From: Halobacillus yeomjeoni
GTDB taxonomy: Bacteria; Bacillota; Bacilli; Bacillales; Halobacillaceae
Assembly (NCBI RefSeq): GCF_020171525.1
Contig: NZ_JAIVAI010000001.1
Coordinates: forward strand, 682,001 to 746,000
Direction of reading: 5' to 3'
Length of the DNA stretch: 64,000 bases
Below the pieces are notes generated by a model. That model was given only the letters and a program-made list of their open reading frames with translations. It ran no database searches and was not told the DNA's origin. The position numbers were made by a program, and so were the translations under genes. Numbering within the stretch: the stretch's first letter is position 1; every line of letters starts with the position of its first letter. Below are positions 1 to 64,000 of the stretch, in pieces.

Positions 1-1444
1 CCTTAAAAAAGATCAGCGCATGGCTGTTTTGAAGCAGAACCACTTTGAATACGATGAGTATCAAGTACTTGAGACGGTCATCATGGGTCATACCAAGCTG
101 TACGAAGTGATGAAAGAGAAAGATGCCATTTATATGAAAGGTGAATTTTCTGAAGAAGATGGCATGCGTGCTGCTGAACTTGAAGGCGAATTCGCTGAAA
201 TGAATGGCTGGGAAGCTGATTCAGACGCTGCCCGTCTTCTGACCGGATTGGGAATCAAAGAAAACCTTCATGATAAAAAGATGGCGGACCTTGAAGGATC
301 TGACAAAGTGAAAGTCCTTTTAGCTCAAGCACTATTCGGAAATCCTGATGTTCTGCTGCTTGATGAGCCGACCAACCACCTTGATATCAAAGCGATTCAG
401 TGGCTTGAGGATTTCCTTATCGATTTTGAGAACACAGTTATCGTCGTATCTCACGACCGTCACTTCCTGAACAATGTGTGTACGCATATCGCAGATTTAG
501 ACTTTGGTAAAATCCAAGTTTATGTCGGAAACTATGACTTCTGGTATGAATCCAGTCAGTTGGCTATGAAGATGGCCCAGGAACAGAATAAGAAGAAAGA
601 AGAAAAAATCAAAGACTTGAAAGAGTTTATCGCCAGGTTCAGCGCCAACGCGTCCAAGTCCAAACAGGCGACGTCGAGGAAAAAACTCTTGGATAAAATT
701 ACATTGGATGACATCCAGCCTTCTTCCCGTAAATATCCGTACATCGCATTCAAAGCGGATCGCGAAATCGGTAACGACCTATTGACGGTGGAAAACCTTT
801 CAAAAACAGTAGACGGAGTAAAAGTTCTTGATAATGTAAGCTTCACATTGAATAAGGATGACAAAGTCGCATTAGTCGGTACGAATGAAACTGCGAAAAC
901 GACATTGTTCCAAATCCTTATGGGAGAAGTTGAGCCGGATGAAGGGACTTATAAATGGGGTGTGACGACTTCTCAAAGTTACTTCCCTAAAGATAATTCC
1001 GAGTTCTTCGAAGGTTCTGACTTGAGTCTTGTTGAATGGCTTCGTCAATATTCTCCTGAAGATGAAACGGAAACATTCCTACGCAGCTTCCTTGGACGTA
1101 TGTTGTTCTCCGGAGAAGAAGCACTTAAAAAGGCAAGCGTCCTTTCAGGTGGAGAAAAAGTCCGTTGTATGCTATCCAAGATGATGTTATCTGGTGCCAA
1201 TGTATTGTTATTAGATGAGCCGACCAACCACCTGGACTTGGAATCAATCACTTCCTTGAACAAAGGGTTGATCAACTTCAAAGGATCCGTCATATTTGCT
1301 TCTCATGACCATGAGTTCATTCAAACGATTGCCAATCGGATCATAGAAATCACTCCTAACGGAATCATTGATAAAGAAATGACTTACGATGAGTTCCTTG
1401 AAGATCCTGAAGTGCAGAAAAAATCTGCCGCTTTAGCTGAATAA
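1..1444 (+). CDS. ykpA: ABC-F ATPase, YkpA/YbiT type (5' end outside window)
   Basis: The reading frame is open to the left edge, so the N-terminus and first Walker A are missing; about 480 residues remain of a protein of roughly 540. Two ATPase cassettes are visible. The first has a Walker B of the type LLLDEPTNHLD and a switch histidine (SHDRHF). A charged linker rich in Lys/Glu follows, then a second cassette with LSGGEKVR and a second LLLDEPTNHLD. There are no membrane segments, as expected for ABC-F proteins, which act on ribosomes rather than in transport. Two motifs are degenerate: the first signature reads LEGSDK instead of LSGGEK, and the second Walker A reads GTNETAKTT instead of GxxGxGKT. 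I recall similar deviations in Bacillus YkpA, so they may be family traits. A terminator follows directly. Confidence 0.9.
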   Translation, partial: LKKDQRMAVLKQNHFEYDEYQVLETVIMGHTKLYEVMKEKDAIYMKGEFSEEDGMRAAELEGEFAEMNGWEADSDAARLLTGLGIKENLHDKKMADLEGSDKVKVLLAQALFGNPDVLLLDEPTNHLDIKAIQWLEDFLIDFENTVIVVSHDRHFLNNVCTHIADLDFGKIQVYVGNYDFWYESSQLAMKMAQEQNKKKEEKIKDLKEFIARFSANASKSKQATSRKKLLDKITLDDIQPSSRKYPYIAFKADREIGNDLLTVENLSKTVDGVKVLDNVSFTLNKDDKVALVGTNETAKTTLFQILMGEVEPDEGTYKWGVTTSQSYFPKDNSEFFEGSDLSLVEWLRQYSPEDETETFLRSFLGRMLFSGEEALKKASVLSGGEKVRCMLSKMMLSGANVLLLDEPTNHLDLESITSLNKGLINFKGSVIFASHDHEFIQTIANRIIEITPNGIIDKEMTYDEFLEDPEVQKKSAALAE

Positions 1445-1445
1445 T

Positions 1446-1482
1446 GAAAAAAAAGCCTGCCCTGAGTGGTAGGCTTTTTTAA
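1446..1482 (+). terminator. Rho-independent terminator after ykpA
   Basis: The stem AAGCCTGCC pairs with GGTAGGCTT around a short loop (one G-U pair) and is followed by a T run. It starts just after the ykpA stop codon. Confidence 0.85.
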
Positions 1483-1579
1483 TTTGTAAATTGTAAACCC
1501 ATTTAAGAAAACTGGAATTTTGTCGAACGATGATAGACCAGGGAGGATTTTGAAGTAAATTGGGTCTATTTTCATGCAT

Positions 1580-1607
1580 TGTAATATCTATGCAATGTAC
1601 GTGTTAA
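1580..1607 (+). promoter_or_regulatory. Tandem WalR (YycF)-like binding site
   Basis: Three hexamers occur at exact 11-bp period: TGTAAT, TGCAAT and TGTTAA, each separated by 5 bp. The WalR consensus is TGTWAH-N5-TGTWAH, so the outer two match fully and the middle one has a single mismatch. The site lies about 125 bp upstream of a LysM-3D gene. In B. subtilis the similar gene yocH is a classic WalR target, which supports the reading. The match is seen; the regulation is inferred. Confidence 0.6.
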
Positions 1608-1730
1608 GTTTGAAATCAAACTGTTAGCGTCCTGTTCTTAAATAAACCATAGATTCTGTTATTCTTGTAATTGTGATAAACAACCAAGACCAATCACAAG
1701 CAAGGCAACTATCAAGAGGAGGCAGAAACT

Positions 1731-2519
1731 ATGAAAAAAACCGTTTTTTCAATTGCCGCTACTGTAGCTTTAACTGGAGCATTCGCCACATCTGTAAGTG
1801 CAGAAGAATATAAAATCAATAAAGGAGATACGCTTTGGAGCATCTCCCAAAAATACAATGTATCTGTAGATCAACTTAAATCATGGAACGACCTGAATTC
1901 TAATTTAATTTATCCAAACCAACGATTGACGGTATCCAGTGAATCCAGTCAGTCTACGACTAAACAGCAATCAACTTCCAATCATAGTTCAACGTATACA
2001 GTGAAATCCGGAGACACTCTATGGGGAATTGCTCAAAAGCATGGAATTTCCGTAGATCAATTGATGGCATGGAACAATTTATCATCTTCACTCATCCATC
2101 CCGGTGATCAATTTAAAGTGAATGGTAAAGCGGTCCCGGCATCTCAACCTGCTGCGAACACACAAAACAGTAATTCTACAGCTACTCATACAAGCACAAA
2201 ATCACAGGCATCAGAGAACAATGTAGTCAAAGAATTCACAGCAGAAGCTACTGCTTATACTGCGTACTGCACAGGATGCAGCGGCGTGACAGCGACAGGA
2301 GTCGACTTGAGAGCCAACCCTAATCAAAAAGTGATTGCTGTCGACCCTAACGTAATCCCACTTGGTTCTAAAGTTTATGTAGAAGGCTATGGTACAGCGA
2401 TTGCAGCTGATACTGGTGGAGCGATCAAAGGCAACCGTATAGATGTATTCATTCCTGAACGGAGCGATGCATTAGCATTCGGTAGAAAGTCTGTTAAAGT
2501 ACAAGTCTTAAGTAACTAA
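1731..2519 (+). CDS. Secreted LysM-3D cell-wall protein (YocH-like)
   Basis: A 262-residue exported protein. Residues 1-24 form a signal peptide ending SVSA-EE. Two LysM peptidoglycan-binding repeats follow (about 26-69 and 88-131, each with a GDTLW motif), then a Ser/Thr/Gln-rich linker and a C-terminal 3D domain (about 168-260). The three aspartates that name the domain are visible near D205, D227 (DTGG) and D238 (NRIDVF). 3D domains form a double-psi barrel like lytic transglycosylases of the MltA/RpfB class, so a peptidoglycan hydrolase role is likely. It is monocistronic, with its own strong GAGGAGG ribosome site and a terminator. A tandem WalR-like site upstream suggests control by the WalKR wall-homeostasis system. 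Confidence 0.9.
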   Translation: MKKTVFSIAATVALTGAFATSVSAEEYKINKGDTLWSISQKYNVSVDQLKSWNDLNSNLIYPNQRLTVSSESSQSTTKQQSTSNHSSTYTVKSGDTLWGIAQKHGISVDQLMAWNNLSSSLIHPGDQFKVNGKAVPASQPAANTQNSNSTATHTSTKSQASENNVVKEFTAEATAYTAYCTGCSGVTATGVDLRANPNQKVIAVDPNVIPLGSKVYVEGYGTAIAADTGGAIKGNRIDVFIPERSDALAFGRKSVKVQVLSN

Positions 2520-2542
2520 GTAAATGAATCTATCATCTTTTC

Positions 2543-2577
2543 AACCTGCGCTTTTCATTAAGCGTAGGTTTTTTATT
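2543..2577 (+). terminator. Terminator after LysM-3D gene
   Basis: AACCTGCGCTT pairs with AAGCGTAGGTT (one G-U) over a loop of about six bases, followed by TTTTTTATTTT. Confidence 0.85.
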
Positions 2578-2639
2578 TTGACATGGTCCCTTTTATTGAT
2601 AGACTAATAGCAAATAAGCGAATGAAAGGATGGATTTGT

Positions 2640-3638
2640 ATGCGCGCCATAGTACACGAAGGAAAAGAAGGGTTTGAAGGTTTGAGTGTTCAAGAGGTAG
2701 AGACTAAGACAATAAAAGCGGATGAAGTTAAAGTGAAGGTACATACAGCTGGTTTGAACCGACGAGATATTGCCGTCGTTACAAAAAGACATAAAGCGGA
2801 TGATCCAGCGTTGATTCCGGGCTCAGATGCCTCCGGGGTTATAGAAGAGATAGGTGAGGAAGTTACAAAATTCAATGTCGGTGACGAAGTCGTCATTAAT
2901 CCAGGTTTGAACTGGAAAGAAAAAAGTGATGCTCCACCTGAAGGGTTTGAAATCGTCGGCCTTCCTTTCGATGGTACTTTCTCTGAATTTTATACATGCA
3001 CTGAAGATCATGTCGAACTGAAACCGGAACATTTGAGCTTTGAGGAAGCGGGTGTCCTGCCTTTGGCAGCCTTGACGGCCTACAGAGCCTTGTTTACCCG
3101 CGGGAACCTTAAGCCGGAACAGACGATTTTACTTCCCGGGATCGGCAGCGGTGTCCTTACTTTTGCGTTGAAATTTGCTAAAGCGGTTGGTTCTAGAGTC
3201 ATCGTCACTTCGAGATCCCAAGATAAACGGGAGGAAGCTTTACGTCTAGGGGCCGATGCAGCCATTGCTACAGAAAGTGATTGGAAAGAACAGCTTGCCG
3301 CTGAAAAGGTAGATATGGTTATTGAGAGTATAGGGGAAGCCACGTTCAATAAATCGCTTGGAATTGTGAGAAAAGGTGGTACAGTCGTCACTTTCGGAGC
3401 AACGACCAATGATCAAGTATCCATTAATATCAGAGAATTTTTCTATGGGCAATACAATCTTTTAGGGACGACGATGGGAAGTGCGGAAGAATTTCAAGAA
3501 ATGCTGCGCTTCGTCTCCGAGCATAATATCAAGCCTCAACTGGATCGACTGTTTTCTGTGGAAGAATATAAGGAAGCCTTTGAATACTTACGCGATACTA
3601 AAAACTTCGGAAAAATCGGTTTTACCATGGAAAAATAA
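2640..3638 (+). CDS. Zinc-type MDR alcohol dehydrogenase/quinone oxidoreductase
   Basis: A 332-residue medium-chain dehydrogenase/reductase. I start it at the ATG giving MRAIVHEG because GAAAGGATGG sits at the right distance; an in-frame ATG 57 bp upstream has no ribosome site. The GroES-like N-terminal half includes NRRDIAV and GSDASGV. The Rossmann half has GIGSGVLTFALKFAKAVG, an NADP(H)-binding glycine motif, around residues 155-175. The cysteines of catalytic-zinc alcohol dehydrogenases are not obvious, so a quinone-reductase or enoyl-reductase activity is as likely as alcohol oxidation. It resembles B. subtilis YogA. Substrate unknown. Confidence 0.8.
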   Translation: MRAIVHEGKEGFEGLSVQEVETKTIKADEVKVKVHTAGLNRRDIAVVTKRHKADDPALIPGSDASGVIEEIGEEVTKFNVGDEVVINPGLNWKEKSDAPPEGFEIVGLPFDGTFSEFYTCTEDHVELKPEHLSFEEAGVLPLAALTAYRALFTRGNLKPEQTILLPGIGSGVLTFALKFAKAVGSRVIVTSRSQDKREEALRLGADAAIATESDWKEQLAAEKVDMVIESIGEATFNKSLGIVRKGGTVVTFGATTNDQVSINIREFFYGQYNLLGTTMGSAEEFQEMLRFVSEHNIKPQLDRLFSVEEYKEAFEYLRDTKNFGKIGFTMEK

Positions 3639-3656
3639 CGTTTTTCCATTATCACT

Positions 3657-3716
3657 TAAAACTTAGTAGCAACTCAGAAATGATAAAATAAAAAACTCAA
3701 TAAGCGAACGAATGTG
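3657..3716 (+). repeat. Dispersed repeat, copy 1
   Basis: AAAACTTAGTAGCAACTC opens the copy, followed by an A-rich spacer and AATAAGCGAACGAATGT. Copies lie at 6379-6432 (+) and 19455-19519 (-), with a half copy at 19387-19411. Copy 1 and the 19455 copy match along about 60 bp including the AATAAGCGAAC tail. Each copy lies just 3' of a gene in the same orientation. Function unknown. Confidence 0.7.
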
Positions 3717-3790
3717 CGTATGATTGGACAAATCATCCATCTTTTATTGTAAAATGTAGGTAAGGCCATTTACATAGGAGGTGGATGATT

Positions 3791-4171
3791 TTGTCACATA
3801 AGAATAATCCTAAGCGCTTCGCTTTGAATATGAGTGCAGCACAGTTTACAAAATTTTATATTATGCATTTGTTACAGATTCATCAACCGATGATCAGCGA
3901 ACACTTCAAAGGTGAATTCAAAAAATTGACGACCAATTGGATTCCAGCTCCATCTACGTTGTTGGACACGCTTCACGAAATGACAGAGGAAGGGTTGTTG
4001 GAACGGCGGGAAGACTATAAATCCCATGAGAAAAAAAGGCAGAAGGTATACTGGTATTACTTGACCGATCAAGGCAAAGAAGAATTCGATGTACTGAAGA
4101 AAAAATATAAAATCCTGTTTGAAGAACAATTGAAAATATTAAACCAAATTATGAGAGATGTATACAAGTAG
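3791..4171 (+). CDS. PadR-family transcriptional regulator
   Basis: A 126-residue DNA-binding protein. I choose the TTG giving MSHKNNPKRF: AGGAGG at 3776-3781 is only three bases from the ATG at 3785 but ideally spaced from this TTG. The winged-helix region contains FTKFYIMHLLQ, a PSTLLDTLHEMTEEGLLERRED recognition/turn region in split form, and a Y(W)YYLTDQGKEEF beta-wing typical of PadR. A Lys-rich C-terminal helix probably forms the dimer interface. The gene is followed after 23 bp by a luciferase-like monooxygenase, so the two are probably cotranscribed and the regulator may control that enzyme. Ligand unknown. Confidence 0.75.
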   Translation: MSHKNNPKRFALNMSAAQFTKFYIMHLLQIHQPMISEHFKGEFKKLTTNWIPAPSTLLDTLHEMTEEGLLERREDYKSHEKKRQKVYWYYLTDQGKEEFDVLKKKYKILFEEQLKILNQIMRDVYK

Positions 4172-4194
4172 CTGGAAAGAAAGGCGGCAGCAAG

Positions 4195-5190
4195 ATGAAG
4201 CTCGGCGTTTTAGACCAAAGTCCTATATCGAAGGGACAAACGGCAGTAGATGCTCTGCAACAGACCATCGAGTTGGCTCAATTTACAGAAGATCTAGGGT
4301 ATGAGAGGTACTGGGTAGCTGAACATCATAACACGAACGGATTGGCAAGTTCTTCACCTGAAATCCTCATCGGTCAGATCGCAGCGGCTACAAAAACTAT
4401 CAGGGTGGGTTCAGGAGGCGTTCTTTTACCTCAGTACAGCCCATTGAAGGTTGCTGAAAACTTCAAGACATTAGAGGCTTTTTATCCTGGAAGAATTGAT
4501 TTAGGTTTGGGGCGTTCCCCTGGTGGTGGTAAAAAAACCCGACTTGCACTGACAGACGGCATTGAAAAACCCTTGAGCTCTTTTTCCAGACAAGTCAGAG
4601 AACTTCTTCGTTTTCTATATGATGATGTACCAAAAGGGGATTCCTATTTCGGTGTATCCGCTCGTCCTCATACAGTTCTTCAACCAGAGACGTGGATTCT
4701 CGGGTTGACGGAAAGAGGTGCAAGACATGCGGCCGTAAATGGGACCGGATTCACTTATGGTCATTTCATCAATCCAGATCACGGTAAGGAAGCATTAGAA
4801 GCTTACCGAAGCAAATTCAAACCTTCTTATGGATTACAAAAACCGAAAACGAATGTATGTGTATTCGTCGTGTGTGCAGAAACGGATGAAGAGGCAGAAG
4901 AACTGGCACTAAGCCAGGATCAATGGCTCCTGCAGGTAGAAAAAGGGCTGGACACCCGTGTTCCTTCAGTTCGTGAAGTGAAAGATAAAACTTTCACAAC
5001 GATTGAGTTGGAAAAGGTAAAACAAAATCGCAGAAGATGTATAATCGGAAGCCCTTCAAAAGTGAAAAATGAATTGATGGAGCTTTCTGAACGTTATGGC
5101 ATCAATGAGTTCCTCATCATTACGAACATATTTGATTTTCATAAGAAGAAGGAATCGTACCGCCTGCTAGCCGAAGAATTTGAACAATGA
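4195..5190 (+). CDS. LLM-class flavin-dependent oxidoreductase (MsnO8-like)
   Basis: A 331-residue bacterial-luciferase-type TIM barrel. The start MKLGVLDQSPISKGQ and the segments RYWVAEHHN (residues about 39-47), SSSPEILIGQIAA and RIDLGLGRSPGG are typical of the MsnO8 subgroup (YceB/YvbT-like proteins of Bacillus), which use FMN or F420-like flavins supplied by a partner reductase. The HH pair near residue 45 is a flavin/substrate-site feature. It follows the PadR gene closely. Real substrates of this subgroup are largely unknown, so only the class is called. Confidence 0.85.
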   Translation: MKLGVLDQSPISKGQTAVDALQQTIELAQFTEDLGYERYWVAEHHNTNGLASSSPEILIGQIAAATKTIRVGSGGVLLPQYSPLKVAENFKTLEAFYPGRIDLGLGRSPGGGKKTRLALTDGIEKPLSSFSRQVRELLRFLYDDVPKGDSYFGVSARPHTVLQPETWILGLTERGARHAAVNGTGFTYGHFINPDHGKEALEAYRSKFKPSYGLQKPKTNVCVFVVCAETDEEAEELALSQDQWLLQVEKGLDTRVPSVREVKDKTFTTIELEKVKQNRRRCIIGSPSKVKNELMELSERYGINEFLIITNIFDFHKKKESYRLLAEEFEQ

Positions 5191-5288
5191 ATATATAGGC
5201 ATTTCACCCATTCCATGACACATATCCTACTTTCACCCATACCAACCCATCTTCCTTTACATATATAGAAGTAAAGGGGGGAATTGGA

Positions 5289-5375
5289 ATGAGTAAAGGT
5301 TATGGTGGCGGCTTTGCGCTGATTGTTGTATTGTTTATTCTCCTAATTATCGTAGGAGCTTCTTGGTGGTATTAA
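5289..5375 (+). CDS. YjcZ-family sporulation miniprotein, copy 1
   Basis: A 28-residue protein: a short Gly/Tyr-rich head (MSKGYGGGFA), one hydrophobic helix ([15 protein letters not shown]) and WWY at the end. The [14 protein letters not shown] core is nearly identical to the miniprotein at 60359. This family is annotated as YjcZ sporulation protein in bacilli. An AAAGGGGGG ribosome site and a terminator frame it. A CATATATAG sequence upstream (5260) resembles a sigma-K -10 element but lacks the final TA. Confidence 0.8.
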   Translation: MSKGYGGGFALIVVLFILLIIVGASWWY

Positions 5376-5382
5376 AATAACG

Positions 5383-5410
5383 AGGTGCGGCTGATTGCCG
5401 CACCTTTTTC
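5383..5410 (+). terminator. Terminator after YjcZ-type gene
   Basis: AGGTGCGGC pairs with GCCGCACCT over a TGATT loop, followed by TTTTTC. Confidence 0.85.
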
Positions 5411-5511
5411 ATTTCATTGAATCTCTATACAAAGTAATGTTCCCTTTCCCTAGAGGCTTCATGTAAGATATAATAAGTGACATTACGGTTTAAAAAGGTA
5501 GGAGAATGTTA

Positions 5512-6378
5512 ATGAACAACCAATACTTGGGAACTATCCAGGAAGCTGAAGTACTAAAAAAGATTACAGAAGGCTTTATAGTTTCTGTTAATGGAACAGA
5601 AATTAAACTCCCTGAAGATTACGTAGATGGGGAATTGGAACCCAATCAAAATGTAAAAGTTTTTATCTATAACGATAAAAAAGGACATGCATTGGCTACG
5701 ATGTTCCTCCCGGAAGCAACAAGAGATTCTTATGGATGGGCAGAAGTGGATGAAGTCGTACCAAATATGGGAGTATTTGTAGACATCGGACTTGAAGAGA
5801 GGGAAGTTCTTGTATCGAATGATGATCTTCCTTTATTGAAGTCAGTATGGCCGAAAGAAGGGGATCACCTTTTTGTAAGCCTTGAAATCGATAAAAAAGG
5901 ACGTCTGCTTGCTGAGCCGATATCTGAGCAGGAAGTGATGGATGACATTGAAAAAGCTCCATCATCGATCCTTCATGACGAAGTGACCGCTCGTGTGTAT
6001 AAGGCAACAAAAGCAGGAACAGCAGTACTCACCGGGGAAGGCTATAGAGGATTCATCCACCCTCACGAAAGGAAAGAAGAACCGAGGTTGGGGCAGACTC
6101 TCACAGCTCGAGTTATTGACGTAAAAGAAGATGGTACCATTAATCTTTCCTTGAGGCCCGTAAAGCAGGAAAGCATGAAGGAAGATGCTGAAGTTATCTA
6201 TGAATATCTGCAGGAAAACGATGGCGTTATGCATCTGCACGATAAAAGTGATCCCCAGGAGATCCGAGAGACTTTTCAAATTAGTAAAGCAGCTTTCAAA
6301 CGTGCGATCGGCCAGCTGCTGAAAGAGCGTAAGATCGAACAGAAAGACGGCAAAACAGTAATCAAACACGATTCTTGA
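5512..6378 (+). CDS. cvfB: S1-domain RNA-binding protein CvfB
   Basis: A 288-residue protein matching the CvfB/YitL architecture: N-terminal S1-like beta barrels, a central S1 domain (about residues 150-215, with GFIHPHER and GTINLSLRP) and a C-terminal winged helix (about 220-285, FQISKAAFKRAIGQLLKERKI in part). In Staphylococcus aureus CvfB binds RNA and influences virulence gene expression; in non-pathogens the role is unclear. The start MNNQYLG is preferred over the ATG two codons upstream because AGGAG at 5500-5504 abuts that first ATG. A terminator shared with the convergent lipoprotein gene follows. Confidence 0.85.
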   Translation: MNNQYLGTIQEAEVLKKITEGFIVSVNGTEIKLPEDYVDGELEPNQNVKVFIYNDKKGHALATMFLPEATRDSYGWAEVDEVVPNMGVFVDIGLEEREVLVSNDDLPLLKSVWPKEGDHLFVSLEIDKKGRLLAEPISEQEVMDDIEKAPSSILHDEVTARVYKATKAGTAVLTGEGYRGFIHPHERKEEPRLGQTLTARVIDVKEDGTINLSLRPVKQESMKEDAEVIYEYLQENDGVMHLHDKSDPQEIRETFQISKAAFKRAIGQLLKERKIEQKDGKTVIKHDS

Positions 6379-6432
6379 TTAAAACTTAGTAGCAACTCCG
6401 AAATGTTAAAAAAATAATATCAATAAATAATA
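6379..6432 (+). repeat. Dispersed repeat, copy 2
   Basis: AAAACTTAGTAGCAACTCCG lies three bases after the cvfB stop and continues with GAAATGTT and an A/T-rich tail. The first 24 bp match copy 1 with one or two differences; the AATAAGCGAAC tail of copies 1 and 3 is lost. Confidence 0.65.
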
Positions 6433-6434
6433 AC

Positions 6435-6470
6435 AAAACCACCTCCGGCTTTTGAAACCGGAGGTGGTTT
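6435..6470. terminator. Bidirectional terminator between cvfB and YusW-like gene
   Basis: AAACCACCTCCGG pairs perfectly with CCGGAGGTGGTTT around a nine-base loop, with A and T runs on either side. It serves both convergent genes. Confidence 0.9.
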
Positions 6471-6472
6471 AA

Positions 6473-6934
6473 TTAATTATTATAAACTTTTTTCGAACCA
6501 TCATGGTAGGTGACTTCAAGTGCAAATTTACTATAGGAAGGATCAAGCCCCAGGATTTCAATGACTTCCTCGATGATTTCCGGTTTTGTAGTGTCTTCAT
6601 CAAAGCTCATTTCCTGGAAGTGTGGAGTCAGTTGATTGAACGCTTCTTCACCTATGACTTTTTGTTGATCAAAATCATTAATTGTAGCGACTATATCATT
6701 TAGATCGTGAGAGTAAAATACTTCATAAGTTAGATCTTTTTCATAATCGACGGCTAAATTAAATGACCTGAAATTGAATAACTGCTCATTCTTAACTTCT
6801 TCATCGTATGCCGTATTGATAGCTGTGGGATTGTACCTGACTTCTTCATATTGTAGTGGACGTTGATCAGTTCCACAGGCTGCTAATAGGAATACGAGGC
6901 AAATGAAGATTCCTATCATACGTGTATCTATCAA
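6473..6934 (-). CDS. YusW-like lipoprotein
   Basis: A 153-residue lipoprotein. I start it at a TTG because GGAGGG is correctly spaced from it; the result, MIDTRMIGIFICLVFLLAACG, is a lipoprotein signal peptide with lipobox LAAC. The mature part has the YusW-like pattern: a strand region FNLAVDYE, a central GEEAFNQLTP segment, and the end LGLDPSYSKFALEVTYHDGS. YusW-like domains (in B. subtilis YusW) have no known biochemical role. Expected location is the outer face of the membrane. It is alone on this strand, convergent with cvfB. Confidence 0.75.
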   Translation of the reverse strand: MIDTRMIGIFICLVFLLAACGTDQRPLQYEEVRYNPTAINTAYDEEVKNEQLFNFRSFNLAVDYEKDLTYEVFYSHDLNDIVATINDFDQQKVIGEEAFNQLTPHFQEMSFDEDTTKPEIIEEVIEILGLDPSYSKFALEVTYHDGSKKVYNN

Positions 6935-7095
6935 AAAAATCCCTCCATTGATGTGATTTTCTATAGGATTTCCAAGTTTTATCGATTTCATAAGTGATTA
7001 AAGACAGTTGTGCGAGCATAGTAATTCTTCATTGAAATTTATGGTGGTACAATAAGAATAAGAACCCTTGATTCTCAAACGAGGAGGGAAGGCAG

Positions 7096-7674
7096 ATGAA
7101 AAGCAGGATGATGTATGTAGTTATGACACTTATAGTTGTAGGAGTACTCACTTTTGCTGTACAAAGGTTGTCGGGTGAAGAGAAAAAGAGTGAGGATGAA
7201 ATAACCAACAGTCTGGTCGTTCTAAAATATGACGGAACAGAAGTTTCGTATTCTGAAGATGAGTTGAAAGAGATGCTCACTCCAATTCAATATGAGGTAA
7301 CGCAAGAAGATGGGACAGAAAAACCATTTGATAACGAGTATTGGGATCATAAGGAAGAGGGCATTTATGTAGATCTCATATCAGGTGAACCCTTGTTCAG
7401 TTCAACTGATAAATATAAATCAGGAACTGGGTGGCCAAGTTTTACCAAACCGATAAATGATAATAATATCGTAACAAAAGAAGATCCAGGTATTTTCGGT
7501 ATGAGAACTGAAGTGAGAAGTAAACATGGAGACTCTCACCTTGGGCATGTGTTTACTGATGGACCTGAGCCCACTGGATTAAGATACTGCATGAACTCAG
7601 CTGCTCTTAAGTTTATTCCAAAAAACGAGTTAGAAAATGAAGGTTATGGAGAATATATGAACCTCTTTGAGTAA
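7096..7674 (+). CDS. msrB: Membrane-anchored methionine-R-sulfoxide reductase
   Basis: MsrB (192 residues) reduces methionine-R-sulfoxide in proteins. The catalytic cysteine is C165 in [18 protein letters not shown] and HLGHVF are hallmark motifs. Residues 7-22 form a membrane helix, so the domain is probably outside the membrane, unlike the cytosolic MsrB of B. subtilis. The resolving cysteine normally just before GWPSF is Thr111 here, and the CxxC zinc sites of many MsrBs are absent, so regeneration must use direct reduction or another partner. No MsrA is adjacent. Strong GAGGAGG ribosome site. Confidence 0.9.
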
Positions 7675-7679
7675 ATAGT

Positions 7680-7717
7680 AAACCGGGCAGGTCATTTAGA
7701 TCTGTTCCGGTTTTCTT
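7680..7717 (+). terminator. Probable terminator after msrB
   Basis: An imperfect stem (AACCGGGCAGGTC with GATCTGTTCCGGTT) precedes a short T run. The helix has internal mismatches. Confidence 0.55.
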
Positions 7718-7795
7718 ATTTGATTGAAGTTGTCGTTCATTGGCAGATTCTGTATGATTAACTTATAAGTCTATGCAGAGAAGGAGTTAAATATT

Positions 7796-8266
7796 TTGAT
7801 TAAACTCGTACCACTTGAAAAGGAAAACTATGATCTCTACATAAAAGATGAAATACAAAGATACGCAGATGAAAAAGTGAAAGCAGGAACCTGGCACGCA
7901 GAAGAAGCAATCAATAATTCTAAAGATGTGTTTGATGACTTATTACCTGAAGGGCAAGAGACGAAACAGCATTACTTCATGTCGATTCAATCAGTTGATA
8001 CGAAAGAAAGTGAAGGGTACATTTGGTATCATTTCAATACAGAAAATCCTCAAAAAGAGGCTTTTATTTACAACTTTTACATAATTGAAAATGCGAGAGA
8101 TAAGGGGAAAGGCAGTGTCGCTTTGCAAGAACTTGAAGAATACGTACGTCAGCAAGGTGCAGCTAAGCTCTCCCTGCATGTCTTTGCTCATAACCATAGA
8201 GCCGTTCACCTTTATGAGAAAATGAAGTTCAGGACGACAGACATCATGATGTCGAAAGATCTTTAA
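7796..8266 (+). CDS. GNAT-family N-acetyltransferase
   Basis: A 156-residue GCN5-related acetyltransferase. The TTG start is supported by AGAAGGAG seven to ten bases upstream. The acetyl-CoA site is visible around residues 95-115 (IENARDKGKGSVALQELEEY, with the R/QxxGxG/A pattern as RDKGKG), and the C-terminal strand-helix contains FAHNHRAVHLYEKMKF, the usual N..A..LYEK.GF end. The substrate cannot be told from sequence. Confidence 0.8.
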   Translation: MIKLVPLEKENYDLYIKDEIQRYADEKVKAGTWHAEEAINNSKDVFDDLLPEGQETKQHYFMSIQSVDTKESEGYIWYHFNTENPQKEAFIYNFYIIENARDKGKGSVALQELEEYVRQQGAAKLSLHVFAHNHRAVHLYEKMKFRTTDIMMSKDL

Positions 8267-8352
8267 AACAATCTTTGAGAACGTTGACATCTCCATTGAG
8301 AAAGATTATCATTTAGTTAGATTGAAAAAATTCGTAAATGTAGGTGAATGGT

Positions 8353-8907
8353 ATGGTACAGACAAAATCAGAATTAGCAAAAATTATCCGTGAGCGCCGC
8401 TCCGTAAAGAATAATTATTTGGATAAAGAGGTTCCACAAGAATTAGTAGTTGAATTGATGGAAGATGCAAAGTGGGCACCAACTCATGGTATGAGAGAGC
8501 CATGGAGGTTTATTTTTGTTCCTTCTGAAGAGAAAGAGCAATTTGTTGAGGATTTAGTGGCAACTTTCCCTCCTGATCGTCAGGAGAATCGTCGCAATTA
8601 CTTCAGTAAGCCGGCAGCATTCTTGATTGCTGTCATGAAGGAAGATCCACGTCAAAAGCAATGGGATGAAAACTTCGGTGCCATCAGCTGCTTCATTCAA
8701 AACTTCCAACTTCTGGCTTGGGAGAAACAGTTAGGAGTCGTTTGGAAAACAAACCCTCACATTTATGAACCTCAAGTCCGTGAACTGTTAGATATTCAAC
8801 CTGGTGAAAAAATTGCCGGATTCCTGCACCTTGGCTTTTTCGATGAAAAACCGAAAAGCAAAGAACGTACGCCTATTGAAGAGAAATTAACGATTTACAA
8901 GAAATAA
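8353..8907 (+). CDS. Nitroreductase-family NAD(P)H oxidoreductase
   Basis: A 184-residue FMN flavoprotein of the nitroreductase family. IRERRSVKNNY near the N-terminus binds the FMN phosphate (RRSV motif). WAPTHGMREPWRFIFV is the second FMN-contact region, and IAGFLHLGF near the C-terminus closes the fold. AGGTG spaced six bases upstream supports this ATG over a GTG nine bases earlier. Likely a soluble dimer reducing quinones or nitro compounds; the physiological substrate is unknown. Confidence 0.8.
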   Translation: MVQTKSELAKIIRERRSVKNNYLDKEVPQELVVELMEDAKWAPTHGMREPWRFIFVPSEEKEQFVEDLVATFPPDRQENRRNYFSKPAAFLIAVMKEDPRQKQWDENFGAISCFIQNFQLLAWEKQLGVVWKTNPHIYEPQVRELLDIQPGEKIAGFLHLGFFDEKPKSKERTPIEEKLTIYKK

Positions 8908-8913
8908 ATTCTA

Positions 8914-8949
8914 TGAGCACCAGCCATTACGGCTGTGCTCTATTTTTTT
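8914..8949 (+). terminator. Terminator after nitroreductase
   Basis: GAGCACCAGCC pairs with GGCTGTGCTC over ATTAC (one bulge), followed by TATTTTTTTA. Confidence 0.8.
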
Positions 8950-9018
8950 ATACTTGTAGACAGTCTGGATTCCAGCCCATACAATGAATGTAATTCTAGC
9001 TCAGGAACAGGTGAATGC

Positions 9019-9945
9019 ATGAAATCTATCTATTTGTTGTTGTTGTCCGTCATGATGGTATGGGGATTCAATGTCTCGGCTATAAAGATTCTCGTAGCAG
9101 AAATTGATCCTATTCTATTAACATCCATCAGAATCTTCACAGCTGGAGTCGGTGTATTGATTGCTCTCTCTTTTATGAAAATATTAAGACTGCCGACGAA
9201 GAAAGAATTATCAACGATTTGTTACATATTCTTATTCAATGTGGTCGCCCATCATGCTTTGATGGGGGTGGGACTTTTATATACCACGGGCGTCAATGGT
9301 GGTTTAATTGTCGGGTTAGGTCCGCTTTTGACGATGGTTTTATCTACATTTCTCCTAAGTAAAAAAGTGACGTATATAAAAGGCGCTGGATTCCTCCTAG
9401 GATTCACAGGTGTCATCATAACGACATTAGCTGGTCCTGGTGGGGTGAGTGGAATTTCAATAGGAGATCTGTTCGTTTTCTTTTCCATCGCAGCTCAAGC
9501 ATATAGCTTTATTCTGATCGGAAAACTGAATCCTTCGTTAGACCCACGTTTGCTGACAGGTTATATGCTGGTCATCGGTTCTGTTTTCATTTTTGTAATC
9601 AGTATGGTTGTAGAAACTGAACCAGCTCAAATCATTCAGTTATTCAATATGAAAATGATGGGTGTATTCTTATTCAGTGCCTTGATTTGCACCGCTTTTG
9701 GACATATGGTCTATAATTTCGCAACAAAACATGTCGGCCCAGCTGAAACAGCGATCTTCATCAATTTCAACACATTCTTCGCTATTTTGGGTGCAAGTCT
9801 ATTTCTAAAGGAATCGATATATATGGAGCATATCTTAGGCCTCTTATTCATTGTTTCGGGAGTTTTACTTGGTACAGGGGCTGTTGAATATCTCATGAAC
9901 AAGAGGAAAAGAAGACACCAGACGCTGAAAAAACAGTCCATGTAA
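9019..9945 (+). CDS. EamA/DMT-family transporter
   Basis: A 308-residue integral membrane protein with about ten predicted helices arranged as two EamA repeats. The start MKSIYLLLLSVMMVWG follows an AGGTG site; the open frame continues upstream but that stretch overlaps the preceding terminator. MMVWGFN and the C-terminal pair GPAETAIF/GASLFLKE are typical drug/metabolite exporter signatures. It ends in a basic tail. Substrate unknown. It may be cotranscribed with the SRPBCC gene 40 bp downstream. Confidence 0.85.
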   Translation: MKSIYLLLLSVMMVWGFNVSAIKILVAEIDPILLTSIRIFTAGVGVLIALSFMKILRLPTKKELSTICYIFLFNVVAHHALMGVGLLYTTGVNGGLIVGLGPLLTMVLSTFLLSKKVTYIKGAGFLLGFTGVIITTLAGPGGVSGISIGDLFVFFSIAAQAYSFILIGKLNPSLDPRLLTGYMLVIGSVFIFVISMVVETEPAQIIQLFNMKMMGVFLFSALICTAFGHMVYNFATKHVGPAETAIFINFNTFFAILGASLFLKESIYMEHILGLLFIVSGVLLGTGAVEYLMNKRKRRHQTLKKQSM

Positions 9946-9984
9946 TTTCATGCTATGATTATAAAGTGGGAGGGGATGAAAATC

Positions 9985-10437
9985 ATGGAATTTGTTTATA
10001 AAACTTACATAATTTCTACTGTCGATGAAGTATGGAAAGCTCTGACTGAAGGCGATATGACTGAACAGTATTTCTTTGGACGACGTGTGCATTCTGATTG
10101 GGAAGAAGGATCGAAGGTCACATTTTTTACACCATCCGGATCGCTGGATGTTGAGGGTACACTTAAAATTGTTAAGCCTGAGCAGCACTTGTCTTATTCT
10201 TGGCTGCATGCATCGGAAAAAGATCGTAAAAAAGAAACTGTCGTACACTTCTATTTAAAACCTATTGAAAATGCTGTTCGATTGACTTTGGTTCATGAGG
10301 GATTGAATCCTGGTGATTTTTGTGACGACCCTGACACCTTTTATGGATTGAATAATGGCTGGCCCGCTATTTTAAGTAACATGAAGAGTTTAATTGAAAC
10401 GGGTGAAACACTCACTGCCATGAACCTTGATGATTAG
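9985..10437 (+). CDS. SRPBCC/AHSA1-like domain protein
   Basis: A 150-residue START-like protein. MEFVYKTYIISTVDEVWKALTEG begins with the beta-alpha entry typical of AHSA1-type proteins (shown here in parts: STVDEVWKALTE, TEQYFFG). SYSW and RLTLVHEGL are in the usual strand positions, and NGWPAILSNMKSLIETG is the long C-terminal helix lining the ligand pocket. GGGAGGGG lies nine bases upstream of this ATG; two earlier ATGs are too close or lack a site. No function beyond probable ligand binding can be assigned. Confidence 0.75.
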   Translation: MEFVYKTYIISTVDEVWKALTEGDMTEQYFFGRRVHSDWEEGSKVTFFTPSGSLDVEGTLKIVKPEQHLSYSWLHASEKDRKKETVVHFYLKPIENAVRLTLVHEGLNPGDFCDDPDTFYGLNNGWPAILSNMKSLIETGETLTAMNLDD

Positions 10438-10509
10438 TTCTCCATCAAAGGAATCTTGAAATATTTGAAGAATAGTAAAGTTAGATGGAAAATCAAGGAG
10501 GGTGTTTCT

Positions 10510-10932
10510 ATGGGATATGAACCAAAAACAAAGCCTACTGATCATAGTGTCGAGGAATTCATCGAAAATGTAAATCATGAGAAGAAAAAAGAAGATGCTT
10601 ACAGACTATTGGATATATTCACAGAGACTTCAGGCTATGAGGCGAAAATGTGGGGACCAAGTATCATCGGCTTTGGCTCTTACCATTACGTTTATGAATC
10701 AGGTCATGAAGGGGATGCTCCACTCATAGGTTTTTCACCAAGAAAAGCGAATATCAGTCTGTATTTTCCCGCAGATGATCCTAAAAGAGAAACTTTTCTA
10801 GAGAAGCTTGGAAAACATAAGACTGGGAAATCATGTGTTTATATCAATAAAGTCGATGACATTGATGTAGAGGTCATGAAAAATATGATTCAGCATTCCA
10901 TCGAACATCTAAAAGAAAAGTACCCTGGTTGA
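10510..10932 (+). CDS. DUF1801-domain protein
   Basis: A 140-residue cytosolic protein. VEEFIENVNHEKKKEDAY, YEAKMWGPSIIGFGSYHY in pieces (KMWGPSIIGFG) and ISLYF, then KHKTGKSCVYINKVDDID, follow the DUF1801 (YdhG-like) pattern. The domain is structurally related to the frataxin-like/Hpr fold group, with no settled function. The AAGGAGG site fixes the start at MGYEPKTK. It is followed after 18 bp by a small membrane protein gene and is probably cotranscribed with it. Confidence 0.75.
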   Translation: MGYEPKTKPTDHSVEEFIENVNHEKKKEDAYRLLDIFTETSGYEAKMWGPSIIGFGSYHYVYESGHEGDAPLIGFSPRKANISLYFPADDPKRETFLEKLGKHKTGKSCVYINKVDDIDVEVMKNMIQHSIEHLKEKYPG

Positions 10933-10950
10933 TAAGGAGGTAATTAAAGT

Positions 10951-11262
10951 ATGCCTATGGAGCAGGAAGTCTACCCCATGCTGGTGGGAGGCTTTGTTGC
11001 GTTCATGAGTATCGCAATGATTGTAGTCATTTATTTAAGGATCAAAAGAAAACGAAGGGCGTACAACTGGTTCCTCACCCATTTATTATTCTTTTCAGCA
11101 GCCGGTTATTTTCTACTAAAGGCTATGGCTGTACCCTCCGGTGAAGTGATGTCTTCCGAGCAAGCATCCATTCACTTGGGGCAGGCCGGACTTTTATGGG
11201 CTGTAAGTATGGTTTGTCTAATGGGTGGTTTTTTGAAAGCAGGGTCCACTGAGAGTAGATAG
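10951..11262 (+). CDS. Small membrane protein, three helices
   Basis: A 103-residue protein not recognised by family. Three hydrophobic stretches are visible (residues about 10-28, 42-60, 78-96), with the basic loop RIKRKRR between the first two, predicting that loop to be cytoplasmic. AAGGAGG is well placed. It follows the DUF1801 gene and is followed by a long perfect hairpin. Confidence 0.65.
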   Translation: MPMEQEVYPMLVGGFVAFMSIAMIVVIYLRIKRKRRAYNWFLTHLLFFSAAGYFLLKAMAVPSGEVMSSEQASIHLGQAGLLWAVSMVCLMGGFLKAGSTESR

Positions 11263-11272
11263 TCCAGTAAAC

Positions 11273-11317
11273 ATAAACAAAGAACGCTTCCTTCCAGTGG
11301 ACGCGTTCTTTGTTTAT
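11273..11317. terminator. Long perfect inverted repeat, probable terminator
   Basis: ATAAACAAAGAACG pairs perfectly with CGTTCTTTGTTTAT across 17 bases. The downstream T run is weak, but the position between two plus-strand genes fits termination. It ends about 40 bp before the next start codon, so it could also form a hairpin in that gene's leader. Confidence 0.6.
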
Positions 11318-11359
11318 ATCAATCTTTATGGAATAAAATATAAAGTAGGAGACTGGTTT

Positions 11360-12139
11360 ATGAAGTATGCGATTTCTGTCACAGATACAAAAAAAGTTAA
11401 TGAAATTGAAGACAAAGGAAAACAAGTATTAAACGCTTTGAATGAATATATTCCAAAACTTGAGCAGTTGACTAAGGTTGAACAACCAAGGGGGATGGTA
11501 TTCCACGATTTTTCCTCTGCAACAGAACTCTATTCTGAAATTCCTATTCCAGCTTATACATCAAGAGATTTGATTCATTTGAACCCAGAGCCTTCCGTTT
11601 GGAAAGAGATTTTCTTTTCAACAGTAGTCCCAGAAAAAATGGGCGAGGTTTATGATTATTATAGTGAAACAAATGTAAGAGAAGTTGCTATGATCGCAGC
11701 TCATGAATGGACCCACCATGCAGAGTTCTTCCACGATGATTTTGAAGGTGATGAAGAGAACATGTGGTTTGAGGAAGGAATGTGTGAGTACATTCCGAGA
11801 ACGTTCATGCTGGATGAGCAGGAACGAGTACGTTTGAGCCGCGTAGAATATGAACTTATTCAATTTTACAAGTCTGAGTTTGGTGAATACCCATTAGTAA
11901 ACTTCGGACAGGCTGGATATCGGATGGGCAATAATGAGTCTTTCACAGCTGCTTTCTATGATTATTGGAGAAGTGCCTGGGTGGTGGAACGCCTGGTCGA
12001 GGATTATTTTGATGGAAGTCTCACACCCTTGATTCAACTCTATCAATCTTGGGATCAGTCGCAGCCGCTTCACGACTTTTTTATCGAAGAGCTGCATATA
12101 AGTGATCACACTGCACGTGAACTATGGTTAAAAAGGTAG
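11360..12139 (+). CDS. Gluzincin-like metalloprotease domain protein
   Basis: A 259-residue protein without a signal peptide. The zinc motif HEWTH (HExxH) lies in IAAHEWTHHAEFF, about residue 116 onward, and is followed about 20 residues later by WFEEGMCEYI, giving the third ligand Glu of the gluzincin pattern (HExxH...E). FYDYWRSAWVVERL and a C-terminal PLIQLYQSWDQ region resemble the helical tail of minigluzincins and peptidase-MA-like proteins. An AGGAG site fixes the start MKYAISVTD. Activity and substrate are inferred from the motif only. Confidence 0.7.
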   Translation: MKYAISVTDTKKVNEIEDKGKQVLNALNEYIPKLEQLTKVEQPRGMVFHDFSSATELYSEIPIPAYTSRDLIHLNPEPSVWKEIFFSTVVPEKMGEVYDYYSETNVREVAMIAAHEWTHHAEFFHDDFEGDEENMWFEEGMCEYIPRTFMLDEQERVRLSRVEYELIQFYKSEFGEYPLVNFGQAGYRMGNNESFTAAFYDYWRSAWVVERLVEDYFDGSLTPLIQLYQSWDQSQPLHDFFIEELHISDHTARELWLKR

Positions 12140-12219
12140 TCCATAGGGACAAAACGATAGACAATCCTTCGCAGGTCGTTTTACTATAGAGATACATATG
12201 TTCGTAAAGGAGACTTGAT

Positions 12220-13137
12220 ATGAATTTTGTGGCACTGGATTTTGAGACCGCCAACTCTTCCAGAGGAAGTGTTTGCTCAATCGGCCTTGTAGAATATGAA
12301 AATGGAAGATTAAAAGACGAGTACTACCGCTTGGTCAAACCGAAAAAGAATTTCTTCGCTGCGGTCAATGTAAGTATACATGGGATCACGAAGCAGGATG
12401 TCGCTGATGCCCATGAATTCGACGTTTTGTGGGAGCAGGAAATTCAAGATCGTCTTGAGGGTAAGTTTTTGATTGCTCACAATGCTCAATTCGATATGGG
12501 TGTCCTGCGTTCTGTATTGGATCTATATGATCTGCCTTATCCGATGCTCGCTTATAACTGCACGTTGAATATCTCTAAAAAAACGTGGACGCTACACCGA
12601 TACAACTTAAAAGCAGTCTCGGATCATCTTGGTATTCAGTTCGATCATCACCATGCTTTGGATGATGCAAGAGCAGCCGCTCACATTTTTCTGCATGCCG
12701 CCAATCACTTGGAAGCGTCAGATGCAAAAGAATTGGTGGATAAAACAGGTACCATCAACGGAATGATGTACGATAAGGGATATGAACCTGCTCGCCTTAA
12801 TAAAGGGAAACGTGCAAGAAAACCTGTGGCCAAGACCTTTACTGCAGCCACCACTGAATTTGACCAATCGCATCCCTATTACGGTGCATCCGTTGTTTTT
12901 ACTGGAAAGTTAAAAAGCTTAAAGCGTGAAGAAGCGATTCAACATGTCATAGATGCCGGCGGGCGTTGGCAGACAAACGTTGAATCAACGACCAATTTTG
13001 TCGTCGTCGGGCCTGGTGTTTATGAGAATTATATGAATGGCAAAAAAACAAGCAAATTAGAACGTGCGGAGATGTTACTGAGTCAGGGTCATTCAATCGA
13101 AATCGTATCCGAAGACCAATTCATGAATAAGTTATAA
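12220..13137 (+). CDS. DEDDh exonuclease with C-terminal BRCT domain
   Basis: A 305-residue DnaQ-like protein. The exonuclease domain (1-165) carries the metal ligands in order: DFETAN (D7, E9), HNAQFDMGVL, and HHALDDARAAA with the DEDDh histidine. A linker (about 170-220) leads to a BRCT domain (about 222-305) with SVVFTGKL, GGRWQTNVESTTNFVVVG and the conserved late Trp replaced in a weaker context. The same arrangement exists in DnaQ-BRCT proteins of Firmicutes and suggests DNA repair or proofreading work. A half LexA-like sequence (ATATGTTCG) lies upstream, too weak to call. Confidence 0.85.
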   Translation: MNFVALDFETANSSRGSVCSIGLVEYENGRLKDEYYRLVKPKKNFFAAVNVSIHGITKQDVADAHEFDVLWEQEIQDRLEGKFLIAHNAQFDMGVLRSVLDLYDLPYPMLAYNCTLNISKKTWTLHRYNLKAVSDHLGIQFDHHHALDDARAAAHIFLHAANHLEASDAKELVDKTGTINGMMYDKGYEPARLNKGKRARKPVAKTFTAATTEFDQSHPYYGASVVFTGKLKSLKREEAIQHVIDAGGRWQTNVESTTNFVVVGPGVYENYMNGKKTSKLERAEMLLSQGHSIEIVSEDQFMNKL

Positions 13138-13171
13138 AAAAGATCATCTGCATTCAGATGATCTTTTTTTA
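13135..13171. terminator. Bidirectional terminator
   Basis: AAAAAGATCATCTG pairs perfectly with CAGATGATCTTTTT over CATT. It sits between the convergent exonuclease and YiiX-like genes. Confidence 0.9.
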
Positions 13172-13735
13172 TAGTCCTTTTGCCTTGATCTTTAAATATC
13201 GACGGTCTTTTAAGAGTTCTGGGTGGATCGCTCTTGCATGTGGTGAATAAGAACCTAGATTTATCCCTGAGCCATAATAATAAGCCTGCCAGACAATTTT
13301 CGTACAGTATTGTTCATGCCAGTCGAACCCTAAAGGCGTCATGACTCGATAAACTGCTCGGGGATAGGCATCATATAATGCATCTAAAAAACTTGCTGTG
13401 TTTCTACCGACATCGGATTCAACAGGTGAAAAAATCGTTATCGATCTGAATTTTTGAAAGTATGCGGGTACTTCGTCTAATGCCAGGCCGGCTGGTATGG
13501 AATGCACAACTTTTAAATTTCCATTGACGATGCCGACATGTCCGACATACTTCGATTCACTTTTTCCAATGGGAGTAAACAACAAATCCCCCGGTTCTAT
13601 TTCAATGTCTGTCCCAGGGTAAAAAGAACCATTTGGGAGTTGGACATTTGAACGCATCCTTGTCGGGGTGATTTTAGATTGAATACCGATCAAACAAAAT
13701 AGTAAAAACAAAACTCCAGCAGCAATTCTTTTCAT
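13169..13735 (-). CDS. YiiX-like permuted NlpC/P60 (papain-fold) protein
   Basis: A 188-residue protein with an N-terminal hydrophobic signal/anchor (MKRIAAGVLFLLFCLIG). The mature part has GDLLFTPIG, then the catalytic-type His in YVGHVGIVNG (about residue 85), and later the Cys in EQYCTKIVWQAY (about residue 146). His before Cys is the circularly permuted order of the YiiX/YebB class of papain-like amidases or lipid hydrolases. Likely exported or anchored outside. Substrate unknown: cell-wall peptides or lipids are possible. Confidence 0.75.
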   Translation of the reverse strand: MKRIAAGVLFLLFCLIGIQSKITPTRMRSNVQLPNGSFYPGTDIEIEPGDLLFTPIGKSESKYVGHVGIVNGNLKVVHSIPAGLALDEVPAYFQKFRSITIFSPVESDVGRNTASFLDALYDAYPRAVYRVMTPLGFDWHEQYCTKIVWQAYYYGSGINLGSYSPHARAIHPELLKDRRYLKIKAKGL

Positions 13736-13795
13736 AAATTCCTTCCCACCATTTCAATTTACCTTACACATCATTATTTTATATGAAGATCCCTC

Positions 13796-13838
13796 ATTCA
13801 TTCAAAAATTGTATATTCAAATGAATTTTTGAATGAAT
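13796..13838. promoter_or_regulatory. CadC/ArsR-type operator
   Basis: ATTCATTCAAAAATT and its exact reverse complement AATTTTTGAATGAAT flank a 13-bp spacer that itself holds ATTCAAATG, so several overlapping ATTCAA/TTGAAT half-sites occur. TTCAAA-type inverted repeats are typical ArsR/SmtB operators. It abuts the cadCA promoter. Confidence 0.75.
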
Positions 13839-13841
13839 TGG

Positions 13842-13870
13842 TTGACCCTTTGGTGAACAGAGCATACACT
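13842..13870 (+). promoter_or_regulatory. Promoter of cadCA
   Basis: TTGACC (-35) and TACACT (-10) are separated by 17 bp. The palindromic operator lies immediately upstream. Confidence 0.65.
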
Positions 13871-13913
13871 ATAAATAAACATTCAAACAAACATAAGAAT
13901 GAGGGTTGTATAT

Positions 13914-14288
13914 ATGACGAACCAGAATATGAAGGCGAAATCCACAGATACATGTGATACATTTTGTTACGATGAAGAAGTCGTACAGCGAGTCCAACCT
14001 AAAATGGATGAAGTCCTTGGGGTAGAATTGATTTTCAAGGCGTTATCAGACGCGACCAGATTAAAAATCGCTTATGCACTTACTCTGGAGAAAGAACTGT
14101 GTGTATGTGACGTAGCGAATATCATCCAGTCCACTACTGCTACAGCATCACATCATTTAAGATTGTTAAGGAATATGAAACTTGCCAAATATAGAAAAGA
14201 AGGAAAGATGGTCTTTTACTCTTTAGCCGACGAGCATGTCCATCAGCTTGTTTCTATTGCGATGGCCCATGCTTATGAAGAAGAGTAA
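13914..14288 (+). CDS. cadC: Metal-sensing ArsR-family repressor CadC
   Basis: A 124-residue winged-helix repressor. The N-terminal pair of cysteines in DTCDTFCYDEE and the ELCVCD motif in the alpha-3 region together form the soft-metal (Cd/Pb/Zn) site of CadC. TATASHHLRLLRNM is the recognition helix region. D and H residues in ADEHVHQLVSIAMAHAYEEE can form the alpha-5 zinc site. GAGGG spaced eight bases upstream favours the start at MTNQNMK over an ATG five codons earlier. It is followed after 12 bp by cadA, forming a two-gene operon under the palindromic operator upstream. Confidence 0.9.
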   Translation: MTNQNMKAKSTDTCDTFCYDEEVVQRVQPKMDEVLGVELIFKALSDATRLKIAYALTLEKELCVCDVANIIQSTTATASHHLRLLRNMKLAKYRKEGKMVFYSLADEHVHQLVSIAMAHAYEEE

Positions 14289-14300
14289 AGGAGGGGAAAC

Positions 14301-16715
14301 ATGGATGAGACTAATGTGAATTCATGCTGTAATAAAAACGAACAAGAAAATGAATCTACTCAAAATAAAGAGGGGTCATGTTGTAGTGTACCGAAAGAAA
14401 CTGCAGATCAGCCCTCTCATTTTCAGAAGTTTACCATTCAAGGAATGGATTGCCCTTCGTGTGCGGAGACACTTGAAAAAGGATTAAGCAAGATTCAAGG
14501 AGTCGGAGATATACAAGTAAGTTATGCAAGCGCGAAACTTTCTTTGAAGAAAGACTCTTCTGTCCATACAAATAAAATCACTGAAGAAGTGAAAAAATTG
14601 GGTTTTTCCGCTTTTCCAGTACTCTCAAATACCATGCAGACATACAAAATCGAGGGGATGGACTGCAGTTCGTGTGCACAGACGCTGGAAAATCATTTAA
14701 ACAAAAACCCTGATGTCCAGGAAGTCCGCGTCAACTTTTCAACAGGAAAAATGAAGATCGATCATCGGACGACGGTGGAAAAAATCAAAAAAGAAGTGAA
14801 ACGGTCAGGATTTACCGCTCATTTAGATGAGAAATTACAGGAGGATGCCAACACTTCTAAATTTAAAAAAGAAGTCAATACCATTTTTTCGGGTTTGTTA
14901 TTAGCCATTGGGTTTGCATTAAGCTTCACTCCTGTACCTGAATGGATCAGTATCGCCGCCTACGCTGGTGCCATACTCACCGGTGGATTCAAACCTGCCC
15001 GGAGTGCTTTTTACGCGATAAAAAGTAAGTCGTTGGACATGAATGTATTGATGGCTTCCGCAGCTATCGGTGCCGCTCTTATCGGTGAATGGTTCGAGGG
15101 AGCTATGGTCGTCTGGCTTTTTGCTCTAGGAAACACATTACAGGACCGCTCGTTGGAACGAACGAGAGAATCGATCAGAAGCCTGGTAAACCTCACTCCC
15201 TCAGAAGCGACAGTCAAAAGAGGGGATCAGTGGGTTCAAATGCCGGTGGAGAACATATCAATCGAATCTACTGTCCTCATCAAGGCTGGCGATAAGATCC
15301 CCGTTGATGGAACGGTGATGAAAGGATTCTCCAGTGTCAACCAGGCACCTATTACAGGTGAATCGATTCCTGTAGATAAACATACTGATGATCCTGTTTA
15401 TGCCGGAACGATTAACGAGAGTGGATCTTTAGAAGTCACCGTTACAAAAAAGGCAGAAGATACGACCATTGCAAAAATCATCCACTTAGTAGAAGAAGCA
15501 CAAGAAAAGAAAGCTCCGACACAGGCATTCATCGATCGTTTTGCAAATGTTTATACACCGATCGTTTTCGGGTTGGCTTTATCCATTATGATTCTCCCAC
15601 CTTTGCTGGGCTTTGGATCCTGGGGAGATTGGTTTTATAAAGGCCTTGCCCTTCTTGTAGTGGCATGCCCGTGTGCTTTGGTCATTTCCACTCCGGTAGC
15701 CATCGTTTCGGCCATCGGCAATGCTGCCAGGAACGGTGTTTTGATCAAGGGGGGGACCTTTTTAGAAAAGGCAGGCACGATTACAGCCATCGCTTTTGAT
15801 AAAACGGGGACACTGACCGAAGGAAAACCGAAAGTCTCGCACGTCATTCCGGTGGAGACCGATCCGACGGAGCTTTTACGTATTGTCCGGACATTAGAAG
15901 ACCATTCCAACCATCCTATTGCACGTGCCATCATAGAGTATACGAATGAAAGAAACATTTCATCCGTTGAAGCTGATGATTTTGCAACGATTGCTGGTAA
16001 AGGCGTTCAAGCTACTATAGAAGGCGAAGGATATTTTGCAGGGAAACCTGGCTTATTCAGAGACCACAAAGTCAATTTAAGCCACGTGGCCGAACATATA
16101 GAGTCTCTGGAAAAACAAGGGGAGACATTAATATTGGTAGGCACACGAAACCGCCTCATGGGAATCATCTCAGTGGCAGATTCCATCCGTGCCATCACTG
16201 TCAACGCCATACAAACCCTTAAAGGGATCGGAATCAATGAATCCGTCATGTTAACGGGGGACCATGAAGGAACCGCTGAGAAAATTGCTGGAGAAGCTGG
16301 GATTGACCGTTACTTTGCAGGGTTACTGCCCGAAGATAAAGTCACTTCAGTGAAAACTTTGCAGAAGGAAGGAAAACAGGTGGCGATGGTTGGAGATGGA
16401 ATCAATGATGCACCAGCCCTTGCGACTTCCGATCTTGGAATTGCTATGGGCGGAGCAGGAACTGATACCGCCATGGAAACTGCCGATATCGTTCTCATGG
16501 CAGATAATTTAGAGAAACTTCCCTATACCGTCCGGTTAAGCAGGAAGGCACTTGCGATTATCAAACAAAATATTTGGTTTTCCATACTGACCAAGGTCGC
16601 TGCATTGGTTCTTATCTTTCCCGGTCTGTTGACGCTGTGGATGGCCGTCCTTGCTGATACCGGCGCAGCACTTATCGTAATTTTGAACAGCATGAGGTTG
16701 ATAAGGCAGAAATAA
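14301..16715 (+). CDS. cadA: Cd/Zn/Pb-exporting P1B-type ATPase CadA
   Basis: An 804-residue P-type ATPase. The N-terminus is cysteine-rich (SCCNK and GSCCS), then come two heavy-metal-associated domains with CxxC motifs at C51/C54 (GMDCPSC) and C122/C125 (GMDCSSC). The intramembrane metal site is CPC at 456-458 (VACPCAL). D500 in DKTGT is the phosphorylated aspartate, with TGES in the actuator domain and GDGINDAPAL in the hinge. This is the architecture of divalent soft-metal exporters rather than copper pumps. It exports metal from cytosol to outside and is coupled with CadC. An AAGGAGGGG site and a terminator bound the gene. Confidence 0.95.
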   Translation: MDETNVNSCCNKNEQENESTQNKEGSCCSVPKETADQPSHFQKFTIQGMDCPSCAETLEKGLSKIQGVGDIQVSYASAKLSLKKDSSVHTNKITEEVKKLGFSAFPVLSNTMQTYKIEGMDCSSCAQTLENHLNKNPDVQEVRVNFSTGKMKIDHRTTVEKIKKEVKRSGFTAHLDEKLQEDANTSKFKKEVNTIFSGLLLAIGFALSFTPVPEWISIAAYAGAILTGGFKPARSAFYAIKSKSLDMNVLMASAAIGAALIGEWFEGAMVVWLFALGNTLQDRSLERTRESIRSLVNLTPSEATVKRGDQWVQMPVENISIESTVLIKAGDKIPVDGTVMKGFSSVNQAPITGESIPVDKHTDDPVYAGTINESGSLEVTVTKKAEDTTIAKIIHLVEEAQEKKAPTQAFIDRFANVYTPIVFGLALSIMILPPLLGFGSWGDWFYKGLALLVVACPCALVISTPVAIVSAIGNAARNGVLIKGGTFLEKAGTITAIAFDKTGTLTEGKPKVSHVIPVETDPTELLRIVRTLEDHSNHPIARAIIEYTNERNISSVEADDFATIAGKGVQATIEGEGYFAGKPGLFRDHKVNLSHVAEHIESLEKQGETLILVGTRNRLMGIISVADSIRAITVNAIQTLKGIGINESVMLTGDHEGTAEKIAGEAGIDRYFAGLLPEDKVTSVKTLQKEGKQVAMVGDGINDAPALATSDLGIAMGGAGTDTAMETADIVLMADNLEKLPYTVRLSRKALAIIKQNIWFSILTKVAALVLIFPGLLTLWMAVLADTGAALIVILNSMRLIRQK

Positions 16716-16744
16716 AGAGGCATGATTGCCTCTTTATTTTTTTG
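16710..16744 (+). terminator. Terminator after cadA
   Basis: AATAAAGAGGCA pairs with TGCCTCTTTATT over TGAT, followed by a T run. It overlaps the last codons of cadA. Confidence 0.9.
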
Positions 16745-16798
16745 AGAGTTTCAAGGGAATGGTAAAATGGATATATGCCTTAAAGAGGGGGTGTCCGT

Positions 16799-17785
16799 TT
16801 GGGATATAAAAAAATATTCCTGTCATTGATCTTATTACATACGATCCTTTTTATCGGTACCAGTGGGTATATGGTGATGGAAGACCTCTCCATCTTCGAG
16901 GCCCTTTGGCTGACGATTGTTTCTGTTCTTACCATTGGTTATGGTGACCTCGTCCCTCAGACAACAGGAGGGAAATGGCTGACATTAATCATCATCCCTT
17001 TAGCCATCGGGTTGGCGACCTATATGCTGGCCCAATTCGCCGGGGCTATCATCAGTGGGAAACTATCAAATGAAATGAGGAGGAGAAAAATGACGCGCGA
17101 TATTGAACATCTGCATGACCATGTCATTATTTGCGGTTATGGGCGTGTAGGTCAGCAAGTGTACCAGCAATTGAATAAAGAGGACAAGTCTATTGTAATC
17201 ATAGACTACGATGAAGCTACCATCGAACATCTTCCGGAGAACGTGCTTCATGTATTAGGTAATGCAACGGTAGACGAAATTCTGAAAAAAGCCGGCATCG
17301 AACGGGCAAAAGGGATCATTATTACTCTTCCTAGTGATGCGGATAATGTATTTATTACATTAACGGCCAAAGGGATGAATTCAGATCTTTATGCCATTGC
17401 CCGTGCTGAAAGAGACCAATCTGCCCAGAAAATGTACCGGGCAGGGGCCGATTATGTTACCAACACCTCCAATATTGGAGGGAGGCAGATGGCGACAGCT
17501 ATGACAAAGCCTATGAGTGTGGATTACATGGAAACGATTCTTTATGGGTTAGACACTGAGGATCATATTGAGGAGGTCCTAATTGAAGAAGGCAGCTCTT
17601 TAATCGACCGCACTGTAAAAGAAGTTAGAGATAAATATCGGGTCACCATTTTTGCAATCAAACGGGATGAAGAAGTCATAAGTAACCCAGAGGACTCTAC
17701 CGATCTCAAGGCTGATGATTTACTTATCGTATTTGCATCTGATAAGCAAATACATCGGTTGAGAACTCATTCAACGAATAAATAA
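16799..17785 (+). CDS. Two-TM potassium channel with RCK/TrkA-N domain
   Basis: A 328-residue MthK/YugO-type channel. Two membrane helices (about 6-26 and 62-85) flank a pore loop with the selectivity filter TIGYGD (about residues 46-51). The RCK domain begins near residue 105 with HVIICGYGRVGQQV (Rossmann GxGxxG) and continues through a TrkA-C lobe (about 240-325). The start is TTG, with GAGGGGGTG in place. Potassium handling is central to osmotic adaptation, which fits a halophile, though the gating ligand is not visible. Monocistronic. Confidence 0.85.
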   Translation: MGYKKIFLSLILLHTILFIGTSGYMVMEDLSIFEALWLTIVSVLTIGYGDLVPQTTGGKWLTLIIIPLAIGLATYMLAQFAGAIISGKLSNEMRRRKMTRDIEHLHDHVIICGYGRVGQQVYQQLNKEDKSIVIIDYDEATIEHLPENVLHVLGNATVDEILKKAGIERAKGIIITLPSDADNVFITLTAKGMNSDLYAIARAERDQSAQKMYRAGADYVTNTSNIGGRQMATAMTKPMSVDYMETILYGLDTEDHIEEVLIEEGSSLIDRTVKEVRDKYRVTIFAIKRDEEVISNPEDSTDLKADDLLIVFASDKQIHRLRTHSTNK

Positions 17786-17818
17786 AAATAAGAAAAAAAT
17801 GCTCTTTTCTCTCTACTA

Positions 17819-17838
17819 GAACGTATGTTCGGTATAAT
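17819..17838 (+). promoter_or_regulatory. LexA-type SOS box with -10 element
   Basis: GAACGTATGTTC is a GAAC-N4-GTTC palindrome (17819-17830). Read on the minus strand, CGAACATACGTTCT matches the Bacillus consensus CGAACRNRYGTTYC at 13 of 14 positions. TATAAT follows three bases later (17833-17838), 23 bp upstream of the next start codon, so LexA binding would block the promoter. Confidence 0.7.
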
Positions 17839-17860
17839 GTAGAGAAGGAGGGAGCTTGGC

Positions 17861-18838
17861 ATGAATATCAATAAACAGCGATCACTAAAGAAACGGAAGT
17901 TAACAAATGAGCAAGTGGTTTCTTTGTACGAAAAAGGCGAAAGTACTACGGTTATTGCTGAGAAAGCGAACGTAACACCTCGATACATCAGAGAAATATT
18001 GACGAAGGAAAAAGTGGATTTCAGACCCAGGGGTAGCTGGAGAAGAAAATATGAGGTCAATGAGGATTATTTCAAGACTTGGTCGAATAATATGGCTTAT
18101 ATTTTAGGTTTTTTTGCTGCTGATGGTCATGTGCATGAAACGTCACAAGTCATTAGCTTTTCACAAAAAGAAAAATTAATCCTCGATAGAATTCGGAACG
18201 AGTTGGGATCAAACCATCCTATTGTGAAAAATAAGAAAACTGGAGTTTATACGCTCAATATTAACAGTAAGATTGTGAAACAAGATATCATCCGTTTGCA
18301 TGGCATTTATCCTCAAAAATCTCTTACTTTAAAATTCCCACATATACCTGATCCTTTCCTACATCACTTTATTAGAGGATACTTTGATGGTGATGGATAT
18401 ATCAATTACAACAAAAAGCAAGTTTGTATAGTCAGTGGTTCTTTAGGCTTTTTAAGTACAATGCACGAAATAATAAAAATGCTAAATGTTAAGACAATTT
18501 TTTCACAAAAAGAGAAGCAATCTCGGTTATTCATTAATGGACGAAAGTCTATAAAAGTCTTTTCTGAATGGATATATAATGACAAAGACCTTTATATAGA
18601 TAGAAAATTCAAGGAATTTAATAAGGAACCACTTAAAGTTCACCAGTTAAAAGATCGAGAGCACTCAACAACAAGAAATGATGTAATAAAAAGAAAACAG
18701 CAATTCATTGAAGATTATAAAAGAACAAAATCCATTGAATTAAGCTGCAAAAATATTGGTATACAAATAAAAACCTTTAAAAAGTGGATTGATACAAATT
18801 CGGATTTTAGAGGTACTATAAATAAGTTAAATAACTGA
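17861..18838 (+). CDS. Freestanding LAGLIDADG endonuclease-like protein with N-terminal HTH
   Basis: A 325-residue protein. Residues 13-52 form a helix-turn-helix (LTNEQVVSLYEKG...VIAEKANVTPRYIREIL in parts). Two LAGLIDADG motifs follow: ILGFFAADGHV (81-91, acidic D88) and IRGYFDGDGYI (171-181, D178), about 90 residues apart as in monomeric two-motif enzymes. A Lys-rich end (about 270-320) looks like a second small DNA-binding unit. It is not inside an intron or intein: both flanking genes are intact. The 3' half is much more AT-rich than its neighbours, which suggests transfer. A LexA-like box overlaps its promoter. It could be a homing endonuclease or a domesticated WhiA-like regulator. Confidence 0.75.
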   Translation: MNINKQRSLKKRKLTNEQVVSLYEKGESTTVIAEKANVTPRYIREILTKEKVDFRPRGSWRRKYEVNEDYFKTWSNNMAYILGFFAADGHVHETSQVISFSQKEKLILDRIRNELGSNHPIVKNKKTGVYTLNINSKIVKQDIIRLHGIYPQKSLTLKFPHIPDPFLHHFIRGYFDGDGYINYNKKQVCIVSGSLGFLSTMHEIIKMLNVKTIFSQKEKQSRLFINGRKSIKVFSEWIYNDKDLYIDRKFKEFNKEPLKVHQLKDREHSTTRNDVIKRKQQFIEDYKRTKSIELSCKNIGIQIKTFKKWIDTNSDFRGTINKLNN

Positions 18839-18842
18839 AGAA

Positions 18843-18881
18843 CAAGGGGAGGTGTAATACTTGAAGCCTCCTCTTATTTTC
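18843..18881 (+). terminator. Terminator after LAGLIDADG gene
   Basis: AAGGGGAGG pairs with CCTCCTCTT (one G-U) across about 14 bases, followed by ATTTTCTTTCTCTTTT. Confidence 0.65.
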
Positions 18882-19386
18882 TTTCTCTTTTAGGTTCACA
18901 TAATATCTATTATAGGTAGCTGTTAAATTAAAATATCTCACGTCTCAATAACTAAGTATACTTATGATACTGAGACGAAATAAAAATTCAAAGGTATTTA
19001 TCGATTTAAATTCCCTTCATATCTGTAAACAATAATTTCTACCACATATAAAATTGAACTTGCTTGATCTACACATCGATTACATAACTTTCGGCTGCGT
19101 TTATATTGATCATTTCTTATATGAATTCTCAAAATCGATTTGCATCAATACTTCTATGGTTAATCGTTCGCTCAATACATCATAAGAATCTCAGTTTGCC
19201 GCTGGCTTAGCCTCATGAATTACTCCAGCATAAAGATGCTCAAATGTCATTCCGTTCATTATTTATACCTTTTATATCATGTTGTATTGCTCCAGTACTT
19301 AATTAAGCGTATTTTCATTCGTCTTTGTATTGATGGTTTGCTTCTTTTTCACCCTTATTTTATTATTATTGTTTTATTTTTTGATA
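18882..19386 (-). pseudogene. AT-rich gene-free stretch with decayed minus-strand coding traces
   Basis: No intact gene is visible. On the minus strand an ATG at 19260 reads MNGMTFEHLYAGVIHEAKPAAN before a stop, the same frame then reopens for about 26 codons, and a neighbouring frame runs to a stop near 19006 (segments IRNDQYKRSRKLCNRCVDQ and ILYVVEIIVYRYEGNLNR). This looks like a gene of about 90-100 codons broken by at least one stop and one frameshift. I cannot name the family, and chance cannot be excluded. Confidence 0.3.
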
Positions 19387-19411
19387 TGGTTTGGAGTTGC
19401 TACTAAGTTCG
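19387..19411 (-). repeat. Dispersed repeat, half copy
   Basis: On the minus strand ACTTAGTAGCAACTCC is present, the core of the repeat seen at 3657, 6379 and 19455-19519. It is in direct orientation with the 19455-19519 copy, about 90 bp apart. Confidence 0.6.
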
Positions 19412-19454
19412 AAGTGAAAACGTTTACTTGGGGTTAAGTGCGGAATTTACGGGG

Positions 19455-19519
19455 TCGGAACATTTGTTCGCTTATTGTATGTTTGTTATTTTATATTCGG
19501 AGTTACTACTAAGTTTTAA
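19455..19519 (-). repeat. Dispersed repeat, copy 3, carrying a perfect LexA-type box
   Basis: Read on the minus strand, this copy starts AAAACTTAGTAGTAACTCCG, runs through an A-rich spacer and CAATAAGCGAAC, and ends in CGAACAAATGTTCC (19457-19470). That last 14-mer matches the Bacillus LexA consensus CGAACRNRYGTTYC at every position. Copy 1 has the eroded form CGAACGAATGTGCG at the same place. The copy lies downstream of sqdX, and no intact gene follows the box on either strand. Confidence 0.65.
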
Positions 19520-19605
19520 TAGCGAATCGTTGATGCATCTGATACTGCTTCACTGGCTTTTTCGTAACTGGATCCTCATATAAAATGACTGCTCTATACA
19601 TAGGA

Positions 19606-19637
19606 AAAGTCACAGAGCTTTTTACTCTGTGACTTTA
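19606..19637 (-). terminator. Terminator of sqdBX operon
   Basis: AAAGTCACAGAG pairs perfectly with CTCTGTGACTTT; the sqdX stop codon lies in the loop. The following T run on the minus strand is short. Confidence 0.7.
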
Positions 19638-20785
19638 ACCTTTGACTTTTTTGTGCCTTTCACCTGATTCTTTTGGAACACTTTAAGCGTTTCATGGTAA
19701 TAATCGAGGATCTGCTCAGAAGGTTTCTGCCAGCTGAACTTTTCAGCCTCCTCCCTCGCATTTCGGCACAAGTCTCGGTATAAATCTTCATCTTCCAGAC
19801 GTTTAATCGCCTGAATCATACTGTCGGTATTCTCATTTTCAAACAATAATCCTGTTTTCCCGTCGACGACTTGCTCCATCGTCGGGCCACTTTTCGCTGC
19901 AATGACCGGCAAACCCGAAGCCATTGATTCCAGTATGACAAGACCCAGTGTTTCAGTCACAGATGGGAAGATCTTTGCATCAGCAGAAGCGAATGCCTGT
20001 GCTAATTCCTCTCCATGCAGCAAGCCGGTGAATACAGTATTGGTACCTTTGAAGATGGACTCGAGCTTAGAACGTATTGGTCCATCTCCGACGATAGCCA
20101 ATGATATATCGTCCCGTTCTTCAAGCAGAGGTTTGATTTTGTGAATTTCTTTCTCCTCTGCCAATCGTCCTACAAAAACGAGCAACTTATTCTCCGTTTT
20201 CCCGCCGGAAAGACGCTCTCTCATTTCCTGGTTTTTGTGACGAGGGTGATAATGATCGATCGCTACACCTCTGTCCCATACGCTGACGTTATGGAACCTC
20301 TTATCATCAAGCTCTTTCTTGATGGCATTCGATGTACATAAATTAACGTCAGCATAATTATGGAGCTTGCGGAAATACCACCATATTGCAGGTTTTAAAG
20401 GATAAAGCTTATAAAAATCCAGGTATTTCGGAACATGTGTATGATAAGAAGCAATCAGTGGGTAATTCAGCTTGCTTGCATAGTAAACACCTGAAACCCC
20501 AACTAATGCCGGGTTCACGACATGAACTAAATCTGGATCATGTTTTTGAATAAGTTCCTTGATCCTGCGCTGCGGCAGAGAAAATCGTTTCGAACGGTAA
20601 TAAGGCAATTTAGTTGTTTTCGCGCCCTCGACAATCGCCCCTTCATATTCCTTAACACCGAGGTCGGGAGCAATGACGACCACTTCATGTTCTTGGCTGC
20701 GTAGATATTTGATTGCTTCCTTCAACCTAGTCACGACTCCATCGGTTGATGGGAGGAATGTTTCTGTTATGATGGCGATTTTCAA
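19622..20785 (-). CDS. sqdX: Sulfoquinovosyltransferase SqdX (GT4)
   Basis: A 387-residue GT-B glycosyltransferase that would transfer sulfoquinovose from UDP-sulfoquinovose to diacylglycerol. I start it at a TTG (LKIAIITETFLP) spaced eight bases from AAGGAG; the open frame extends upstream into sqdB but without a site. The SQD2/SqdX-like pattern is clear: ASYHTHVPKYLDFY, SVWDRGVAIDHYHP, VFVGRLAEEKE, VGDGPIRSKLE, and ETLGLVILESMASGLPV with the GT4 EX7E acid pair. The gene follows sqdB by 13 bp, and this pairing is the main argument for the substrate. A generic GT4 lipid glucosyltransferase is the alternative. Confidence 0.85.
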   Translation of the reverse strand: MKIAIITETFLPSTDGVVTRLKEAIKYLRSQEHEVVVIAPDLGVKEYEGAIVEGAKTTKLPYYRSKRFSLPQRRIKELIQKHDPDLVHVVNPALVGVSGVYYASKLNYPLIASYHTHVPKYLDFYKLYPLKPAIWWYFRKLHNYADVNLCTSNAIKKELDDKRFHNVSVWDRGVAIDHYHPRHKNQEMRERLSGGKTENKLLVFVGRLAEEKEIHKIKPLLEERDDISLAIVGDGPIRSKLESIFKGTNTVFTGLLHGEELAQAFASADAKIFPSVTETLGLVILESMASGLPVIAAKSGPTMEQVVDGKTGLLFENENTDSMIQAIKRLEDEDLYRDLCRNAREEAEKFSWQKPSEQILDYYHETLKVFQKNQVKGTKKSKVKVTE

Positions 20786-20798
20786 AGCGGAAAACTCC

Positions 20799-21950
<1,152 letters not shown>

Positions 21951-22189
21951 TTACCTCCTAGTTACATCTAGCAATCTCATATTCCCTTCTATAGAATAAC
22001 ATTCATTGAAAATTGGTGGTAATGATATATTATGTACGACTCAATTTTCAGCTTATTCTACAATATTCGGGAAACTCTTTCGTTTTTGACTTTACCATTA
22101 AATCGAGTTTCAAACAATTAATTCAATATTAATTCACGCAAATCCTTTATAAAAAGGGTCTTTCATCTTAAATGAGCCGCTTCAGGTAT

Positions 22190-22222
22190 TAAAATAAGAG
22201 GTCTTAAATGTTTAAGACCTCT
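22190..22222 (-). terminator. Terminator after deaminase gene
   Basis: AGAGGTCTTAAA pairs perfectly with TTTAAGACCTCT around two bases (effective loop of four to six), followed on the minus strand by TTATTTTAAT. Confidence 0.8.
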
Positions 22223-22250
22223 CTTGTGTTCGTGCGTTTTTCAAAACTAT

Positions 22251-22700
22251 TTAACTAAAAGTATACCCTTCAAATACCTTTAAACCTTCCTCATTCAATA
22301 CTGGCCCTTCCACTTCAGGTTGTAATGGGCTGTTCTTGAATACATCCCTACAGGAAATCATAATATTGTCCCCGGCGATTTCAGCCAGCTGGTCATGAGT
22401 CACACTATAGACGACTTTTCCTAGATTTGACCACACCATAGCTCCTGAACACATCACACAAGGCTCACAGCTCGTATAAAGTGTGTATTCTTTTAAATCT
22501 GTGATCTGATTTTCTGAACAGTAATCCCTGATCAACCCGAGTTCTGCATGATAGGAAGGATCATGTTTCGTGTTCACTTTATTTTCACCGATCTTAACGA
22601 TGTCGTTATCCTTTACCAATATTGCGCCAAAGGGTTCATTTCCCTCTTTTCTCGCCTGCAAAGCTAATTCTATCGCTTTTTTCATAAACTGTTCTTTCAT
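22251..22700 (-). CDS. Cytidine/guanine deaminase-family nucleoside deaminase
   Basis: A 149-residue zinc-dependent deaminase. HAELGLIRDY supplies the zinc His and catalytic Glu, and CEPCVMCSGAMVWS supplies the PCxxC zinc cysteines. The overall pattern, with PFGAILVKDNDI near the start and a C-terminal GLKVFEGYTF, resembles GuaD-like guanine deaminases more than TadA, but substrate cannot be fixed from sequence. AGGGGTG spaced five bases upstream supports the start MKEQFMKK. Monocistronic with its own terminator. Confidence 0.8.
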   Translation of the reverse strand: MKEQFMKKAIELALQARKEGNEPFGAILVKDNDIVKIGENKVNTKHDPSYHAELGLIRDYCSENQITDLKEYTLYTSCEPCVMCSGAMVWSNLGKVVYSVTHDQLAEIAGDNIMISCRDVFKNSPLQPEVEGPVLNEEGLKVFEGYTFS

Positions 22701-22781
22701 ATCAACACCCCTAAACATGGATACTTCTTTTATTTCCTATACCCTTTTAGACTATACGTGTTGTGCCTGTTTTCTGCAAAA

Positions 22782-22818
22782 CTAAAAAACCCCTCCTGGA
22801 TGAGGAGAGGTTTTTTAG
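22782..22818 (-). terminator. Terminator of flotillin gene
   Basis: AAAAAACCCCTCCT pairs with AGGAGAGGTTTTTT with one mismatch over a GGATG loop. It begins right after the floT stop. Confidence 0.85.
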
Positions 22819-24324
22819 TTATTCAGTCTTTTGACTTTGATTATCTTCTACAGATTCGTTCTTTATGGAAGGAGTTGTATTATCTTCTTTAGAGGCTGCA
22901 ACCTCCGTTTGATGCTCCTTTTCCTTTTGAACACCTTCGAAATTGTTCACGGCACCTCTTGAGACATAACTCTCAAGCATCGCTTTCAAATCCATACCTG
23001 TCGTTTCCTTCAAAGATTCCTGGATGCCGAGCATCGTAGAGGTCACACTGTTGGCCACTTTAGAAGAGCCGCCCTGTGAGTTGGAGCCTCCCATATCAAT
23101 CACTTTCATATCTTTGATTTGCGAAATCGGAGCAGACACTTTTTCTGCATACTCAGGGAGTACATTGATCAGCATTTCCATGATTGCTGCTTCACCGTAT
23201 TGTTCCATCGCTTTCGCCATCCGCTCTTTGGATTCTGCTTCAGCAATACCACGCTGACGGATAACTTCCGCTTCGGATTCACCTTTGATCCGCTCATTAT
23301 CCGCTTCCGCTTCTGCACGTTTCGTCACTTCATAGGCTTCAGCATCTGCAATTGAACGGCGGCGTTTGTTTTCTTCCTGCTCAAGTTCAACGGCACGCTG
23401 TTTCTCGATATACTGGACCTTCAATTCTTCTTCCTTGATTTGCTGGGCCAGTTTTTGACGTTCCAGTTCGCCTGCCTGCTCGGCATTCGCTTTTGCCCGG
23501 TTGGTGTCTTTCTGGAATTCTGCTTCTTTGATATCTTTTTCTTTTGTAGACTCCGCCACAGCTGTCAGACGACGGTTTTCTTCGTCCTGAGCTTCCTGGT
23601 CGTTTTTCGCCTGATAAATTCTTGTTTCTTTAGTGGCATCCGATTCAGCCATGTTGGCCTTCTTCTGTACTTCTGCAATATGCGGTCGGCCCAAAGCGTC
23701 GATATATCCGTTTTCAACATCCACATCTTCCACATCGTTCAATGCAAAAGAGGTGATTTCAAAGCCCATGCCTTTCAAATCGGATTCTGCGATTTTCTTC
23801 ACCTGCGTGTTCACTTCTTTGAAATCATTATAGATTTTTTCAATAGGAAGAGAAGCGATGATGGAACGTAAATGTCCGTTCAACACGTCTTTCAATTCCG
23901 CTTCCCGCTCTTTCTGTTTCTTACCTAGGAATTTCTCTGCAAAATTGGCCATGATTTCAAGTTCACTTCCGATACTGATGACCGCTGTACTTGCGACTCG
24001 TACTGGAATACCTTCTTTCGTATACGCCTTTTCTGAATTCACCCCGAGTTGGAACGACGTCAAATCGATCGGTGTCGCTGTCTGGAACATACGCAGACGG
24101 TAACCTCCACCACGGATGATTTTGACGGATCGTCCGTTATCATCTTCGAATACATTCTTTTCTTGTTCAGGGTCACCGAGTTTCGGTCCTGTCACAATCA
24201 ATGCCTCATTGGAACTTGCCGTTTTGTACCTCATTCTGAAAATGACGAATGTCACGGCGCCACCTACGAGTGCAATGACCCCGATAATCCCTAAAATCAG
24301 TAAAAATAACGCTCCTTCAAACAT
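22819..24324 (-). CDS. floT: Flotillin-like scaffold protein FloT
   Basis: A 501-residue membrane-microdomain protein. An N-terminal hydrophobic hairpin/helix (about 5-30) is followed by an SPFH/PHB domain (about 35-210, including GGGYRLRMFQTATPIDL in parts and VEDVDVENGYIDALGRP). A long Ala/Glu/Lys-rich coiled coil (about 215-360) carries repeated EA motifs, and a Gly/Ser-containing C-terminus ends in an acidic, polar tail. In B. subtilis floT lies in the sigma-W operon with an NfeD-like gene (yuaF); no NfeD gene is beside this one. A TGAAAC hexamer lies upstream, but its spacing to CGTA is too long for a sigma-W promoter. Confidence 0.9.
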   Translation of the reverse strand: MFEGALFLLILGIIGVIALVGGAVTFVIFRMRYKTASSNEALIVTGPKLGDPEQEKNVFEDDNGRSVKIIRGGGYRLRMFQTATPIDLTSFQLGVNSEKAYTKEGIPVRVASTAVISIGSELEIMANFAEKFLGKKQKEREAELKDVLNGHLRSIIASLPIEKIYNDFKEVNTQVKKIAESDLKGMGFEITSFALNDVEDVDVENGYIDALGRPHIAEVQKKANMAESDATKETRIYQAKNDQEAQDEENRRLTAVAESTKEKDIKEAEFQKDTNRAKANAEQAGELERQKLAQQIKEEELKVQYIEKQRAVELEQEENKRRRSIADAEAYEVTKRAEAEADNERIKGESEAEVIRQRGIAEAESKERMAKAMEQYGEAAIMEMLINVLPEYAEKVSAPISQIKDMKVIDMGGSNSQGGSSKVANSVTSTMLGIQESLKETTGMDLKAMLESYVSRGAVNNFEGVQKEKEHQTEVAASKEDNTTPSIKNESVEDNQSQKTE

Positions 24325-24481
24325 AAATAAATCCTCTCTTTCTTAATAGATTCAACCCCCTTATAAAAAAGGTAACTATGTAAATAAATAGCAGGTTTCC
24401 TTATACGTACCGAAAAGACCCCTCCAAACGTTTCACAAAATCTAAAATTCTTCTCTGTTTCTTGTGAAATTCGTACAATCG

Positions 24482-24510
24482 TTCATTGGCTGAGCTGTTT
24501 CATGTATAAT
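24482..24510 (+). promoter_or_regulatory. Sigma-A promoter of the acyl-CoA synthetase gene
   Basis: TTCATT and TATAAT are separated by 17 bp, about 45 bp upstream of the start codon. An inverted repeat, TTTCACAA and TTGTGAAA (24431-24469), lies just upstream and may bind a regulator. Confidence 0.6.
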
Positions 24511-24554
24511 AGAATTGGGATATTTCAGAATATTGGCTAAAGGAGGACTTTCAC

Positions 24555-26516
24555 ATGAGTACATATGAAAATGCGTGGACACCTACAGATCAGCAGATAC
24601 AAAAAACAAGGTTATATCAGTGGATGAAACAACTGGGTTACGAAGATTATGATACGTTCCATGAAGCGACCATCGAGCGAATCGACTGGTTTTGGGATGA
24701 AGCCGTAAGCGAACTTGGCATCGAGTGGTATACCCCTTATAACCAAACGGTGGATCTTTCAAAAGGAATTGCGTATCCGGATTGGTTTGTCGGAGGAGAA
24801 ATCAATGTTGCACATAATGCACTGGATAAGTGGGCCGAGGACAAGGATAAACGAAATGCCGTAGCTCTCTACTGGGAAGGAGATCACGGCGACCGGGTAC
24901 AGTATACGTATCATGAACTGCAGCAGGAAGTGAACAAAGTCGCGAATGGTCTAGAGAAACTCGGCATCAGTGATGGTGACGTGGTGACATTGTATATGCC
25001 TATGATTCCTGAGACATTGATCAGTATGCTTGCTGTTTCTAAAGTCGGTGCGATCTTCTCCCCTGCTTTCTCAGGATACAAAGCGAATGCTGTAGCTACT
25101 AGAATTCAAGCTTCCAAAGCAAAAGCTTTGATCACCGCTGATGGCTTTTTCCGCCGCGGTAAGACGGTAGCGATGAAAGATGAAGCGGATATGGCTTCCG
25201 ATCAGTGCCCTTCTTTGGAACATGTCATCGTCGTCGAACGGGCAAGTTGTGAAGTGGAATGGAATGAACATCGTGATATTCCATGGACGCATCTGCAGAA
25301 AAATGAAACCGTTTACAAAACGAAGATCAAAAAGTCAGATGACCCGTTCATGCTCATTTATACATCAGGTACGACTGGAAGACCGAAGGGTGCCGTTCAT
25401 ACCCATTCCGGCTTCCCGATCAAGTCCGCGTTTGATGCAGGTGTCTGTATGGATCTAACAAAAGAGGATACGTTGTTCTGGTACACCGATATGGGATGGA
25501 TGATGGGTCCTTTCCTTGTTTATGGTGGATTGATCAACGGGTCTTCCATCGTGATGTTCGAAGGTACACCGGATCATCCGAATCCAGATCGTTTGTGGGA
25601 ATTGGTCGAACGATATCAGGTCACTCATTTAGGTATTTCCCCAACCCTTGTCCGTTCAATGAAAAAGCATGGCGAAGATTGGATCCAGCGTCATGACCTC
25701 AGTTCTTTGAAGCTGATCGGATCTACCGGTGAACCTTGGAACCCGGAACCTTGGCACTGGCTGTTCAAACATGCAGGGCAGGGACGTGTGCCGATTTTCA
25801 ATTATTCCGGAGGAACTGAAATCTCAGGAGGAATGCTCGGAAATGTCCTCATCAAACCGATCCAACCCATCACCTTCAATGCTGCGCTCCCCGGGATGGA
25901 TGTCGGAGTATTGGATGAAGAGGGACAGCCTTTGACGAATGAAGTAGGAGAGCTTGTTTTGAAAAAGCCCTGGGTAGGAATGACCAAAGGGTTCTATGAG
26001 GAAAATGAACGTTACGAAGAGACGTACTGGAGCCGCTTCAAAGATACTTGGGTGCATGGAGACTGGGTCATCCGTGATGAAGATGGTTACTATACGATTA
26101 CAGGCCGGTCCGATGATGTCTTGAATGTAGCAGGAAAACGTCTCGGTCCTGCTGAAGTCGAATCGGTCCTTGTCGAGCATGCAGCTGTCATTGAATCTGG
26201 AGTCATCGGCGTTCCTCATGACGTCAAAGGGGAAGAAGCTGTCGGTTTCATCGTATTAAAACCAGGCTTCAGCGAATCGGAAGAGCTGATGGAGGAAATC
26301 AAGCATCATCTAAATCAAAAACTCGGCAAAGCTTTGGCTCCGAAAAAAGTGTTCGTCGTCGATGATTTACCGAAGACAAGAAATGCGAAAGTGATGCGGC
26401 GGGCGATCAAATCCGCTTATTTGAATAAAGATTCCGGTGACTTGAGCGCTTTGGAGAACCCGGAAGCTGTGCAGCAAATTCAGAAACTGGGCACTGCTTC
26501 ATCAGCGCAAAGCTGA
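24555..26516 (+). CDS. Acetyl/acetoacetyl-CoA synthetase-like AMP-forming ligase
   Basis: A 653-residue ANL-superfamily enzyme of the acetyl-CoA synthetase length class. YTSGTTGRPKGAVHTHSGF (about 275-293) is the P-loop-like A3 motif; YSGGTE, WVHGDWVIRDEDGYY and GRSDDVLNVAGKRLGPAEVE are the A5, A7 and A8 motifs. The C-terminal catalytic lysine lies in KTRNAKVMRR. Similar proteins include B. subtilis YtcI. It is convergent with the yng operon, whose HMG-CoA lyase releases acetoacetate, so activation of acetoacetate is a reasonable idea but not proven; acetate or propionate are alternatives. Confidence 0.8.
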   Translation: MSTYENAWTPTDQQIQKTRLYQWMKQLGYEDYDTFHEATIERIDWFWDEAVSELGIEWYTPYNQTVDLSKGIAYPDWFVGGEINVAHNALDKWAEDKDKRNAVALYWEGDHGDRVQYTYHELQQEVNKVANGLEKLGISDGDVVTLYMPMIPETLISMLAVSKVGAIFSPAFSGYKANAVATRIQASKAKALITADGFFRRGKTVAMKDEADMASDQCPSLEHVIVVERASCEVEWNEHRDIPWTHLQKNETVYKTKIKKSDDPFMLIYTSGTTGRPKGAVHTHSGFPIKSAFDAGVCMDLTKEDTLFWYTDMGWMMGPFLVYGGLINGSSIVMFEGTPDHPNPDRLWELVERYQVTHLGISPTLVRSMKKHGEDWIQRHDLSSLKLIGSTGEPWNPEPWHWLFKHAGQGRVPIFNYSGGTEISGGMLGNVLIKPIQPITFNAALPGMDVGVLDEEGQPLTNEVGELVLKKPWVGMTKGFYEENERYEETYWSRFKDTWVHGDWVIRDEDGYYTITGRSDDVLNVAGKRLGPAEVESVLVEHAAVIESGVIGVPHDVKGEEAVGFIVLKPGFSESEELMEEIKHHLNQKLGKALAPKKVFVVDDLPKTRNAKVMRRAIKSAYLNKDSGDLSALENPEAVQQIQKLGTASSAQS

Positions 26517-26552
26517 TAAAAAAATCCTAGATCACAATGATCTAGGATTTTT
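26517..26552. terminator. Bidirectional terminator
   Basis: AAAATCCTAGATCA pairs perfectly with TGATCTAGGATTTT over CAA. It serves the plus-strand synthetase and the minus-strand yng operon. Confidence 0.9.
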
Positions 26553-26561
26553 CATTTCCTT

Positions 26562-28103
26562 TTATACAGGATAGACGCCGTGTTTCCGTTCAGTGAACGT
26601 AACATCTTTATGGGAATAAGCCTCGAACCGGGTAGACAATTCATCTCTCAGACGGTCCGGCTGGACGATATCATCCACCACCATCTCTGATGCCAAACGA
26701 TAAATGTCGATATTCTCTTTATATTCTTCATGTTTTTCTTTAATGAACGCTGGACGCTCTTCTTCAGGAAGTTCTGCAATTTTATTTGCATAGACGGCAT
26801 TGACGGCCGCCTCCGGTCCCATGACGGCAATTTGAGCTGTCGGAAGAGCGAGACAAGCATCCGGTTCAAAAGCGGGCCCTGCCATGGCGTATAAGCCTGC
26901 ACCATACGCTTTTCTCACTACAACAGAGATCTTCGGTACCGTCGCTTCACTCATGGCAGAAAGCATTTTTGCTCCGTGTCGGATGATACCGGCACGTTCG
27001 ACTCGTGTACCGATCATGAATCCAGGAATATCGGCTAGGAATAAGAGTGGAATATTGAATGCGTCACAAAGCTGGATGAACTTTGCTGCTTTATCCGCAG
27101 AATCCGGGAACAGCACTCCGCCTTTTGCACGTGGCTGGTTGGCGATGATACCGACTGAACGGCCGTCGATTCTGGACAGACCGGTAATCAATTCCGGTGC
27201 AAATTTTTTCTTGATTTCACAGAAGGAATCTTCATCGATCAAACGGTCGATCAACTGGTACATATCAAACGGGGCATTTTGGTTTTTCGGAATCAGCTCT
27301 TCCACCGTTTTATCAAAATCGGCAGGTTCAAGTGAATCATGTCGCTTCGGAAGGTTTCTATAATTAGACGGGAAGTAGCTTAAATATTTTCTGGCAAAAG
27401 AAATGGCTTCCTGCTCGTCTTTCGCCAATACATCCCCGCAGCCTGAAACCGAGCAGTGCATGTTCGCTCCGCCCATTTCCTCGAGTGTCACTTTTTCGCC
27501 GATGACTTTTTCAGCCATACGCGGAGATCCTAGATACATGGACGCATTGCCATCGACCATCACGACGATGTCACAGAAAGCCGGAATATACGCCCCTCCT
27601 GCAGCACTTGGTCCGAACAATAAACATACCTGCGGGACTCTTCCAGATAGTTTGATCTGGTTATGGAAAATACGGCCTGCACCTCTGCGGTTCGGGAACA
27701 TTTCCACCTGATCGGTGATACGCGCTCCTGCCGAATCGACGAGATACAGCATCGGTAGGTTCAACTTTAATGCTGTTTCCTGGATACGGATGATTTTTTC
27801 AACCGTACGTGCCCCCCACGAGCCTGCTTTCACAGTAGAGTCGTTGGCCATGACGCATACCTTTTCGCCATTGATTTTTCCTATGCCGGTCACGACACCA
27901 TCTGCAGGAAGCTTTTCATCCTGACAATTGGCAAAAAACGCATCTTCAATGTCGATATCATCATCGAACAGAAGCTCAAGACGTTTGCGGACGAACATTT
28001 TTCCTTTTTCTGCGTTTTTCTGGTGGTACTTTTCAGCGCCGCCTGAGGCGATTTTTTTAGCTTTTTCTTCTAATGTTTGATTGATCGTCATTGTCTTTTC
28101 CAC
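26562..28103 (-). CDS. yngE: Acyl-CoA carboxylase, carboxyltransferase subunit (YngE)
   Basis: A 513-residue biotin-dependent carboxyltransferase of the methylcrotonyl/propionyl-CoA carboxylase beta type. Both crotonase-like halves are present: VDSAGARITDQVEMF and GPSAAGGAYIPAF in the N-half (acyl-CoA oxyanion loops), and LADIPGFMIGTRVERAGIIRHGAK in pieces with KAYGAGLYAM in the C-half (carboxybiotin site). The GTG start is chosen because AAGGAG is seven bases away. It is the last gene of the seven-gene operon and pairs with the biotin carboxylase and carrier subunits upstream. In the leucine pathway it would carboxylate 3-methylcrotonyl-CoA. Confidence 0.9.
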   Translation of the reverse strand: MEKTMTINQTLEEKAKKIASGGAEKYHQKNAEKGKMFVRKRLELLFDDDIDIEDAFFANCQDEKLPADGVVTGIGKINGEKVCVMANDSTVKAGSWGARTVEKIIRIQETALKLNLPMLYLVDSAGARITDQVEMFPNRRGAGRIFHNQIKLSGRVPQVCLLFGPSAAGGAYIPAFCDIVVMVDGNASMYLGSPRMAEKVIGEKVTLEEMGGANMHCSVSGCGDVLAKDEQEAISFARKYLSYFPSNYRNLPKRHDSLEPADFDKTVEELIPKNQNAPFDMYQLIDRLIDEDSFCEIKKKFAPELITGLSRIDGRSVGIIANQPRAKGGVLFPDSADKAAKFIQLCDAFNIPLLFLADIPGFMIGTRVERAGIIRHGAKMLSAMSEATVPKISVVVRKAYGAGLYAMAGPAFEPDACLALPTAQIAVMGPEAAVNAVYANKIAELPEEERPAFIKEKHEEYKENIDIYRLASEMVVDDIVQPDRLRDELSTRFEAYSHKDVTFTERKHGVYPV

Positions 28104-28105
28104 CT

Positions 28106-28888
28106 CTATTCTCCTTTATACACTGGTTTTCGTTTTTCTTTGAATGCCGTCAATCCTTCCATACGATCTTTCGTAGGAATGGTTTCTTTGTAGCATTCAT
28201 GTTCGATTTCAAGCCCCTTCACGAGGTCGGTTTCATACCCTTGACTGATCGCTTTTTTCGCTTGTCTTAATGCGACCGGGCCGTTACGAGCGATGGAACA
28301 TGCGAAGTCACGCGCTTCCTGATGAATGAATTGAGGCTCGTAAATGTATTCGACGAGGCCGATGTTATAAGCGTGTTCAGCCTCTACTGGACGAGCGGAA
28401 TAAATCATCGCTTTCGCTTTTCCTAAGCCGATCAAGCGTGACAGCCTTTGAGTGCCTCCAGCTCCTGGAATGATCGCAAGCGAAGTTTCTGTCAGACCCA
28501 CTTTAGTCGAAGTGCTCATCATTCTGAGGTCACAGGCCAAAGCAAGCTCCAGACCTCCACCGAAGGCGACACCATTCATGACCGCGATTGTCGGCATGGG
28601 AAGTTCTTCGATTTTGCGGATCGTATCTCCGATTTTTTTGACGGTACTTACAACTTCCTCATCAGACATGCCAGCACGTTCTTTTAAGTCCGCTCCCGCA
28701 CAAAACGCTTTATTTCCGCTTCCGGTAATCAAAACGACACGGATATCCTGAGAGCGTTGTATTTCATCGACTTTATCAGTGATCGCATCAAGTAAATCAT
28801 GAGATAACGCATTCGCAGCGTCCGGACGGTTCAATGTCAAAAGCATCACATGATCTTCGATTTCTTCTAATGTTACAAGTTCAGACAT
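28106..28888 (-). CDS. yngF: Enoyl-CoA hydratase/isomerase (YngF, methylglutaconyl-CoA hydratase)
   Basis: A 260-residue crotonase. The two oxyanion-hole segments are AFCAGADLKERAGM (about 63-76) and GVAFGGGLELALACDLRM (about 107-124), followed by the catalytic-glutamate region SLAIIPGAGGTQRLSRLIG (about 137-155). The family is broad, but its place between HMG-CoA lyase and the carboxylase points to 3-methylglutaconyl-CoA hydration to HMG-CoA. The start overlaps the end of the preceding gene by a few bases, as expected for translational coupling. Confidence 0.9.
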   Translation of the reverse strand: MSELVTLEEIEDHVMLLTLNRPDAANALSHDLLDAITDKVDEIQRSQDIRVVLITGSGNKAFCAGADLKERAGMSDEEVVSTVKKIGDTIRKIEELPMPTIAVMNGVAFGGGLELALACDLRMMSTSTKVGLTETSLAIIPGAGGTQRLSRLIGLGKAKAMIYSARPVEAEHAYNIGLVEYIYEPQFIHQEARDFACSIARNGPVALRQAKKAISQGYETDLVKGLEIEHECYKETIPTKDRMEGLTAFKEKRKPVYKGE

Positions 28889-28891
28889 CGG

Positions 28892-29800
28892 TCACACCCT
28901 TTCTTTATTCAATACCTGCATTTGATGGCTCGGGAGTGTCTTGTTCAATTTCGATTGGATGAATAATGCCGCTTCTTCCAGCTTTTCCAAATCGAGTCCC
29001 GTCTGGACACCCATCTGGTGAAGCATATGAACGAGATCATCCGTCGCTAAATTCCCTGAAGCTCCTTTAGCATATGGACATCCTCCGAGGCCGCCAAGTG
29101 AGCTGTCAAAGGTCGTGATGCCATGCTGCAGGGAAACGAGGACGTTTGCGAGAGCCATTCCCCGTGTATTATGAAAATGCATAGCCAAATCGTTGAAAGA
29201 TAATTGCTGTTTCAATTCTGTAAGGACCGTATCGACCTGTTTAGGATCGGCGACACCGATCGTGTCTCCAAGCGATAATTCATCAATGCCGAGGTCAAGA
29301 AGACGCTTACTCACATCCACGACTTGATGAACGGGAATATCCCCTTCATATGGACAGCCGAAAACGGTCGAAACATAGCCCCGGACCGTCTTGCCTGCTT
29401 TCTTCGCTTCAGAAACGACTTCTCCGAGTACGGGGTACGTTTCTTCAATCGATTTGTTGATATTCTTTCTGTTATGAGTATCACTCGCAGACATGAAAAC
29501 TGACACTTCATCGACACCTGTATCGAGCGCACCTTCGAGTCCCTTCATATTCGGGACGAGAGCGGCGTAGGTGATGCCGGGTTTTCTTTTGATTGATGCC
29601 GCGACCTCACGTGCATCTTTCAGTTGAGGAATCCATTTCGGATGGACGAATGAACTGAATTCAATATAAGAATATCCTGCTTCAGATAATCGATCGATCC
29701 ATGCGATTTTATCTTCCGTCGGAACTTCGACGGGCTCGTTCTGCAGCCCGTCTCTCGGTCCGACTTCTTTAATCGTGACGTTTTCAGGTAAATCAAGCAT
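28892..29800 (-). CDS. yngG: Hydroxymethylglutaryl-CoA lyase (YngG)
   Basis: A 302-residue TIM-barrel lyase cleaving HMG-CoA to acetyl-CoA and acetoacetate. GPRDGLQNE (14-22) binds metal and substrate; FHNTRGMALAN provides the HxH-type metal ligand region; and GCPYAKGASGNLATDD is the flexible loop with the essential cysteine. These motifs separate it from isopropylmalate synthases. Fourth enzymatic step in the operon order, directly upstream of yngF. Confidence 0.92.
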   Translation of the reverse strand: MLDLPENVTIKEVGPRDGLQNEPVEVPTEDKIAWIDRLSEAGYSYIEFSSFVHPKWIPQLKDAREVAASIKRKPGITYAALVPNMKGLEGALDTGVDEVSVFMSASDTHNRKNINKSIEETYPVLGEVVSEAKKAGKTVRGYVSTVFGCPYEGDIPVHQVVDVSKRLLDLGIDELSLGDTIGVADPKQVDTVLTELKQQLSFNDLAMHFHNTRGMALANVLVSLQHGITTFDSSLGGLGGCPYAKGASGNLATDDLVHMLHQMGVQTGLDLEKLEEAALFIQSKLNKTLPSHQMQVLNKERV

Positions 29801-29815
29801 GAAATCCGCTCCTAT

Positions 29816-30028
29816 TTATTCAATAATGGCAATGACGTCGCCCTCATTGACGAAGTCGCCTTCACTGACTTTTAGTTCCTTGATTGTTCCACCTGATTCA
29901 GCTGGGATCGGAATCTCCATTTTCATCGATTCAAGGATGGCGATGTCCTGCCCTTCACTGATTTCTTCACCTTGCTGTGCGACAATTTTCCATACGCTTC
30001 CTGCCATAGATGCTTTCACTTCGTTCAT
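29816..30028 (-). CDS. yngHB: Biotin/lipoyl carrier protein (YngHB)
   Basis: A 70-residue biotin carrier. The whole protein is one biotinyl domain with the acceptor lysine in ESMKMEIP (about residues 32-39). The AAGGAGG site fixes the start at MNEVKASMAG; a longer frame upstream runs into the biotin carboxylase gene. As in B. subtilis, the carrier is a separate polypeptide from the carboxylase subunit, so a three-protein carboxylase complex is expected. Confidence 0.9.
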   Translation of the reverse strand: MNEVKASMAGSVWKIVAQQGEEISEGQDIAILESMKMEIPIPAESGGTIKELKVSEGDFVNEGDVIAIIE

Positions 30029-30041
30029 GATTAGTTCCTCC

Positions 30042-31397
30042 TTATTGATTCGTAAGTGTTGGTAGATAGTAGTCTTGAATAAATGTTGTTTTCGTTTCGC
30101 CTTCTTTGAACTTGTCATGGGTGATGATGCGCTTCAGCATCGTCAAATTCGATTTGATACCTTCGATTTCGTATTCATGAATCGCTTTGGTCAACCGTTC
30201 AATCGCTTCTTCTCTCGTTTCGCCGTAAGCGATCAGTTTCGCAATCATCGGATCGTAAAACGGCGTCACTTGTGAATCACCTTTGACGGCAACTTCATGA
30301 CGGATGCCTTCGCCTTCTGGTAGTACCAGTTTCGTCAGTTGACCCGGTGATGGGTAAAAGGTATTCGGGTCTTCTGCGTAAATACGGACCTCGATGGCAT
30401 GACCTTGAATCGTCAGATCATTTTGTTTCAACGTCAATTTTTCACCAAAGGCAACCTTCAGTTGTTGTTCAACGAGATCGGTCCCTGTAATCTCTTCAGT
30501 CACCGGATGCTCGACCTGAAGGCGTGTATTCATCTCCAGGAAGTAGTAGTTTTCTTCGTCATCCACAAGGAACTCAATGGTTCCAGCATTTTTATAGCCG
30601 AGGGTTTGAACGGCCTTCATTGCACTTTCTCCCATTTCCTGCCGTGTTTTTTCCGACAGGACTGGAGAAGGAGCTTCTTCGACGACTTTTTGGTGTCGGC
30701 GCTGGATGGAGCATTCCCGTTCAAAAAGGTAGACCGCATTGCCATGGTGATCAGCAAGTACTTGGATTTCGATATGACGGGGATTTTCAATCAGCTTCTC
30801 GATGAACATTTCTCCATTCCCGAAAAAGGCTTTCGCACGTTTGGAATTTCCTTCAAACGCTTTTTCCAGCTCCTCATCGTTATAAACCGCCTGCATGCCG
30901 ATGCCGCCACCACCTGCAGTCGCCTTCAACATGACCGGGTATCCGAACGACTGGGCGACGGATTGGGCCTCTTCTACAGAGGCGATGGCTTCTTCAGTCC
31001 CTGGAATGATCGGAACACCGGCCCGCTTCATTTCATTTCTTGCCGCGATTTTATCGCCCATTTGAGCAATGACTCCTGCGTCGGGGCCGATGAAGACGAG
31101 CCCTGCTTCTTCAACTTTGCGAGCAAACTCCGCATTTTCACTTAGAAGGCCATAGCCTGGGTGAATCGCTTCTGCACCGGATTCTTCAGCCACTTTCAAT
31201 ATTTTTTCTATGTTCAAATAGGATTCGTTGACTCTCGGTTTTCCGATCAAATAGCTTTCATCAGCCATCTCGACGTAAGGGGCATGTTGATCGGCTTCAG
31301 AATAAACCGCTACCGTTTTGACATTCAGTCGCTGGCAGGTTCGGATGACACGAGCAGCAATTTCACCGCGGTTGGCAATTAATATTTTATTAAACAT
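30042..31397 (-). CDS. yngHA: Biotin carboxylase subunit (YngHA)
   Basis: A 451-residue ATP-grasp biotin carboxylase. FNKILIANRGEIAARVIRTC begins the domain (in parts); KATAGGGGIGMQAV is the glycine-rich ATP loop, ERECSIQRRHQKVVEEAPSP the catalytic region, and FLEMNTRLQVEHPVTEEITG the biotin/bicarbonate site. It lacks a fused biotinyl domain, which is supplied by the 70-residue protein encoded 14 bp downstream. With yngE it forms the predicted 3-methylcrotonyl-CoA carboxylase. Confidence 0.92.
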   Translation of the reverse strand: MFNKILIANRGEIAARVIRTCQRLNVKTVAVYSEADQHAPYVEMADESYLIGKPRVNESYLNIEKILKVAEESGAEAIHPGYGLLSENAEFARKVEEAGLVFIGPDAGVIAQMGDKIAARNEMKRAGVPIIPGTEEAIASVEEAQSVAQSFGYPVMLKATAGGGGIGMQAVYNDEELEKAFEGNSKRAKAFFGNGEMFIEKLIENPRHIEIQVLADHHGNAVYLFERECSIQRRHQKVVEEAPSPVLSEKTRQEMGESAMKAVQTLGYKNAGTIEFLVDDEENYYFLEMNTRLQVEHPVTEEITGTDLVEQQLKVAFGEKLTLKQNDLTIQGHAIEVRIYAEDPNTFYPSPGQLTKLVLPEGEGIRHEVAVKGDSQVTPFYDPMIAKLIAYGETREEAIERLTKAIHEYEIEGIKSNLTMLKRIITHDKFKEGETKTTFIQDYYLPTLTNQ

Positions 31398-31415
31398 ATT
31401 GTTAGTCCCCTTCCT

Positions 31416-33056
31416 TTAAGATTTAATCTTCATCTGTTCCATGGCTTCTTCACGTAAGCGGAATTTTTGAATCTTTCCGCTTGCCGTCATCGGGTATTCG
31501 TCCACGAATGAAATGTAGCGTGGAATCTTATGCTTGGAAATCTTGCCTTCACTAAAGGAGCGGATGTCTTCATCCTTAAGGGTCTTTCCTTCTTTCGGAA
31601 TGATGAAGGCCATGATTTCCTCTCCGTATTTTTCGTCGGGAACACCGACGACTTGAACATCAAGGACATCCGGGTGTTGGTATAAAAACTCTTCGATTTC
31701 TCGAGGATAGACGTTTTCACCACCACGAATGATCATATCTTTGATTCGTCCTGTAATTTCGACATAGCCGTTTTCATCCATCACAGCGATATCCCCTGTA
31801 TGCAGCCATCCATCAGGATCGATCGCGATACTCGTCGCTTCTTCATTTTTGTAGTAGCCTTCCATGACAAGGTAGCCTCGGGTGCACAGTTCTCCAGGTA
31901 TGTTCCTCTCTGCTTCTTCACCTGTAGCAGGGTCGATGATTTTCACTTCGACATTCGGATGGGCCTGCCCGACGCTTGAGACACGTAAATCGATCGGGTC
32001 ATTTGCTTTCGTCTGAGTGATGACAGGGGAAGATTCCGTCTGGCCATAAGCGATCGTAATCTCTTCAGCCCCCATGTCATGGATGACACTCTTCATCACT
32101 TCCATCGGACATGTCGACCCAGCCATGATCCCTGTGCGTAACGTCGTCGGTTTCAATGATTCATAGTCCGGGTGATTCAGTTCTGCAATGAACATCGTCG
32201 GTACGCCGTGTAATGCGGTGCACCGTTCTTCTTTGACCGCTTGAAGCACCTTTTTCGGATCGAACTGTTCCAGGATGACCATCGTAGAGGCTTTCGAAAC
32301 CGCTGCAAGGGTCCCCAGCACACAACCGAAGCAGTGGAAGAACGGCACCGGGATACATAAGCGGTCTTCTTCGGTCAACTTCATACAGTCAGCGACCTGG
32401 TTTCCGTTATTGACGATATTGTAGTGACTCAGCATGACACCTTTCGGGAACCCAGTCGTTCCAGACGTATACTGCATGTTGATGACGTCTTTGTGGTGGA
32501 GCGTGGCTTTACGTTCTTCAAGTTCCTTGTCACTGACCGTTTCACTCATATCGAGCAAATCCTGCCATGTGTAGCAGCCATCGTAAGATTTTTCACTCAG
32601 GACGATAACGTTTTTCAAAAACGGAAGGCGGTCGCTTTGTAGATCTCCTTTTTCTGAAGTGGAGAGTTCAGGGCAGATTTCTTTCAAAATATCGATATAC
32701 GACGTACCTTTGAAATCCTCAGCCAAAATCAATGTGGAGGCATCGGATTGTTTCAATAAATACTCAAGCTCCTGGGCACGGTAATTCGTATTGACGGTAA
32801 CGAGTACGCCTCCCATTTTTCCAGTGGCAAATTGAGTCGTCAGCCATTCCGGTTTATTGTCTGACCAAATGGCGACATTTTCACCTTTTTCAATACCGAA
32901 AGCCATCAGCCCTTTGGCTGCTTGATCGGCCATTTCATTAAATTCCTTATAGGATTTTCTCAAATTCTCCTCCGGATAGACGAAAGCTTCATGATCCGGA
33001 TGCGCTTCTGCCTGCTTTTCCAACAATTCACCTACGGTCAATTCTAGTAGAGACAT
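31416..33056 (-). CDS. yngI: Fatty/branched-chain acyl-CoA synthetase (YngI)
   Basis: A 546-residue AMP-forming ligase. MQYTSGTTGFPKGVMLSHYN carries the A3 motif (in parts), then YGQTESSPV, DGWLHTGDIAVMDENGYVEITGR in segments, and the C-terminal lysine in TASGKIQKFRLRE. It belongs to the medium/long-chain group and is shorter than the acetyl-CoA synthetase-like protein across the terminator. In the operon it could activate isovalerate or related acids. AGGAGG precedes the start. A 22-bp gap separates it from yngJ. Confidence 0.88.
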   Translation of the reverse strand: MSLLELTVGELLEKQAEAHPDHEAFVYPEENLRKSYKEFNEMADQAAKGLMAFGIEKGENVAIWSDNKPEWLTTQFATGKMGGVLVTVNTNYRAQELEYLLKQSDASTLILAEDFKGTSYIDILKEICPELSTSEKGDLQSDRLPFLKNVIVLSEKSYDGCYTWQDLLDMSETVSDKELEERKATLHHKDVINMQYTSGTTGFPKGVMLSHYNIVNNGNQVADCMKLTEEDRLCIPVPFFHCFGCVLGTLAAVSKASTMVILEQFDPKKVLQAVKEERCTALHGVPTMFIAELNHPDYESLKPTTLRTGIMAGSTCPMEVMKSVIHDMGAEEITIAYGQTESSPVITQTKANDPIDLRVSSVGQAHPNVEVKIIDPATGEEAERNIPGELCTRGYLVMEGYYKNEEATSIAIDPDGWLHTGDIAVMDENGYVEITGRIKDMIIRGGENVYPREIEEFLYQHPDVLDVQVVGVPDEKYGEEIMAFIIPKEGKTLKDEDIRSFSEGKISKHKIPRYISFVDEYPMTASGKIQKFRLREEAMEQMKIKS

Positions 33057-33078
33057 CTATGATTCCTCCTCTTATTTA

Positions 33079-34221
33079 TTAACAACCGAGCTGACGGGCA
33101 ATGACCATTCGTTGAATTTCAGAAGTTCCTTCACCGATTTCAAGGAGCTTCGCATCACGTAGGAATCTCTCAACTTCATACTCTCTCATATACCCATAAC
33201 CACCGTGGATTTGGATCGCCTGGTTGGAGGAGCGGAAGGCCGTTTCAGATGCAAACAGCTTAGCGTAAGCCGATTCCTTCGTGAAGTTTCTGCCTTTGTC
33301 TTTCAACCATGCAGATTTCAGTACCATGTTCCGGGCAAGTTCAACTTCCATCGCCATATCCGCTAATTTGAACTGGATGGCCTGGAAGTTGGAGATCGGC
33401 TGACCGAACTGCTTTCTTTCTTTAGCGTAAGCTAATGCACGATCCAGTGAAGCCTGAGCAATTCCTACAGCTAATGCAGCGATGGAAATGCGCCCGCCAT
33501 CCAATGTATAAAGGAACTGTTTAAATCCTTTTTGAGGGTCGCCTAAGATGTTTTCTTTCGGAACTTTCACGTCTTCCAATATGATTTCTGATGTATTGGA
33601 GCCACGGACGCCCATCTTGTCATAAGGGCTGGTGATCTTCATTCCCGGTGTGTCTTTCGGAATGATGAAGGCGGATATGATGTTCTTCCCATCGTCCCGT
33701 TTCCCAGAAACCGCTGTGACCGTGATGGACCTCGCATATTCAGCATTCGTAATCCAACACTTCTCTCCATTGATCACATAATGGTCGCCTTTCAATTCTG
33801 CACGCGTCTTCGTTCCACCTGCATCAGAGCCGGCGTTCGGTTCAGTCAATCCGAACGATGCAAGGCCTTCCCCTTTCGCAAGCGGAGTCAGGAACTCCTG
33901 TTTTTGTTCTTCCGTACCGAAATAATAAATCGGGCTCGCACCGAGAGAAACTGCTGCTGCGTAACTGAGACCGGTGGATCCGCAAACCCGGCCGATTTCT
34001 TCTACAGCGAGAGCATAGGTGACGGTGTCTCCATCTGATCCTCCGTACTCTTCAGGGAATGGGATGCCGAGCAGTCCAAGTTTTCCCATCTCTTCAAAAA
34101 TATCTTCAGGGAATTCTCCAGTTTTATCAATGTCAACAGCACGAGGCTGGATGACGTTCTCCGCGAAATCACGGACCATTTTTCTCGTCATCTCTTGTTC
34201 TTTCGTCAGTTCAAAATTCAT
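33079..34221 (-). CDS. yngJ: Acyl-CoA dehydrogenase (YngJ, isovaleryl-CoA dehydrogenase type)
   Basis: A 380-residue FAD enzyme and first gene of the operon. [18 protein letters not shown] (about 125-142) and CWITNAEYA bind FAD and substrate; [29 protein letters not shown] in segments is the central helical region; [23 protein letters not shown] and [15 protein letters not shown] close the domain. Gene order yngJ-I-HA-HB-G-F-E is the same as in B. subtilis, where the operon degrades leucine in the sporulating mother cell. Here a TetR gene and an operator lie directly upstream. Confidence 0.9.
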
Positions 34222-34248
34222 GGTTCTCCTCCTTATAGGGTGGGATGA

Positions 34249-34266
34249 AGACCGACTGGTTGGTCT
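34249..34266. promoter_or_regulatory. TetR-type palindromic operator upstream of yngJ
   Basis: AGACCGACTGGTTGGTCT is an 18-bp imperfect palindrome (14 of 18 positions symmetric). GACCRAC/GTYGGTC arms are common in operators of FadR/TetR-type regulators of acyl-CoA metabolism. It lies between the TetR gene and yngJ, 28 bp before the yngJ start. Confidence 0.65.
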
Positions 34267-34287
34267 GTCTCAACCCAAAAAAATAAA

Positions 34288-34303
34288 TTGTAAGCGTTTA
34301 CTT
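34288..34303. promoter_or_regulatory. cre-like (CcpA) site upstream of yngJ
   Basis: TTGTAAGCGTTTACTT fits the cre consensus (TGWAANCGNTNWCA) with one mismatch. It overlaps the last codons of the TetR gene and would place the operon under carbon catabolite repression. Confidence 0.55.
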
Positions 34304-34930
34304 AAATTCATAAAAAAAAGGGACATGAAGCATTTGATCGACAAACACTTGTTTCCGCTGGACCGGTAAGAGAAAATGTAAAACCAAATCCGTAAAGACA
34401 TCCGCGATTTCTTCAATCGAGTACGTGCCATCTCTCTTGTACCATTTGTAGATCCAATTCACCATGCCTAAAATGGCCATGCCGGTAATTTCAAGAGGAA
34501 GCTCCCTGCGGAACTCTCCTGTAGCCTGACCTTCTAAGATGACTTGGAATACCATCTTTTTGAATTCATCCCGTTTGAGCTTGATCTGTTCTTCATACAT
34601 CGGCTTCAAATAGTTACTCTCCTGATAAAAAACCGATATATGTGGTTTGTAGAGATCGAATACTCCTACGAATGATCGTACGATGGATTGGATTTTTTTC
34701 GTCGGTGAAGTGTGGGTGATGTTGGCCGCCTGCGCTTCTTGCAATACATATGTAATGAAGGTATCGTGAATGACGAATAGTAGTTCGTCTTTGGATTTAA
34801 AGTGGTGGTAAAAGCCGCCCTTAGAGGTCTCCGATGCTTTGACGATCTGGCTCACCGTCACTCCATGGAAGCCATGCTGATCGAATAATTCAAGTGATGT
34901 TTGTATGATCCGCTCCTTTAAATCGTTCAT
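34298..34930 (-). CDS. TetR/AcrR-family regulator of the yng operon
   Basis: A 210-residue repressor. The N-terminal HTH is clear: FDQHGFHGVTVSQIVKASETSKGGFYHHFKSKDELL in segments (residues 15-50), with YHHFKSKDELL the typical TetR exit. The ligand domain (about 60-205) includes ISVFYQESNYLKPMYEEQ. The same-strand position immediately upstream of yngJ, plus a palindromic operator between them, suggest that it represses the operon and may be autoregulated or read through into it. Ligand is probably an acyl-CoA of the pathway; this is inference. Confidence 0.85.
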   Translation of the reverse strand: MNDLKERIIQTSLELFDQHGFHGVTVSQIVKASETSKGGFYHHFKSKDELLFVIHDTFITYVLQEAQAANITHTSPTKKIQSIVRSFVGVFDLYKPHISVFYQESNYLKPMYEEQIKLKRDEFKKMVFQVILEGQATGEFRRELPLEITGMAILGMVNWIYKWYKRDGTYSIEEIADVFTDLVLHFLLPVQRKQVFVDQMLHVPFFYEFK

Positions 34931-35045
34931 AAATCATCCCCTATCTGCTGAATATACGTTCATTTTATCACAGTTTTCAGAAAATACAATCATAGAAATA
35001 AATGGAACCAGCAACCACGGTCGGTTATCTTCATGAAAACATAAA

Positions 35046-35073
35046 AAAGAACCTTATGGCGTAAAGGCTCTTT
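35046..35073 (-). terminator. Terminator downstream of membrane-protein gene
   Basis: On the minus strand AAAGAGCCTT pairs with AAGGTTCTTT (one G-U), followed by TTTTATG. It lies about 140 bp after the stop at 35213. The stretch 35074-35212 shows no gene. Confidence 0.6.
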
Positions 35074-35212
35074 AAAATGTAAGCTCTGTTAATGTTTAAT
35101 TCTGCAATTTTTAAAAAGCACCTCTTTTCATTTACTATGTCTTTGTTGCTTTTAGAACGTTTTTTTATAAAACAATGATCAACGACGTCTTTAACACCCC
35201 CTATTTTAAGGT

Positions 35213-35626
35213 TCAGTCTTTTCCTTTGCTGCTGATACAGTCGATAGCCAGATAACCTAATAAGAAGCTGAACAGCATTCCAGCTTCAGTGGAGTAATTT
35301 GAGAATAACCTTGTGAATGGAAGGTTCAAGCGCATACCATAATACAAATATGGTGAGCTCAATATATACATAGCTGGAAGTCCTACTCCTAAAAACTTGT
35401 TGACTTTGAATCCTTTTGCCTGCTTAAGCTTGATCCGCTCCCACAAACTTGGAAGAGCAAATAAGATTCCTAAAATCAATGGGTAGAACAAACCGAATAT
35501 GATTGCAGGCAGGAGGTGAAAATTCTGCTCTGCTTGTTCTCTTAAAGACTCTAATTGTTTCAGACATAGAACAAAAACACCGGTCACAAATAATGTATAG
35601 ACGAAGTGTGCGCCAAATTTTTTAAT
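35213..35626 (-). CDS. Unknown membrane protein, probable ATT start
   Basis: A protein of about 137 residues with four hydrophobic segments, including LPAIIFGLFYPLILGILFAL and an AGMLFSFLLGYLAI end. The only conventional in-frame start is a GTG at 35587, which lacks a ribosome site and cuts into the first helix. A perfect AAGGAGG lies nine bases before an ATT at 35624-35626, giving (M)KKFGAHFVYTLFVTGVF, a typical membrane-protein N-terminus. I therefore propose the rare ATT start. Family not recognised. Confidence 0.6.
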   Translation of the reverse strand: MKKFGAHFVYTLFVTGVFVLCLKQLESLREQAEQNFHLLPAIIFGLFYPLILGILFALPSLWERIKLKQAKGFKVNKFLGVGLPAMYILSSPYLYYGMRLNLPFTRLFSNYSTEAGMLFSFLLGYLAIDCISSKGKD

Positions 35627-35766
35627 TGCTCTTCTCCTCCTTAAAGAATGGGATTATTTGATTTTGATAACCATTTACCTATGCTCGTGAGTTTGCCACA
35701 TTCTTCAATACATACGTAAGAACTTTCAGTTTCGTTTCATAATACCAACAACGAACTTCACCATAA

Positions 35767-36608
35767 TTAAACTTTAAGGTTATACTCCCTATTGAAATTA
35801 TAAGTGTCCAGCCATTCCTCCGCTTGTTGGATGATCCACACACCAAAGCTTTCTAAAAACTCCAGGACTTCATCAGGATCAGTGACCGGTTGTACGGCGT
35901 AGGATAGCGCGGCTTCCATCTCTTTTTCTTTTGAGGGATAATGCTTACGGAATAAGGAAAAAGCGGGGGTAAGATCTCTTGTATATTGTCTTTCTTCAAC
36001 AATGGTAAATGCGAGACCACAGCGGATAATGTTCTTCATAATCCATGTACAACAATCTTTGATGTCTTCTACATCCTCATTTCCCACGAGATCGGATTTT
36101 GCTTGATTAATCTGAGAGCTTGTATGATATGGTCGTTCGCTAAAGCTTCATTTATAGGATAAGAAGGCAGCTTTGATTGAATATTCTCCCCATATACACA
36201 AAGACTGTGTGTCTTGATCATGAATGGAATGATAGAGAATCGATCTGTGTTCAAAACCATGTTCTGAAGAGTATAAATTCCAATCTCTACACCATTTACA
36301 TATGGGAATAGATTCAAGATTTCTTGGTTTATAGGAGATATGATTTCTCTATAGTTAGCCTCTTGGTCTGAATCTATTAATACGATGGCATCAATATCTG
36401 ACACGTGCTCAACCCCAAGCCCTTTGGGAAGGGAACCTCTGATGTATATACTATGTATATCTTTTCTTACATTTTTAAGCAGCAGTTCGACCAATCTTTC
36501 AACCGCTTTTTGAAAATTGCGGTTCATACATTTCCAATTGGATTCATTTCTTATGTTTCCTTCTTCATCCACTTTACAAAAATATCCGATATTCTTTATG
36601 TGAGTCAC
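35767..36608 (-). pseudogene. Nucleotidyltransferase-domain gene with a -1 frameshift
   Basis: The first part (GTG start at 36608, GGGGG site) encodes a polymerase-beta-like nucleotidyltransferase: IYIRGSLPKGLGVEHVSDIDAIVLI holds the GS and DxD motifs (in segments GSLPKG and DIDAIVL). This frame ends at 36069 with unrelated residues after ALRLIKQ. The neighbouring frame continues naturally as KSDLVGNEDVEDIKDCCTWIMKNIIR and runs to 35767. Adding one base to the run of four T at 36097-36100 joins the two into a protein of about 279 residues. Either a real pseudogene or a sequencing error in a homopolymer. Aminoglycoside nucleotidyltransferase-like by motif only. Confidence 0.75.
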
Positions 36609-36704
36609 TGAATTCCCCCTTTTTAAATGGCTCTGTTATAGTCTAGTGTTGATTTTTTACTACTCACCCGATTTTGGTTCAGTCAGTTGTTTGCCCAGAG
36701 TACA

Positions 36705-36824
36705 GGAGGGAAGGGAAAACAGTCCGCTTTCCGCGGGGAACGCTGAGCCTCCTCGAACTTCGTTCTCCGGGGTCTCACCTTGTTCCTTGTTCCCGCAGGA
36801 GTCTACCTGTTTTCCCTTCCCTCC
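36705..36824. repeat. Long palindrome 1 inside the MITE-like element
   Basis: The 18-bp arms GGAGGGAAGGGAAAACAG and its exact reverse complement are about 84 bp apart. Internal segments (CGCTTTCCGCGGGGAACGCT, GGAGTCTACC) are of a type I recall as abundant in Bacillaceae genomes. It would fold into a very stable hairpin. Confidence 0.75.
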
Positions 36825-36889
36825 CATCAAAGTTGGTGTAACGATTTTATAATAAAAATTCATGGACTATCCGTTTTACCTATCTTGAA

Positions 36890-37014
36890 GAGGCGGTCTT
36901 TTAGAATGGGGAGACTCCTGTGGGATTAAGGTACTTCGGGAGACCCCGGAAGGCGTCAGCCTGAGGAGGCTCACGGTACCCCACGGAAAGCGAGTCATTC
37001 TAAAAGACCGCCTC
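36890..37014. repeat. Long palindrome 2 inside the MITE-like element
   Basis: The 19-bp arms GAGGCGGTCTTTTAGAATG and its exact reverse complement are about 87 bp apart. The inside shares GGAGACTCCTG and GAGGAGGCTCA type motifs with palindrome 1, so the two belong to one repeat family. Confidence 0.75.
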
Positions 37015-37097
37015 AAACAAATTCCAGGACGGAAAGAGTTGAGACGAGCTCACTTGTTAAATAACAACACCAAGCAATAACAGAACCTTTTAAATTA

Positions 37098-37131
37098 AAG
37101 CCCGCACTCCCGGAATAGGGATGCAGGCTTG
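37098..37131 (-). terminator. Terminator of the MDR gene
   Basis: AAGCCTGCATCCC pairs with GGGAGTGCGGGCTT on the minus strand with mismatches over a short loop, followed by TTTAATTTAAAA. Confidence 0.6.
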
Positions 37132-37158
37132 AAATGGTGTATAGTTTTATTGATTTTT

Positions 37159-38199
37159 TTACCCTTCAGGCAGCAGAATGATTTTACCCATTTTTCCTGC
37201 TTGTTTGAAGTAGGTCTGTGCTTCACGTGCTTGTTCAAGGGGATACGTCCGTTCGATGACGGGCTGGATTTTCCCTTCTGATATTGCCTCAAGCATTCGC
37301 TTGAATTCATCTCTTGTACCTAATACAGAGCCGTATAAAGTAATGTGTTTCAAGTAAAGAGTTCTGAAATCAAGTTCTGTTTTCTGACCACCGGCAGAGC
37401 CTGATGTACAAAACTTTCCGCCTTTTTTCAAAACTTGTAGGGAGGTTGAGAACAGGGCATCACCTACGACATCTAAAACGGAGTCGATCGGACCTCCGTT
37501 TGCCTCCAGAATCTCTTCACTCAGGTTATCCGACTTATAAGATAGGACATGAGTGGCACCAAGTTCTTTCATTTTTCCTTCCAAAGCAAGGTCTCCCACA
37601 ATGGCAATAACATCCGCTCCGAATACTTTGGACGCTATTTGCACGTTCAATGAACCGACACCACCATTGGCCCCGGTGACCATGACCGTTTCACCAGGCT
37701 TGGCCTGAATTTGTTCGACCATATGCCACGCTGTCATTCCACTTACAGAAAAGGCTGCACTTTCAGTATAGTCGGAAAGCGGCATATCAAAGCAAAGGTC
37801 GGCCGGCCACACGACATACTCGGCGTAGCCGCCGTCATATTCGGAACCGATAAAGCTCATATCCTCAGCTATATGCTCCTGTCCTTCAGGTCCACTTGAA
37901 GTGAAAGGAAAGACTACGATATCTTTTCCAAGCATTCCTTCTTCCACTTCTTCTCCCAATTTTACTACTTCCCCTGTGATATCTGAGCCTGGGACTCTTG
38001 GAAACTGGACTCCTTCTGGTCTCCATCCAGACTTGGAACCTGTACCATAAGCTCCTTCTCTCATCCAGATTTCTGTATTGTTGATTCCACAAGCTTTGAC
38101 TTTTATAAGTACTTCATTGCTTTTTGGTTCTGGTATTGATTTTTCCACGACTTCTAACTTGTCGACATCTCCATATCCTGTTACGTGGACTGCTTTCAC
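37159..38199 (-). CDS. Zinc-type MDR oxidoreductase
   Basis: A 346-residue alcohol dehydrogenase-like protein. AAGGAG is eight bases from the GTG giving MKAVHVTGYG; an in-frame GTG nine bases earlier overlaps the site. The N-half has ACGINNTEIWMREGAYG and PGSDITGEVVKLG; the Rossmann half has VMVTGANGGVGSLNVQIAS (about 168-186). The catalytic-site Cys is replaced by Asn-Asn (GINNTEIW), so classical zinc alcohol dehydrogenase chemistry is doubtful and a quinone/enone reductase is more likely. A 16-bp palindrome covers its probable -35, suggesting control by a MarR-type repressor encoded elsewhere. Confidence 0.8.
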   Translation of the reverse strand: MKAVHVTGYGDVDKLEVVEKSIPEPKSNEVLIKVKACGINNTEIWMREGAYGTGSKSGWRPEGVQFPRVPGSDITGEVVKLGEEVEEGMLGKDIVVFPFTSSGPEGQEHIAEDMSFIGSEYDGGYAEYVVWPADLCFDMPLSDYTESAAFSVSGMTAWHMVEQIQAKPGETVMVTGANGGVGSLNVQIASKVFGADVIAIVGDLALEGKMKELGATHVLSYKSDNLSEEILEANGGPIDSVLDVVGDALFSTSLQVLKKGGKFCTSGSAGGQKTELDFRTLYLKHITLYGSVLGTRDEFKRMLEAISEGKIQPVIERTYPLEQAREAQTYFKQAGKMGKIILLPEG

Positions 38200-38252
38200 A
38201 CTTACCACTCCTTAGTTGACTATGTCTAATTCATTATTATCATAATCAAATA

Positions 38253-38268
38253 TTGAATTGCAATTCAA
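38253..38268. promoter_or_regulatory. MarR-type palindromic operator
   Basis: TTGAATTGCAATTCAA is a perfect 16-bp palindrome. On the minus strand its TTGAAT can serve as -35 to a TATGAT 18 bp downstream, so a bound repressor would block the MDR gene promoter. Confidence 0.65.
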
Positions 38269-38339
38269 ATGATAAGGGTTAAAGGATCAGGATCTCGACT
38301 CAAAATGTTATGTGAGATTTGAGTTATAGAAGTGTTTGA

Positions 38340-38864
38340 TCAAATAGCAATCCAAAACCTCTTCACGACATTACCGTCTTCCTCCCCAAAGTCTGTATCC
38401 GCTACACCGCCATTCTTGACGATGGTTTTGTAAGAGGCTGTATTCCACTCATCACAAACGACCAAAACCTTTTTGATGTCCAGAGCTTTCGCTTTTTCTA
38501 AACTTAACGCTAATAATTGAGTGGCATAGCCTTTCTTCCGTTCAGAAGGACGGATGCCATAACCGATATGACCACCGTTGTTTCTGATAAAATCCGTCAA
38601 CTCATGACGGAGATTGACGACACCTAATACTTTATTGTTTTGGTCGATCAACCAATACGTCGAATCAGGAATCCATCCTTCGGGAAGATTTACACCATTT
38701 GCGTTGTCTTCTAAAAACTGAACCATAGCTTCGAAATTACCGGGGTCTTTTTCAATGACCCAGGGGACCATGGATTCTCCCGTTTCTTTCCATTCATTGT
38801 AGAAGGATATGTATTCTTCTTTCAGATCGATGGTAGGTTTGATCAGTTGCAATCGTTCATCCAT
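38340..38864 (-). CDS. GNAT acetyltransferase (COG3981-like)
   Basis: A 174-residue acetyltransferase. GHIGYGIRPSERKKGYATQLLALSLEKAK in segments (RPSERKKGYATQLL, about 105-120) is the acetyl-CoA loop, followed by VLVVCDEWNTASYKTIVKNGG, the usual N-x-x-S-x-x-x-I-x-x-x-G-G pattern. The N-terminal PEGWIPDSTYWLID and VVNLRHELTD fit the COG3981 group. Substrate unknown. It reads in the same direction as the next acetyltransferase gene. Confidence 0.8.
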   Translation of the reverse strand: MDERLQLIKPTIDLKEEYISFYNEWKETGESMVPWVIEKDPGNFEAMVQFLEDNANGVNLPEGWIPDSTYWLIDQNNKVLGVVNLRHELTDFIRNNGGHIGYGIRPSERKKGYATQLLALSLEKAKALDIKKVLVVCDEWNTASYKTIVKNGGVADTDFGEEDGNVVKRFWIAI

Positions 38865-38944
38865 TTTTCAAGTCTCCTTCAAAGTAAATTTTTCCTATTC
38901 TATCATACCTGCGAAGGAAAGTAAGGAGGAATGAAGAAAACTAT

Positions 38945-39466
38945 TTACAATATTTTTTCCATGCGGATATCTGCCCACATCTGATCTTTCCAAAACGTGA
39001 AATCCGCAAGCCGGGCAATTTCCTTATAACCCATCTTAGAATATAGCTTCCTCGCTCGTTCATTAAACTCGAATACACCTAATTCAATCCGATTCAACCC
39101 TGCTGATTTGATTTGTTCTTCTAAATATCGGATTGCTTCAACCCCCACACCTTTCCCACGGCCTTCCGGTTCTCCGATGGTGATACCAATCCAGGCGGTG
39201 CCGGGAACTTTTTTATGTAAATGCGGCGGATCGATCATAAAATTCATTTCCCCGATCAGTTTATCCTCAAGATAAATTAAGTAAATATCGTGATTATAAA
39301 AGCGGTCGGATAGACCTTCCAGAGTAACTGTATGATAGGCTTCAAGTTCCTCCTTATTTCTATGTACCCTAGTATACGGAATTAGGTCCGGGTCATTTTC
39401 CCAGTGCTCCAGTTTTTTTACGAGCTCCTGTGTCGGTTTCTCAAGCTTTTGAATATTTAATTTCAC
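38945..39466 (-). CDS. GNAT acetyltransferase
   Basis: A 173-residue acetyltransferase starting at GTG behind GAGGAGGAG. WIGITIGEPEGRGKGVGVEAIRYLEE in segments (EPEGRGKGVGVEAI) is the acetyl-CoA binding R/QxxGxG loop, and ELGVFEFNERARKLYSKMGYKE is the typical N-x-x-A-x-x-L-Y-x-x-x-G-Y/F end. It is of the RimJ/RimL-like class. Substrate unknown. Confidence 0.8.
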   Translation of the reverse strand: MKLNIQKLEKPTQELVKKLEHWENDPDLIPYTRVHRNKEELEAYHTVTLEGLSDRFYNHDIYLIYLEDKLIGEMNFMIDPPHLHKKVPGTAWIGITIGEPEGRGKGVGVEAIRYLEEQIKSAGLNRIELGVFEFNERARKLYSKMGYKEIARLADFTFWKDQMWADIRMEKIL

Positions 39467-39499
39467 TTCGTCTCCTCCTCTCCAGCGCTTTCTACATAT

Positions 39500-39661
39500 C
39501 TAAGCTTGACTATCTTTGCTTTGCTGTTGTTCTAATTGATCCAATCGTTCTTCCAGTTTTTTGATTCTCTCCTCGCTTTGTTTATGACGATCCAGTTGTT
39601 TTTGACTTCTGGCTCCCATTATTAAAATCATAAAAAAAGCAATCGTAAGTAATATCCCCAT
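39500..39661 (-). CDS. Small membrane protein with coiled coil
   Basis: A 53-residue protein. Residues 1-17 (MGILLTIAFFMILIMGA) form one membrane helix and the rest a charged heptad-like helix (RIKKLEERLDQLEQQQ). AAGGGGG is correctly spaced from the ATG. The layout, a short anchor plus cytoplasmic coiled coil, is common among uncharacterised Bacillus miniproteins. No family name is assigned. Confidence 0.6.
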   Translation of the reverse strand: MGILLTIAFFMILIMGARSQKQLDRHKQSEERIKKLEERLDQLEQQQSKDSQA

Positions 39662-40124
39662 AGTCGTTCCCCCTTGCATATATAGTTACTTCTGTGTTCA
39701 GAACACCTTTAGATGCTTTTTGAGCTTTTTTGATTGAGAGGTAGGATATTTGTCTTGCACGACTACCCAACCGTTGTGAGAAAGCTTCTCTCTTATTTAA
39801 AAAAGGAACTTTATCACCACTTCAGATGATTCTAATATCGTATTGTGCTTTTAATATAAGGAAGGAATACAGGTGTTTATGGTTGCTAATTTCCTCTTTT
39901 TTCATTGTAAATCTTTAAGAAAGAATAACATATTTCACCAATCAGGGAGATTAGTTGCTGAAAGATTGAAGAAAAAGGTAACTTTTTTAAATTCTTATTA
40001 CATCGCCTCGAATTTTGTCAAAATAAATTAAAAACGTTTTATAATACATACAGTCAGGTGCTTTCACCACAACATCGCTCATTAAAATTAATGGAAATCA
40101 AAGTCAACAAGGAGTAATTAGAAA
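39662..40124. other. Intergenic region upstream of the DD-carboxypeptidase
   Basis: No convincing gene. A TATAAT lies at 40040-40045 with TTGTCA 19 bp upstream (40015-40020), a possible but over-spaced promoter for the carboxypeptidase. The GTCAGGTGCTTTCACC sequence just downstream may form a small hairpin in the leader. Confidence 0.5.
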
Positions 40125-41267
40125 TTGAAAAAGATTGTTCTATTCATCACGACTTATCTAATCATCACTATTTCAAGTGCTTATCCAACAGAAGCTGAGG
40201 AAAAGCCCTCCACACCAATCATTAACAGCGAGTCTGCCATTGTATTAGAGGCCAATACAGGGAAAGTCATTTATGAAAAGTATGCAGACTCTGAATTGTA
40301 TCCAGCAAGTTTAACGAAAATCGCTACCGCCATTTATGCTATTGAAACCGGTGATTTGGAAGATTCCGTGACCGTTAGTAAAAATGCATACGAAACAAAA
40401 GGATCGAGTGTTTATCTGAAAGAAGGAGACGAAGTTAAACTTCGACAATTGGTAGAAGGTTTGATGATCAACTCGGGGAATGACGCTGGGGTAGCTATAG
40501 CTGAGCATTTGAGTGGAAGTGTGGATGAGTTTTCTGAAGACATAAACGAATATCTCAAAGAGGTCATCGGAGTGAAGAATACAACCTTCAAAAATCCCCA
40601 TGGACTCTTTGATCCTGGTCACACCACCACGGCTAAAGATTTGGCAGAAATCACGCAATACGCCATGAAAAATTCTACATTTAATGAGATTTACAGTACA
40701 AAGAAGATGGAATGGAAAAGTGAATCATGGGATGCGACTCTTTATACACACCACAAATTGATGAGAGAAGACCCTTACGAAGGGGTAACCGGTGGAAAAA
40801 CAGGATATGTCCGGGAATCAGGCTTCACTTTAGCTACGACATCTTCAAGAGAAAATACGACGTTGATCGTCATTACGATGAAAAGTGACAGAAAGCAGCA
40901 GGTTTATGAAGATACGAAAGATCTGCTTGATTACGGTTTTGAAAACTATGAAACCACGTCCTTTGCCGAAGGTACGACTTTTGTAAGATACAACAACCAA
41001 TATCGTGTGCCTGAAACCGTTCATTTCACTCACCTCAAAGAGGAACCCATCAATTATGAAGTGACTAAAACGGGAGAGATGACCTTTTTCACATATGAGG
41101 GTGAAGCTCTAACCACCATTCAACTGTTGAAAGTTAGTCCCCTTTTGAACCACTACTATCTCCCGTTTACCGAGTGGAGTGTGAAAAAGGAAAACTTGCG
41201 AGCGCATTCTGAAACAGCGTGCAAAGGTGAACTTTTCCTAACGTTCTCCTGCCTTCCAAAATTATAG
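40125..41267 (+). CDS. D-alanyl-D-alanine carboxypeptidase (PBP5/DacF class)
   Basis: A 380-residue low-molecular-weight penicillin-binding protein. A signal peptide (1-24) precedes the S11 peptidase domain: S62-x-x-K65 in PASLTKIAT, S117-G-N119 in INSGNDAG, and K225-T-G in GGKTGYV. The C-terminal domain (about 285-350) is the PBP5-C type. The last 30 residues contain two cysteines and no clear amphipathic membrane anchor, so attachment is uncertain. The TTG start lies behind AAGGAG. It trims pentapeptide side chains of peptidoglycan outside the membrane. Confidence 0.88.
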   Translation: MKKIVLFITTYLIITISSAYPTEAEEKPSTPIINSESAIVLEANTGKVIYEKYADSELYPASLTKIATAIYAIETGDLEDSVTVSKNAYETKGSSVYLKEGDEVKLRQLVEGLMINSGNDAGVAIAEHLSGSVDEFSEDINEYLKEVIGVKNTTFKNPHGLFDPGHTTTAKDLAEITQYAMKNSTFNEIYSTKKMEWKSESWDATLYTHHKLMREDPYEGVTGGKTGYVRESGFTLATTSSRENTTLIVITMKSDRKQQVYEDTKDLLDYGFENYETTSFAEGTTFVRYNNQYRVPETVHFTHLKEEPINYEVTKTGEMTFFTYEGEALTTIQLLKVSPLLNHYYLPFTEWSVKKENLRAHSETACKGELFLTFSCLPKL

Positions 41268-41292
41268 GTGGGATTCTCCCCTTTTAAATGAA

Positions 41293-41326
41293 GAAAAACC
41301 CCGTTTCCGTAGAAGCGGGGTTTTAA
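41293..41326. terminator. Terminator between carboxypeptidase and subtilisin genes
   Basis: AAAACCCCG pairs with CGGGGTTTT over about 12 bases, with A and T runs on both sides; it can serve both convergent genes. Confidence 0.85.
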
Positions 41327-41340
41327 TAATATTCAACCAA

Positions 41341-42543
41341 TTAATATTGAACAGCGTCTAGTGAGTTGATCAAGCCATGCTCGAAGTAGTATCCTGTTCC
41401 ACTAATAGGATCAGCTGTCTGCTCGATCGCTGCACGAATGTTGGAATTCGAACGTCCTTGAGAAGCAAGTAAGGCAGCAAGTCCAGCTACATGAGGCGAA
41501 GCCATGGAAGTTCCGGACTTATAAGCGTATCCATTATTAGGTGTTGTAGAAGCGATGGATACCCCTGGAGCCGTTACGTCCACCCATGTCCCATAGTTTG
41601 AGAAGGAGGCTACATTGTTATTGCTGTCAACAGCACCAACAGCGATGGCGTTAGCATAGGAAGCCGGCTCGAAAGTGGTCGAAGTACCGTCATTTCCTGC
41701 TGCAGCAATCACGACAGAACCACTGTTCCATGCATAGTCTACGGCATCTTCAAGCGTTTGAGTATCGCAATTACAACCAAGTGATAGGTTAATCACTTCA
41801 GCTCCGGCATCAGCGGAGTAACGGATAGCATCTGCAATATCATTCAAAGATCCACTGCCTTGAGCATCCAATGCACGGACCGCAAGAATTTGTGTGTTTG
41901 GAGCCATACCAGCTACACCTCTTGCATTATCTGTCTCAGCAGCCGCTGTACCAGCTACGTGTGTACCATGACTGTTCAAGTCCATTGGATCGTAATCATT
42001 GTCTACAAAGTCATAACCCAGGATAGTCTTATCATCCAAATCCGGGTGGTAGTAATCGACTCCGGAATCGACAATAGCGATTTCCTGGCTGCTGCTGCCA
42101 AGTGTAATGTCCCAGGCAGCTGGTGTATCTGTATTTTGAGGACCATACTGGTAACCACTATAATAAGTATCATTTGGAGTGAACGTCGCATCGAATATAT
42201 AGTTTGGTTCAGCGTACTCCACATTCGGGTTGTTATTCAATGCATTCACAACCGCTTCTACATTTCCGACTTTAAGTAAATTGAACTCAGATGTTACTAC
42301 AGCCTGGTTATCCTCAAACAGTTCGGCACCTAACTTTTCCAACTGTTTGTCTGATAGATTTTTCCCATCCTTGAACTTGACCACTACTTCCCCTTTAGCA
42401 TATTTACCAACTTCCTCAGTCATGTTGATGCTGGTGTCATTTTTCAATGCATCTTCCTGAGGGGCAGCCAGGGTAGACCCTGTGGTTGGCAGAACGGCTA
42501 GAGTGGCAGCGATGGACAGTGTAGCGAGTTTCTTGAATTTCAA
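41341..42543 (-). CDS. Secreted subtilisin-family serine protease
   Basis: A 400-residue pre-pro-protease. Signal peptide about 1-27, I9 inhibitor propeptide about 50-118 (GEVVVKFKDGK through NPNVEYAEPNYIF), then the S8 domain. The catalytic triad is D159 (IVDSGVD), H192 (SHGTHVAGT) and S346 (GTSMASP), with oxyanion N284 (AAGNDG). A CNC pair (LGCNCDTQ) near 257 is unusual for secreted bacilli proteases. The sequence is Asp-rich and fits a salt-adapted thermitase/halolysin-like enzyme. The TTG start is fixed by AAGGAGG. Confidence 0.9.
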   Translation of the reverse strand: MKFKKLATLSIAATLAVLPTTGSTLAAPQEDALKNDTSINMTEEVGKYAKGEVVVKFKDGKNLSDKQLEKLGAELFEDNQAVVTSEFNLLKVGNVEAVVNALNNNPNVEYAEPNYIFDATFTPNDTYYSGYQYGPQNTDTPAAWDITLGSSSQEIAIVDSGVDYYHPDLDDKTILGYDFVDNDYDPMDLNSHGTHVAGTAAAETDNARGVAGMAPNTQILAVRALDAQGSGSLNDIADAIRYSADAGAEVINLSLGCNCDTQTLEDAVDYAWNSGSVVIAAAGNDGTSTTFEPASYANAIAVGAVDSNNNVASFSNYGTWVDVTAPGVSIASTTPNNGYAYKSGTSMASPHVAGLAALLASQGRSNSNIRAAIEQTADPISGTGYYFEHGLINSLDAVQY

Positions 42544-42829
42544 AATACATTCCTCCTTAAAAGATATACTCTACGTATTCTGATAAAAAGGATAAATACC
42601 TCCTGATTCGGGGTTGTGAAAGGTAGTAGGAATAACTCCCTTAAAGGCGGATATTCACGCTCTCTATTCCCAAGTCAATTTAGATAGCTCCTGCTTTACT
42701 ACTTGTGTTATTTTGTGATAAATTTGAATATTCTGTTATTTATCCAACCCCCTAAAAGAGTCAAAGAAATCGACTGGCCTTTAAAATTCCCCATCCATTC
42801 ACATAAGGTTTCGATACAAATGAATCAAC

Positions 42830-42873
42830 AAAAAAAGAGCTCAATGCTGGATATTAAAATCCACATTGAGCTC
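42830..42873 (-). terminator. Terminator of parEC
   Basis: On the minus strand GAGCTCAATGTGGAT pairs with ATCCAGCATTGAGCTC (one mismatch), followed by TTTTTTTG. The 42544-42829 stretch beside it holds only the promoter region of the protease gene. Confidence 0.9.
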
Positions 42874-42890
42874 TATCTATTATTGATCAA

Positions 42891-45350
42891 TCAGGATTCT
42901 TGTTGATCATCTGCGTCAAAGGGCTTTTCGTAAACTGGTTTCTTCCAGGCTTCTTCTACTTTCCCTTTTTGATCGATATCCATGACATAAGAGCCATTAC
43001 TGTATCGATCATTGGCCTTGAAGTCCATTGTGTTGACGGTCAACGCTTCATCTTTGTTCGTTTTGAGAATGATTTGATCGTCCCGGTCGACGAGATGAAC
43101 GTCTATCAATCGGTGAGGATCTTTTTTCAATTCTCTCAGCATTAGAACACCACGTTTCGCTCTTGAAGTCCTTTCAAATTCTTTCAGTTTCATCCTCTTC
43201 ACTGCCGCGCGGTGCGTAGAAATCAGAATCGAAGGATCTTTTTCAGGGTCGAAAATCTGACCGGAAACGACATGTTCTCCGTCTTTCAAGTGAATCGCTT
43301 TGACACCTGCCGCCCGCTGACCGACAGGATTGACTTCTTCTTCCTTGTACCACAATCCATAAGCTTTGTTCGATGCAATAAAGATATCTGAGTGGCCATC
43401 TGTCAAATAGATATCGACGACTTCATCATCACCCTTCAAATTGATGGCTACCAGGGCTTTGGAATGACGCTGGGCCTGATACATCTTCAACTCACTCTTC
43501 TTGACCATTCCATTTTTCGTGAAGAAGAGAAGATATTGATCTTGATCGAAGTTACGCACAGGAATGGCTTCGACGATGTATTCTCCTTTTTCCACCTGAA
43601 CGATGTTGGAAATATACTGACCAAGGTCCTTCCAGCGGATGTCCGGCAGCTTATGCACCGGAATAAACAGGTATTTCCCTAGATTAGTGAATATGAGAAT
43701 GGTGTCGGTCGTGTTGACTTCATACATCCTCAGCAGATGGTCCCCGTCTTTCAAAGCGAAATCTTCTCCATTAGAGGCAGCATAAGACCTCAAGCTGGTC
43801 CGTTTGATGTACCCATCCTTCGTTACGGTGACAAGGACGTCCTCACTGGCGACAGTGACTTCGAGGTCCACTTTGAGTTCTTCTACCTCTTCTTCGATAT
43901 TCGTCATACGAGCATCATCGTATTTTTTCTTCATAGAACGAAGGTCCGCTTTGATCACTTTCATCAATTCATGATCGCTTGCAAGAATTTTTTCTAAGTA
44001 TGCAATTTGTTTCTGCAGCTCTTCGGCTTCTGACTGAAGTGCTGTAATATCCGTGTTAGTCAAACGATAAAGCTGCAACGTAACGATCGCTTCCGCTTGT
44101 TCTTCAGTGAATTCGTACTGTGCCATCAATTGGTTTTTCGCATCTTGTTTATCTTTTGAACTGCGGATCGTCGCAATTACTTCATCGAGGATGCTGATGG
44201 CTTTGATCAACCCTTCTACGATGTGTGCGCGTTTTTTCGCTTTATTCAAATCAAAAATGGATTGGCGCGTCACTACTTCTTTCTGGTGCTTGATGTAGGA
44301 ATCCAGCATCATCGGAAGGTTCATCAAAGTCGGCGTACGATCGTGGATGGCAACCATGTTAAAGTTGTAGGAAATCTGCAGGTCGGTGTGTTTATACATG
44401 TAATTGAGCACACCTTCACTGTTCGCGTCCTTCTTCAATTCGATGACGACACGCAGGCCGGTTCGATCCGTTTCATCACGGACTTCTGCAATGCCCTCCA
44501 CTTTTCGGTCGATACGCAGTTCATCCATACGTTTGACCATACTTGCCTTATTGACTTCATAAGGAATTTCATCAATGACAATCTGCTCACGTCCGCCGCG
44601 GAGCTCTTGAATTTCGGCCCGGCCACGGAGAACGATCTTCCCTTTACCGGTTTCATACGCTTTCTGGATCCCGTCTACACCCTGAATGGTACCTCCAGTC
44701 GGGAAGTCTGGCCCTTTCAGTTTATCCATCAATTCTGGAACCGTCGAATCAGGCTTGTCGATTTTCATAATGACGGCATCAATGACTTCACCAATGTTAT
44801 GAGGAGGTATTTCTGTCGCGTAACCTGCCGATATACCTGTAGATCCATTGACCAATAAATTCGGGAATTTAGCTGGTAAAACCGTCGGCTCTTCAATGGT
44901 GTCGTCGAAGTTGGGAATATGTTCGACGGTCTCTTTTTCAATATCTCTTAATAGTTCAGAAGAAATTGCAGAAAGACGCGCTTCGGTATAACGCATCGCG
45001 GCTGGCGGGTCTCCGTCGACACTTCCGTTGTTTCCGTGCATTTCAATAAGCGGTTTTCGCACTTTCCACATTTGACTTAAACGTACCATCGCATCATAAA
45101 CGGAGGTATCTCCGTGCGGGTGGTAGTTCCCGATAACGGTACCCACTGTTTTCGCTGATTTCCTATAAGCTTTATCATGTGTATTCCGTTCCTGGTGCAT
45201 CGCATATAAAATACGGCGCTGGACAGGCTTCAGCCCGTCCCTCGCATCAGGAAGCGCACGTTCTTGGATGATGTATTTACTGTACCTTCCAAAACGGTCT
45301 CCCAGTACTTCTTCAAGTGGTAAATCTAAATACTTCTCTGCCTCTGCCAA
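42891..45350 (-). CDS. parC: DNA topoisomerase IV subunit A
   Basis: An 819-residue GyrA/ParC-type breakage-reunion subunit. The catalytic tyrosine is Y121 (AMRYTEARLS). The quinolone-determining region reads HPHGDTSVYDAM, with Thr at the position usually Ser. The C-terminal pinwheel (about 490-800) lacks a canonical GyrA box and ends in an acidic tail. It starts at TTG, 15 bp after parE, and decatenates daughter chromosomes as ParC2E2. Cotranscribed with parE from a promoter holding a LexA-like box. Confidence 0.93.
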   Translation of the reverse strand: MAEAEKYLDLPLEEVLGDRFGRYSKYIIQERALPDARDGLKPVQRRILYAMHQERNTHDKAYRKSAKTVGTVIGNYHPHGDTSVYDAMVRLSQMWKVRKPLIEMHGNNGSVDGDPPAAMRYTEARLSAISSELLRDIEKETVEHIPNFDDTIEEPTVLPAKFPNLLVNGSTGISAGYATEIPPHNIGEVIDAVIMKIDKPDSTVPELMDKLKGPDFPTGGTIQGVDGIQKAYETGKGKIVLRGRAEIQELRGGREQIVIDEIPYEVNKASMVKRMDELRIDRKVEGIAEVRDETDRTGLRVVIELKKDANSEGVLNYMYKHTDLQISYNFNMVAIHDRTPTLMNLPMMLDSYIKHQKEVVTRQSIFDLNKAKKRAHIVEGLIKAISILDEVIATIRSSKDKQDAKNQLMAQYEFTEEQAEAIVTLQLYRLTNTDITALQSEAEELQKQIAYLEKILASDHELMKVIKADLRSMKKKYDDARMTNIEEEVEELKVDLEVTVASEDVLVTVTKDGYIKRTSLRSYAASNGEDFALKDGDHLLRMYEVNTTDTILIFTNLGKYLFIPVHKLPDIRWKDLGQYISNIVQVEKGEYIVEAIPVRNFDQDQYLLFFTKNGMVKKSELKMYQAQRHSKALVAINLKGDDEVVDIYLTDGHSDIFIASNKAYGLWYKEEEVNPVGQRAAGVKAIHLKDGEHVVSGQIFDPEKDPSILISTHRAAVKRMKLKEFERTSRAKRGVLMLRELKKDPHRLIDVHLVDRDDQIILKTNKDEALTVNTMDFKANDRYSNGSYVMDIDQKGKVEEAWKKPVYEKPFDADDQQES

Positions 45351-45365
45351 CAGAAGGTCCCCCTT

Positions 45366-47710
<2,345 letters not shown>

Positions 47711-47742
47711 AAAAACTGCCGACAGGAAATGTCGGCAGTTTC
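47711..47742 (-). terminator. Terminator after yneT
   Basis: AAACTGCCGACA pairs perfectly with TGTCGGCAGTTT over five bases, followed on the minus strand by TTTTTTG. Confidence 0.9.
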
Positions 47743-47753
47743 GGTACGGGTGC

Positions 47754-48167
47754 TTAACGATAGATGGCTTGAGCTACTTTAATGCACATATCCATTATCA
47801 CTAGTTGATCGGTCCCTTGGAGGATATCCGGAACCTCATTATGGAAAACACCCTGCTGGGCCCAGAAAGCTTTTGCATCCAAACCAGACGCTTCATGAGC
47901 GACTTCAGGAAGATGCTCTGATCTTCGAAAAACATTGATGATGTCAATCGGTTCATCAATATCTTCCAGACTGGCATAGGCTTGTTCACCGAGTGATTCC
48001 TGAATCGTCGGATTGACCGGGATGATCCGGTACCCGGCTCTCTGCATCGCTTCACTAACCTGATAGGATGTTCTGTGGGGTTTATCCGACAACCCCACGA
48101 CAGCAATCGTTTTTGATTCATCAAGCAGCTCTTTGATCTTATCTTTAGATGGATTTTGGAAATTCAT
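47754..48167 (-). CDS. yneT: CoA-binding Rossmann protein YneT
   Basis: A 137-residue CoA-binding-domain protein. TIAVVGLSDKPHRTSYQV (about 20-37) is the nucleotide/CoA loop, followed by AGYRIIPVNPTIQESLG and a C-terminal AFWAQQGV and MDMCIKV. The family resembles the N-terminal domain of succinyl-CoA synthetase alpha; its role is unknown. In B. subtilis yneT also neighbours plsY and parE-parC, so this is conserved context, although the opuF pair now separates it from plsY. Confidence 0.85.
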   Translation of the reverse strand: MNFQNPSKDKIKELLDESKTIAVVGLSDKPHRTSYQVSEAMQRAGYRIIPVNPTIQESLGEQAYASLEDIDEPIDIINVFRRSEHLPEVAHEASGLDAKAFWAQQGVFHNEVPDILQGTDQLVIMDMCIKVAQAIYR

Positions 48168-48179
48168 CGTTACAACCTC

Positions 48180-49703
48180 CTATTCTTCTATCAAACCTTC
48201 ACTAATCAAATAATCATGAGCCACATCTTCAGGATCTGCATCTTCAAAGCTTACTTTATAATTCATTTCACGCATCTGATCCCCGGTGATTTTACCACCA
48301 AGCTTATTCAGTACGTCCAATTCAGGATAACGATCCAATGTTTCCTGTCTCATCAGAGGTGCTCCTTGATAAGGAGGGAAAAGGTTCTTCGGATCTTCGA
48401 GCACTTTCAAATTCAAGTCAACCATGTATCCGGCTGTTGCGTAAGCATCAATGATGTCAACATCACCCGATTCAATAGCTCCCTGTCTCAAACCAGGATC
48501 CATCGTCTCCACATCACCAAGATTCAAGTTATACAACTCTTTCATACCTTGGTACCCATCTTTACGGTCGTTGAACTCCAATGTGAATCCGGCTGTGATT
48601 TGGTCTTCGACTTTTTTAAGGTCTCCGATCGTCTCCAAGCCATAACGTTCAGCAAGCTCCTGAGTCGTGGCTACCGCATAGGTATTATTGAATTTCATCG
48701 GCTCTAAAAAGGCCATGTCGTATTGTTGGGCCATTCCTTTTTTGGCTTGCTGATAAACTTCATCAGGGTTGTTGCTCACGGCTTGTTCATTCATCAATGT
48801 AACAATTGCCGTCCCTGTAAATTCAGGGTAGATGTCGATACTGCCTTCCTCAAGAGCGCTGAAAACAAGATCCGTTTTCCCAAGATTAGGCTTCAACCCT
48901 ACATTGATATCCGTTTCCTCTTCAATCAAAAGTTTGTACATATTAATTAGTATGGCAGGTTCAGAACCTAACTTTGCACCAATCACGATATCTTTTCTGT
49001 CTTCACCTGCAAAAGCCAGTGGTCCTACAGCTATTAAAGCTGCCACAACTAAAAGGCTCACGAGTGATCGGAACCCTGACTTCGCTGAAGTCCGTTCAAA
49101 AAGGCGGAGGATGAAGTCCAAAATGATAGCTAACAATGCTGCGGGAATTGCACCTAATAAAATCAGGTTAATGTCCCCGCCACGGTCCAAACCAAGAAGA
49201 ATCAAATCTCCCAGACCACCCGCTCCGATTAAAGCTGCAATTGTGGTCGTTCCCACAATCAAGACCATTGAAGTACGTATTCCCGCCATGATGACAGGCA
49301 TCGCCAGTGGCAGTTCAATTTTTGAAAGACGGCGGAAGGAACTCATTCCCATCCCGGTCGCGGCTTCTTTCAGTGCTGGATCCACTTCTTTGATTCCGGT
49401 GTAGGCATTCCGCAGAATCGGTAAAAGTCCGTAAGCGGTCAATGCAATAATGGCAGGCGTCTGGCCGATACCGAAAAACGGAATCAAAAAAGCCAGTACA
49501 GCCAAGCTTGGAATCGTCTGCAGAATAGCCGTCACTCCTATGATGGGCTCCGCAACTCTTTGATATCGGGTCAATAAAAGTCCGAGAGGGACAGAGATCA
49601 GCGTCGCAATGACAAGAGCGATAATGGAGATTTGTAGGTGCTCCCAAATCTTCTCTACTAGAACATCTTGTCTTTTAGCAAAAACCTCTATAAATGTGTT
49701 CAT
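48180..49703 (-). CDS. opuFB: OpuF-type permease fused to substrate-binding domain
   Basis: A 507-residue fusion. Residues about 15-215 are an OpuCB/OpuAB-type membrane domain with five to six helices and the EAA loop (EAATGMGMSSFRRLSKIELPLAMPVIMAG in segments). After another helix (about 222-245) comes an OpuCC-like binding domain (about 250-507: VIGAKLGSEPAILINMYKLL and GSIDIYPEFTGTA in segments). This TM-SBD fusion is the OpuF layout described in Bacillus. It would import glycine betaine or related osmoprotectants. Start overlaps the ATPase gene stop (ATGA). Confidence 0.88.
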   Translation of the reverse strand: MNTFIEVFAKRQDVLVEKIWEHLQISIIALVIATLISVPLGLLLTRYQRVAEPIIGVTAILQTIPSLAVLAFLIPFFGIGQTPAIIALTAYGLLPILRNAYTGIKEVDPALKEAATGMGMSSFRRLSKIELPLAMPVIMAGIRTSMVLIVGTTTIAALIGAGGLGDLILLGLDRGGDINLILLGAIPAALLAIILDFILRLFERTSAKSGFRSLVSLLVVAALIAVGPLAFAGEDRKDIVIGAKLGSEPAILINMYKLLIEEETDINVGLKPNLGKTDLVFSALEEGSIDIYPEFTGTAIVTLMNEQAVSNNPDEVYQQAKKGMAQQYDMAFLEPMKFNNTYAVATTQELAERYGLETIGDLKKVEDQITAGFTLEFNDRKDGYQGMKELYNLNLGDVETMDPGLRQGAIESGDVDIIDAYATAGYMVDLNLKVLEDPKNLFPPYQGAPLMRQETLDRYPELDVLNKLGGKITGDQMREMNYKVSFEDADPEDVAHDYLISEGLIEE

Positions 49704-50764
49704 GGCTGCACCACCCCGTTTTCTTTAGAATGTTCTTTGAGGTAGAGCACGATATCCTTATGAGAAAGGGTTCCTATCAATTGGTCACCCTTTTTTACAG
49801 GAAGAAGTTGATAATCGTTTTGTTCGAAAACCTCAGTTGCTTCTCTTAACGTCATGCCATTATCCAGAGCAGGCAGATCGACTTTGTCTCCATTACTAAA
49901 GCCAGTAAGATATTTTCCTTTATCATCTTTGACGACATGTGTGCCTTGTGACGGCACATGTCCGGATTCCAGCTGTTCTTGAGTAAATAATTTGCTGCTC
50001 GTTTGATCCATGATGACATCCACCGCTGTCTGCCATGGAGTTTTACGGCTTCCGATAAAGTCTCTTACAAAGTCGTTCGCAGGTTGTAAGATGAGGTTTT
50101 GAGGGGTATCGAGCTGAACGATTTCTCCTTCTTTCATTAGACAGACACGATCTCCAAGAGCCATGGCTTCATCCATATCATGCGTTACAAAGACGATGGT
50201 TTTTTGGATTTCCTGCTGTAATTGTCGAATATCTTTCTGTAACTGCTCACGACTGATCGGATCCAAAGCACTGAATGGCTCGTCCATTAAAATGATATCA
50301 GGGTCAGCAGCCAATGCTCTGATGACTCCTACCCTTTGCTGCTGTCCTCCCGAGAGTTCGCTCGGTTTTCTTTTTCGGTGCTTTTGAGCATCGAGGCCGA
50401 CCATATCCATCAATTCATCGATTCGATTGGATAGATCTTTTTTCTTCCATTTCTTCATTTCAGGTACGACTGAAATATTTTCTTCAATTGTCATATGGGG
50501 AAATAAAGCAATTTCCTGTAATACATAACCGATATTCCATCGTAACTCGTGGATATTATAATCGCGGATGTCTTTATTATGTATTTTGATCGTCCCTTCG
50601 GACGGCTTGATAAGACGATTGATCATTTTCATCGTCGTCGTTTTTCCGCAACCACTCGGACCGATGAGAGTGAGCAACTCGCCTTCCTGCACTTCCAGGT
50701 TGATGTTTTTCAAGGCTGTAGTCCCATCTGGATACGTTTTGGTTACGTCGTTGAACGTAATCAT
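49700..50764 (-). CDS. opuFA: OpuF ATPase subunit (osmoprotectant ABC importer)
   Basis: A 354-residue ABC ATPase. Walker A GPSGCGKTT (about 35-43), signature LSGGQQQRVGV, Walker B ILMDEPFSALD, and switch His in VFVTHDMDEAMALGD. The C-terminal part (about 240-345) has CBS-like strands (LREATEVFEQNDYQLLPVKKGDQLIGTLS in segments), as in OpuAA/OpuCA, where CBS domains sense ionic strength. A GGGGG site precedes the ATG. First gene of a two-gene operon; osmotic induction is expected but no clear promoter is visible. Confidence 0.9.
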   Translation of the reverse strand: MITFNDVTKTYPDGTTALKNINLEVQEGELLTLIGPSGCGKTTTMKMINRLIKPSEGTIKIHNKDIRDYNIHELRWNIGYVLQEIALFPHMTIEENISVVPEMKKWKKKDLSNRIDELMDMVGLDAQKHRKRKPSELSGGQQQRVGVIRALAADPDIILMDEPFSALDPISREQLQKDIRQLQQEIQKTIVFVTHDMDEAMALGDRVCLMKEGEIVQLDTPQNLILQPANDFVRDFIGSRKTPWQTAVDVIMDQTSSKLFTQEQLESGHVPSQGTHVVKDDKGKYLTGFSNGDKVDLPALDNGMTLREATEVFEQNDYQLLPVKKGDQLIGTLSHKDIVLYLKEHSKENGVVQP

Positions 50765-51101
50765 GATTTTCCCCCTTTAATCTTACAAACCAAATTCTTT
50801 AATACATTACCAGATTTCCACAATTCGAAACATTTTGCAAAAGATATGGTTCTCTTTCCGCCTCAACACCGACAAATCTTATCTGTAATTAAATAGGCTT
50901 ACACAGGAAGGAAGAGCAAATTAGTATTTACTCTTGTCACCAGGTCATAAATTGGTATAATAAATAGTTGTTGTGTATTGTCAAATTGAATCATAGATTT
51001 TAACGAAATTTTCATAGACTGTACATCCTATCAGATACGATGAGTTCTATCATTTAACTACTCATGATAAAATAGAAGAAAGACGTAAGGAGTTGAATAA
51101 C
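50765..51101. promoter_or_regulatory. Divergent intergenic region, opuFA and plsY
   Basis: A strong plus-strand promoter-like pair lies at 50934-50961: TTGTCA and TATAAT with 16 bp between. It would give plsY a leader of about 140 nt. A second AT-rich -10 (GATAAAAT) is nearer the gene. No riboswitch or ORF is recognised. Confidence 0.5.
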
Positions 51102-51683
51102 GTGGAGTATGCCTTATATATTATCCTCGCTTACCTGTTAGGGTCGATTCCTTCAGGGCTGATCGTTGGAAAACTAGGATATGGCATCGATATAAGAGAG
51201 CATGGAAGCGGAAACCTCGGTGGAACGAATACGTTCCGTGTTTTAGGTAAAAAAGCCGGGTTCATCGTGACCATCGCTGATATCCTGAAAGGTACGTTAG
51301 CTGCCGCACTTCCTTACTTCTTAGGTGCAGATGTCATTGCGTTGATTGTCGGTATCTTTGCTGTCGTCGGCCATATGTATCCTGTATTTGCAAGGTTCAA
51401 AGGTGGTAAAGCTGTGGCCACTTCAGGTGGAGTCATTCTCGGGGTCAATCCACTTGTTTTTCTTATTCTGATTTTATCCTTTTTCATCATTTTATATCTG
51501 AGCAAATATGTCTCCCTTTCTTCGATGTTGACGGGGATTGTCGGAATCATTGCAACAGTGATTTTTAAAGATTACGGGTTGACGGTATTAATTTCACTCT
51601 TTACTTTGTTTGTCATATACCGCCACCGTTCGAACATCAAACGGATCATGAACAAAACGGAACCAAAGATCACCTGGATGTAA
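51102..51683 (+). CDS. plsY: Glycerol-3-phosphate acyltransferase PlsY
   Basis: A 193-residue membrane acyltransferase using acyl-phosphate to acylate glycerol-3-phosphate. The three PlsY motifs are present: [30 protein letters not shown] in segments (motif 1), [21 protein letters not shown] in segments (motif 2), and [10 protein letters not shown] (motif 3). Five hydrophobic helices are visible. AAGGAG nine bases before the GTG supports MEYALYIIL; a TTG directly after the site is too close. It makes the first committed phospholipid intermediate. Confidence 0.93.
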
Positions 51684-51686
51684 GGG

Positions 51687-51722
51687 AGAAGCCTGTGTTC
51701 GTTCACATAGGCTTCTTTTTTG
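51687..51722 (+). terminator. Terminator after plsY
   Basis: GAAGCCTGTG pairs with CACATAGGCTTC (one bulge/mismatch) over TTCGTT, followed by TTTTTT. The 51723-51906 stretch shows no gene. Confidence 0.85.
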
Positions 51723-51906
51723 AATGAAATTGCTAACAAGCCAGAACAAAATCCCCCACCCAATTAAATATGAAAAGAGCTTTTTTATTAAAAACAAACT
51801 TCTTTCCATTAATGTGTCTGGTTTAAACCAAAACTAAAGAATAATCCAGTCTATGGATAATAAAAAGCACAAAAGACAATCTAAGACTACCTTCACTAAA
51901 TATCGA

Positions 51907-51920
51907 CACATTCGAATGTG
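51907..51920. promoter_or_regulatory. Palindrome upstream of folE2
   Basis: CACATTCGAATGTG is a perfect 14-bp palindrome located where the -35 of a TATAAT (51931-51936) should be. folE2 genes are often Zur-regulated, but this does not match the Zur consensus, so the regulator is unknown. Confidence 0.5.
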
Positions 51921-51992
51921 CATAAAGCTGTATAATTGTCGATACATAATGTATACTTTGACGTAGAAAAAGGCCTGAAAGGAGTCCTTGAT

Positions 51993-52925
51993 ATGAACAA
52001 AACTGAACTCACACAAAATAAACAGCTGCCTTCAAAAGAAGAGCGACACAAATTATTCGGCTCTGTCAAACCAGGTCCCCGGACGAAACCGGTTGATAAA
52101 GCAGACATGGCTGATTTACAGAATTCAAAAAAAGACTTTCTTTTTGATATAGATATGGTCGGGATTTCCAATGTGAAACACCCGATTCGTATCCCGAGCA
52201 GTATGACACCTGAGATCCAGACGACCATCGGTACGTTCTCCTTCGGTTCTTCTATTGCCAAAGGTAGTAAAGGCACGAATATGAGCCGTTTCACCGAGCA
52301 GTTGGACAAGTATCACAATGAAGGTTTTGCGGTTGATATCGAAACCATGAAAGGTTTCACTGAAGAACTAGCCGGGCGTTTGAAACAAAAAAATTCAGAA
52401 GTAGAAGTATCTTTCCCTTGGTTCTTCGAGCGGAAAGGACCATATTCTGATCTTGCCGGCATGAACCACGCGGATGCTACGATTCGTGTCGAATATGAGG
52501 AAGAAACCGGCCACGATGTTACCGTTACCCTTACAGGGACCATTACCACCCTTTGCCCATGTTCAAAAGAAATCAGTGAATACAGTGCTCATAATCAACG
52601 GGGTAATGTAACGATGGAAGTTAAATTGACGGATGATTTCAATGAACAGGAAATCGACTGGAAAGCTGCTCTTCTTGAAGCTGCGGAGAGTAACGCCAGT
52701 GCCCGCATCCATCCAGTGCTGAAACGTCCAGATGAAAAAATGGTCACAGAACAAGCGTACGAAAACCCGCGTTTCGTCGAAGACATTGTACGCCTTGTAG
52801 CTGCAGATTTATATGAATATGACTTTGTCGAGTCATTCAAAGTCAGCTGCAGGAATGAAGAGTCCATCCACCTGCATGATGCTGTAGCCACGTTGAGTTA
52901 CGATAAAAAAGAAGAAAGTAAATAA
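51993..52925 (+). CDS. folE2: GTP cyclohydrolase FolE2 (type IB)
   Basis: A 310-residue metal-dependent GTP cyclohydrolase giving 7,8-dihydroneopterin triphosphate for folate or queuosine precursors. The start MNKTELTQ is fixed by [19 protein letters not shown], the active cysteine in LCPCSKEIS, and SAHNQRGNV are the family motifs. FolE2 replaces zinc-dependent FolE in many bacteria under zinc limitation. It overlaps nothing upstream and is followed after 8 bp by yidD. Confidence 0.92.
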
Positions 52926-52933
52926 GTGTCATC

Positions 52934-53161
52934 ATGAAACACATCATGATCTGGATCATCCAGTTTTACAGAAAAGGGATCAGCCCTTTCTTCCCGCCCT
53001 CCTGCAGGTTTCAACCGACTTGTTCTGAGTATGGATTGGAAGCCTTCAGGCGGTTCGGATTTTTCAAGGGGCTGTATCTGACCATTAAGCGGATATTAAA
53101 ATGCCAGCCTTTTCATAAGGGCGGTTTCGATCCTGTCCCTGAAAAACGGAAAAACTCATAA
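52934..53161 (+). CDS. yidD: Membrane protein insertion efficiency factor YidD
   Basis: A 75-residue basic protein with an amphipathic N-terminus. [22 protein letters not shown] carries the two conserved cysteines (SCRFQPTCS), and [14 protein letters not shown] the third, as in all YidD proteins. It helps YidC-dependent insertion of membrane proteins. Location after folE2 suggests cotranscription. A terminator follows. Confidence 0.92.
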
Positions 53162-53197
53162 AGAAATCCCAGACGAATGACGTCGGGGATTTCTTTC
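53160..53197 (+). terminator. Terminator after yidD
   Basis: AAAGAAATCCC pairs perfectly with GGGATTTCTTT across about 15 bases, then TCTATT. Confidence 0.85.
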
Positions 53198-53270
53198 TAT
53201 TATGTTTACATCTCCTGAACATGAGGAATCAAAAGAATAGACAGCAACCGTATGAATAGGAGCTGATAAA

Positions 53271-53561
53271 ATGGATTTGACAGTAACCGAACAAGCAGCA
53301 CAATGGTACGAAGAAGAATTGGAAATCAATAAAGAAACACATTTACGCTTTTATGTCCGATACGGGGGCGTCGGAGGATTGCAGCCTGGATTTTCATTAG
53401 CGATCAAACTTGAAGAACCAGCAGAACCAGTTGCGCAGACAACGGTCGGTAAAATCACCTTCTTCGTGGAAGAAGATGATGAATGGTATTTCGATAACCA
53501 TTCGTTGAAGGTTGAATTTGATGAAAAGTGGAAAGAACCCGCATTCAATTACAATGAATAG
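53271..53561 (+). CDS. yneR: HesB-like domain protein YneR
   Basis: A 96-residue protein of the HesB/IscA fold. LRFYVRYGGVGGLQPGFSLAI in segments matches the core fold, but the three cysteines that bind iron-sulfur clusters in IscA are absent, as in B. subtilis YneR. Its role is unknown. It is close to plsY and parEC here as in B. subtilis, so this is a conserved neighbourhood. AGGAGCTG precedes the start. Confidence 0.8.
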   Translation: MDLTVTEQAAQWYEEELEINKETHLRFYVRYGGVGGLQPGFSLAIKLEEPAEPVAQTTVGKITFFVEEDDEWYFDNHSLKVEFDEKWKEPAFNYNE

Positions 53562-53568
53562 AATCTTG

Positions 53569-53600
53569 AAGAACTTCCTGACAGGAAGTTCTTTTCTTTT
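53569..53600 (+). terminator. Terminator after yneR
   Basis: AAGAACTTCC pairs perfectly with GGAAGTTCTT over TGACA, followed by TTCTTTT. Confidence 0.9.
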
Positions 53601-53739
53601 AACCTCACCTGCTTAAATCCAATAATAAAAAGCTCACCTTCAATGTAAAACTCATCCTCTCTCTAGTGCCCATCAAAAGAAAAATGGAATTCCACCCTTT
53701 TCCCTTGTAATATACTCTAAGAAATCGAATGAAATAAAA

Positions 53740-53773
53740 GAAGGAAACGCACTTTCGTACGTTTCCTTTTTTC
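53740..53773 (-). terminator. Terminator of the phosphorylase operon
   Basis: AAGGAAACG pairs with CGTTTCCTT across about ten bases, with T-rich DNA beyond on both strands. It ends the minus-strand operon running from 58846 to 53785. Confidence 0.8.
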
Positions 53774-53784
53774 TTACATCTTCT

Positions 53785-54321
53785 TTATGCACCGGCCTCT
53801 TTCAAGTAGGTGAAAATCGTGTCTTTGATGGGAAAATCCACTTTGCCATTCAGAGCGTCAACAGCTATGATGTCGTATTGCTGCTTCCGATCCTTCGTGT
53901 AACCGATCCAATAAGGTACATGCACCAGCCACTGGTCTTGGATCACGACTTTAATTTTATGTCGTTTCTTTTCCTTTGAAAAAAGTTCCCAGTAGATTGC
54001 ACTTTCGGCGTGCTTTTCACTCAATATTTTAGAAGCGCTAGGGAACGTGGTTTCTCCTGCCTGCTGTACCGGGTACTCCATCGGCAAAATCGCTTTGATA
54101 TGATTGACCGGATCAATTGCAATTCTACCTTCCATCCCTTCCGTGACAGAATGGGCTTCAGCATAGTAATCGAAGCACCAGAAGGGGATATACATTTTTT
54201 CGACAGACACAAGGGTTTTATTCCTTTTAAGTCTTCTCAACCATTTTGACTGAACATGGGTGTTCATTTTTGAAATGGCCTCTTTTCGGTTCAACTCAGC
54301 CTGTAAATAGTGACTGCTCAT
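53785..54321 (-). CDS. Unknown protein, last gene of the phosphorylase operon
   Basis: A 178-residue soluble protein I do not recognise. It is basic at the N-terminus (KWLRRLKRNK), has an aromatic patch (YIPFWCFDYYAEA) and a later HVPYWIGYTKDRKQQYDIIAVDALNG region, suggesting a beta-rich fold of two similar halves around YxPFW/VPYW motifs. No signal peptide or membrane helix. The start is 12 bp after the symporter gene stop, with AGGTGG. Context suggests a link to the symporter or the osmolyte pathway; function unknown. Confidence 0.7.
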   Translation of the reverse strand: MSSHYLQAELNRKEAISKMNTHVQSKWLRRLKRNKTLVSVEKMYIPFWCFDYYAEAHSVTEGMEGRIAIDPVNHIKAILPMEYPVQQAGETTFPSASKILSEKHAESAIYWELFSKEKKRHKIKVVIQDQWLVHVPYWIGYTKDRKQQYDIIAVDALNGKVDFPIKDTIFTYLKEAGA

Positions 54322-54333
54322 TGTTCCACCTAC

Positions 54334-55962
54334 CTACATATTTTGTAGCCAAAGCAAGAAAGCGATGACACCGAAGAAGTAAAGAACGAGATAAAGGGGC
54401 CATTTTTTGGTCTTTTTCTCAATCAGTGATTCATCTTCCACAGAAACAGCAGCTTCTGCTCTTGCCGATAAGCTTTCTTGAAGTTCTGCGTCATTTCTAT
54501 GTATAGTCAATCCTTCCACCTTTTCAGAAGCTGGAGCCTCCGTAAATCTGCTGACTAGAATACCAAAGCCAATGGCAACCACTGCTCCCACTAAATTGTT
54601 ATACAACCACGATACTTCAGCGAACGCTGTTACCGCCCAAACAGAAGCCATGCCAGCAATAACGCCTATGAAGGCTCCTGTTCCATTCACCCGTCGAGTG
54701 AAAATGGCAAGGATGAAGACACCTAAGAGAGCGCCGTAAAAATAGGATCCGACCTTATTGACCGCCTCGATCACCGGACCTAAATTGCCGGCGAAGAAAG
54801 CGAAAATCGTTGCGTAAATTCCCCAGAATACCGTCGCATATCGTGATGCCTTCAGGTAATGTTCCTCAGAGGCATTTTTTCTGTAAAACTTACTGTAAAA
54901 ATCCCGGATCGTCACGGCTGAAAGAGAGTTGAGTGCAGAATCCAGACTGGACATCGCTGCTGCGAAAACTCCAGCGATAATCAATCCTGATATCCCGATT
55001 GGCAGTTCATTGACGACAAATCTAGGGAATAATTCGTTTAAGTTGTTGATATTCGGATCTCCCGCATATTGATAGTAAATGTACAAAAGAACACCGATCA
55101 GCAAGAATAAAAGCATTTGAGGGATCATCAATACCCCACTCAAAACTAAAGATAACTTACTTTCGCGGATCGATTTACTCGTCAGGACACGCTGGATTTG
55201 ACTTTGATCCGTTCCAAAGTACGCGGCATGAAGGAAGAATCCTCCGATGACACCAGCCCAAATACTATATTCCACGGACAAATCAATAGAAAAGTCGATG
55301 GAGTTCAACATCCCGGTTTGTGAAGCCGTATTCAACACTTCCGTCCATCCTCCAGGGACATCTTGGAAAATGATAAACACACTCAAGCCTGCTCCGATCC
55401 ATAGGACGAACATTTGAATGACGTCGGTCCAGATGACTGCACTGATTCCACCGAGAACAGTGTAGGAAACCGCGATGACCGCCATGAGAATGATCGTTAT
55501 GCTGACATCCATTCCCGTAACGACCGATAGAACAAGCGCCGGAGCGTATAAAACGACTCCCGTAGCCAAACCACGAGCAATTAAAAATAATGCTGCAGTC
55601 AAAGTCCTCGTCTTCACGTCAAATCTCCGCTCTAAATACTCATAAGCGGTGTAGACTTCGGTTTTATAAAAGAATGGAACAATGGTAGCGATCAAAAATG
55701 CCATGGCCAGCGGTACATTGACAAAGGTGACCATCCTCGTCAAGCCGCCTTCATATCCCCATCCCGGGGCACCGATGAAGGTGATGGCACTGGCCTGGGT
55801 CGCCATGACAGAAAGTCCGATCGCCCACCAAGGAATGCTTCTTCCACCTAAGAAATAATCTTTCGTCGATTTTTGCTTTTTCCCGAACATGGCACCGATC
55901 GCAGCAGTACCCAGTACATAAACGATAAAGATGATGTAGTCGATCACTGTAAAGCTACTCAT
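54334..55962 (-). CDS. Sodium:solute symporter (SSS family)
   Basis: A 542-residue transporter with about 13 membrane helices. KSTKDYFLGGRSIPWWAIGLS (in segments) and ATQASAITFIGAPGWGYEGG near the start, and GLIIAGVFAAAMSSLDSALNSLSAVTIRDFY, are SSS hallmarks; the serines and Asp there bind Na+. A polar cytoplasmic stretch (about 465-515) precedes a final helix. Embedded between a glycerate kinase and an unknown gene in the phosphorylase operon, it is the best candidate for uptake of glucosylglycerate or glycerate, driven by Na+. Substrate is inferred. Confidence 0.85.
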   Translation of the reverse strand: MSSFTVIDYIIFIVYVLGTAAIGAMFGKKQKSTKDYFLGGRSIPWWAIGLSVMATQASAITFIGAPGWGYEGGLTRMVTFVNVPLAMAFLIATIVPFFYKTEVYTAYEYLERRFDVKTRTLTAALFLIARGLATGVVLYAPALVLSVVTGMDVSITIILMAVIAVSYTVLGGISAVIWTDVIQMFVLWIGAGLSVFIIFQDVPGGWTEVLNTASQTGMLNSIDFSIDLSVEYSIWAGVIGGFFLHAAYFGTDQSQIQRVLTSKSIRESKLSLVLSGVLMIPQMLLFLLIGVLLYIYYQYAGDPNINNLNELFPRFVVNELPIGISGLIIAGVFAAAMSSLDSALNSLSAVTIRDFYSKFYRKNASEEHYLKASRYATVFWGIYATIFAFFAGNLGPVIEAVNKVGSYFYGALLGVFILAIFTRRVNGTGAFIGVIAGMASVWAVTAFAEVSWLYNNLVGAVVAIGFGILVSRFTEAPASEKVEGLTIHRNDAELQESLSARAEAAVSVEDESLIEKKTKKWPLYLVLYFFGVIAFLLWLQNM

Positions 55963-55982
55963 CTACTCCACTCCTCTCCAGG

Positions 55983-57113
55983 TTACATGTGATAAACTTC
56001 CATAAAGCGATGACTAGCTTTTTTACACAATTCCTTCCCTCTACTCATAGCTTCTTCCAGACTCATCGGCTCATCTACGATCGGCAGGATGACATTCAAG
56101 CCTTCAGACTTCGCTGCATGCAAGTCCCCTTCAACTTTCCCAGTCAAGGCTATACAGGGTACCCCGGCCTCTTTCGCCATTTGAGCTATACCAACGGGAA
56201 CTTTCCCATAAAGCGATTGACTGTCCATCTTCCCTTCACCTGTGATGACCAGATCGGCATCGGCAAGGTGACCTTTGAGATCACTCCATTCAGCGATCAG
56301 CCGGAACCCACTCTCTACTTCAGGTTGATCCAACAAGCTGAAGAGGGTAAACCCGAATCCTCCTGCCGCACCACTTCCGTTTATATGACGACATTTTTTT
56401 GTAGTGTGATCTTCTACTACAGAAGCATATTGAGTCATCTTCTGTTCAAAGACAGGCAGCTGTTCTTGTGTAACGCCTTTTTGCGGCCCGAAAACCGCCA
56501 CGGCACCCTTTTCTCCTAATAATGGATTAGTCACGTCAGATGCAATGGTCCACTCCACTTCATTCATTCTCGGATGCATAGAATCAGTTTCAATTTTTGA
56601 CACTGAGGATAATGAATCCCCACACATGTCAAGCTTCTCCCTTTCTTCATTCAGGAAATGGACCCCTAACGCTTGGAAGCATCCTGTTCCTGCATCGACT
56701 GTCGCACTTCCACCGAGACCTAAGATGATTTTTTCTGCTCCTCGCTCCAAAGCATCCGCAATCAACTGTCCCGTTCCGTAGGTGCTGGTTTCCATAGGAT
56801 TCAGCTCCTGGGTATCTAGTAAAGGTAATCCGGAAGCCGCAGCTGTTTCTACTACAGCTGTTTTTGTATGGTTGATCCATCCATAGGAAGCCGTTATCTC
56901 ACGGCCTAAAGGATCAAACACTTCTTTTTCAATCCGTGTTCCACCCAAAATCGATAAAAGCGCATCCACCGTACCTTCTCCGCCATCAGCCATCGGAATC
57001 GTTTTGACAGTCATATCTGGATCATAAAACTGCAGACCTTTTTTGATTGATGCTGCGGCTTCTGTGCTTGACATGGAACCTTTGAACGAATCAGGAGCGA
57101 CTATCACTTTCAT
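55983..57113 (-). CDS. glxK: Glycerate kinase (GlxK/GarK type, 2-phosphoglycerate-forming class)
   Basis: A 376-residue type-I glycerate kinase. VIVAPDSFKGSMSSTEAA in segments (residues 3-18), MADGGEGTVDAL (about 43-54), LGLGGSATVDAGTG, and LVITGEGKMDSQSLYGK are the family signatures. GGAGG seven bases upstream fixes MKVIVAP. It lies 2 bp after the phosphorylase gene, so tight coupling is expected. It would phosphorylate D-glycerate released from glucosylglycerate and pass it to glycolysis. Confidence 0.92.
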   Translation of the reverse strand: MKVIVAPDSFKGSMSSTEAAASIKKGLQFYDPDMTVKTIPMADGGEGTVDALLSILGGTRIEKEVFDPLGREITASYGWINHTKTAVVETAAASGLPLLDTQELNPMETSTYGTGQLIADALERGAEKIILGLGGSATVDAGTGCFQALGVHFLNEEREKLDMCGDSLSSVSKIETDSMHPRMNEVEWTIASDVTNPLLGEKGAVAVFGPQKGVTQEQLPVFEQKMTQYASVVEDHTTKKCRHINGSGAAGGFGFTLFSLLDQPEVESGFRLIAEWSDLKGHLADADLVITGEGKMDSQSLYGKVPVGIAQMAKEAGVPCIALTGKVEGDLHAAKSEGLNVILPIVDEPMSLEEAMSRGKELCKKASHRFMEVYHM

Positions 57114-57115
57114 TT

Positions 57116-58846
57116 TTATGCCTCCTTCAGCCACATCACTTGATATGGAGCAAGCTCTATGTTTGAACTTTGCAAGGAGATGGTGGATTCTGTTATCAGG
57201 TCATGGACATTTTCAACACCAACCGCTTTTTGGACAGCCTCCGTATCTACATCGACTTGCTGGTCCGACACGTTGACGAGTACAGTGATCGTCTCACCAG
57301 ATTTTTCGTTGCTTCGAATCACAGAAAATACACGATCATCAAGGAAAAGCACTTCCTGCTCTGCGTTCGGATGGAAGGCTGACTCTTGTGTACGTTTCTC
57401 GATACGGTTTAAATACGTATCAAAAATCATTGAACGCAGGCTTCCATCTTCATCCAACTCACTTTCAAGTCGGTCACGGTTCAATTTTTCCCGGTTGATG
57501 GAACGATATCGCCCTGTCTCATCCACTCCTTCCTGATCATTCAATGACCCAAGCAGACTATGGATATAAATCCCCGGAACACCTTTAACAGAAAGAAGGA
57601 TCATTTGCGCAGCGAGGAAGCGAGCTACATTCTGGTCTGTCTCATCTTCTGGTTTTGATAATGCACTCAAGTAATTGACATTCAATTCATAAGGACTCTG
57701 GGTTCCATCGCCGTTATCTTTATAGGACACATACCCGTGATTGTCTTTGACTTGATCGACCATTTTCTGCACTTCTTCTTCTGTCAAAATTCCTTCTACC
57801 GGCCGAAGACCTATGCCGTCATGGGAAGCAAGGAAGTTGAAAAACGTCGTATGGTCGCTTGTAGGTTCTAATGAATCGGCCCACTCAGATAAGTGCTTGG
57901 CATTTCCGGACATAAATGCATTCAGCGTCAATGGAGGAAGAGGGAACTGATAAACCATATGCGCTTCGTTCGTTCCATCTCCGAAATAGCTGATGTTGTC
58001 TTTATGCGGCACATTCGTTTCTGTAATGATGATCGTTCCAGGAGAAATCTCTTCAAGGACATCTCTCATCACCTGGACGATTCGATGGGTTTCTTCCAAA
58101 TGGATGCTGGATGTATTCAAACGCTTCCATAAAAAGCCGATGGCATCGAGGCGCAAATATCTTGCTCCGTGCTTGACGTACTGGACTAAGATATCCAGGA
58201 CTTCCATAAAGAGTTTCTCACTCTCATAATTCAAGTCGATCTGGTCTTCACTGAACGTCGTCCATACATATTTTGTACCTTGTGCATGCTCGACTTTTGT
58301 CAGAAGAGGCAGGGCACGCGGGCGGACGATCGAACTGTAATCTTCATCTGGATCTGCTTCGACGAAGTAGTCCTGGTAGTCTGGATCCCCTTCCAAATAG
58401 TTTAAGAACCAGTCACTTTTACTGGAAATATGGTTGATGACCGCATCAAACATTAAATCGAATTGTTCGGACAACTCGTGGACATCCTCCCAGTTTCCGA
58501 CTTCCGGATTGACTTTCAAGTAGTCCTGCACGGAAAATCCGTCATCGGATGTGAATGGATAGAAAGGCAGAATGTGAACAGAATTGATCGTGTCCCCTAC
58601 GCGCTCTTTAAGAAAGGAATTCAACGTCTGTAGAGGATTCTTTTCCTCGCTCTTGATCGTATCCCCATAAGTGATTAACATAACATCTTTCTCATCAACC
58701 CACTGTTTGGATTTTGGTTTCGTTTTTCCCTTATACGATTCAATCAAGTGTTGAACGGACTCGAAAATCCGCCTTCCTTTTTCTTCACCGTAAACAAACT
58801 CAAGGTTGTTTATAATTTTGTTCATTTTTTCTTTATTGAAGTTCAT
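57116..58846 (-). CDS. GH13_18 sugar phosphorylase, probable glucosylglycerate phosphorylase
   Basis: A 576-residue GH13 enzyme. The nucleophile is D234 in LRLDAIGFLWK, acid/base E276 in IIITETNVPH, and third acid D343 in LASHDGIG. RLDAIGFLWKRLNTSSIHLEETH in segments differs from sucrose phosphorylases and matches the YcjM-like glucosylglycerate phosphorylase group as I recall it. Partner glycerate kinase starts 2 bp later. The predicted reaction is glucosylglycerate plus phosphate to glucose-1-phosphate plus D-glycerate. AAGGAG fixes the ATG. A cre-like site precedes it. Sucrose phosphorylase is the alternative but fits the neighbours less well. Confidence 0.8.
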   Translation of the reverse strand: MNFNKEKMNKIINNLEFVYGEEKGRRIFESVQHLIESYKGKTKPKSKQWVDEKDVMLITYGDTIKSEEKNPLQTLNSFLKERVGDTINSVHILPFYPFTSDDGFSVQDYLKVNPEVGNWEDVHELSEQFDLMFDAVINHISSKSDWFLNYLEGDPDYQDYFVEADPDEDYSSIVRPRALPLLTKVEHAQGTKYVWTTFSEDQIDLNYESEKLFMEVLDILVQYVKHGARYLRLDAIGFLWKRLNTSSIHLEETHRIVQVMRDVLEEISPGTIIITETNVPHKDNISYFGDGTNEAHMVYQFPLPPLTLNAFMSGNAKHLSEWADSLEPTSDHTTFFNFLASHDGIGLRPVEGILTEEEVQKMVDQVKDNHGYVSYKDNGDGTQSPYELNVNYLSALSKPEDETDQNVARFLAAQMILLSVKGVPGIYIHSLLGSLNDQEGVDETGRYRSINREKLNRDRLESELDEDGSLRSMIFDTYLNRIEKRTQESAFHPNAEQEVLFLDDRVFSVIRSNEKSGETITVLVNVSDQQVDVDTEAVQKAVGVENVHDLITESTISLQSSNIELAPYQVMWLKEA

Positions 58847-58866
58847 ATTAAATTCTCCTTTTTGGG

Positions 58867-58880
58867 TGTTAACGCTATCA
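58867..58880. promoter_or_regulatory. cre-like (CcpA) site before the phosphorylase gene
   Basis: TGTTAACGCTATCA matches the cre consensus TGWAANCGNTNWCA except at one position. It lies 21 bp upstream of the phosphorylase start, suggesting carbon catabolite repression. Confidence 0.55.
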
Positions 58881-58958
58881 TAGGAAATTATTTTACAAAT
58901 TACTATAGTACAGAAACTAAATAGATAGGGTTTATCATCATTATATTTTGTTCTCCAT

Positions 58959-58992
58959 AACAAAAAGACATCGATCACGATGTCTTTTTGTT
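58959..58992 (-). terminator. Terminator after CdaR-type gene
   Basis: AACAAAAAGACATCG pairs perfectly with CGATGTCTTTTTGTT over ATCA. It overlaps the last codons of the regulator and separates it from the phosphorylase operon. Confidence 0.9.
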
Positions 58993-60177
58993 GATTCTAT
59001 TAAAACTGACAGCCACCTGCAAAAGTGTGGAATCCTTGATATCACGAGGGTCATAGCCTGTCAGTTCTGCAATTTTCTTTAATCGGTATTGTAAGGTATT
59101 TTTATGAATGTGCATCATTTGTGCAGCTTCAGTGACAGACCCTCGACATTGGAAAAATACCTTCATCGTTTCAAGACTATCGGGAATTTTCATCAACTGA
59201 TCAGGCTTCAAGATACGTTCAACGAAATCTTGTCTGACAGAAGCAGGCAGGTCATACATAAACGATTCAACCCCTAAATCATCAAAAAAGGATAGGTTTT
59301 GATCATGGTCGGAAGCATACTGGAGTGAACGTTCAGCTTCCTCCAGTGATTTCCACATATCTTCAGGGTTCGTACAGAGTCCGCCAATTCCCATGACGAT
59401 TTTCTGCCGGTATGTAAAATCAAGAGCTTCCTTAATTCTACTTAACCTGAATAGAATTTTGTTTTTCTGCTTCTCTTTTTCATCTTCAGGATTGATTGAA
59501 AGGAGCAGGATATACCTGGAGCTGCCATCTGGAATGAGAAGGTGTTCGTGTCGTTCTGGGAAATGCTGAGTGATCAAGTGTTCAATGTCTCTCCGATATC
59601 GCTGTAAATGGACTTCTTCCTTCATATCAACCTCAGCATTTTCCATTCTTTCATACCAATACTCCTGAAATCCAGCGAGTTCCAAAACGACGGCCGCGCG
59701 TGGTTTATGAATATTGATCCCAAACATCCAGCCTCTCGTAGCCAGAAGTTTTTCATCCTCATACTTTTGGTGAACCCACTCAGTGATGAACGTTTCCCGC
59801 GCCTGCTTCTCCAATTCCACCTGGTCATCCAAGTAAGCTTCCTTTATCAAAATCTCTGTCATTTTCTTGAGCAGTTCTCCGAGCTGATTCACCTCTGAAG
59901 GTTTGCCGGTAATACCGATCACGCCGACAACTTGATGATTCAACCGGACGGGAAGGTTGATTCCTGGTTTGGCTCCTTCATACTCCTCCCCGGTTGATAT
60001 GATGACTTTATTTTCAGTCCGGAGTACTTCTCGAGCACCTTCATGAAAATCACCGATTCTCTCAAAATCCATACTCGCTATGATTTTCGCATTATGATCC
60101 ATAAAATTGATATTCTGCTTTGTAATCGCCTGCGTTTCCTGAACGATTGATTGTGCGACTTGCTGTGAGATGTGCAT
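58975..60177 (-). CDS. CdaR/PucR-type sugar-diacid (glycerate) regulator
   Basis: A 400-residue activator. The N-terminal diacid-recognition domain (about 1-135) includes ISQQVAQSIVQETQAITKQNINFMD in segments and VGVIGITGKPSEV. A GGDEF-like central domain (about 140-300) and a C-terminal PucR HTH follow (about 335-395: QCRGSVTEAAQMMHIHKNTLQYRLKKIAELTGYD in segments). E. coli CdaR responds to D-glycerate and glucarate, which fits a glycerate-producing operon downstream. It has its own terminator and lies upstream of the operon on the same strand. Confidence 0.88.
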   Translation of the reverse strand: MHISQQVAQSIVQETQAITKQNINFMDHNAKIIASMDFERIGDFHEGAREVLRTENKVIISTGEEYEGAKPGINLPVRLNHQVVGVIGITGKPSEVNQLGELLKKMTEILIKEAYLDDQVELEKQARETFITEWVHQKYEDEKLLATRGWMFGINIHKPRAAVVLELAGFQEYWYERMENAEVDMKEEVHLQRYRRDIEHLITQHFPERHEHLLIPDGSSRYILLLSINPEDEKEKQKNKILFRLSRIKEALDFTYRQKIVMGIGGLCTNPEDMWKSLEEAERSLQYASDHDQNLSFFDDLGVESFMYDLPASVRQDFVERILKPDQLMKIPDSLETMKVFFQCRGSVTEAAQMMHIHKNTLQYRLKKIAELTGYDPRDIKDSTLLQVAVSFNRINKKTS

Positions 60178-60274
60178 AACTGATGTCTCTCCATTCTTCT
60201 ATTACATTTCCGACTCTCCTTTCTCTATCTTACCATTTTTCACTATGACTCTCTCCCTATTGGACAACTACACA

Positions 60275-60302
60275 AACATGAGTGTATCGGATACATAAGA
60301 TA
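60275..60302 (+). promoter_or_regulatory. Sigma-K-type promoter for YjcZ-like gene
   Basis: AACA (60275-60278) and CATAAGATA (60294-60302) are 15 bp apart, an exact fit to the mother-cell sigma-K pattern (mACm, CATANNNTA). It is about 57 bp before the miniprotein start. Confidence 0.65.
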
Positions 60303-60358
60303 GGTATAGAGAGGTTGTGTCTTTCAACCTCCTTACTTCGTAGAGAGGGGGAAATCTC

Positions 60359-60472
60359 ATGGGATACGGATATGGAGGATTCGGTGGTTATGGTTACCGT
60401 GGTAACCAATTTGTGTTGATCGTCGTTCTATTCATTCTTCTGATTATCGTTGGAGCGGCTATCGTCAACTAA
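60359..60472 (+). CDS. YjcZ-family sporulation miniprotein, copy 2
   Basis: A 37-residue protein: Gly/Tyr-rich head ([17 protein letters not shown]) and one hydrophobic helix ([18 protein letters not shown]) ending VN. The helix is almost the same as that of the 28-residue protein at 5289. The GAGAGGGGG site and a sigma-K-like promoter indicate late mother-cell expression, probably in spore coat or membrane. Confidence 0.85.
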
Positions 60473-60477
60473 AAAAA

Positions 60478-60510
60478 AGAAACCTCCCCTTTATTAAGGA
60501 GAGGTTTTTC
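60478..60510 (+). terminator. Terminator after YjcZ-like gene
   Basis: AAACCTCCCCTT pairs with AGGAGAGGTTT (one mismatch) over TATTA, followed by TTC. Confidence 0.85.
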
Positions 60511-60637
60511 CATATTTGCAGTTCTTATTGAAAATAAAATTTCTCTGATGTATGACAGAATGGAATAATTATTCTCCTTTATTAATAGTTGACCTATTGA
60601 TATTTTCTTTAAGTATCTGTCATAACCCCTTCATTAA

Positions 60638-60667
60638 AATAGGCCCCCTGATTAAGGTGGCCTATTC
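60638..60667 (-). terminator. Terminator after spoVIF
   Basis: On the minus strand AGGCCACC pairs with GGGGGCCT over about seven bases, followed by ATTTTAATG. Confidence 0.75.
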
Positions 60668-60672
60668 TTCAT

Positions 60673-60930
60673 TTATTTTTTCTTTTTGGTCATTTTCTCG
60701 AGATCTGCGAGATCTTTAGGTACTTTTCCGGTTATGATAGCTTTGACGAGCATTTCTTCTTTTTCTTTAGAGACAGGCTTATTGGCGAGTTTGGACACTT
60801 TTTTTATGACGTTCCTTACTGTTTTTTCATCTTTGAAGTTGGCACCATTCAAAGATTGAGCAAGTTTCATCACTTCTTCCATTTTTACACCTGTCTTTTT
60901 TTCCAGATTACCGAACATTTTGGAAAACAT
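60673..60930 (-). CDS. spoVIF: Stage VI sporulation protein F
   Basis: An 85-residue basic protein. FSKMFGNLEKKTGVKMEEVMKLAQSL, ANFKDEKTVRNVIKKVSKLANKPVSKEKEE and GKVPKDLADLEKM (in segments) follow the SpoVIF pattern, including NFKDE and the C-terminal KxVPKD. In B. subtilis SpoVIF is a sigma-K-dependent protein needed for stabilising spore coat proteins through GerE. A matching sigma-K-type promoter lies upstream here. A YjcZ gene adjoins it convergently, as in other bacilli. Confidence 0.85.
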   Translation of the reverse strand: MFSKMFGNLEKKTGVKMEEVMKLAQSLNGANFKDEKTVRNVIKKVSKLANKPVSKEKEEMLVKAIITGKVPKDLADLEKMTKKKK

Positions 60931-60961
60931 CGTTTTCTCTCCCTTGTTATGAAACTATAAA

Positions 60962-60988
60962 TAGCTTATGGAGAGAAAAGAAAAGCGT
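60962..60988 (-). promoter_or_regulatory. Sigma-K-type promoter of spoVIF
   Basis: On the minus strand AC and CATAAGCTA are separated by 16 bp, matching the sigma-K consensus (AC-N16-CATANNNTA). It lies about 32 bp before the spoVIF start. Confidence 0.65.
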
Positions 60989-61014
60989 ATATGCATCCGC
61001 CCTGTTCGGACATT

Positions 61015-61047
61015 AAAAAAGCTGACTTTCTTTTGAAAGCCAGTTTT
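61015..61047. terminator. Hairpin upstream of spoVIF, probable terminator
   Basis: AAAAAGCTGACTTTC pairs with GAAAGCCAGTTTT (one mismatch) over a short loop. The gene it serves is not obvious. The stretch 61048-61279 holds no gene I can support. Confidence 0.5.
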
Positions 61048-61279
61048 ATCACCCCTATTTACGGAGAATTCCGATAGATGGAACCAATTGTGCATTGTAT
61101 AGGGTCCGGGAACGGGGCTGTGCGGCCGGAGTTTTGATCTATGCCCATCAGTATCTGTTCAAAAATTTCGAAGCGTCAACCTTCCGCCTACCAATTAAGC
61201 TTGTTTTGAGTGAAAACCCAGATTCATTACAAAGTAAAAATCTAATCTTTTTTTTTCGAATAAAGTGTCTGCATTCAAA

Positions 61280-61669
61280 CTAGTTATTAATCGGAAACTT
61301 ATCTACATAAGTTCCACTGGCAAGGTCACCTAACCTTTTCCTATCAGAACTTATTAACATTACTATAATTTCAATAAACCATATTGCTAGAAAAAGGTTT
61401 CTAAAGAAATATTTAATTGTATTAAGCTTTTTTGTTTTGGAATACACTTTTAGTCCCATAATGCGCTTTCCCAGACTTCTTCCTTTAAGTATATCTTTAC
61501 ACAAATACAAAATTACTATTGCTAGTGTAAAAACTATCCCTAGATATAAGTTGTTATTTAATCTATCTAACCCTATAAATGCAATAGACAATAACATAAC
61601 CAACATTAAACCGACAAAATCAATAATATAGGCTAATATCCTTAAACCTAAAACGTTATTTTGTTTCAT
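61280..61669 (-). CDS. RDD-family membrane protein
   Basis: A 129-residue RDD protein. LRILAYIIDFVGLMLVML contains the Arg and Asp that name the family (R11..D17), KGRSLGKRIMGLKVYS is the conserved loop, and RKRLGDLASGTYV closes it. Three hydrophobic helices are visible. The gene is very AT-rich and has a different codon use from the neighbouring housekeeping genes. It is the last of a same-strand series of small membrane proteins and may act in transport or immunity; role unknown. Confidence 0.8.
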   Translation of the reverse strand: MKQNNVLGLRILAYIIDFVGLMLVMLLSIAFIGLDRLNNNLYLGIVFTLAIVILYLCKDILKGRSLGKRIMGLKVYSKTKKLNTIKYFFRNLFLAIWFIEIIVMLISSDRKRLGDLASGTYVDKFPINN

Positions 61670-61690
61670 TTTTAAAACCCCCCATAAAAT

Positions 61691-61736
61691 CAGTGCTTGA
61701 CCCCTGCTTCGATAAAGCGTTAACGTAACGGGGGGC
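61691..61736. repeat. Palindromic repeat (REP-like), copy A, degraded
   Basis: CAGTGCTTGACCCCTGCTTC, then GATAAAGCGTTAACGTAACG. It matches copy B (63114-63172) at nearly every position for about 40 bp, but its right arm is lost, so it no longer folds fully. Confidence 0.75.
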
Positions 61737-61789
61737 CATTTAGTGATGCTTCCCTTTAATTTTTAACATGAGGTGCTATGCACCATTTA

Positions 61790-62080
61790 TCAAGAAAACC
61801 AATCGTCATTCTCATGTTTTATATTATAAACAACCACTATTACGAAAATGCTTATAATAAACAGAAGCATAAGAATAAAACTCCCTATCTGCAAGTAATT
61901 TTGCAGAGGGTCTTCTAGAAAAGGAGAGATGATATTCGATATTGAAGCAATATTCAATACTATTAAAAAATAAATGTAGTATCGTTTTGATTCTGGCTTT
62001 TTCCATATCATATAAGAAAAGGAACCATTAAAAATAAAGAATCCTAATATCCCCCAGATGTATAACGGAATACTGTTCAT
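61790..62080 (-). CDS. Unknown small membrane protein
   Basis: A 96-residue protein with three hydrophobic helices (about 6-25, 35-55, 64-87: FILMLLFIISIFVIVVVY in part). AT-rich. GAGAGGAG precedes the ATG. Not recognised by family. It lies in an array of small membrane genes and may be an immunity-type protein, but this is only context. Confidence 0.6.
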   Translation of the reverse strand: MNSIPLYIWGILGFFIFNGSFSYMIWKKPESKRYYIYFLIVLNIASISNIISPFLEDPLQNYLQIGSFILMLLFIISIFVIVVVYNIKHENDDWFS

Positions 62081-62229
62081 ATTTTTTTCTCCTCTCTTAT
62101 TCTAACAAACCATATATACAATCACTGTATCTCTTTTCCAAGAGCTCCTTTTTGTGATCCATTTGCAGCACCTATATATTGAGAGACAAAAATAATAAAT
62201 CGTTTAATATTAAAGTTCAAAATTGATAA

Positions 62230-62664
62230 TTACTTAACTGACTCATGTACTTTAATATTCTTTGAACGCTCTTTAATTTCATTTATCAAAGTTGAATCTC
62301 GAAAATCATGCAACCATATAATTTCATTTTTATTATTTTTCAACAAATAGTTAGAAAATAATTTACTTTTACTTCTTGTTAAATATCTAACTTCATCCCA
62401 TTCCCATATAATCGGCTTTTTGAAAGGTAATGGATAAAAAACAAAATAATCAGTTGTAATTTCCACTTTTTGGAATTTGTTAAGGATTATCGCAAAAAAT
62501 GCTAGGGTGAATAAAATAACGAGAGACCCTAGTATTACCATTACTATCAAATCCACGAAGTTTTTATGGTCAAAATATGCTGCCAAAAAACTTGATGTCA
62601 CAATGATTATGATGACTAGAAATTTAAGAGCAAGGATTTTTGAAGTGTAAAATTTTAAGTTCAT
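62230..62664 (-). CDS. Unknown membrane protein with PH-like C-terminal part
   Basis: A 144-residue protein. Two helices near the N-terminus (about 10-30 and 40-62) are followed by a strand-rich cytoplasmic part (VEITTDYFVFYPLPFKKPIIWEWDEVRYLTR in segments), a pattern like bacterial PH-domain proteins. AGGAG fixes the start MNLKFYTSK. The gene begins just after the glycine-zipper gene, whose stop it overlaps or abuts, so they are likely cotranscribed. Confidence 0.6.
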   Translation of the reverse strand: MNLKFYTSKILALKFLVIIIIVTSSFLAAYFDHKNFVDLIVMVILGSLVILFTLAFFAIILNKFQKVEITTDYFVFYPLPFKKPIIWEWDEVRYLTRSKSKLFSNYLLKNNKNEIIWLHDFRDSTLINEIKERSKNIKVHESVK

Positions 62665-62675
62665 TCTAATTTCTC

Positions 62676-63008
62676 CTATTTCACTAAAAAGTCCCACTTT
62701 TTATACAGGCTTGTTTGATATCTAGATATTTGATAACCTACATAGTCTGAGTCTTCTAGACCACCTACGAATCCTACGACAGAACCTATTCCAGGGAACA
62801 ATGCTGTTCCTCCAATAGTTGCCCCTGATGTAATTAAAGACCCCGACACTCCACTGGCTACAGCACCTCCAACAATAATTCCAGATTTACCAATTTTTTG
62901 TCCGGTTGATAAATTATCGTTGCGCAAAGATTTATCTATGTCGGCCAAACCCAGCACAGAACTTCCCCATGTTCCCAAAAATTTTAAATGTTTTAAAGGA
63001 TTCGCCAT
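62676..63008 (-). CDS. Glycine-zipper protein, possible toxin C-terminal module
   Basis: A 110-residue protein: a short charged head (MANPLKHLKFLG), a glycine/alanine-rich hydrophobic stretch (GIIVGGAVASGVSGSLITSGATIGGTALFPGIGSVVG in segments, about 45-82) and a polar tail (YVGYQISRYQTSLYKKWDFL). Its frame continues upstream past a TAA at 63021-63023 into another glycine-rich remnant. Such stretches occur in membrane-active C-terminal regions of LXG-type toxins, and a membrane protein gene follows. The ribosome site is weak. Confidence 0.5.
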   Translation of the reverse strand: MANPLKHLKFLGTWGSSVLGLADIDKSLRNDNLSTGQKIGKSGIIVGGAVASGVSGSLITSGATIGGTALFPGIGSVVGFVGGLEDSDYVGYQISRYQTSLYKKWDFLVK

Positions 63009-63020
63009 GAACTTATATAG

Positions 63021-63115
63021 TTATCCTTTTCGTTTGTCCAAATCCTCTTCAACAACTTTTTCGGAAGCACCACCACCAACAGCTGCTGCACCATCTTTCC
63101 TAATATCAGAATATC
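63021..63115 (-). pseudogene. Remnant of a glycine-rich C-terminus
   Basis: Codons for DGAAAVGGGASEKVVEED then LDKRKG run to a TAA at 63021-63023, in the same frame as the downstream glycine-zipper gene. The upstream part of this gene is missing: the palindromic repeat copy B abuts it at 63114, so the frame is cut there. Confidence 0.5.
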
Positions 63116-63172
63116 AGTGCCTGACCCCCGCTTCGATAAAGCGTTAACGTAATGTGGGTCAGGCACTTTTTT
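63114..63172. repeat. Palindromic repeat (REP-like), copy B, intact
   Basis: The 12-bp arms AGTGCCTGACCC (63116-63127) and GGGTCAGGCACT (63156-63167) are exact complements, with GCTTCGATAAAGC and CGTTAACG foldbacks inside and a T run after the right arm. The structure resembles REP elements mobilised by IS200-like tyrosine transposases. A T run means it may also act as a terminator. Confidence 0.75.
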
Positions 63173-63206
63173 CTAATGAAATAATCTTTTATTTGGCTTT
63201 TATTGT

Positions 63207-63548
63207 TTAAAAATTTTCACTCTTCTTAGGTGGCAAAAAGTAAATACATAAACTTATTACAACAAATCCAATTGCTACTATATGGTTATAAATGGGTATT
63301 TCGGGTATTTTAAAATAACTAATAATAAATAGAAATATAAACAATACTACGCCACCAGTTATTCTCCATGGGAGAATAAGATGAGAATAAAAATATAACG
63401 AAGAGAGTAAGGAAAAACATAGCGCTCCAAATGTTGAGAATAATTAATCATTCTGCAGAAAAAATACCATTAAAAACAAGTTACTTCCAATAATTATTAA
63501 ATATAAGAGATGCTTTATATATTTCAACAGTTTCCACCATCCTACCAT
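63207..63548 (-). pseudogene. Small membrane protein gene with in-frame stop
   Basis: Starting from the ATG at 63548, 34 codons (MVGWWKLLKYIKHLLYLIII first) reach a TAA at 63444-63446; the same frame then continues without interruption for 78 more codons (FSTFGALCFSLLSSLYF... to FLPPKKSENF) and stops at 63207. About four hydrophobic helices would result. A single nonsense change explains the break. The ATG overlaps the stop of the upstream glycine-zipper gene, as in a toxin-immunity pair. Confidence 0.65.
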
Positions 63549-64000
63549 CCTAGTTTTCTAAAGGCTAAATTTTTCAGCTCACTTATACCAGTGGAAGCGG
63601 CCCCACCAATAACAGCTCCACCTAAGGGGGGAGAGTTGCTACTGCAACAGAGGGAATGGCAGCACTGGCCCCTATAGCTATACCAGAAATCGCAATTTTA
63701 CCAACAGTCTGCCACCCAATCAATCCCTCATAATAGTTGGGGTTCACAAATTCCGTTGCAATTGTTACCGCTGAACCGGCAATACCTACAGGTTTAGCAT
63801 ATTTCATAAGTGGCTTGGTAGTGGAAGTTCGAAACTGGCGAATAGACCGATTTGCATTATCAGGATCAGGTTCTTTATGCCTGTATACTGATACTTTCTT
63901 TTCCATTGCACGTTTACCACTACCAACTGTACCTTCTATAGCACCTCCAATAATTGAACGTGTCATTGTTGATTCTTTGGAAGGTGCGGAACTTTCTGTA
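63542..64000 (-). pseudogene. Glycine-zipper protein C-terminus, frameshifted and cut by window edge
   Basis: The frame is open to the right edge of the window (TESSAPSKEST before the first in-window Met at 63966), so the N-terminal part lies outside. Visible features are RSIIGGAIEG, VGIAGSAVTIATEF, a YYEGLIGWQ motif and a Gly/Ala stretch (GKIAISGIAIGASAAIPS). It stops early at 63622, but adding one base to the run of six G at 63626-63631 continues the Gly-rich stretch (LGGAVIGGAASTGISELKN) to a stop at 63542, overlapping the next ATG. Pseudogene or homopolymer read error. Confidence 0.6.

Follow-up and report, generated by a model that had tools for sequence, protein, structure and literature searches.

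Four adjacent genes of Halobacillus yeomjeoni very probably serve to catabolise the compatible solute 2-O-α-glucosyl-D-glycerate, which, to judge from sequence and gene context, would be imported together with Na+ by a symporter of the SSS family. Microbes of marine and saline habitats use glucosylglycerate as an osmolyte. It is the transport variant that would be new; the pathway is already known.

Organization of the locus

The genes are located in the window, i.e., the entire 64,000-nucleotide stretch of DNA that was analysed. All five genes of the locus are intact and encoded on the minus strand. The features are as follows (window positions):

58975–60177, minus strand: cdaR-type regulator, 400 aa; Diacid_rec (PF05651, E value 8.3e-47) and HTH_30 (E value 1.7e-21); position kept in relatives
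58958–58993, listed on the plus strand: terminator-like hairpin overlapping the end of cdaR; 16-pair stem that reads on both strands
58900–58912, minus strand: candidate CdaR operator TGTACTATAGTAA; conserved block in the gap between cdaR and the phosphorylase gene; relatives have TGTAACATAGAAA
58867–58880, minus strand: cre box TGATAGCGTTAACA; exact match to TGWNANCGNTNWCA, 20 bp before the phosphorylase start codon
57116–58846, minus strand: predicted GH13_18 glucosylglycerate phosphorylase (GGaP; ggaP), with TETN and SPYE; 45.5% identity to E. coli YcjM
55983–57113, minus strand: glycerate kinase, GlxK/GarK family, 376 aa; PF02595 E value 1.6e-137
54334–55962, minus strand: SSS (PF00474) Na+/solute symporter, 542 aa, proposed glucosylglycerate importer; profile match, conserved beside GGaP
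53785–54321, minus strand: UNK, 178 aa, putative soluble SSS companion; two similar alpha-beta halves, weakly PepSY-like
53741–53768, minus strand: terminator-like hairpin closing the operon; 12-pair stem and T-rich tail

The genes for GGaP, glycerate kinase, SSS and UNK form an operon (53785–58846), in which, as the first-pass annotation had remarked, the phosphorylase stop codon and the kinase ATG lie 2 nt apart. That annotation had placed one unit behind the CdaR-type regulator. This holds for the four genes; cdaR itself is probably a transcription unit of its own, because its end falls inside the hairpin at 58958–58993. The most likely phosphorylase start is the ATG at 58846, which follows AAAGGAG, and the start of the longer reading frame at 58978 is less likely. 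A promoter scan was uninformative (13 sites versus 12.7 expected). The order CdaR-GGaP-GlxK-SSS-UNK is repeated in six further Halobacillus genomes (L031, L033–L037), and the same gene set is found in L040 with CdaR at the far end; the grouping is thus more than chance. In a seventh Halobacillus genome (L032) the same order is cut by the contig end before UNK. The separate cdaR unit, the cre box and the association of UNK with SSS genes are points absent from the first-pass annotation.

Identity of the phosphorylase

The phosphorylase matches the alpha-amylase catalytic domain of Pfam (E value 1e-25). Two marks have been described for GGaP, the sequence (T/S)ETN at the tip of beta-strand 5 and a Glu that replaces Gln in loop A (PMC7178133, in excerpt), and the identical pair of motifs is used in the available part of PMC10608839. 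Both are present in the window protein as TETN (residues 276–279) and SPYE (residues 385–388; numbering of the translated piece window:57119-58849:-), and the RLDAIG and SHDG stretches are also retained. YcjM likewise has the marks, as do 77 of the 80 aligned rows; five of the 80 represent the same gene from two sources and were dropped for a 75-row tree. Matches of less than about 380 aligned residues were excluded, and the broken copy of genome G025 is therefore absent. The three rows lacking the marks belong to distantly related proteins, whose DVHQ loop is that of a sucrose 6F-phosphate phosphorylase (SPP). In the tree, which took in no sucrose or glucosylglycerol phosphorylases, a 72-row group including YcjM is split (100/100) from these three SPP-motif proteins. 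In this tree the enzyme thus falls with YcjM.

The nearest curated family is TIGR03852 (sucrose_gtfA), and the best solved relatives are named sucrose phosphorylase and glucosylglycerol phosphorylase, as would be expected if the enzyme were one of these and the SSS protein a sucrose or glucosylglycerol carrier. We consider this highly improbable: the score of 229 bits is below the TIGR03852 cut-off of 334, loop A reads SPYE and neither N(L/V)D(I/L/V)YQ, the form of sucrose phosphorylase, nor VGAIYQ, and a glycerate kinase gene adjoins. The first-pass annotation had named a YcjM-like GH13_18 phosphorylase and regarded sucrose phosphorylase as the identity that would undo its reading; the two fingerprints and the identity to YcjM bear out the former, and the fingerprints and the TIGR03852 score speak against the latter. 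By its fingerprints and its kinship to YcjM, the enzyme is a predicted GGaP (EC 2.4.1.352), not a sucrose phosphorylase.

The SSS symporter

The SSS protein is assigned to its family (PF00474, TC 2.A.21) by profile (E value 6e-56; 190.5 bits, cut-off 22.8) and by predicted fold, as the model (pLDDT 82.8) has a LeuT-type fold that matches 5nva (E value 2e-24). By both sequence and fold, the closest solved relative, with about 30% identity, is SiaT (5NV9/5NVA), a symporter of the acidic sugar sialic acid. The Na2 site of SiaT (Ser342, Ser343) is kept as S338 and S339. At the Na3 site (Asp182, Ser345, Ser346), D180 and S342 are kept, but Asp341 replaces Ser345. The carboxylate-binding Ser60 and Thr63 correspond to S58 and T61, whereas Arg135, which forms the carboxylate salt bridge in SiaT, is aligned to A133, and R130 lies one helical turn away. 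R130 was considered as a diagnostic carboxylate residue and rejected: it is invariant in all 28 aligned SSS proteins, including ones without glycosylglycerate context, and marks a wider group.

An SSS transporter for glucosylglycerate had been put forward as new, and no such importer was found in the literature searched. None is named in the available portions of PMC5507952, PMC2874817, PMC10608839 and PMC10873239, and an SSS review (PMC7918813) has neither "glucosylglycer" nor "glycerate" in its text. A possible precedent is the glucosylglycerate operon of Prochlorococcus, which has a putative transporter gene whose family is not stated in the excerpted text (PMC11631117). The SSS importer EctI is encoded together with the genes for the compatible solute that it carries, although its substrates are ectoines and betaines and its linkage is to synthesis genes (PMC13342039, in excerpt).

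Association of SSS with GGaP

Among 12 named SSS orthologs (71–89% identity), GGaP is in the same gene group in 10, of which eight also have GlxK and two (L060, L068) have no adjoining GlxK. In 299 genomes of the order, including that of the window, the SSS ortholog is present in 10, GGaP in 49 and both in 10; GGaP thus occurs in 10/10 genomes with SSS versus 39/289 without (Fisher p 6e-9, uncorrected for kinship, with SSS in six genera). The contexts of the 72 tree rows with GGaP marks, labelled by script within 8 genes, are PTS (31), SSS (21), ABC (18), partial ABC (1) and none (1). The contexts follow the clades of the tree, in which ABC-linked rows neighbour the SSS clades. Because other GGaP genes are located with YcjNOP-like ABC or MngA-like PTS importers, SSS would fill the importer slot.

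For three SSS orthologs (L062, L066, L203), GGaP is not in the neighbourhood, and their genomes have a PTS-type GGaP elsewhere. In Thalassobacillus devorans (L062) the group is CdaR-GlxK-SSS-UNK. In H. massiliensis (L066) and genome G024 (L203), SSS follows a ROK regulator and two Gfo/Idh oxidoreductases; these two, a pair of their own in the tree, may carry something else. For 68 more distant SSS loci, many on short contigs, 57 had no marker genes nearby, one had a second SSS only and four had no SSS reading frame called.

Synthesis of glucosylglycerate in place of uptake was rejected for the window's genome, where MpgS had no match and GpgS weak matches only (best 50 bits, cut-off 262). The GpgS family also matches in 14/14 control genomes, and is over the cut-off in one.

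SSS genes beside GH63 hydrolases

Homologs of a GH63 protein occur in 31 of 199 genomes of the family of Tenacibaculum. This protein resembles the mannosylglycerate hydrolase of T. thermophilus (E value 5e-93) and the glucosylglycerate hydrolase of M. hassiacum (E value 1e-67), which cleave the same class of compound; the GH63 hydrolases are another family, and none was found in the operon of the window or in the corresponding Bacillota loci. In 30/30 loci read, including the query's own and two previously known, the GH63 gene is followed by a same-strand SSS gene (the 31st match, G687, came without a locus and is outside the 30). SSS is the next reading frame in 25, within 120 bp in 22, and one other reading frame intervenes in five (L245, L246, L249, L253, L254). 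The GH63-linked SSS proteins have 35–42% identity to the window SSS. Within their clade (16 rows, 100), L108 and L130 are linked to GGaP instead; the tree gives no sister grouping of Bacillota and Bacteroidota SSS clades. The presence of SSS beside glycosylglycerate-cleaving enzymes in distant bacteria points to an as yet undescribed transporter specificity.

No hydrophobic leader was found on GGaP or the GH63 protein. Both look cytoplasmic, and the intact glycoside must therefore be imported. Import of glucosylglycerate by SSS, the central proposal of the first-pass annotation, thus gains from operon conservation, co-occurrence, importer replacement on the GGaP tree and SSS-GH63 pairing, all at the level of sequence.

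Glycerate kinase, regulator and control sites

The glycerate kinase scores above both curated cut-offs (PF02595, 458.8 versus 23.3 bits; TIGR00045, 435.4 versus 168.45). The regulator has the CdaR-type architecture, Diacid_rec and a PucR-type HTH, and scores below the cut-off of the CdaR equivalog NF008550 (149.5 versus 612 bits). The CdaR family responds to glycerate, and we infer that the CdaR of this locus does so too.

Of 79 GGaP rows (counting duplicates), 13 have the candidate operator motif upstream; 12 are SSS-type, one is ABC-type, and cdaR adjoins in all 13. Among SSS-type rows, 12/26 have the operator and 9/26 a cre box. The scan covered about 260 bases upstream of GGaP. Missing sites in PTS and ABC clusters are uninformative because GGaP is not the first gene in the PTS and most ABC clusters. 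Matches to the cre consensus TGWNANCGNTNWCA (PMC9104551, in excerpt) number three in the window versus 0.29 expected, and the identical 14-mer is present in relatives. A cre box that is both perfect and conserved is in keeping with a catabolic operon on which CcpA would act.

Proposed pathway and alternatives

In the proposed pathway, the symporter would bring in intact glucosylglycerate with Na+, and cytoplasmic GGaP, with the activity predicted from its family, would convert it with phosphate to glucose 1-phosphate and D-glycerate. Glycerate kinase would phosphorylate D-glycerate for lower glycolysis, and phosphoglucomutase would take glucose 1-phosphate; these two steps are established chemistry of their families. 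Phosphorolysis and entry into glycolysis, as first suggested, agree with the enzyme's fingerprints and follow from its predicted products. CdaR probably acts as activator of the operon through the conserved TGTAACATAG-type site, and in the presence of better sugars CcpA would repress the operon via the cre box. UNK, because of its strict position behind SSS genes, may be a soluble partner protein, assisting or regulating the symporter.

Related systems are known. The E. coli ycjMNOPQRSTU cluster has the same GH13_18 type of enzyme with both fingerprints, but contains ABC importer genes, a kojibiose phosphorylase, dehydrogenases and the repressor YcjW, and neither SSS nor glycerate kinase. E. 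coli mngRAB (2-O-α-mannosylglycerate PTS and mannosidase) also imports and cleaves a hexosylglycerate, and 31 GGaP genes of the order have MngA- and MngB-like neighbours. However, it employs PTS import with phosphorylation and hydrolysis, whereas Na+ symport and phosphorolysis are proposed here.

It is possible, if unlikely, that SSS carries mannosylglycerate or hexosylglycerates generally, with glucosylglycerate as one substrate among them. The 31 rows in which GGaP is beside MngA/MngB-like PTS genes agree with this, as does the higher score of the flavobacterial GH63 protein with mannosylglycerate hydrolase; an MngB-like GH38 gene, however, was found in 0/25 SSS clusters (duplicates included). 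An osmoprotective operon, in which the imported solute is kept and GGaP tunes its level or runs in reverse to make it, would suit the halophilic hosts, the reversibility of phosphorylase reactions (PMC11009771, in excerpt) and the suggestion that GGaP might regulate solute level (PMC7178133, in excerpt). Yet the glycerate kinase of the operon would drain the product and the cre box points to catabolite control, and we judge this improbable.

We give slightly less credence still to import by SSS of free D-glycerate, or a related hydroxy acid, for the kinase, with GGaP merely recycling internal glucosylglycerate. The L062 group without local GGaP, the transport of small carboxylates by other SSS members such as SMCT1 and the response of the CdaR family to glycerate are all compatible with it. 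Against this, L060 and L068 have GGaP but no GlxK beside SSS, GH63 homologs are followed by SSS in all 30 loci read, with no GlxK within four genes in L091 and L105, every SSS genome of the order set has GGaP, as does T. devorans in trans, and no GpgS above cut-off is available for internal synthesis.

The metabolic function of GGaP is experimentally unconfirmed, and many carriers are not believed to accumulate the solute (PMC7178133, in excerpt). If the proposal is true, an importer beside GGaP answers what the enzyme is for in these bacteria, i.e., eating glucosylglycerate, and the vague annotation "SSS family transporter" becomes specific. With the GH63-linked SSS genes of the Bacteroidota, the idea can be tested in a second phylum as well.

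The companion protein UNK

UNK has no Pfam match, and a Foldseek search against the PDB gave nothing below an E value of 0.16. VIA-align gave middling Z scores only, and kinship to PepSY is best taken as a lead. In all 15 long matches of the UNK family (at least 124 of 178 profile positions), the gene immediately preceding encodes an SSS protein, which in five cases is of another SSS type; seven short matches (about 50 residues of 343–350-aa proteins) were set aside. We tentatively propose, as a conjecture of somewhat less than even probability, that sets of SSS proteins in Bacillota and Bacteroidota are hexosylglycerate-specific and paired interchangeably with a GH13_18 phosphorylase or a GH63 hydrolase, and that UNK represents an undescribed family of soluble, two-halved, PepSY-like companions, encoded immediately downstream of three or more quite different types of SSS gene in Bacillus-like bacteria, which couple the carrier to cell state or aid its assembly. 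Such a family, if real, would add a new component to a transporter family that has been much studied. Among 348 genomes sampled over the phylum, UNK was detected only in that of the window (E value ≤1e-6); it is nonetheless rare rather than confined, because UNK is also present at named loci of Salinicoccus (L060) and Planococcus (L063).

Identity of the phosphorylase and organization of the operon

Two sequence marks distinguish glucosylglycerate phosphorylase (GGaP), a GH13_18 enzyme, according to the accessible text of PMC7178133: strand 5 bears (T/S)ETN at its tip, and loop A has Glu in place of Gln. The phosphorylase of the window contains both marks, as TETN and SPYE, and the same motifs occur in YcjM from E. 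coli (annotated as glucosylglycerate phosphorylase), with which it shares 45.5% identity. Sucrose phosphorylase was considered and rejected, the protein scoring 229 bits against a cut-off of 334. These results support the first-pass annotation of the gene product as a GGaP; the pathway enzyme itself is already known. Both marks were present in 77 of 80 homolog rows (5 repeats among the 80), while the other three, with 26–29% identity and the loop DVHQ, provide an inner control. DVHQ is the loop A reported for a sucrose 6F-phosphate phosphorylase (PMC7178133, accessible text). The DVHQ-loop GH13_18 proteins are encoded at loci L054, L055 and L056, where PfkB-type kinase-like genes adjoin. Broken- or shortened-looking GGaP genes with an in-frame TGA were seen at L050 (8288–9975) and L202 (8638–9882).

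All five genes, encoding the CdaR-type regulator, GGaP, glycerate kinase (GlxK), the Na+/solute symporter (SSS) and a 178-aa protein (UNK), were found as had been claimed, each of them intact and on the minus strand. GGaP starts at 58846, with a good ribosome site ahead, and the kinase start lies 2 nt after the GGaP stop. Because this and the remaining intergenic gaps are short, GGaP, GlxK, SSS and UNK constitute one operon, in agreement with the single unit proposed earlier behind the regulator; cdaR, placed ahead of it, ends in a terminator-like hairpin and is therefore probably its own transcription unit. A second compatible-solute system, a glycine betaine-type ABC importer (48180–50764; its permease is fused to an OpuAC binding domain and its ATPase carries CBS), is located close to the operon.

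Regulation

The following sites lie between cdaR and GGaP:

58900–58912: conserved block of the TGTAACATAG type
20 bp before the GGaP start codon: cre site, TGATAGCGTTAACA

The sequence TGATAGCGTTAACA agrees with the Bacillus cre consensus (PMC9104551, accessible text), and the window holds 3 cre-consensus sites versus 0.29 expected. Upstream of GGaP, cre was found in 9 of 79 rows, all SSS-type (9/26), and the TGTAACATAG-type block in 13 of 79, namely 12 SSS-type rows and the CdaR-linked ABC-type L167 (duplicates included throughout). The missing sites in PTS and most ABC clusters are uninformative, since GGaP is not the first gene there. Neither of the synthesis enzymes GpgS and MpgS was found above cut-off in the genome of the window (98.5% complete). 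Together, the cre site, the block and this absence point to an operon that would exploit a carbon source from outside the cell and be subject to catabolite control.

Importers associated with GGaP

At the GGaP loci whose neighbours were read, three kinds of importer accompany the enzyme, i.e., SSS, a YcjNOP-like ABC transporter, and an MngA-like PTS with an MngB-like GH38. The ABC and PTS neighbours were identified from BLAST matches with E. coli genes, and importer labels were assigned by script within 8 genes. The GGaP tree comprised 75 sequences, 72 of them with the marks (PTS 31, SSS 21, ABC 18, partial ABC 1, importer-less 1), and over all 75 rows the labels changed 11 times versus 36.2 in shuffles. 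The SSS clade that contains the window enzyme has 12 rows (98/94), and the rows closest to this clade are linked to ABC importers (L038 and, in part, L166). As the same enzyme occurs with SSS, ABC or PTS and the labels are clustered on the tree, SSS is the occupant of the importer slot of the GGaP operon.

The MngA/MngB-like PTS and GH38 operons that include GGaP, with an RpiR regulator, are L042, L043, L045–L049, L051, L052, L180–L197, L199–L201 and L206. Loop A reads SVYE in 19 of 31 PTS-type rows and SPYE in 26 of 26 SSS rows (duplicates included); it is possible that the PTS-linked clade acts on a 6-phosphorylated substrate. A glycosyltransferase-like protein of ~450 aa (PF00534) adjoins GGaP in CdaR-linked clusters (L166, 7072–8442; L167, 7379–8731; L169, 6565–7929), and L168 has an ORF of similar size (7460).

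No report of a Na+ symporter for glucosylglycerate, the GGaP substrate (here one whose relatives extend to a second phylum), or of a soluble SSS companion family of the UNK type, was found in the literature searched, mostly at title level, and the earlier suggestion that such an SSS is new met no precedent there.

Distribution of the symporter

The order CdaR–GGaP–GlxK–SSS–UNK was found again in L031, L033–L037 and, with UNK missing at a contig end, L032; L040 has the same set with CdaR last. Among the best 80 matches kept from an SSS scan of GTDB genomes, 12 orthologs share 71–89% identity with the window SSS and the next matches at most 44%. GGaP, GlxK and UNK accompany 8 of the 12 (L059, L061, L063, L064, L065, L067, L069, L070), and two have GGaP without GlxK (L060, Salinicoccus luteus; L068, Marinococcus halophilus). 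The SSS ortholog stands without a local GGaP in L062 (Thalassobacillus devorans; 1/12) and without a local GGaP or GlxK in L066 (H. massiliensis; 1/12), both genomes encoding GGaP elsewhere. UNK follows SSS in 12 of 12. At L066 (6778–12182) and L203 (5965–11376) the SSS–UNK pair is preceded by genes for a ROK regulator and two oxidoreductases of Gfo/Idh-like type, and perhaps serves another glycoside. In L070 (9986–11628; Sediminibacillus halophilus) the SSS gene is split into two ORFs, through assembly error or decay. Elsewhere in its genome, outside the window, the organism of the window carries another SSS gene, behind which a distantly UNK-like protein is encoded (G000:C2, ~246236–248251; L238, 6237–8252).

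Co-occurrence was assessed in 299 genomes of the order, including that of the window (SSS, E<=1e-150, at least 73% identity; GGaP, E<=1e-60). SSS was present in 10, GGaP in 49 and both in 10 (Fisher p 6e-9, uncorrected for kinship), the SSS holders spanning 6 genera. The two genes are neighbours in 9 of the 10 and far apart in genome G024.

Pairing with GH63 in Bacteroidota

A ~440-aa protein is encoded directly upstream of four of the more distant SSS from the GTDB scan, all in Bacteroidota (L091, L093, L102, L105). The Tenacibaculum protein matches TTHA0978 from T. thermophilus (2z07/4wva; E 5e-93) and 5ohc from M. hassiacum (1e-67), which are a mannosylglycerate and a glucosylglycerate hydrolase, respectively (4wva and 5ohc; PMC6608630, accessible text), of family GH63. 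Distant SSS in L108 and L130 adjoin GGaP instead. A GH63 homolog occurs in 31 of 199 genomes of the Tenacibaculum family, and in all 30 loci read (among them that of the query and those in the L102 and L105 genomes) a same-strand SSS follows, as the next ORF in 25 and after one ORF in 5. An acetyltransferase-like ORF of ~200 aa (by eye) lies between the two in L246, L249, L253 and L254.

In an SSS tree built by a quick method (support by SH-aLRT alone), GH63-linked and GGaP-linked members share one 16-member clade (100*) with a GH63-linked member basal, so that one SSS clade is paired with either of two unrelated enzymes of a common predicted substrate class. The clade shares 35–42% identity with the window SSS and is not necessarily its sister. 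Gln56 is common to 12 Bacillota rows, 7 Bacteroidota-type rows and L073, with Glu in the other 8 aligned SSS. The MAG labels 'Rickettsiales' (L130, whose SSS groups with Bacteroidota) and 'Bordetella parapertussis' (L114, found amid mostly acidobacterial matches among the best 80 of the scan) appear doubtful.

Substrate of the symporter

A hydrophobic leader was looked for on GGaP and on the GH63 protein and found on neither. Since both are leaderless, and GGaP needs phosphate and supplies a kinase, cleavage would take place inside the cell, and the predicted imported form is the intact glycoside. Import of glycerate alone by SSS would not explain the sets in which SSS and GGaP occur without GlxK (L060, L068), nor would it account for the GH63–SSS pairs.

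The residues of the window SSS (190.5 bits against Pfam SSF) appear compatible with an anionic, Na+-coupled substrate, the exact compound not being specified by them. Its closest solved relative is SiaT, the Na+ symporter of an acidic sugar, sialic acid. The carboxylate-binding residues of SiaT are Ser60, Thr63 and Arg135 (PMC5931594, accessible text). The counterparts of Ser60 and Thr63 are kept as S58 and T61, whereas the position of Arg135 is occupied by Ala, with an Arg (R130) one turn earlier that is invariant in 28 of 28 aligned SSS. The Na2 serines of SiaT are also kept, while one Na3 Ser is replaced by Asp.
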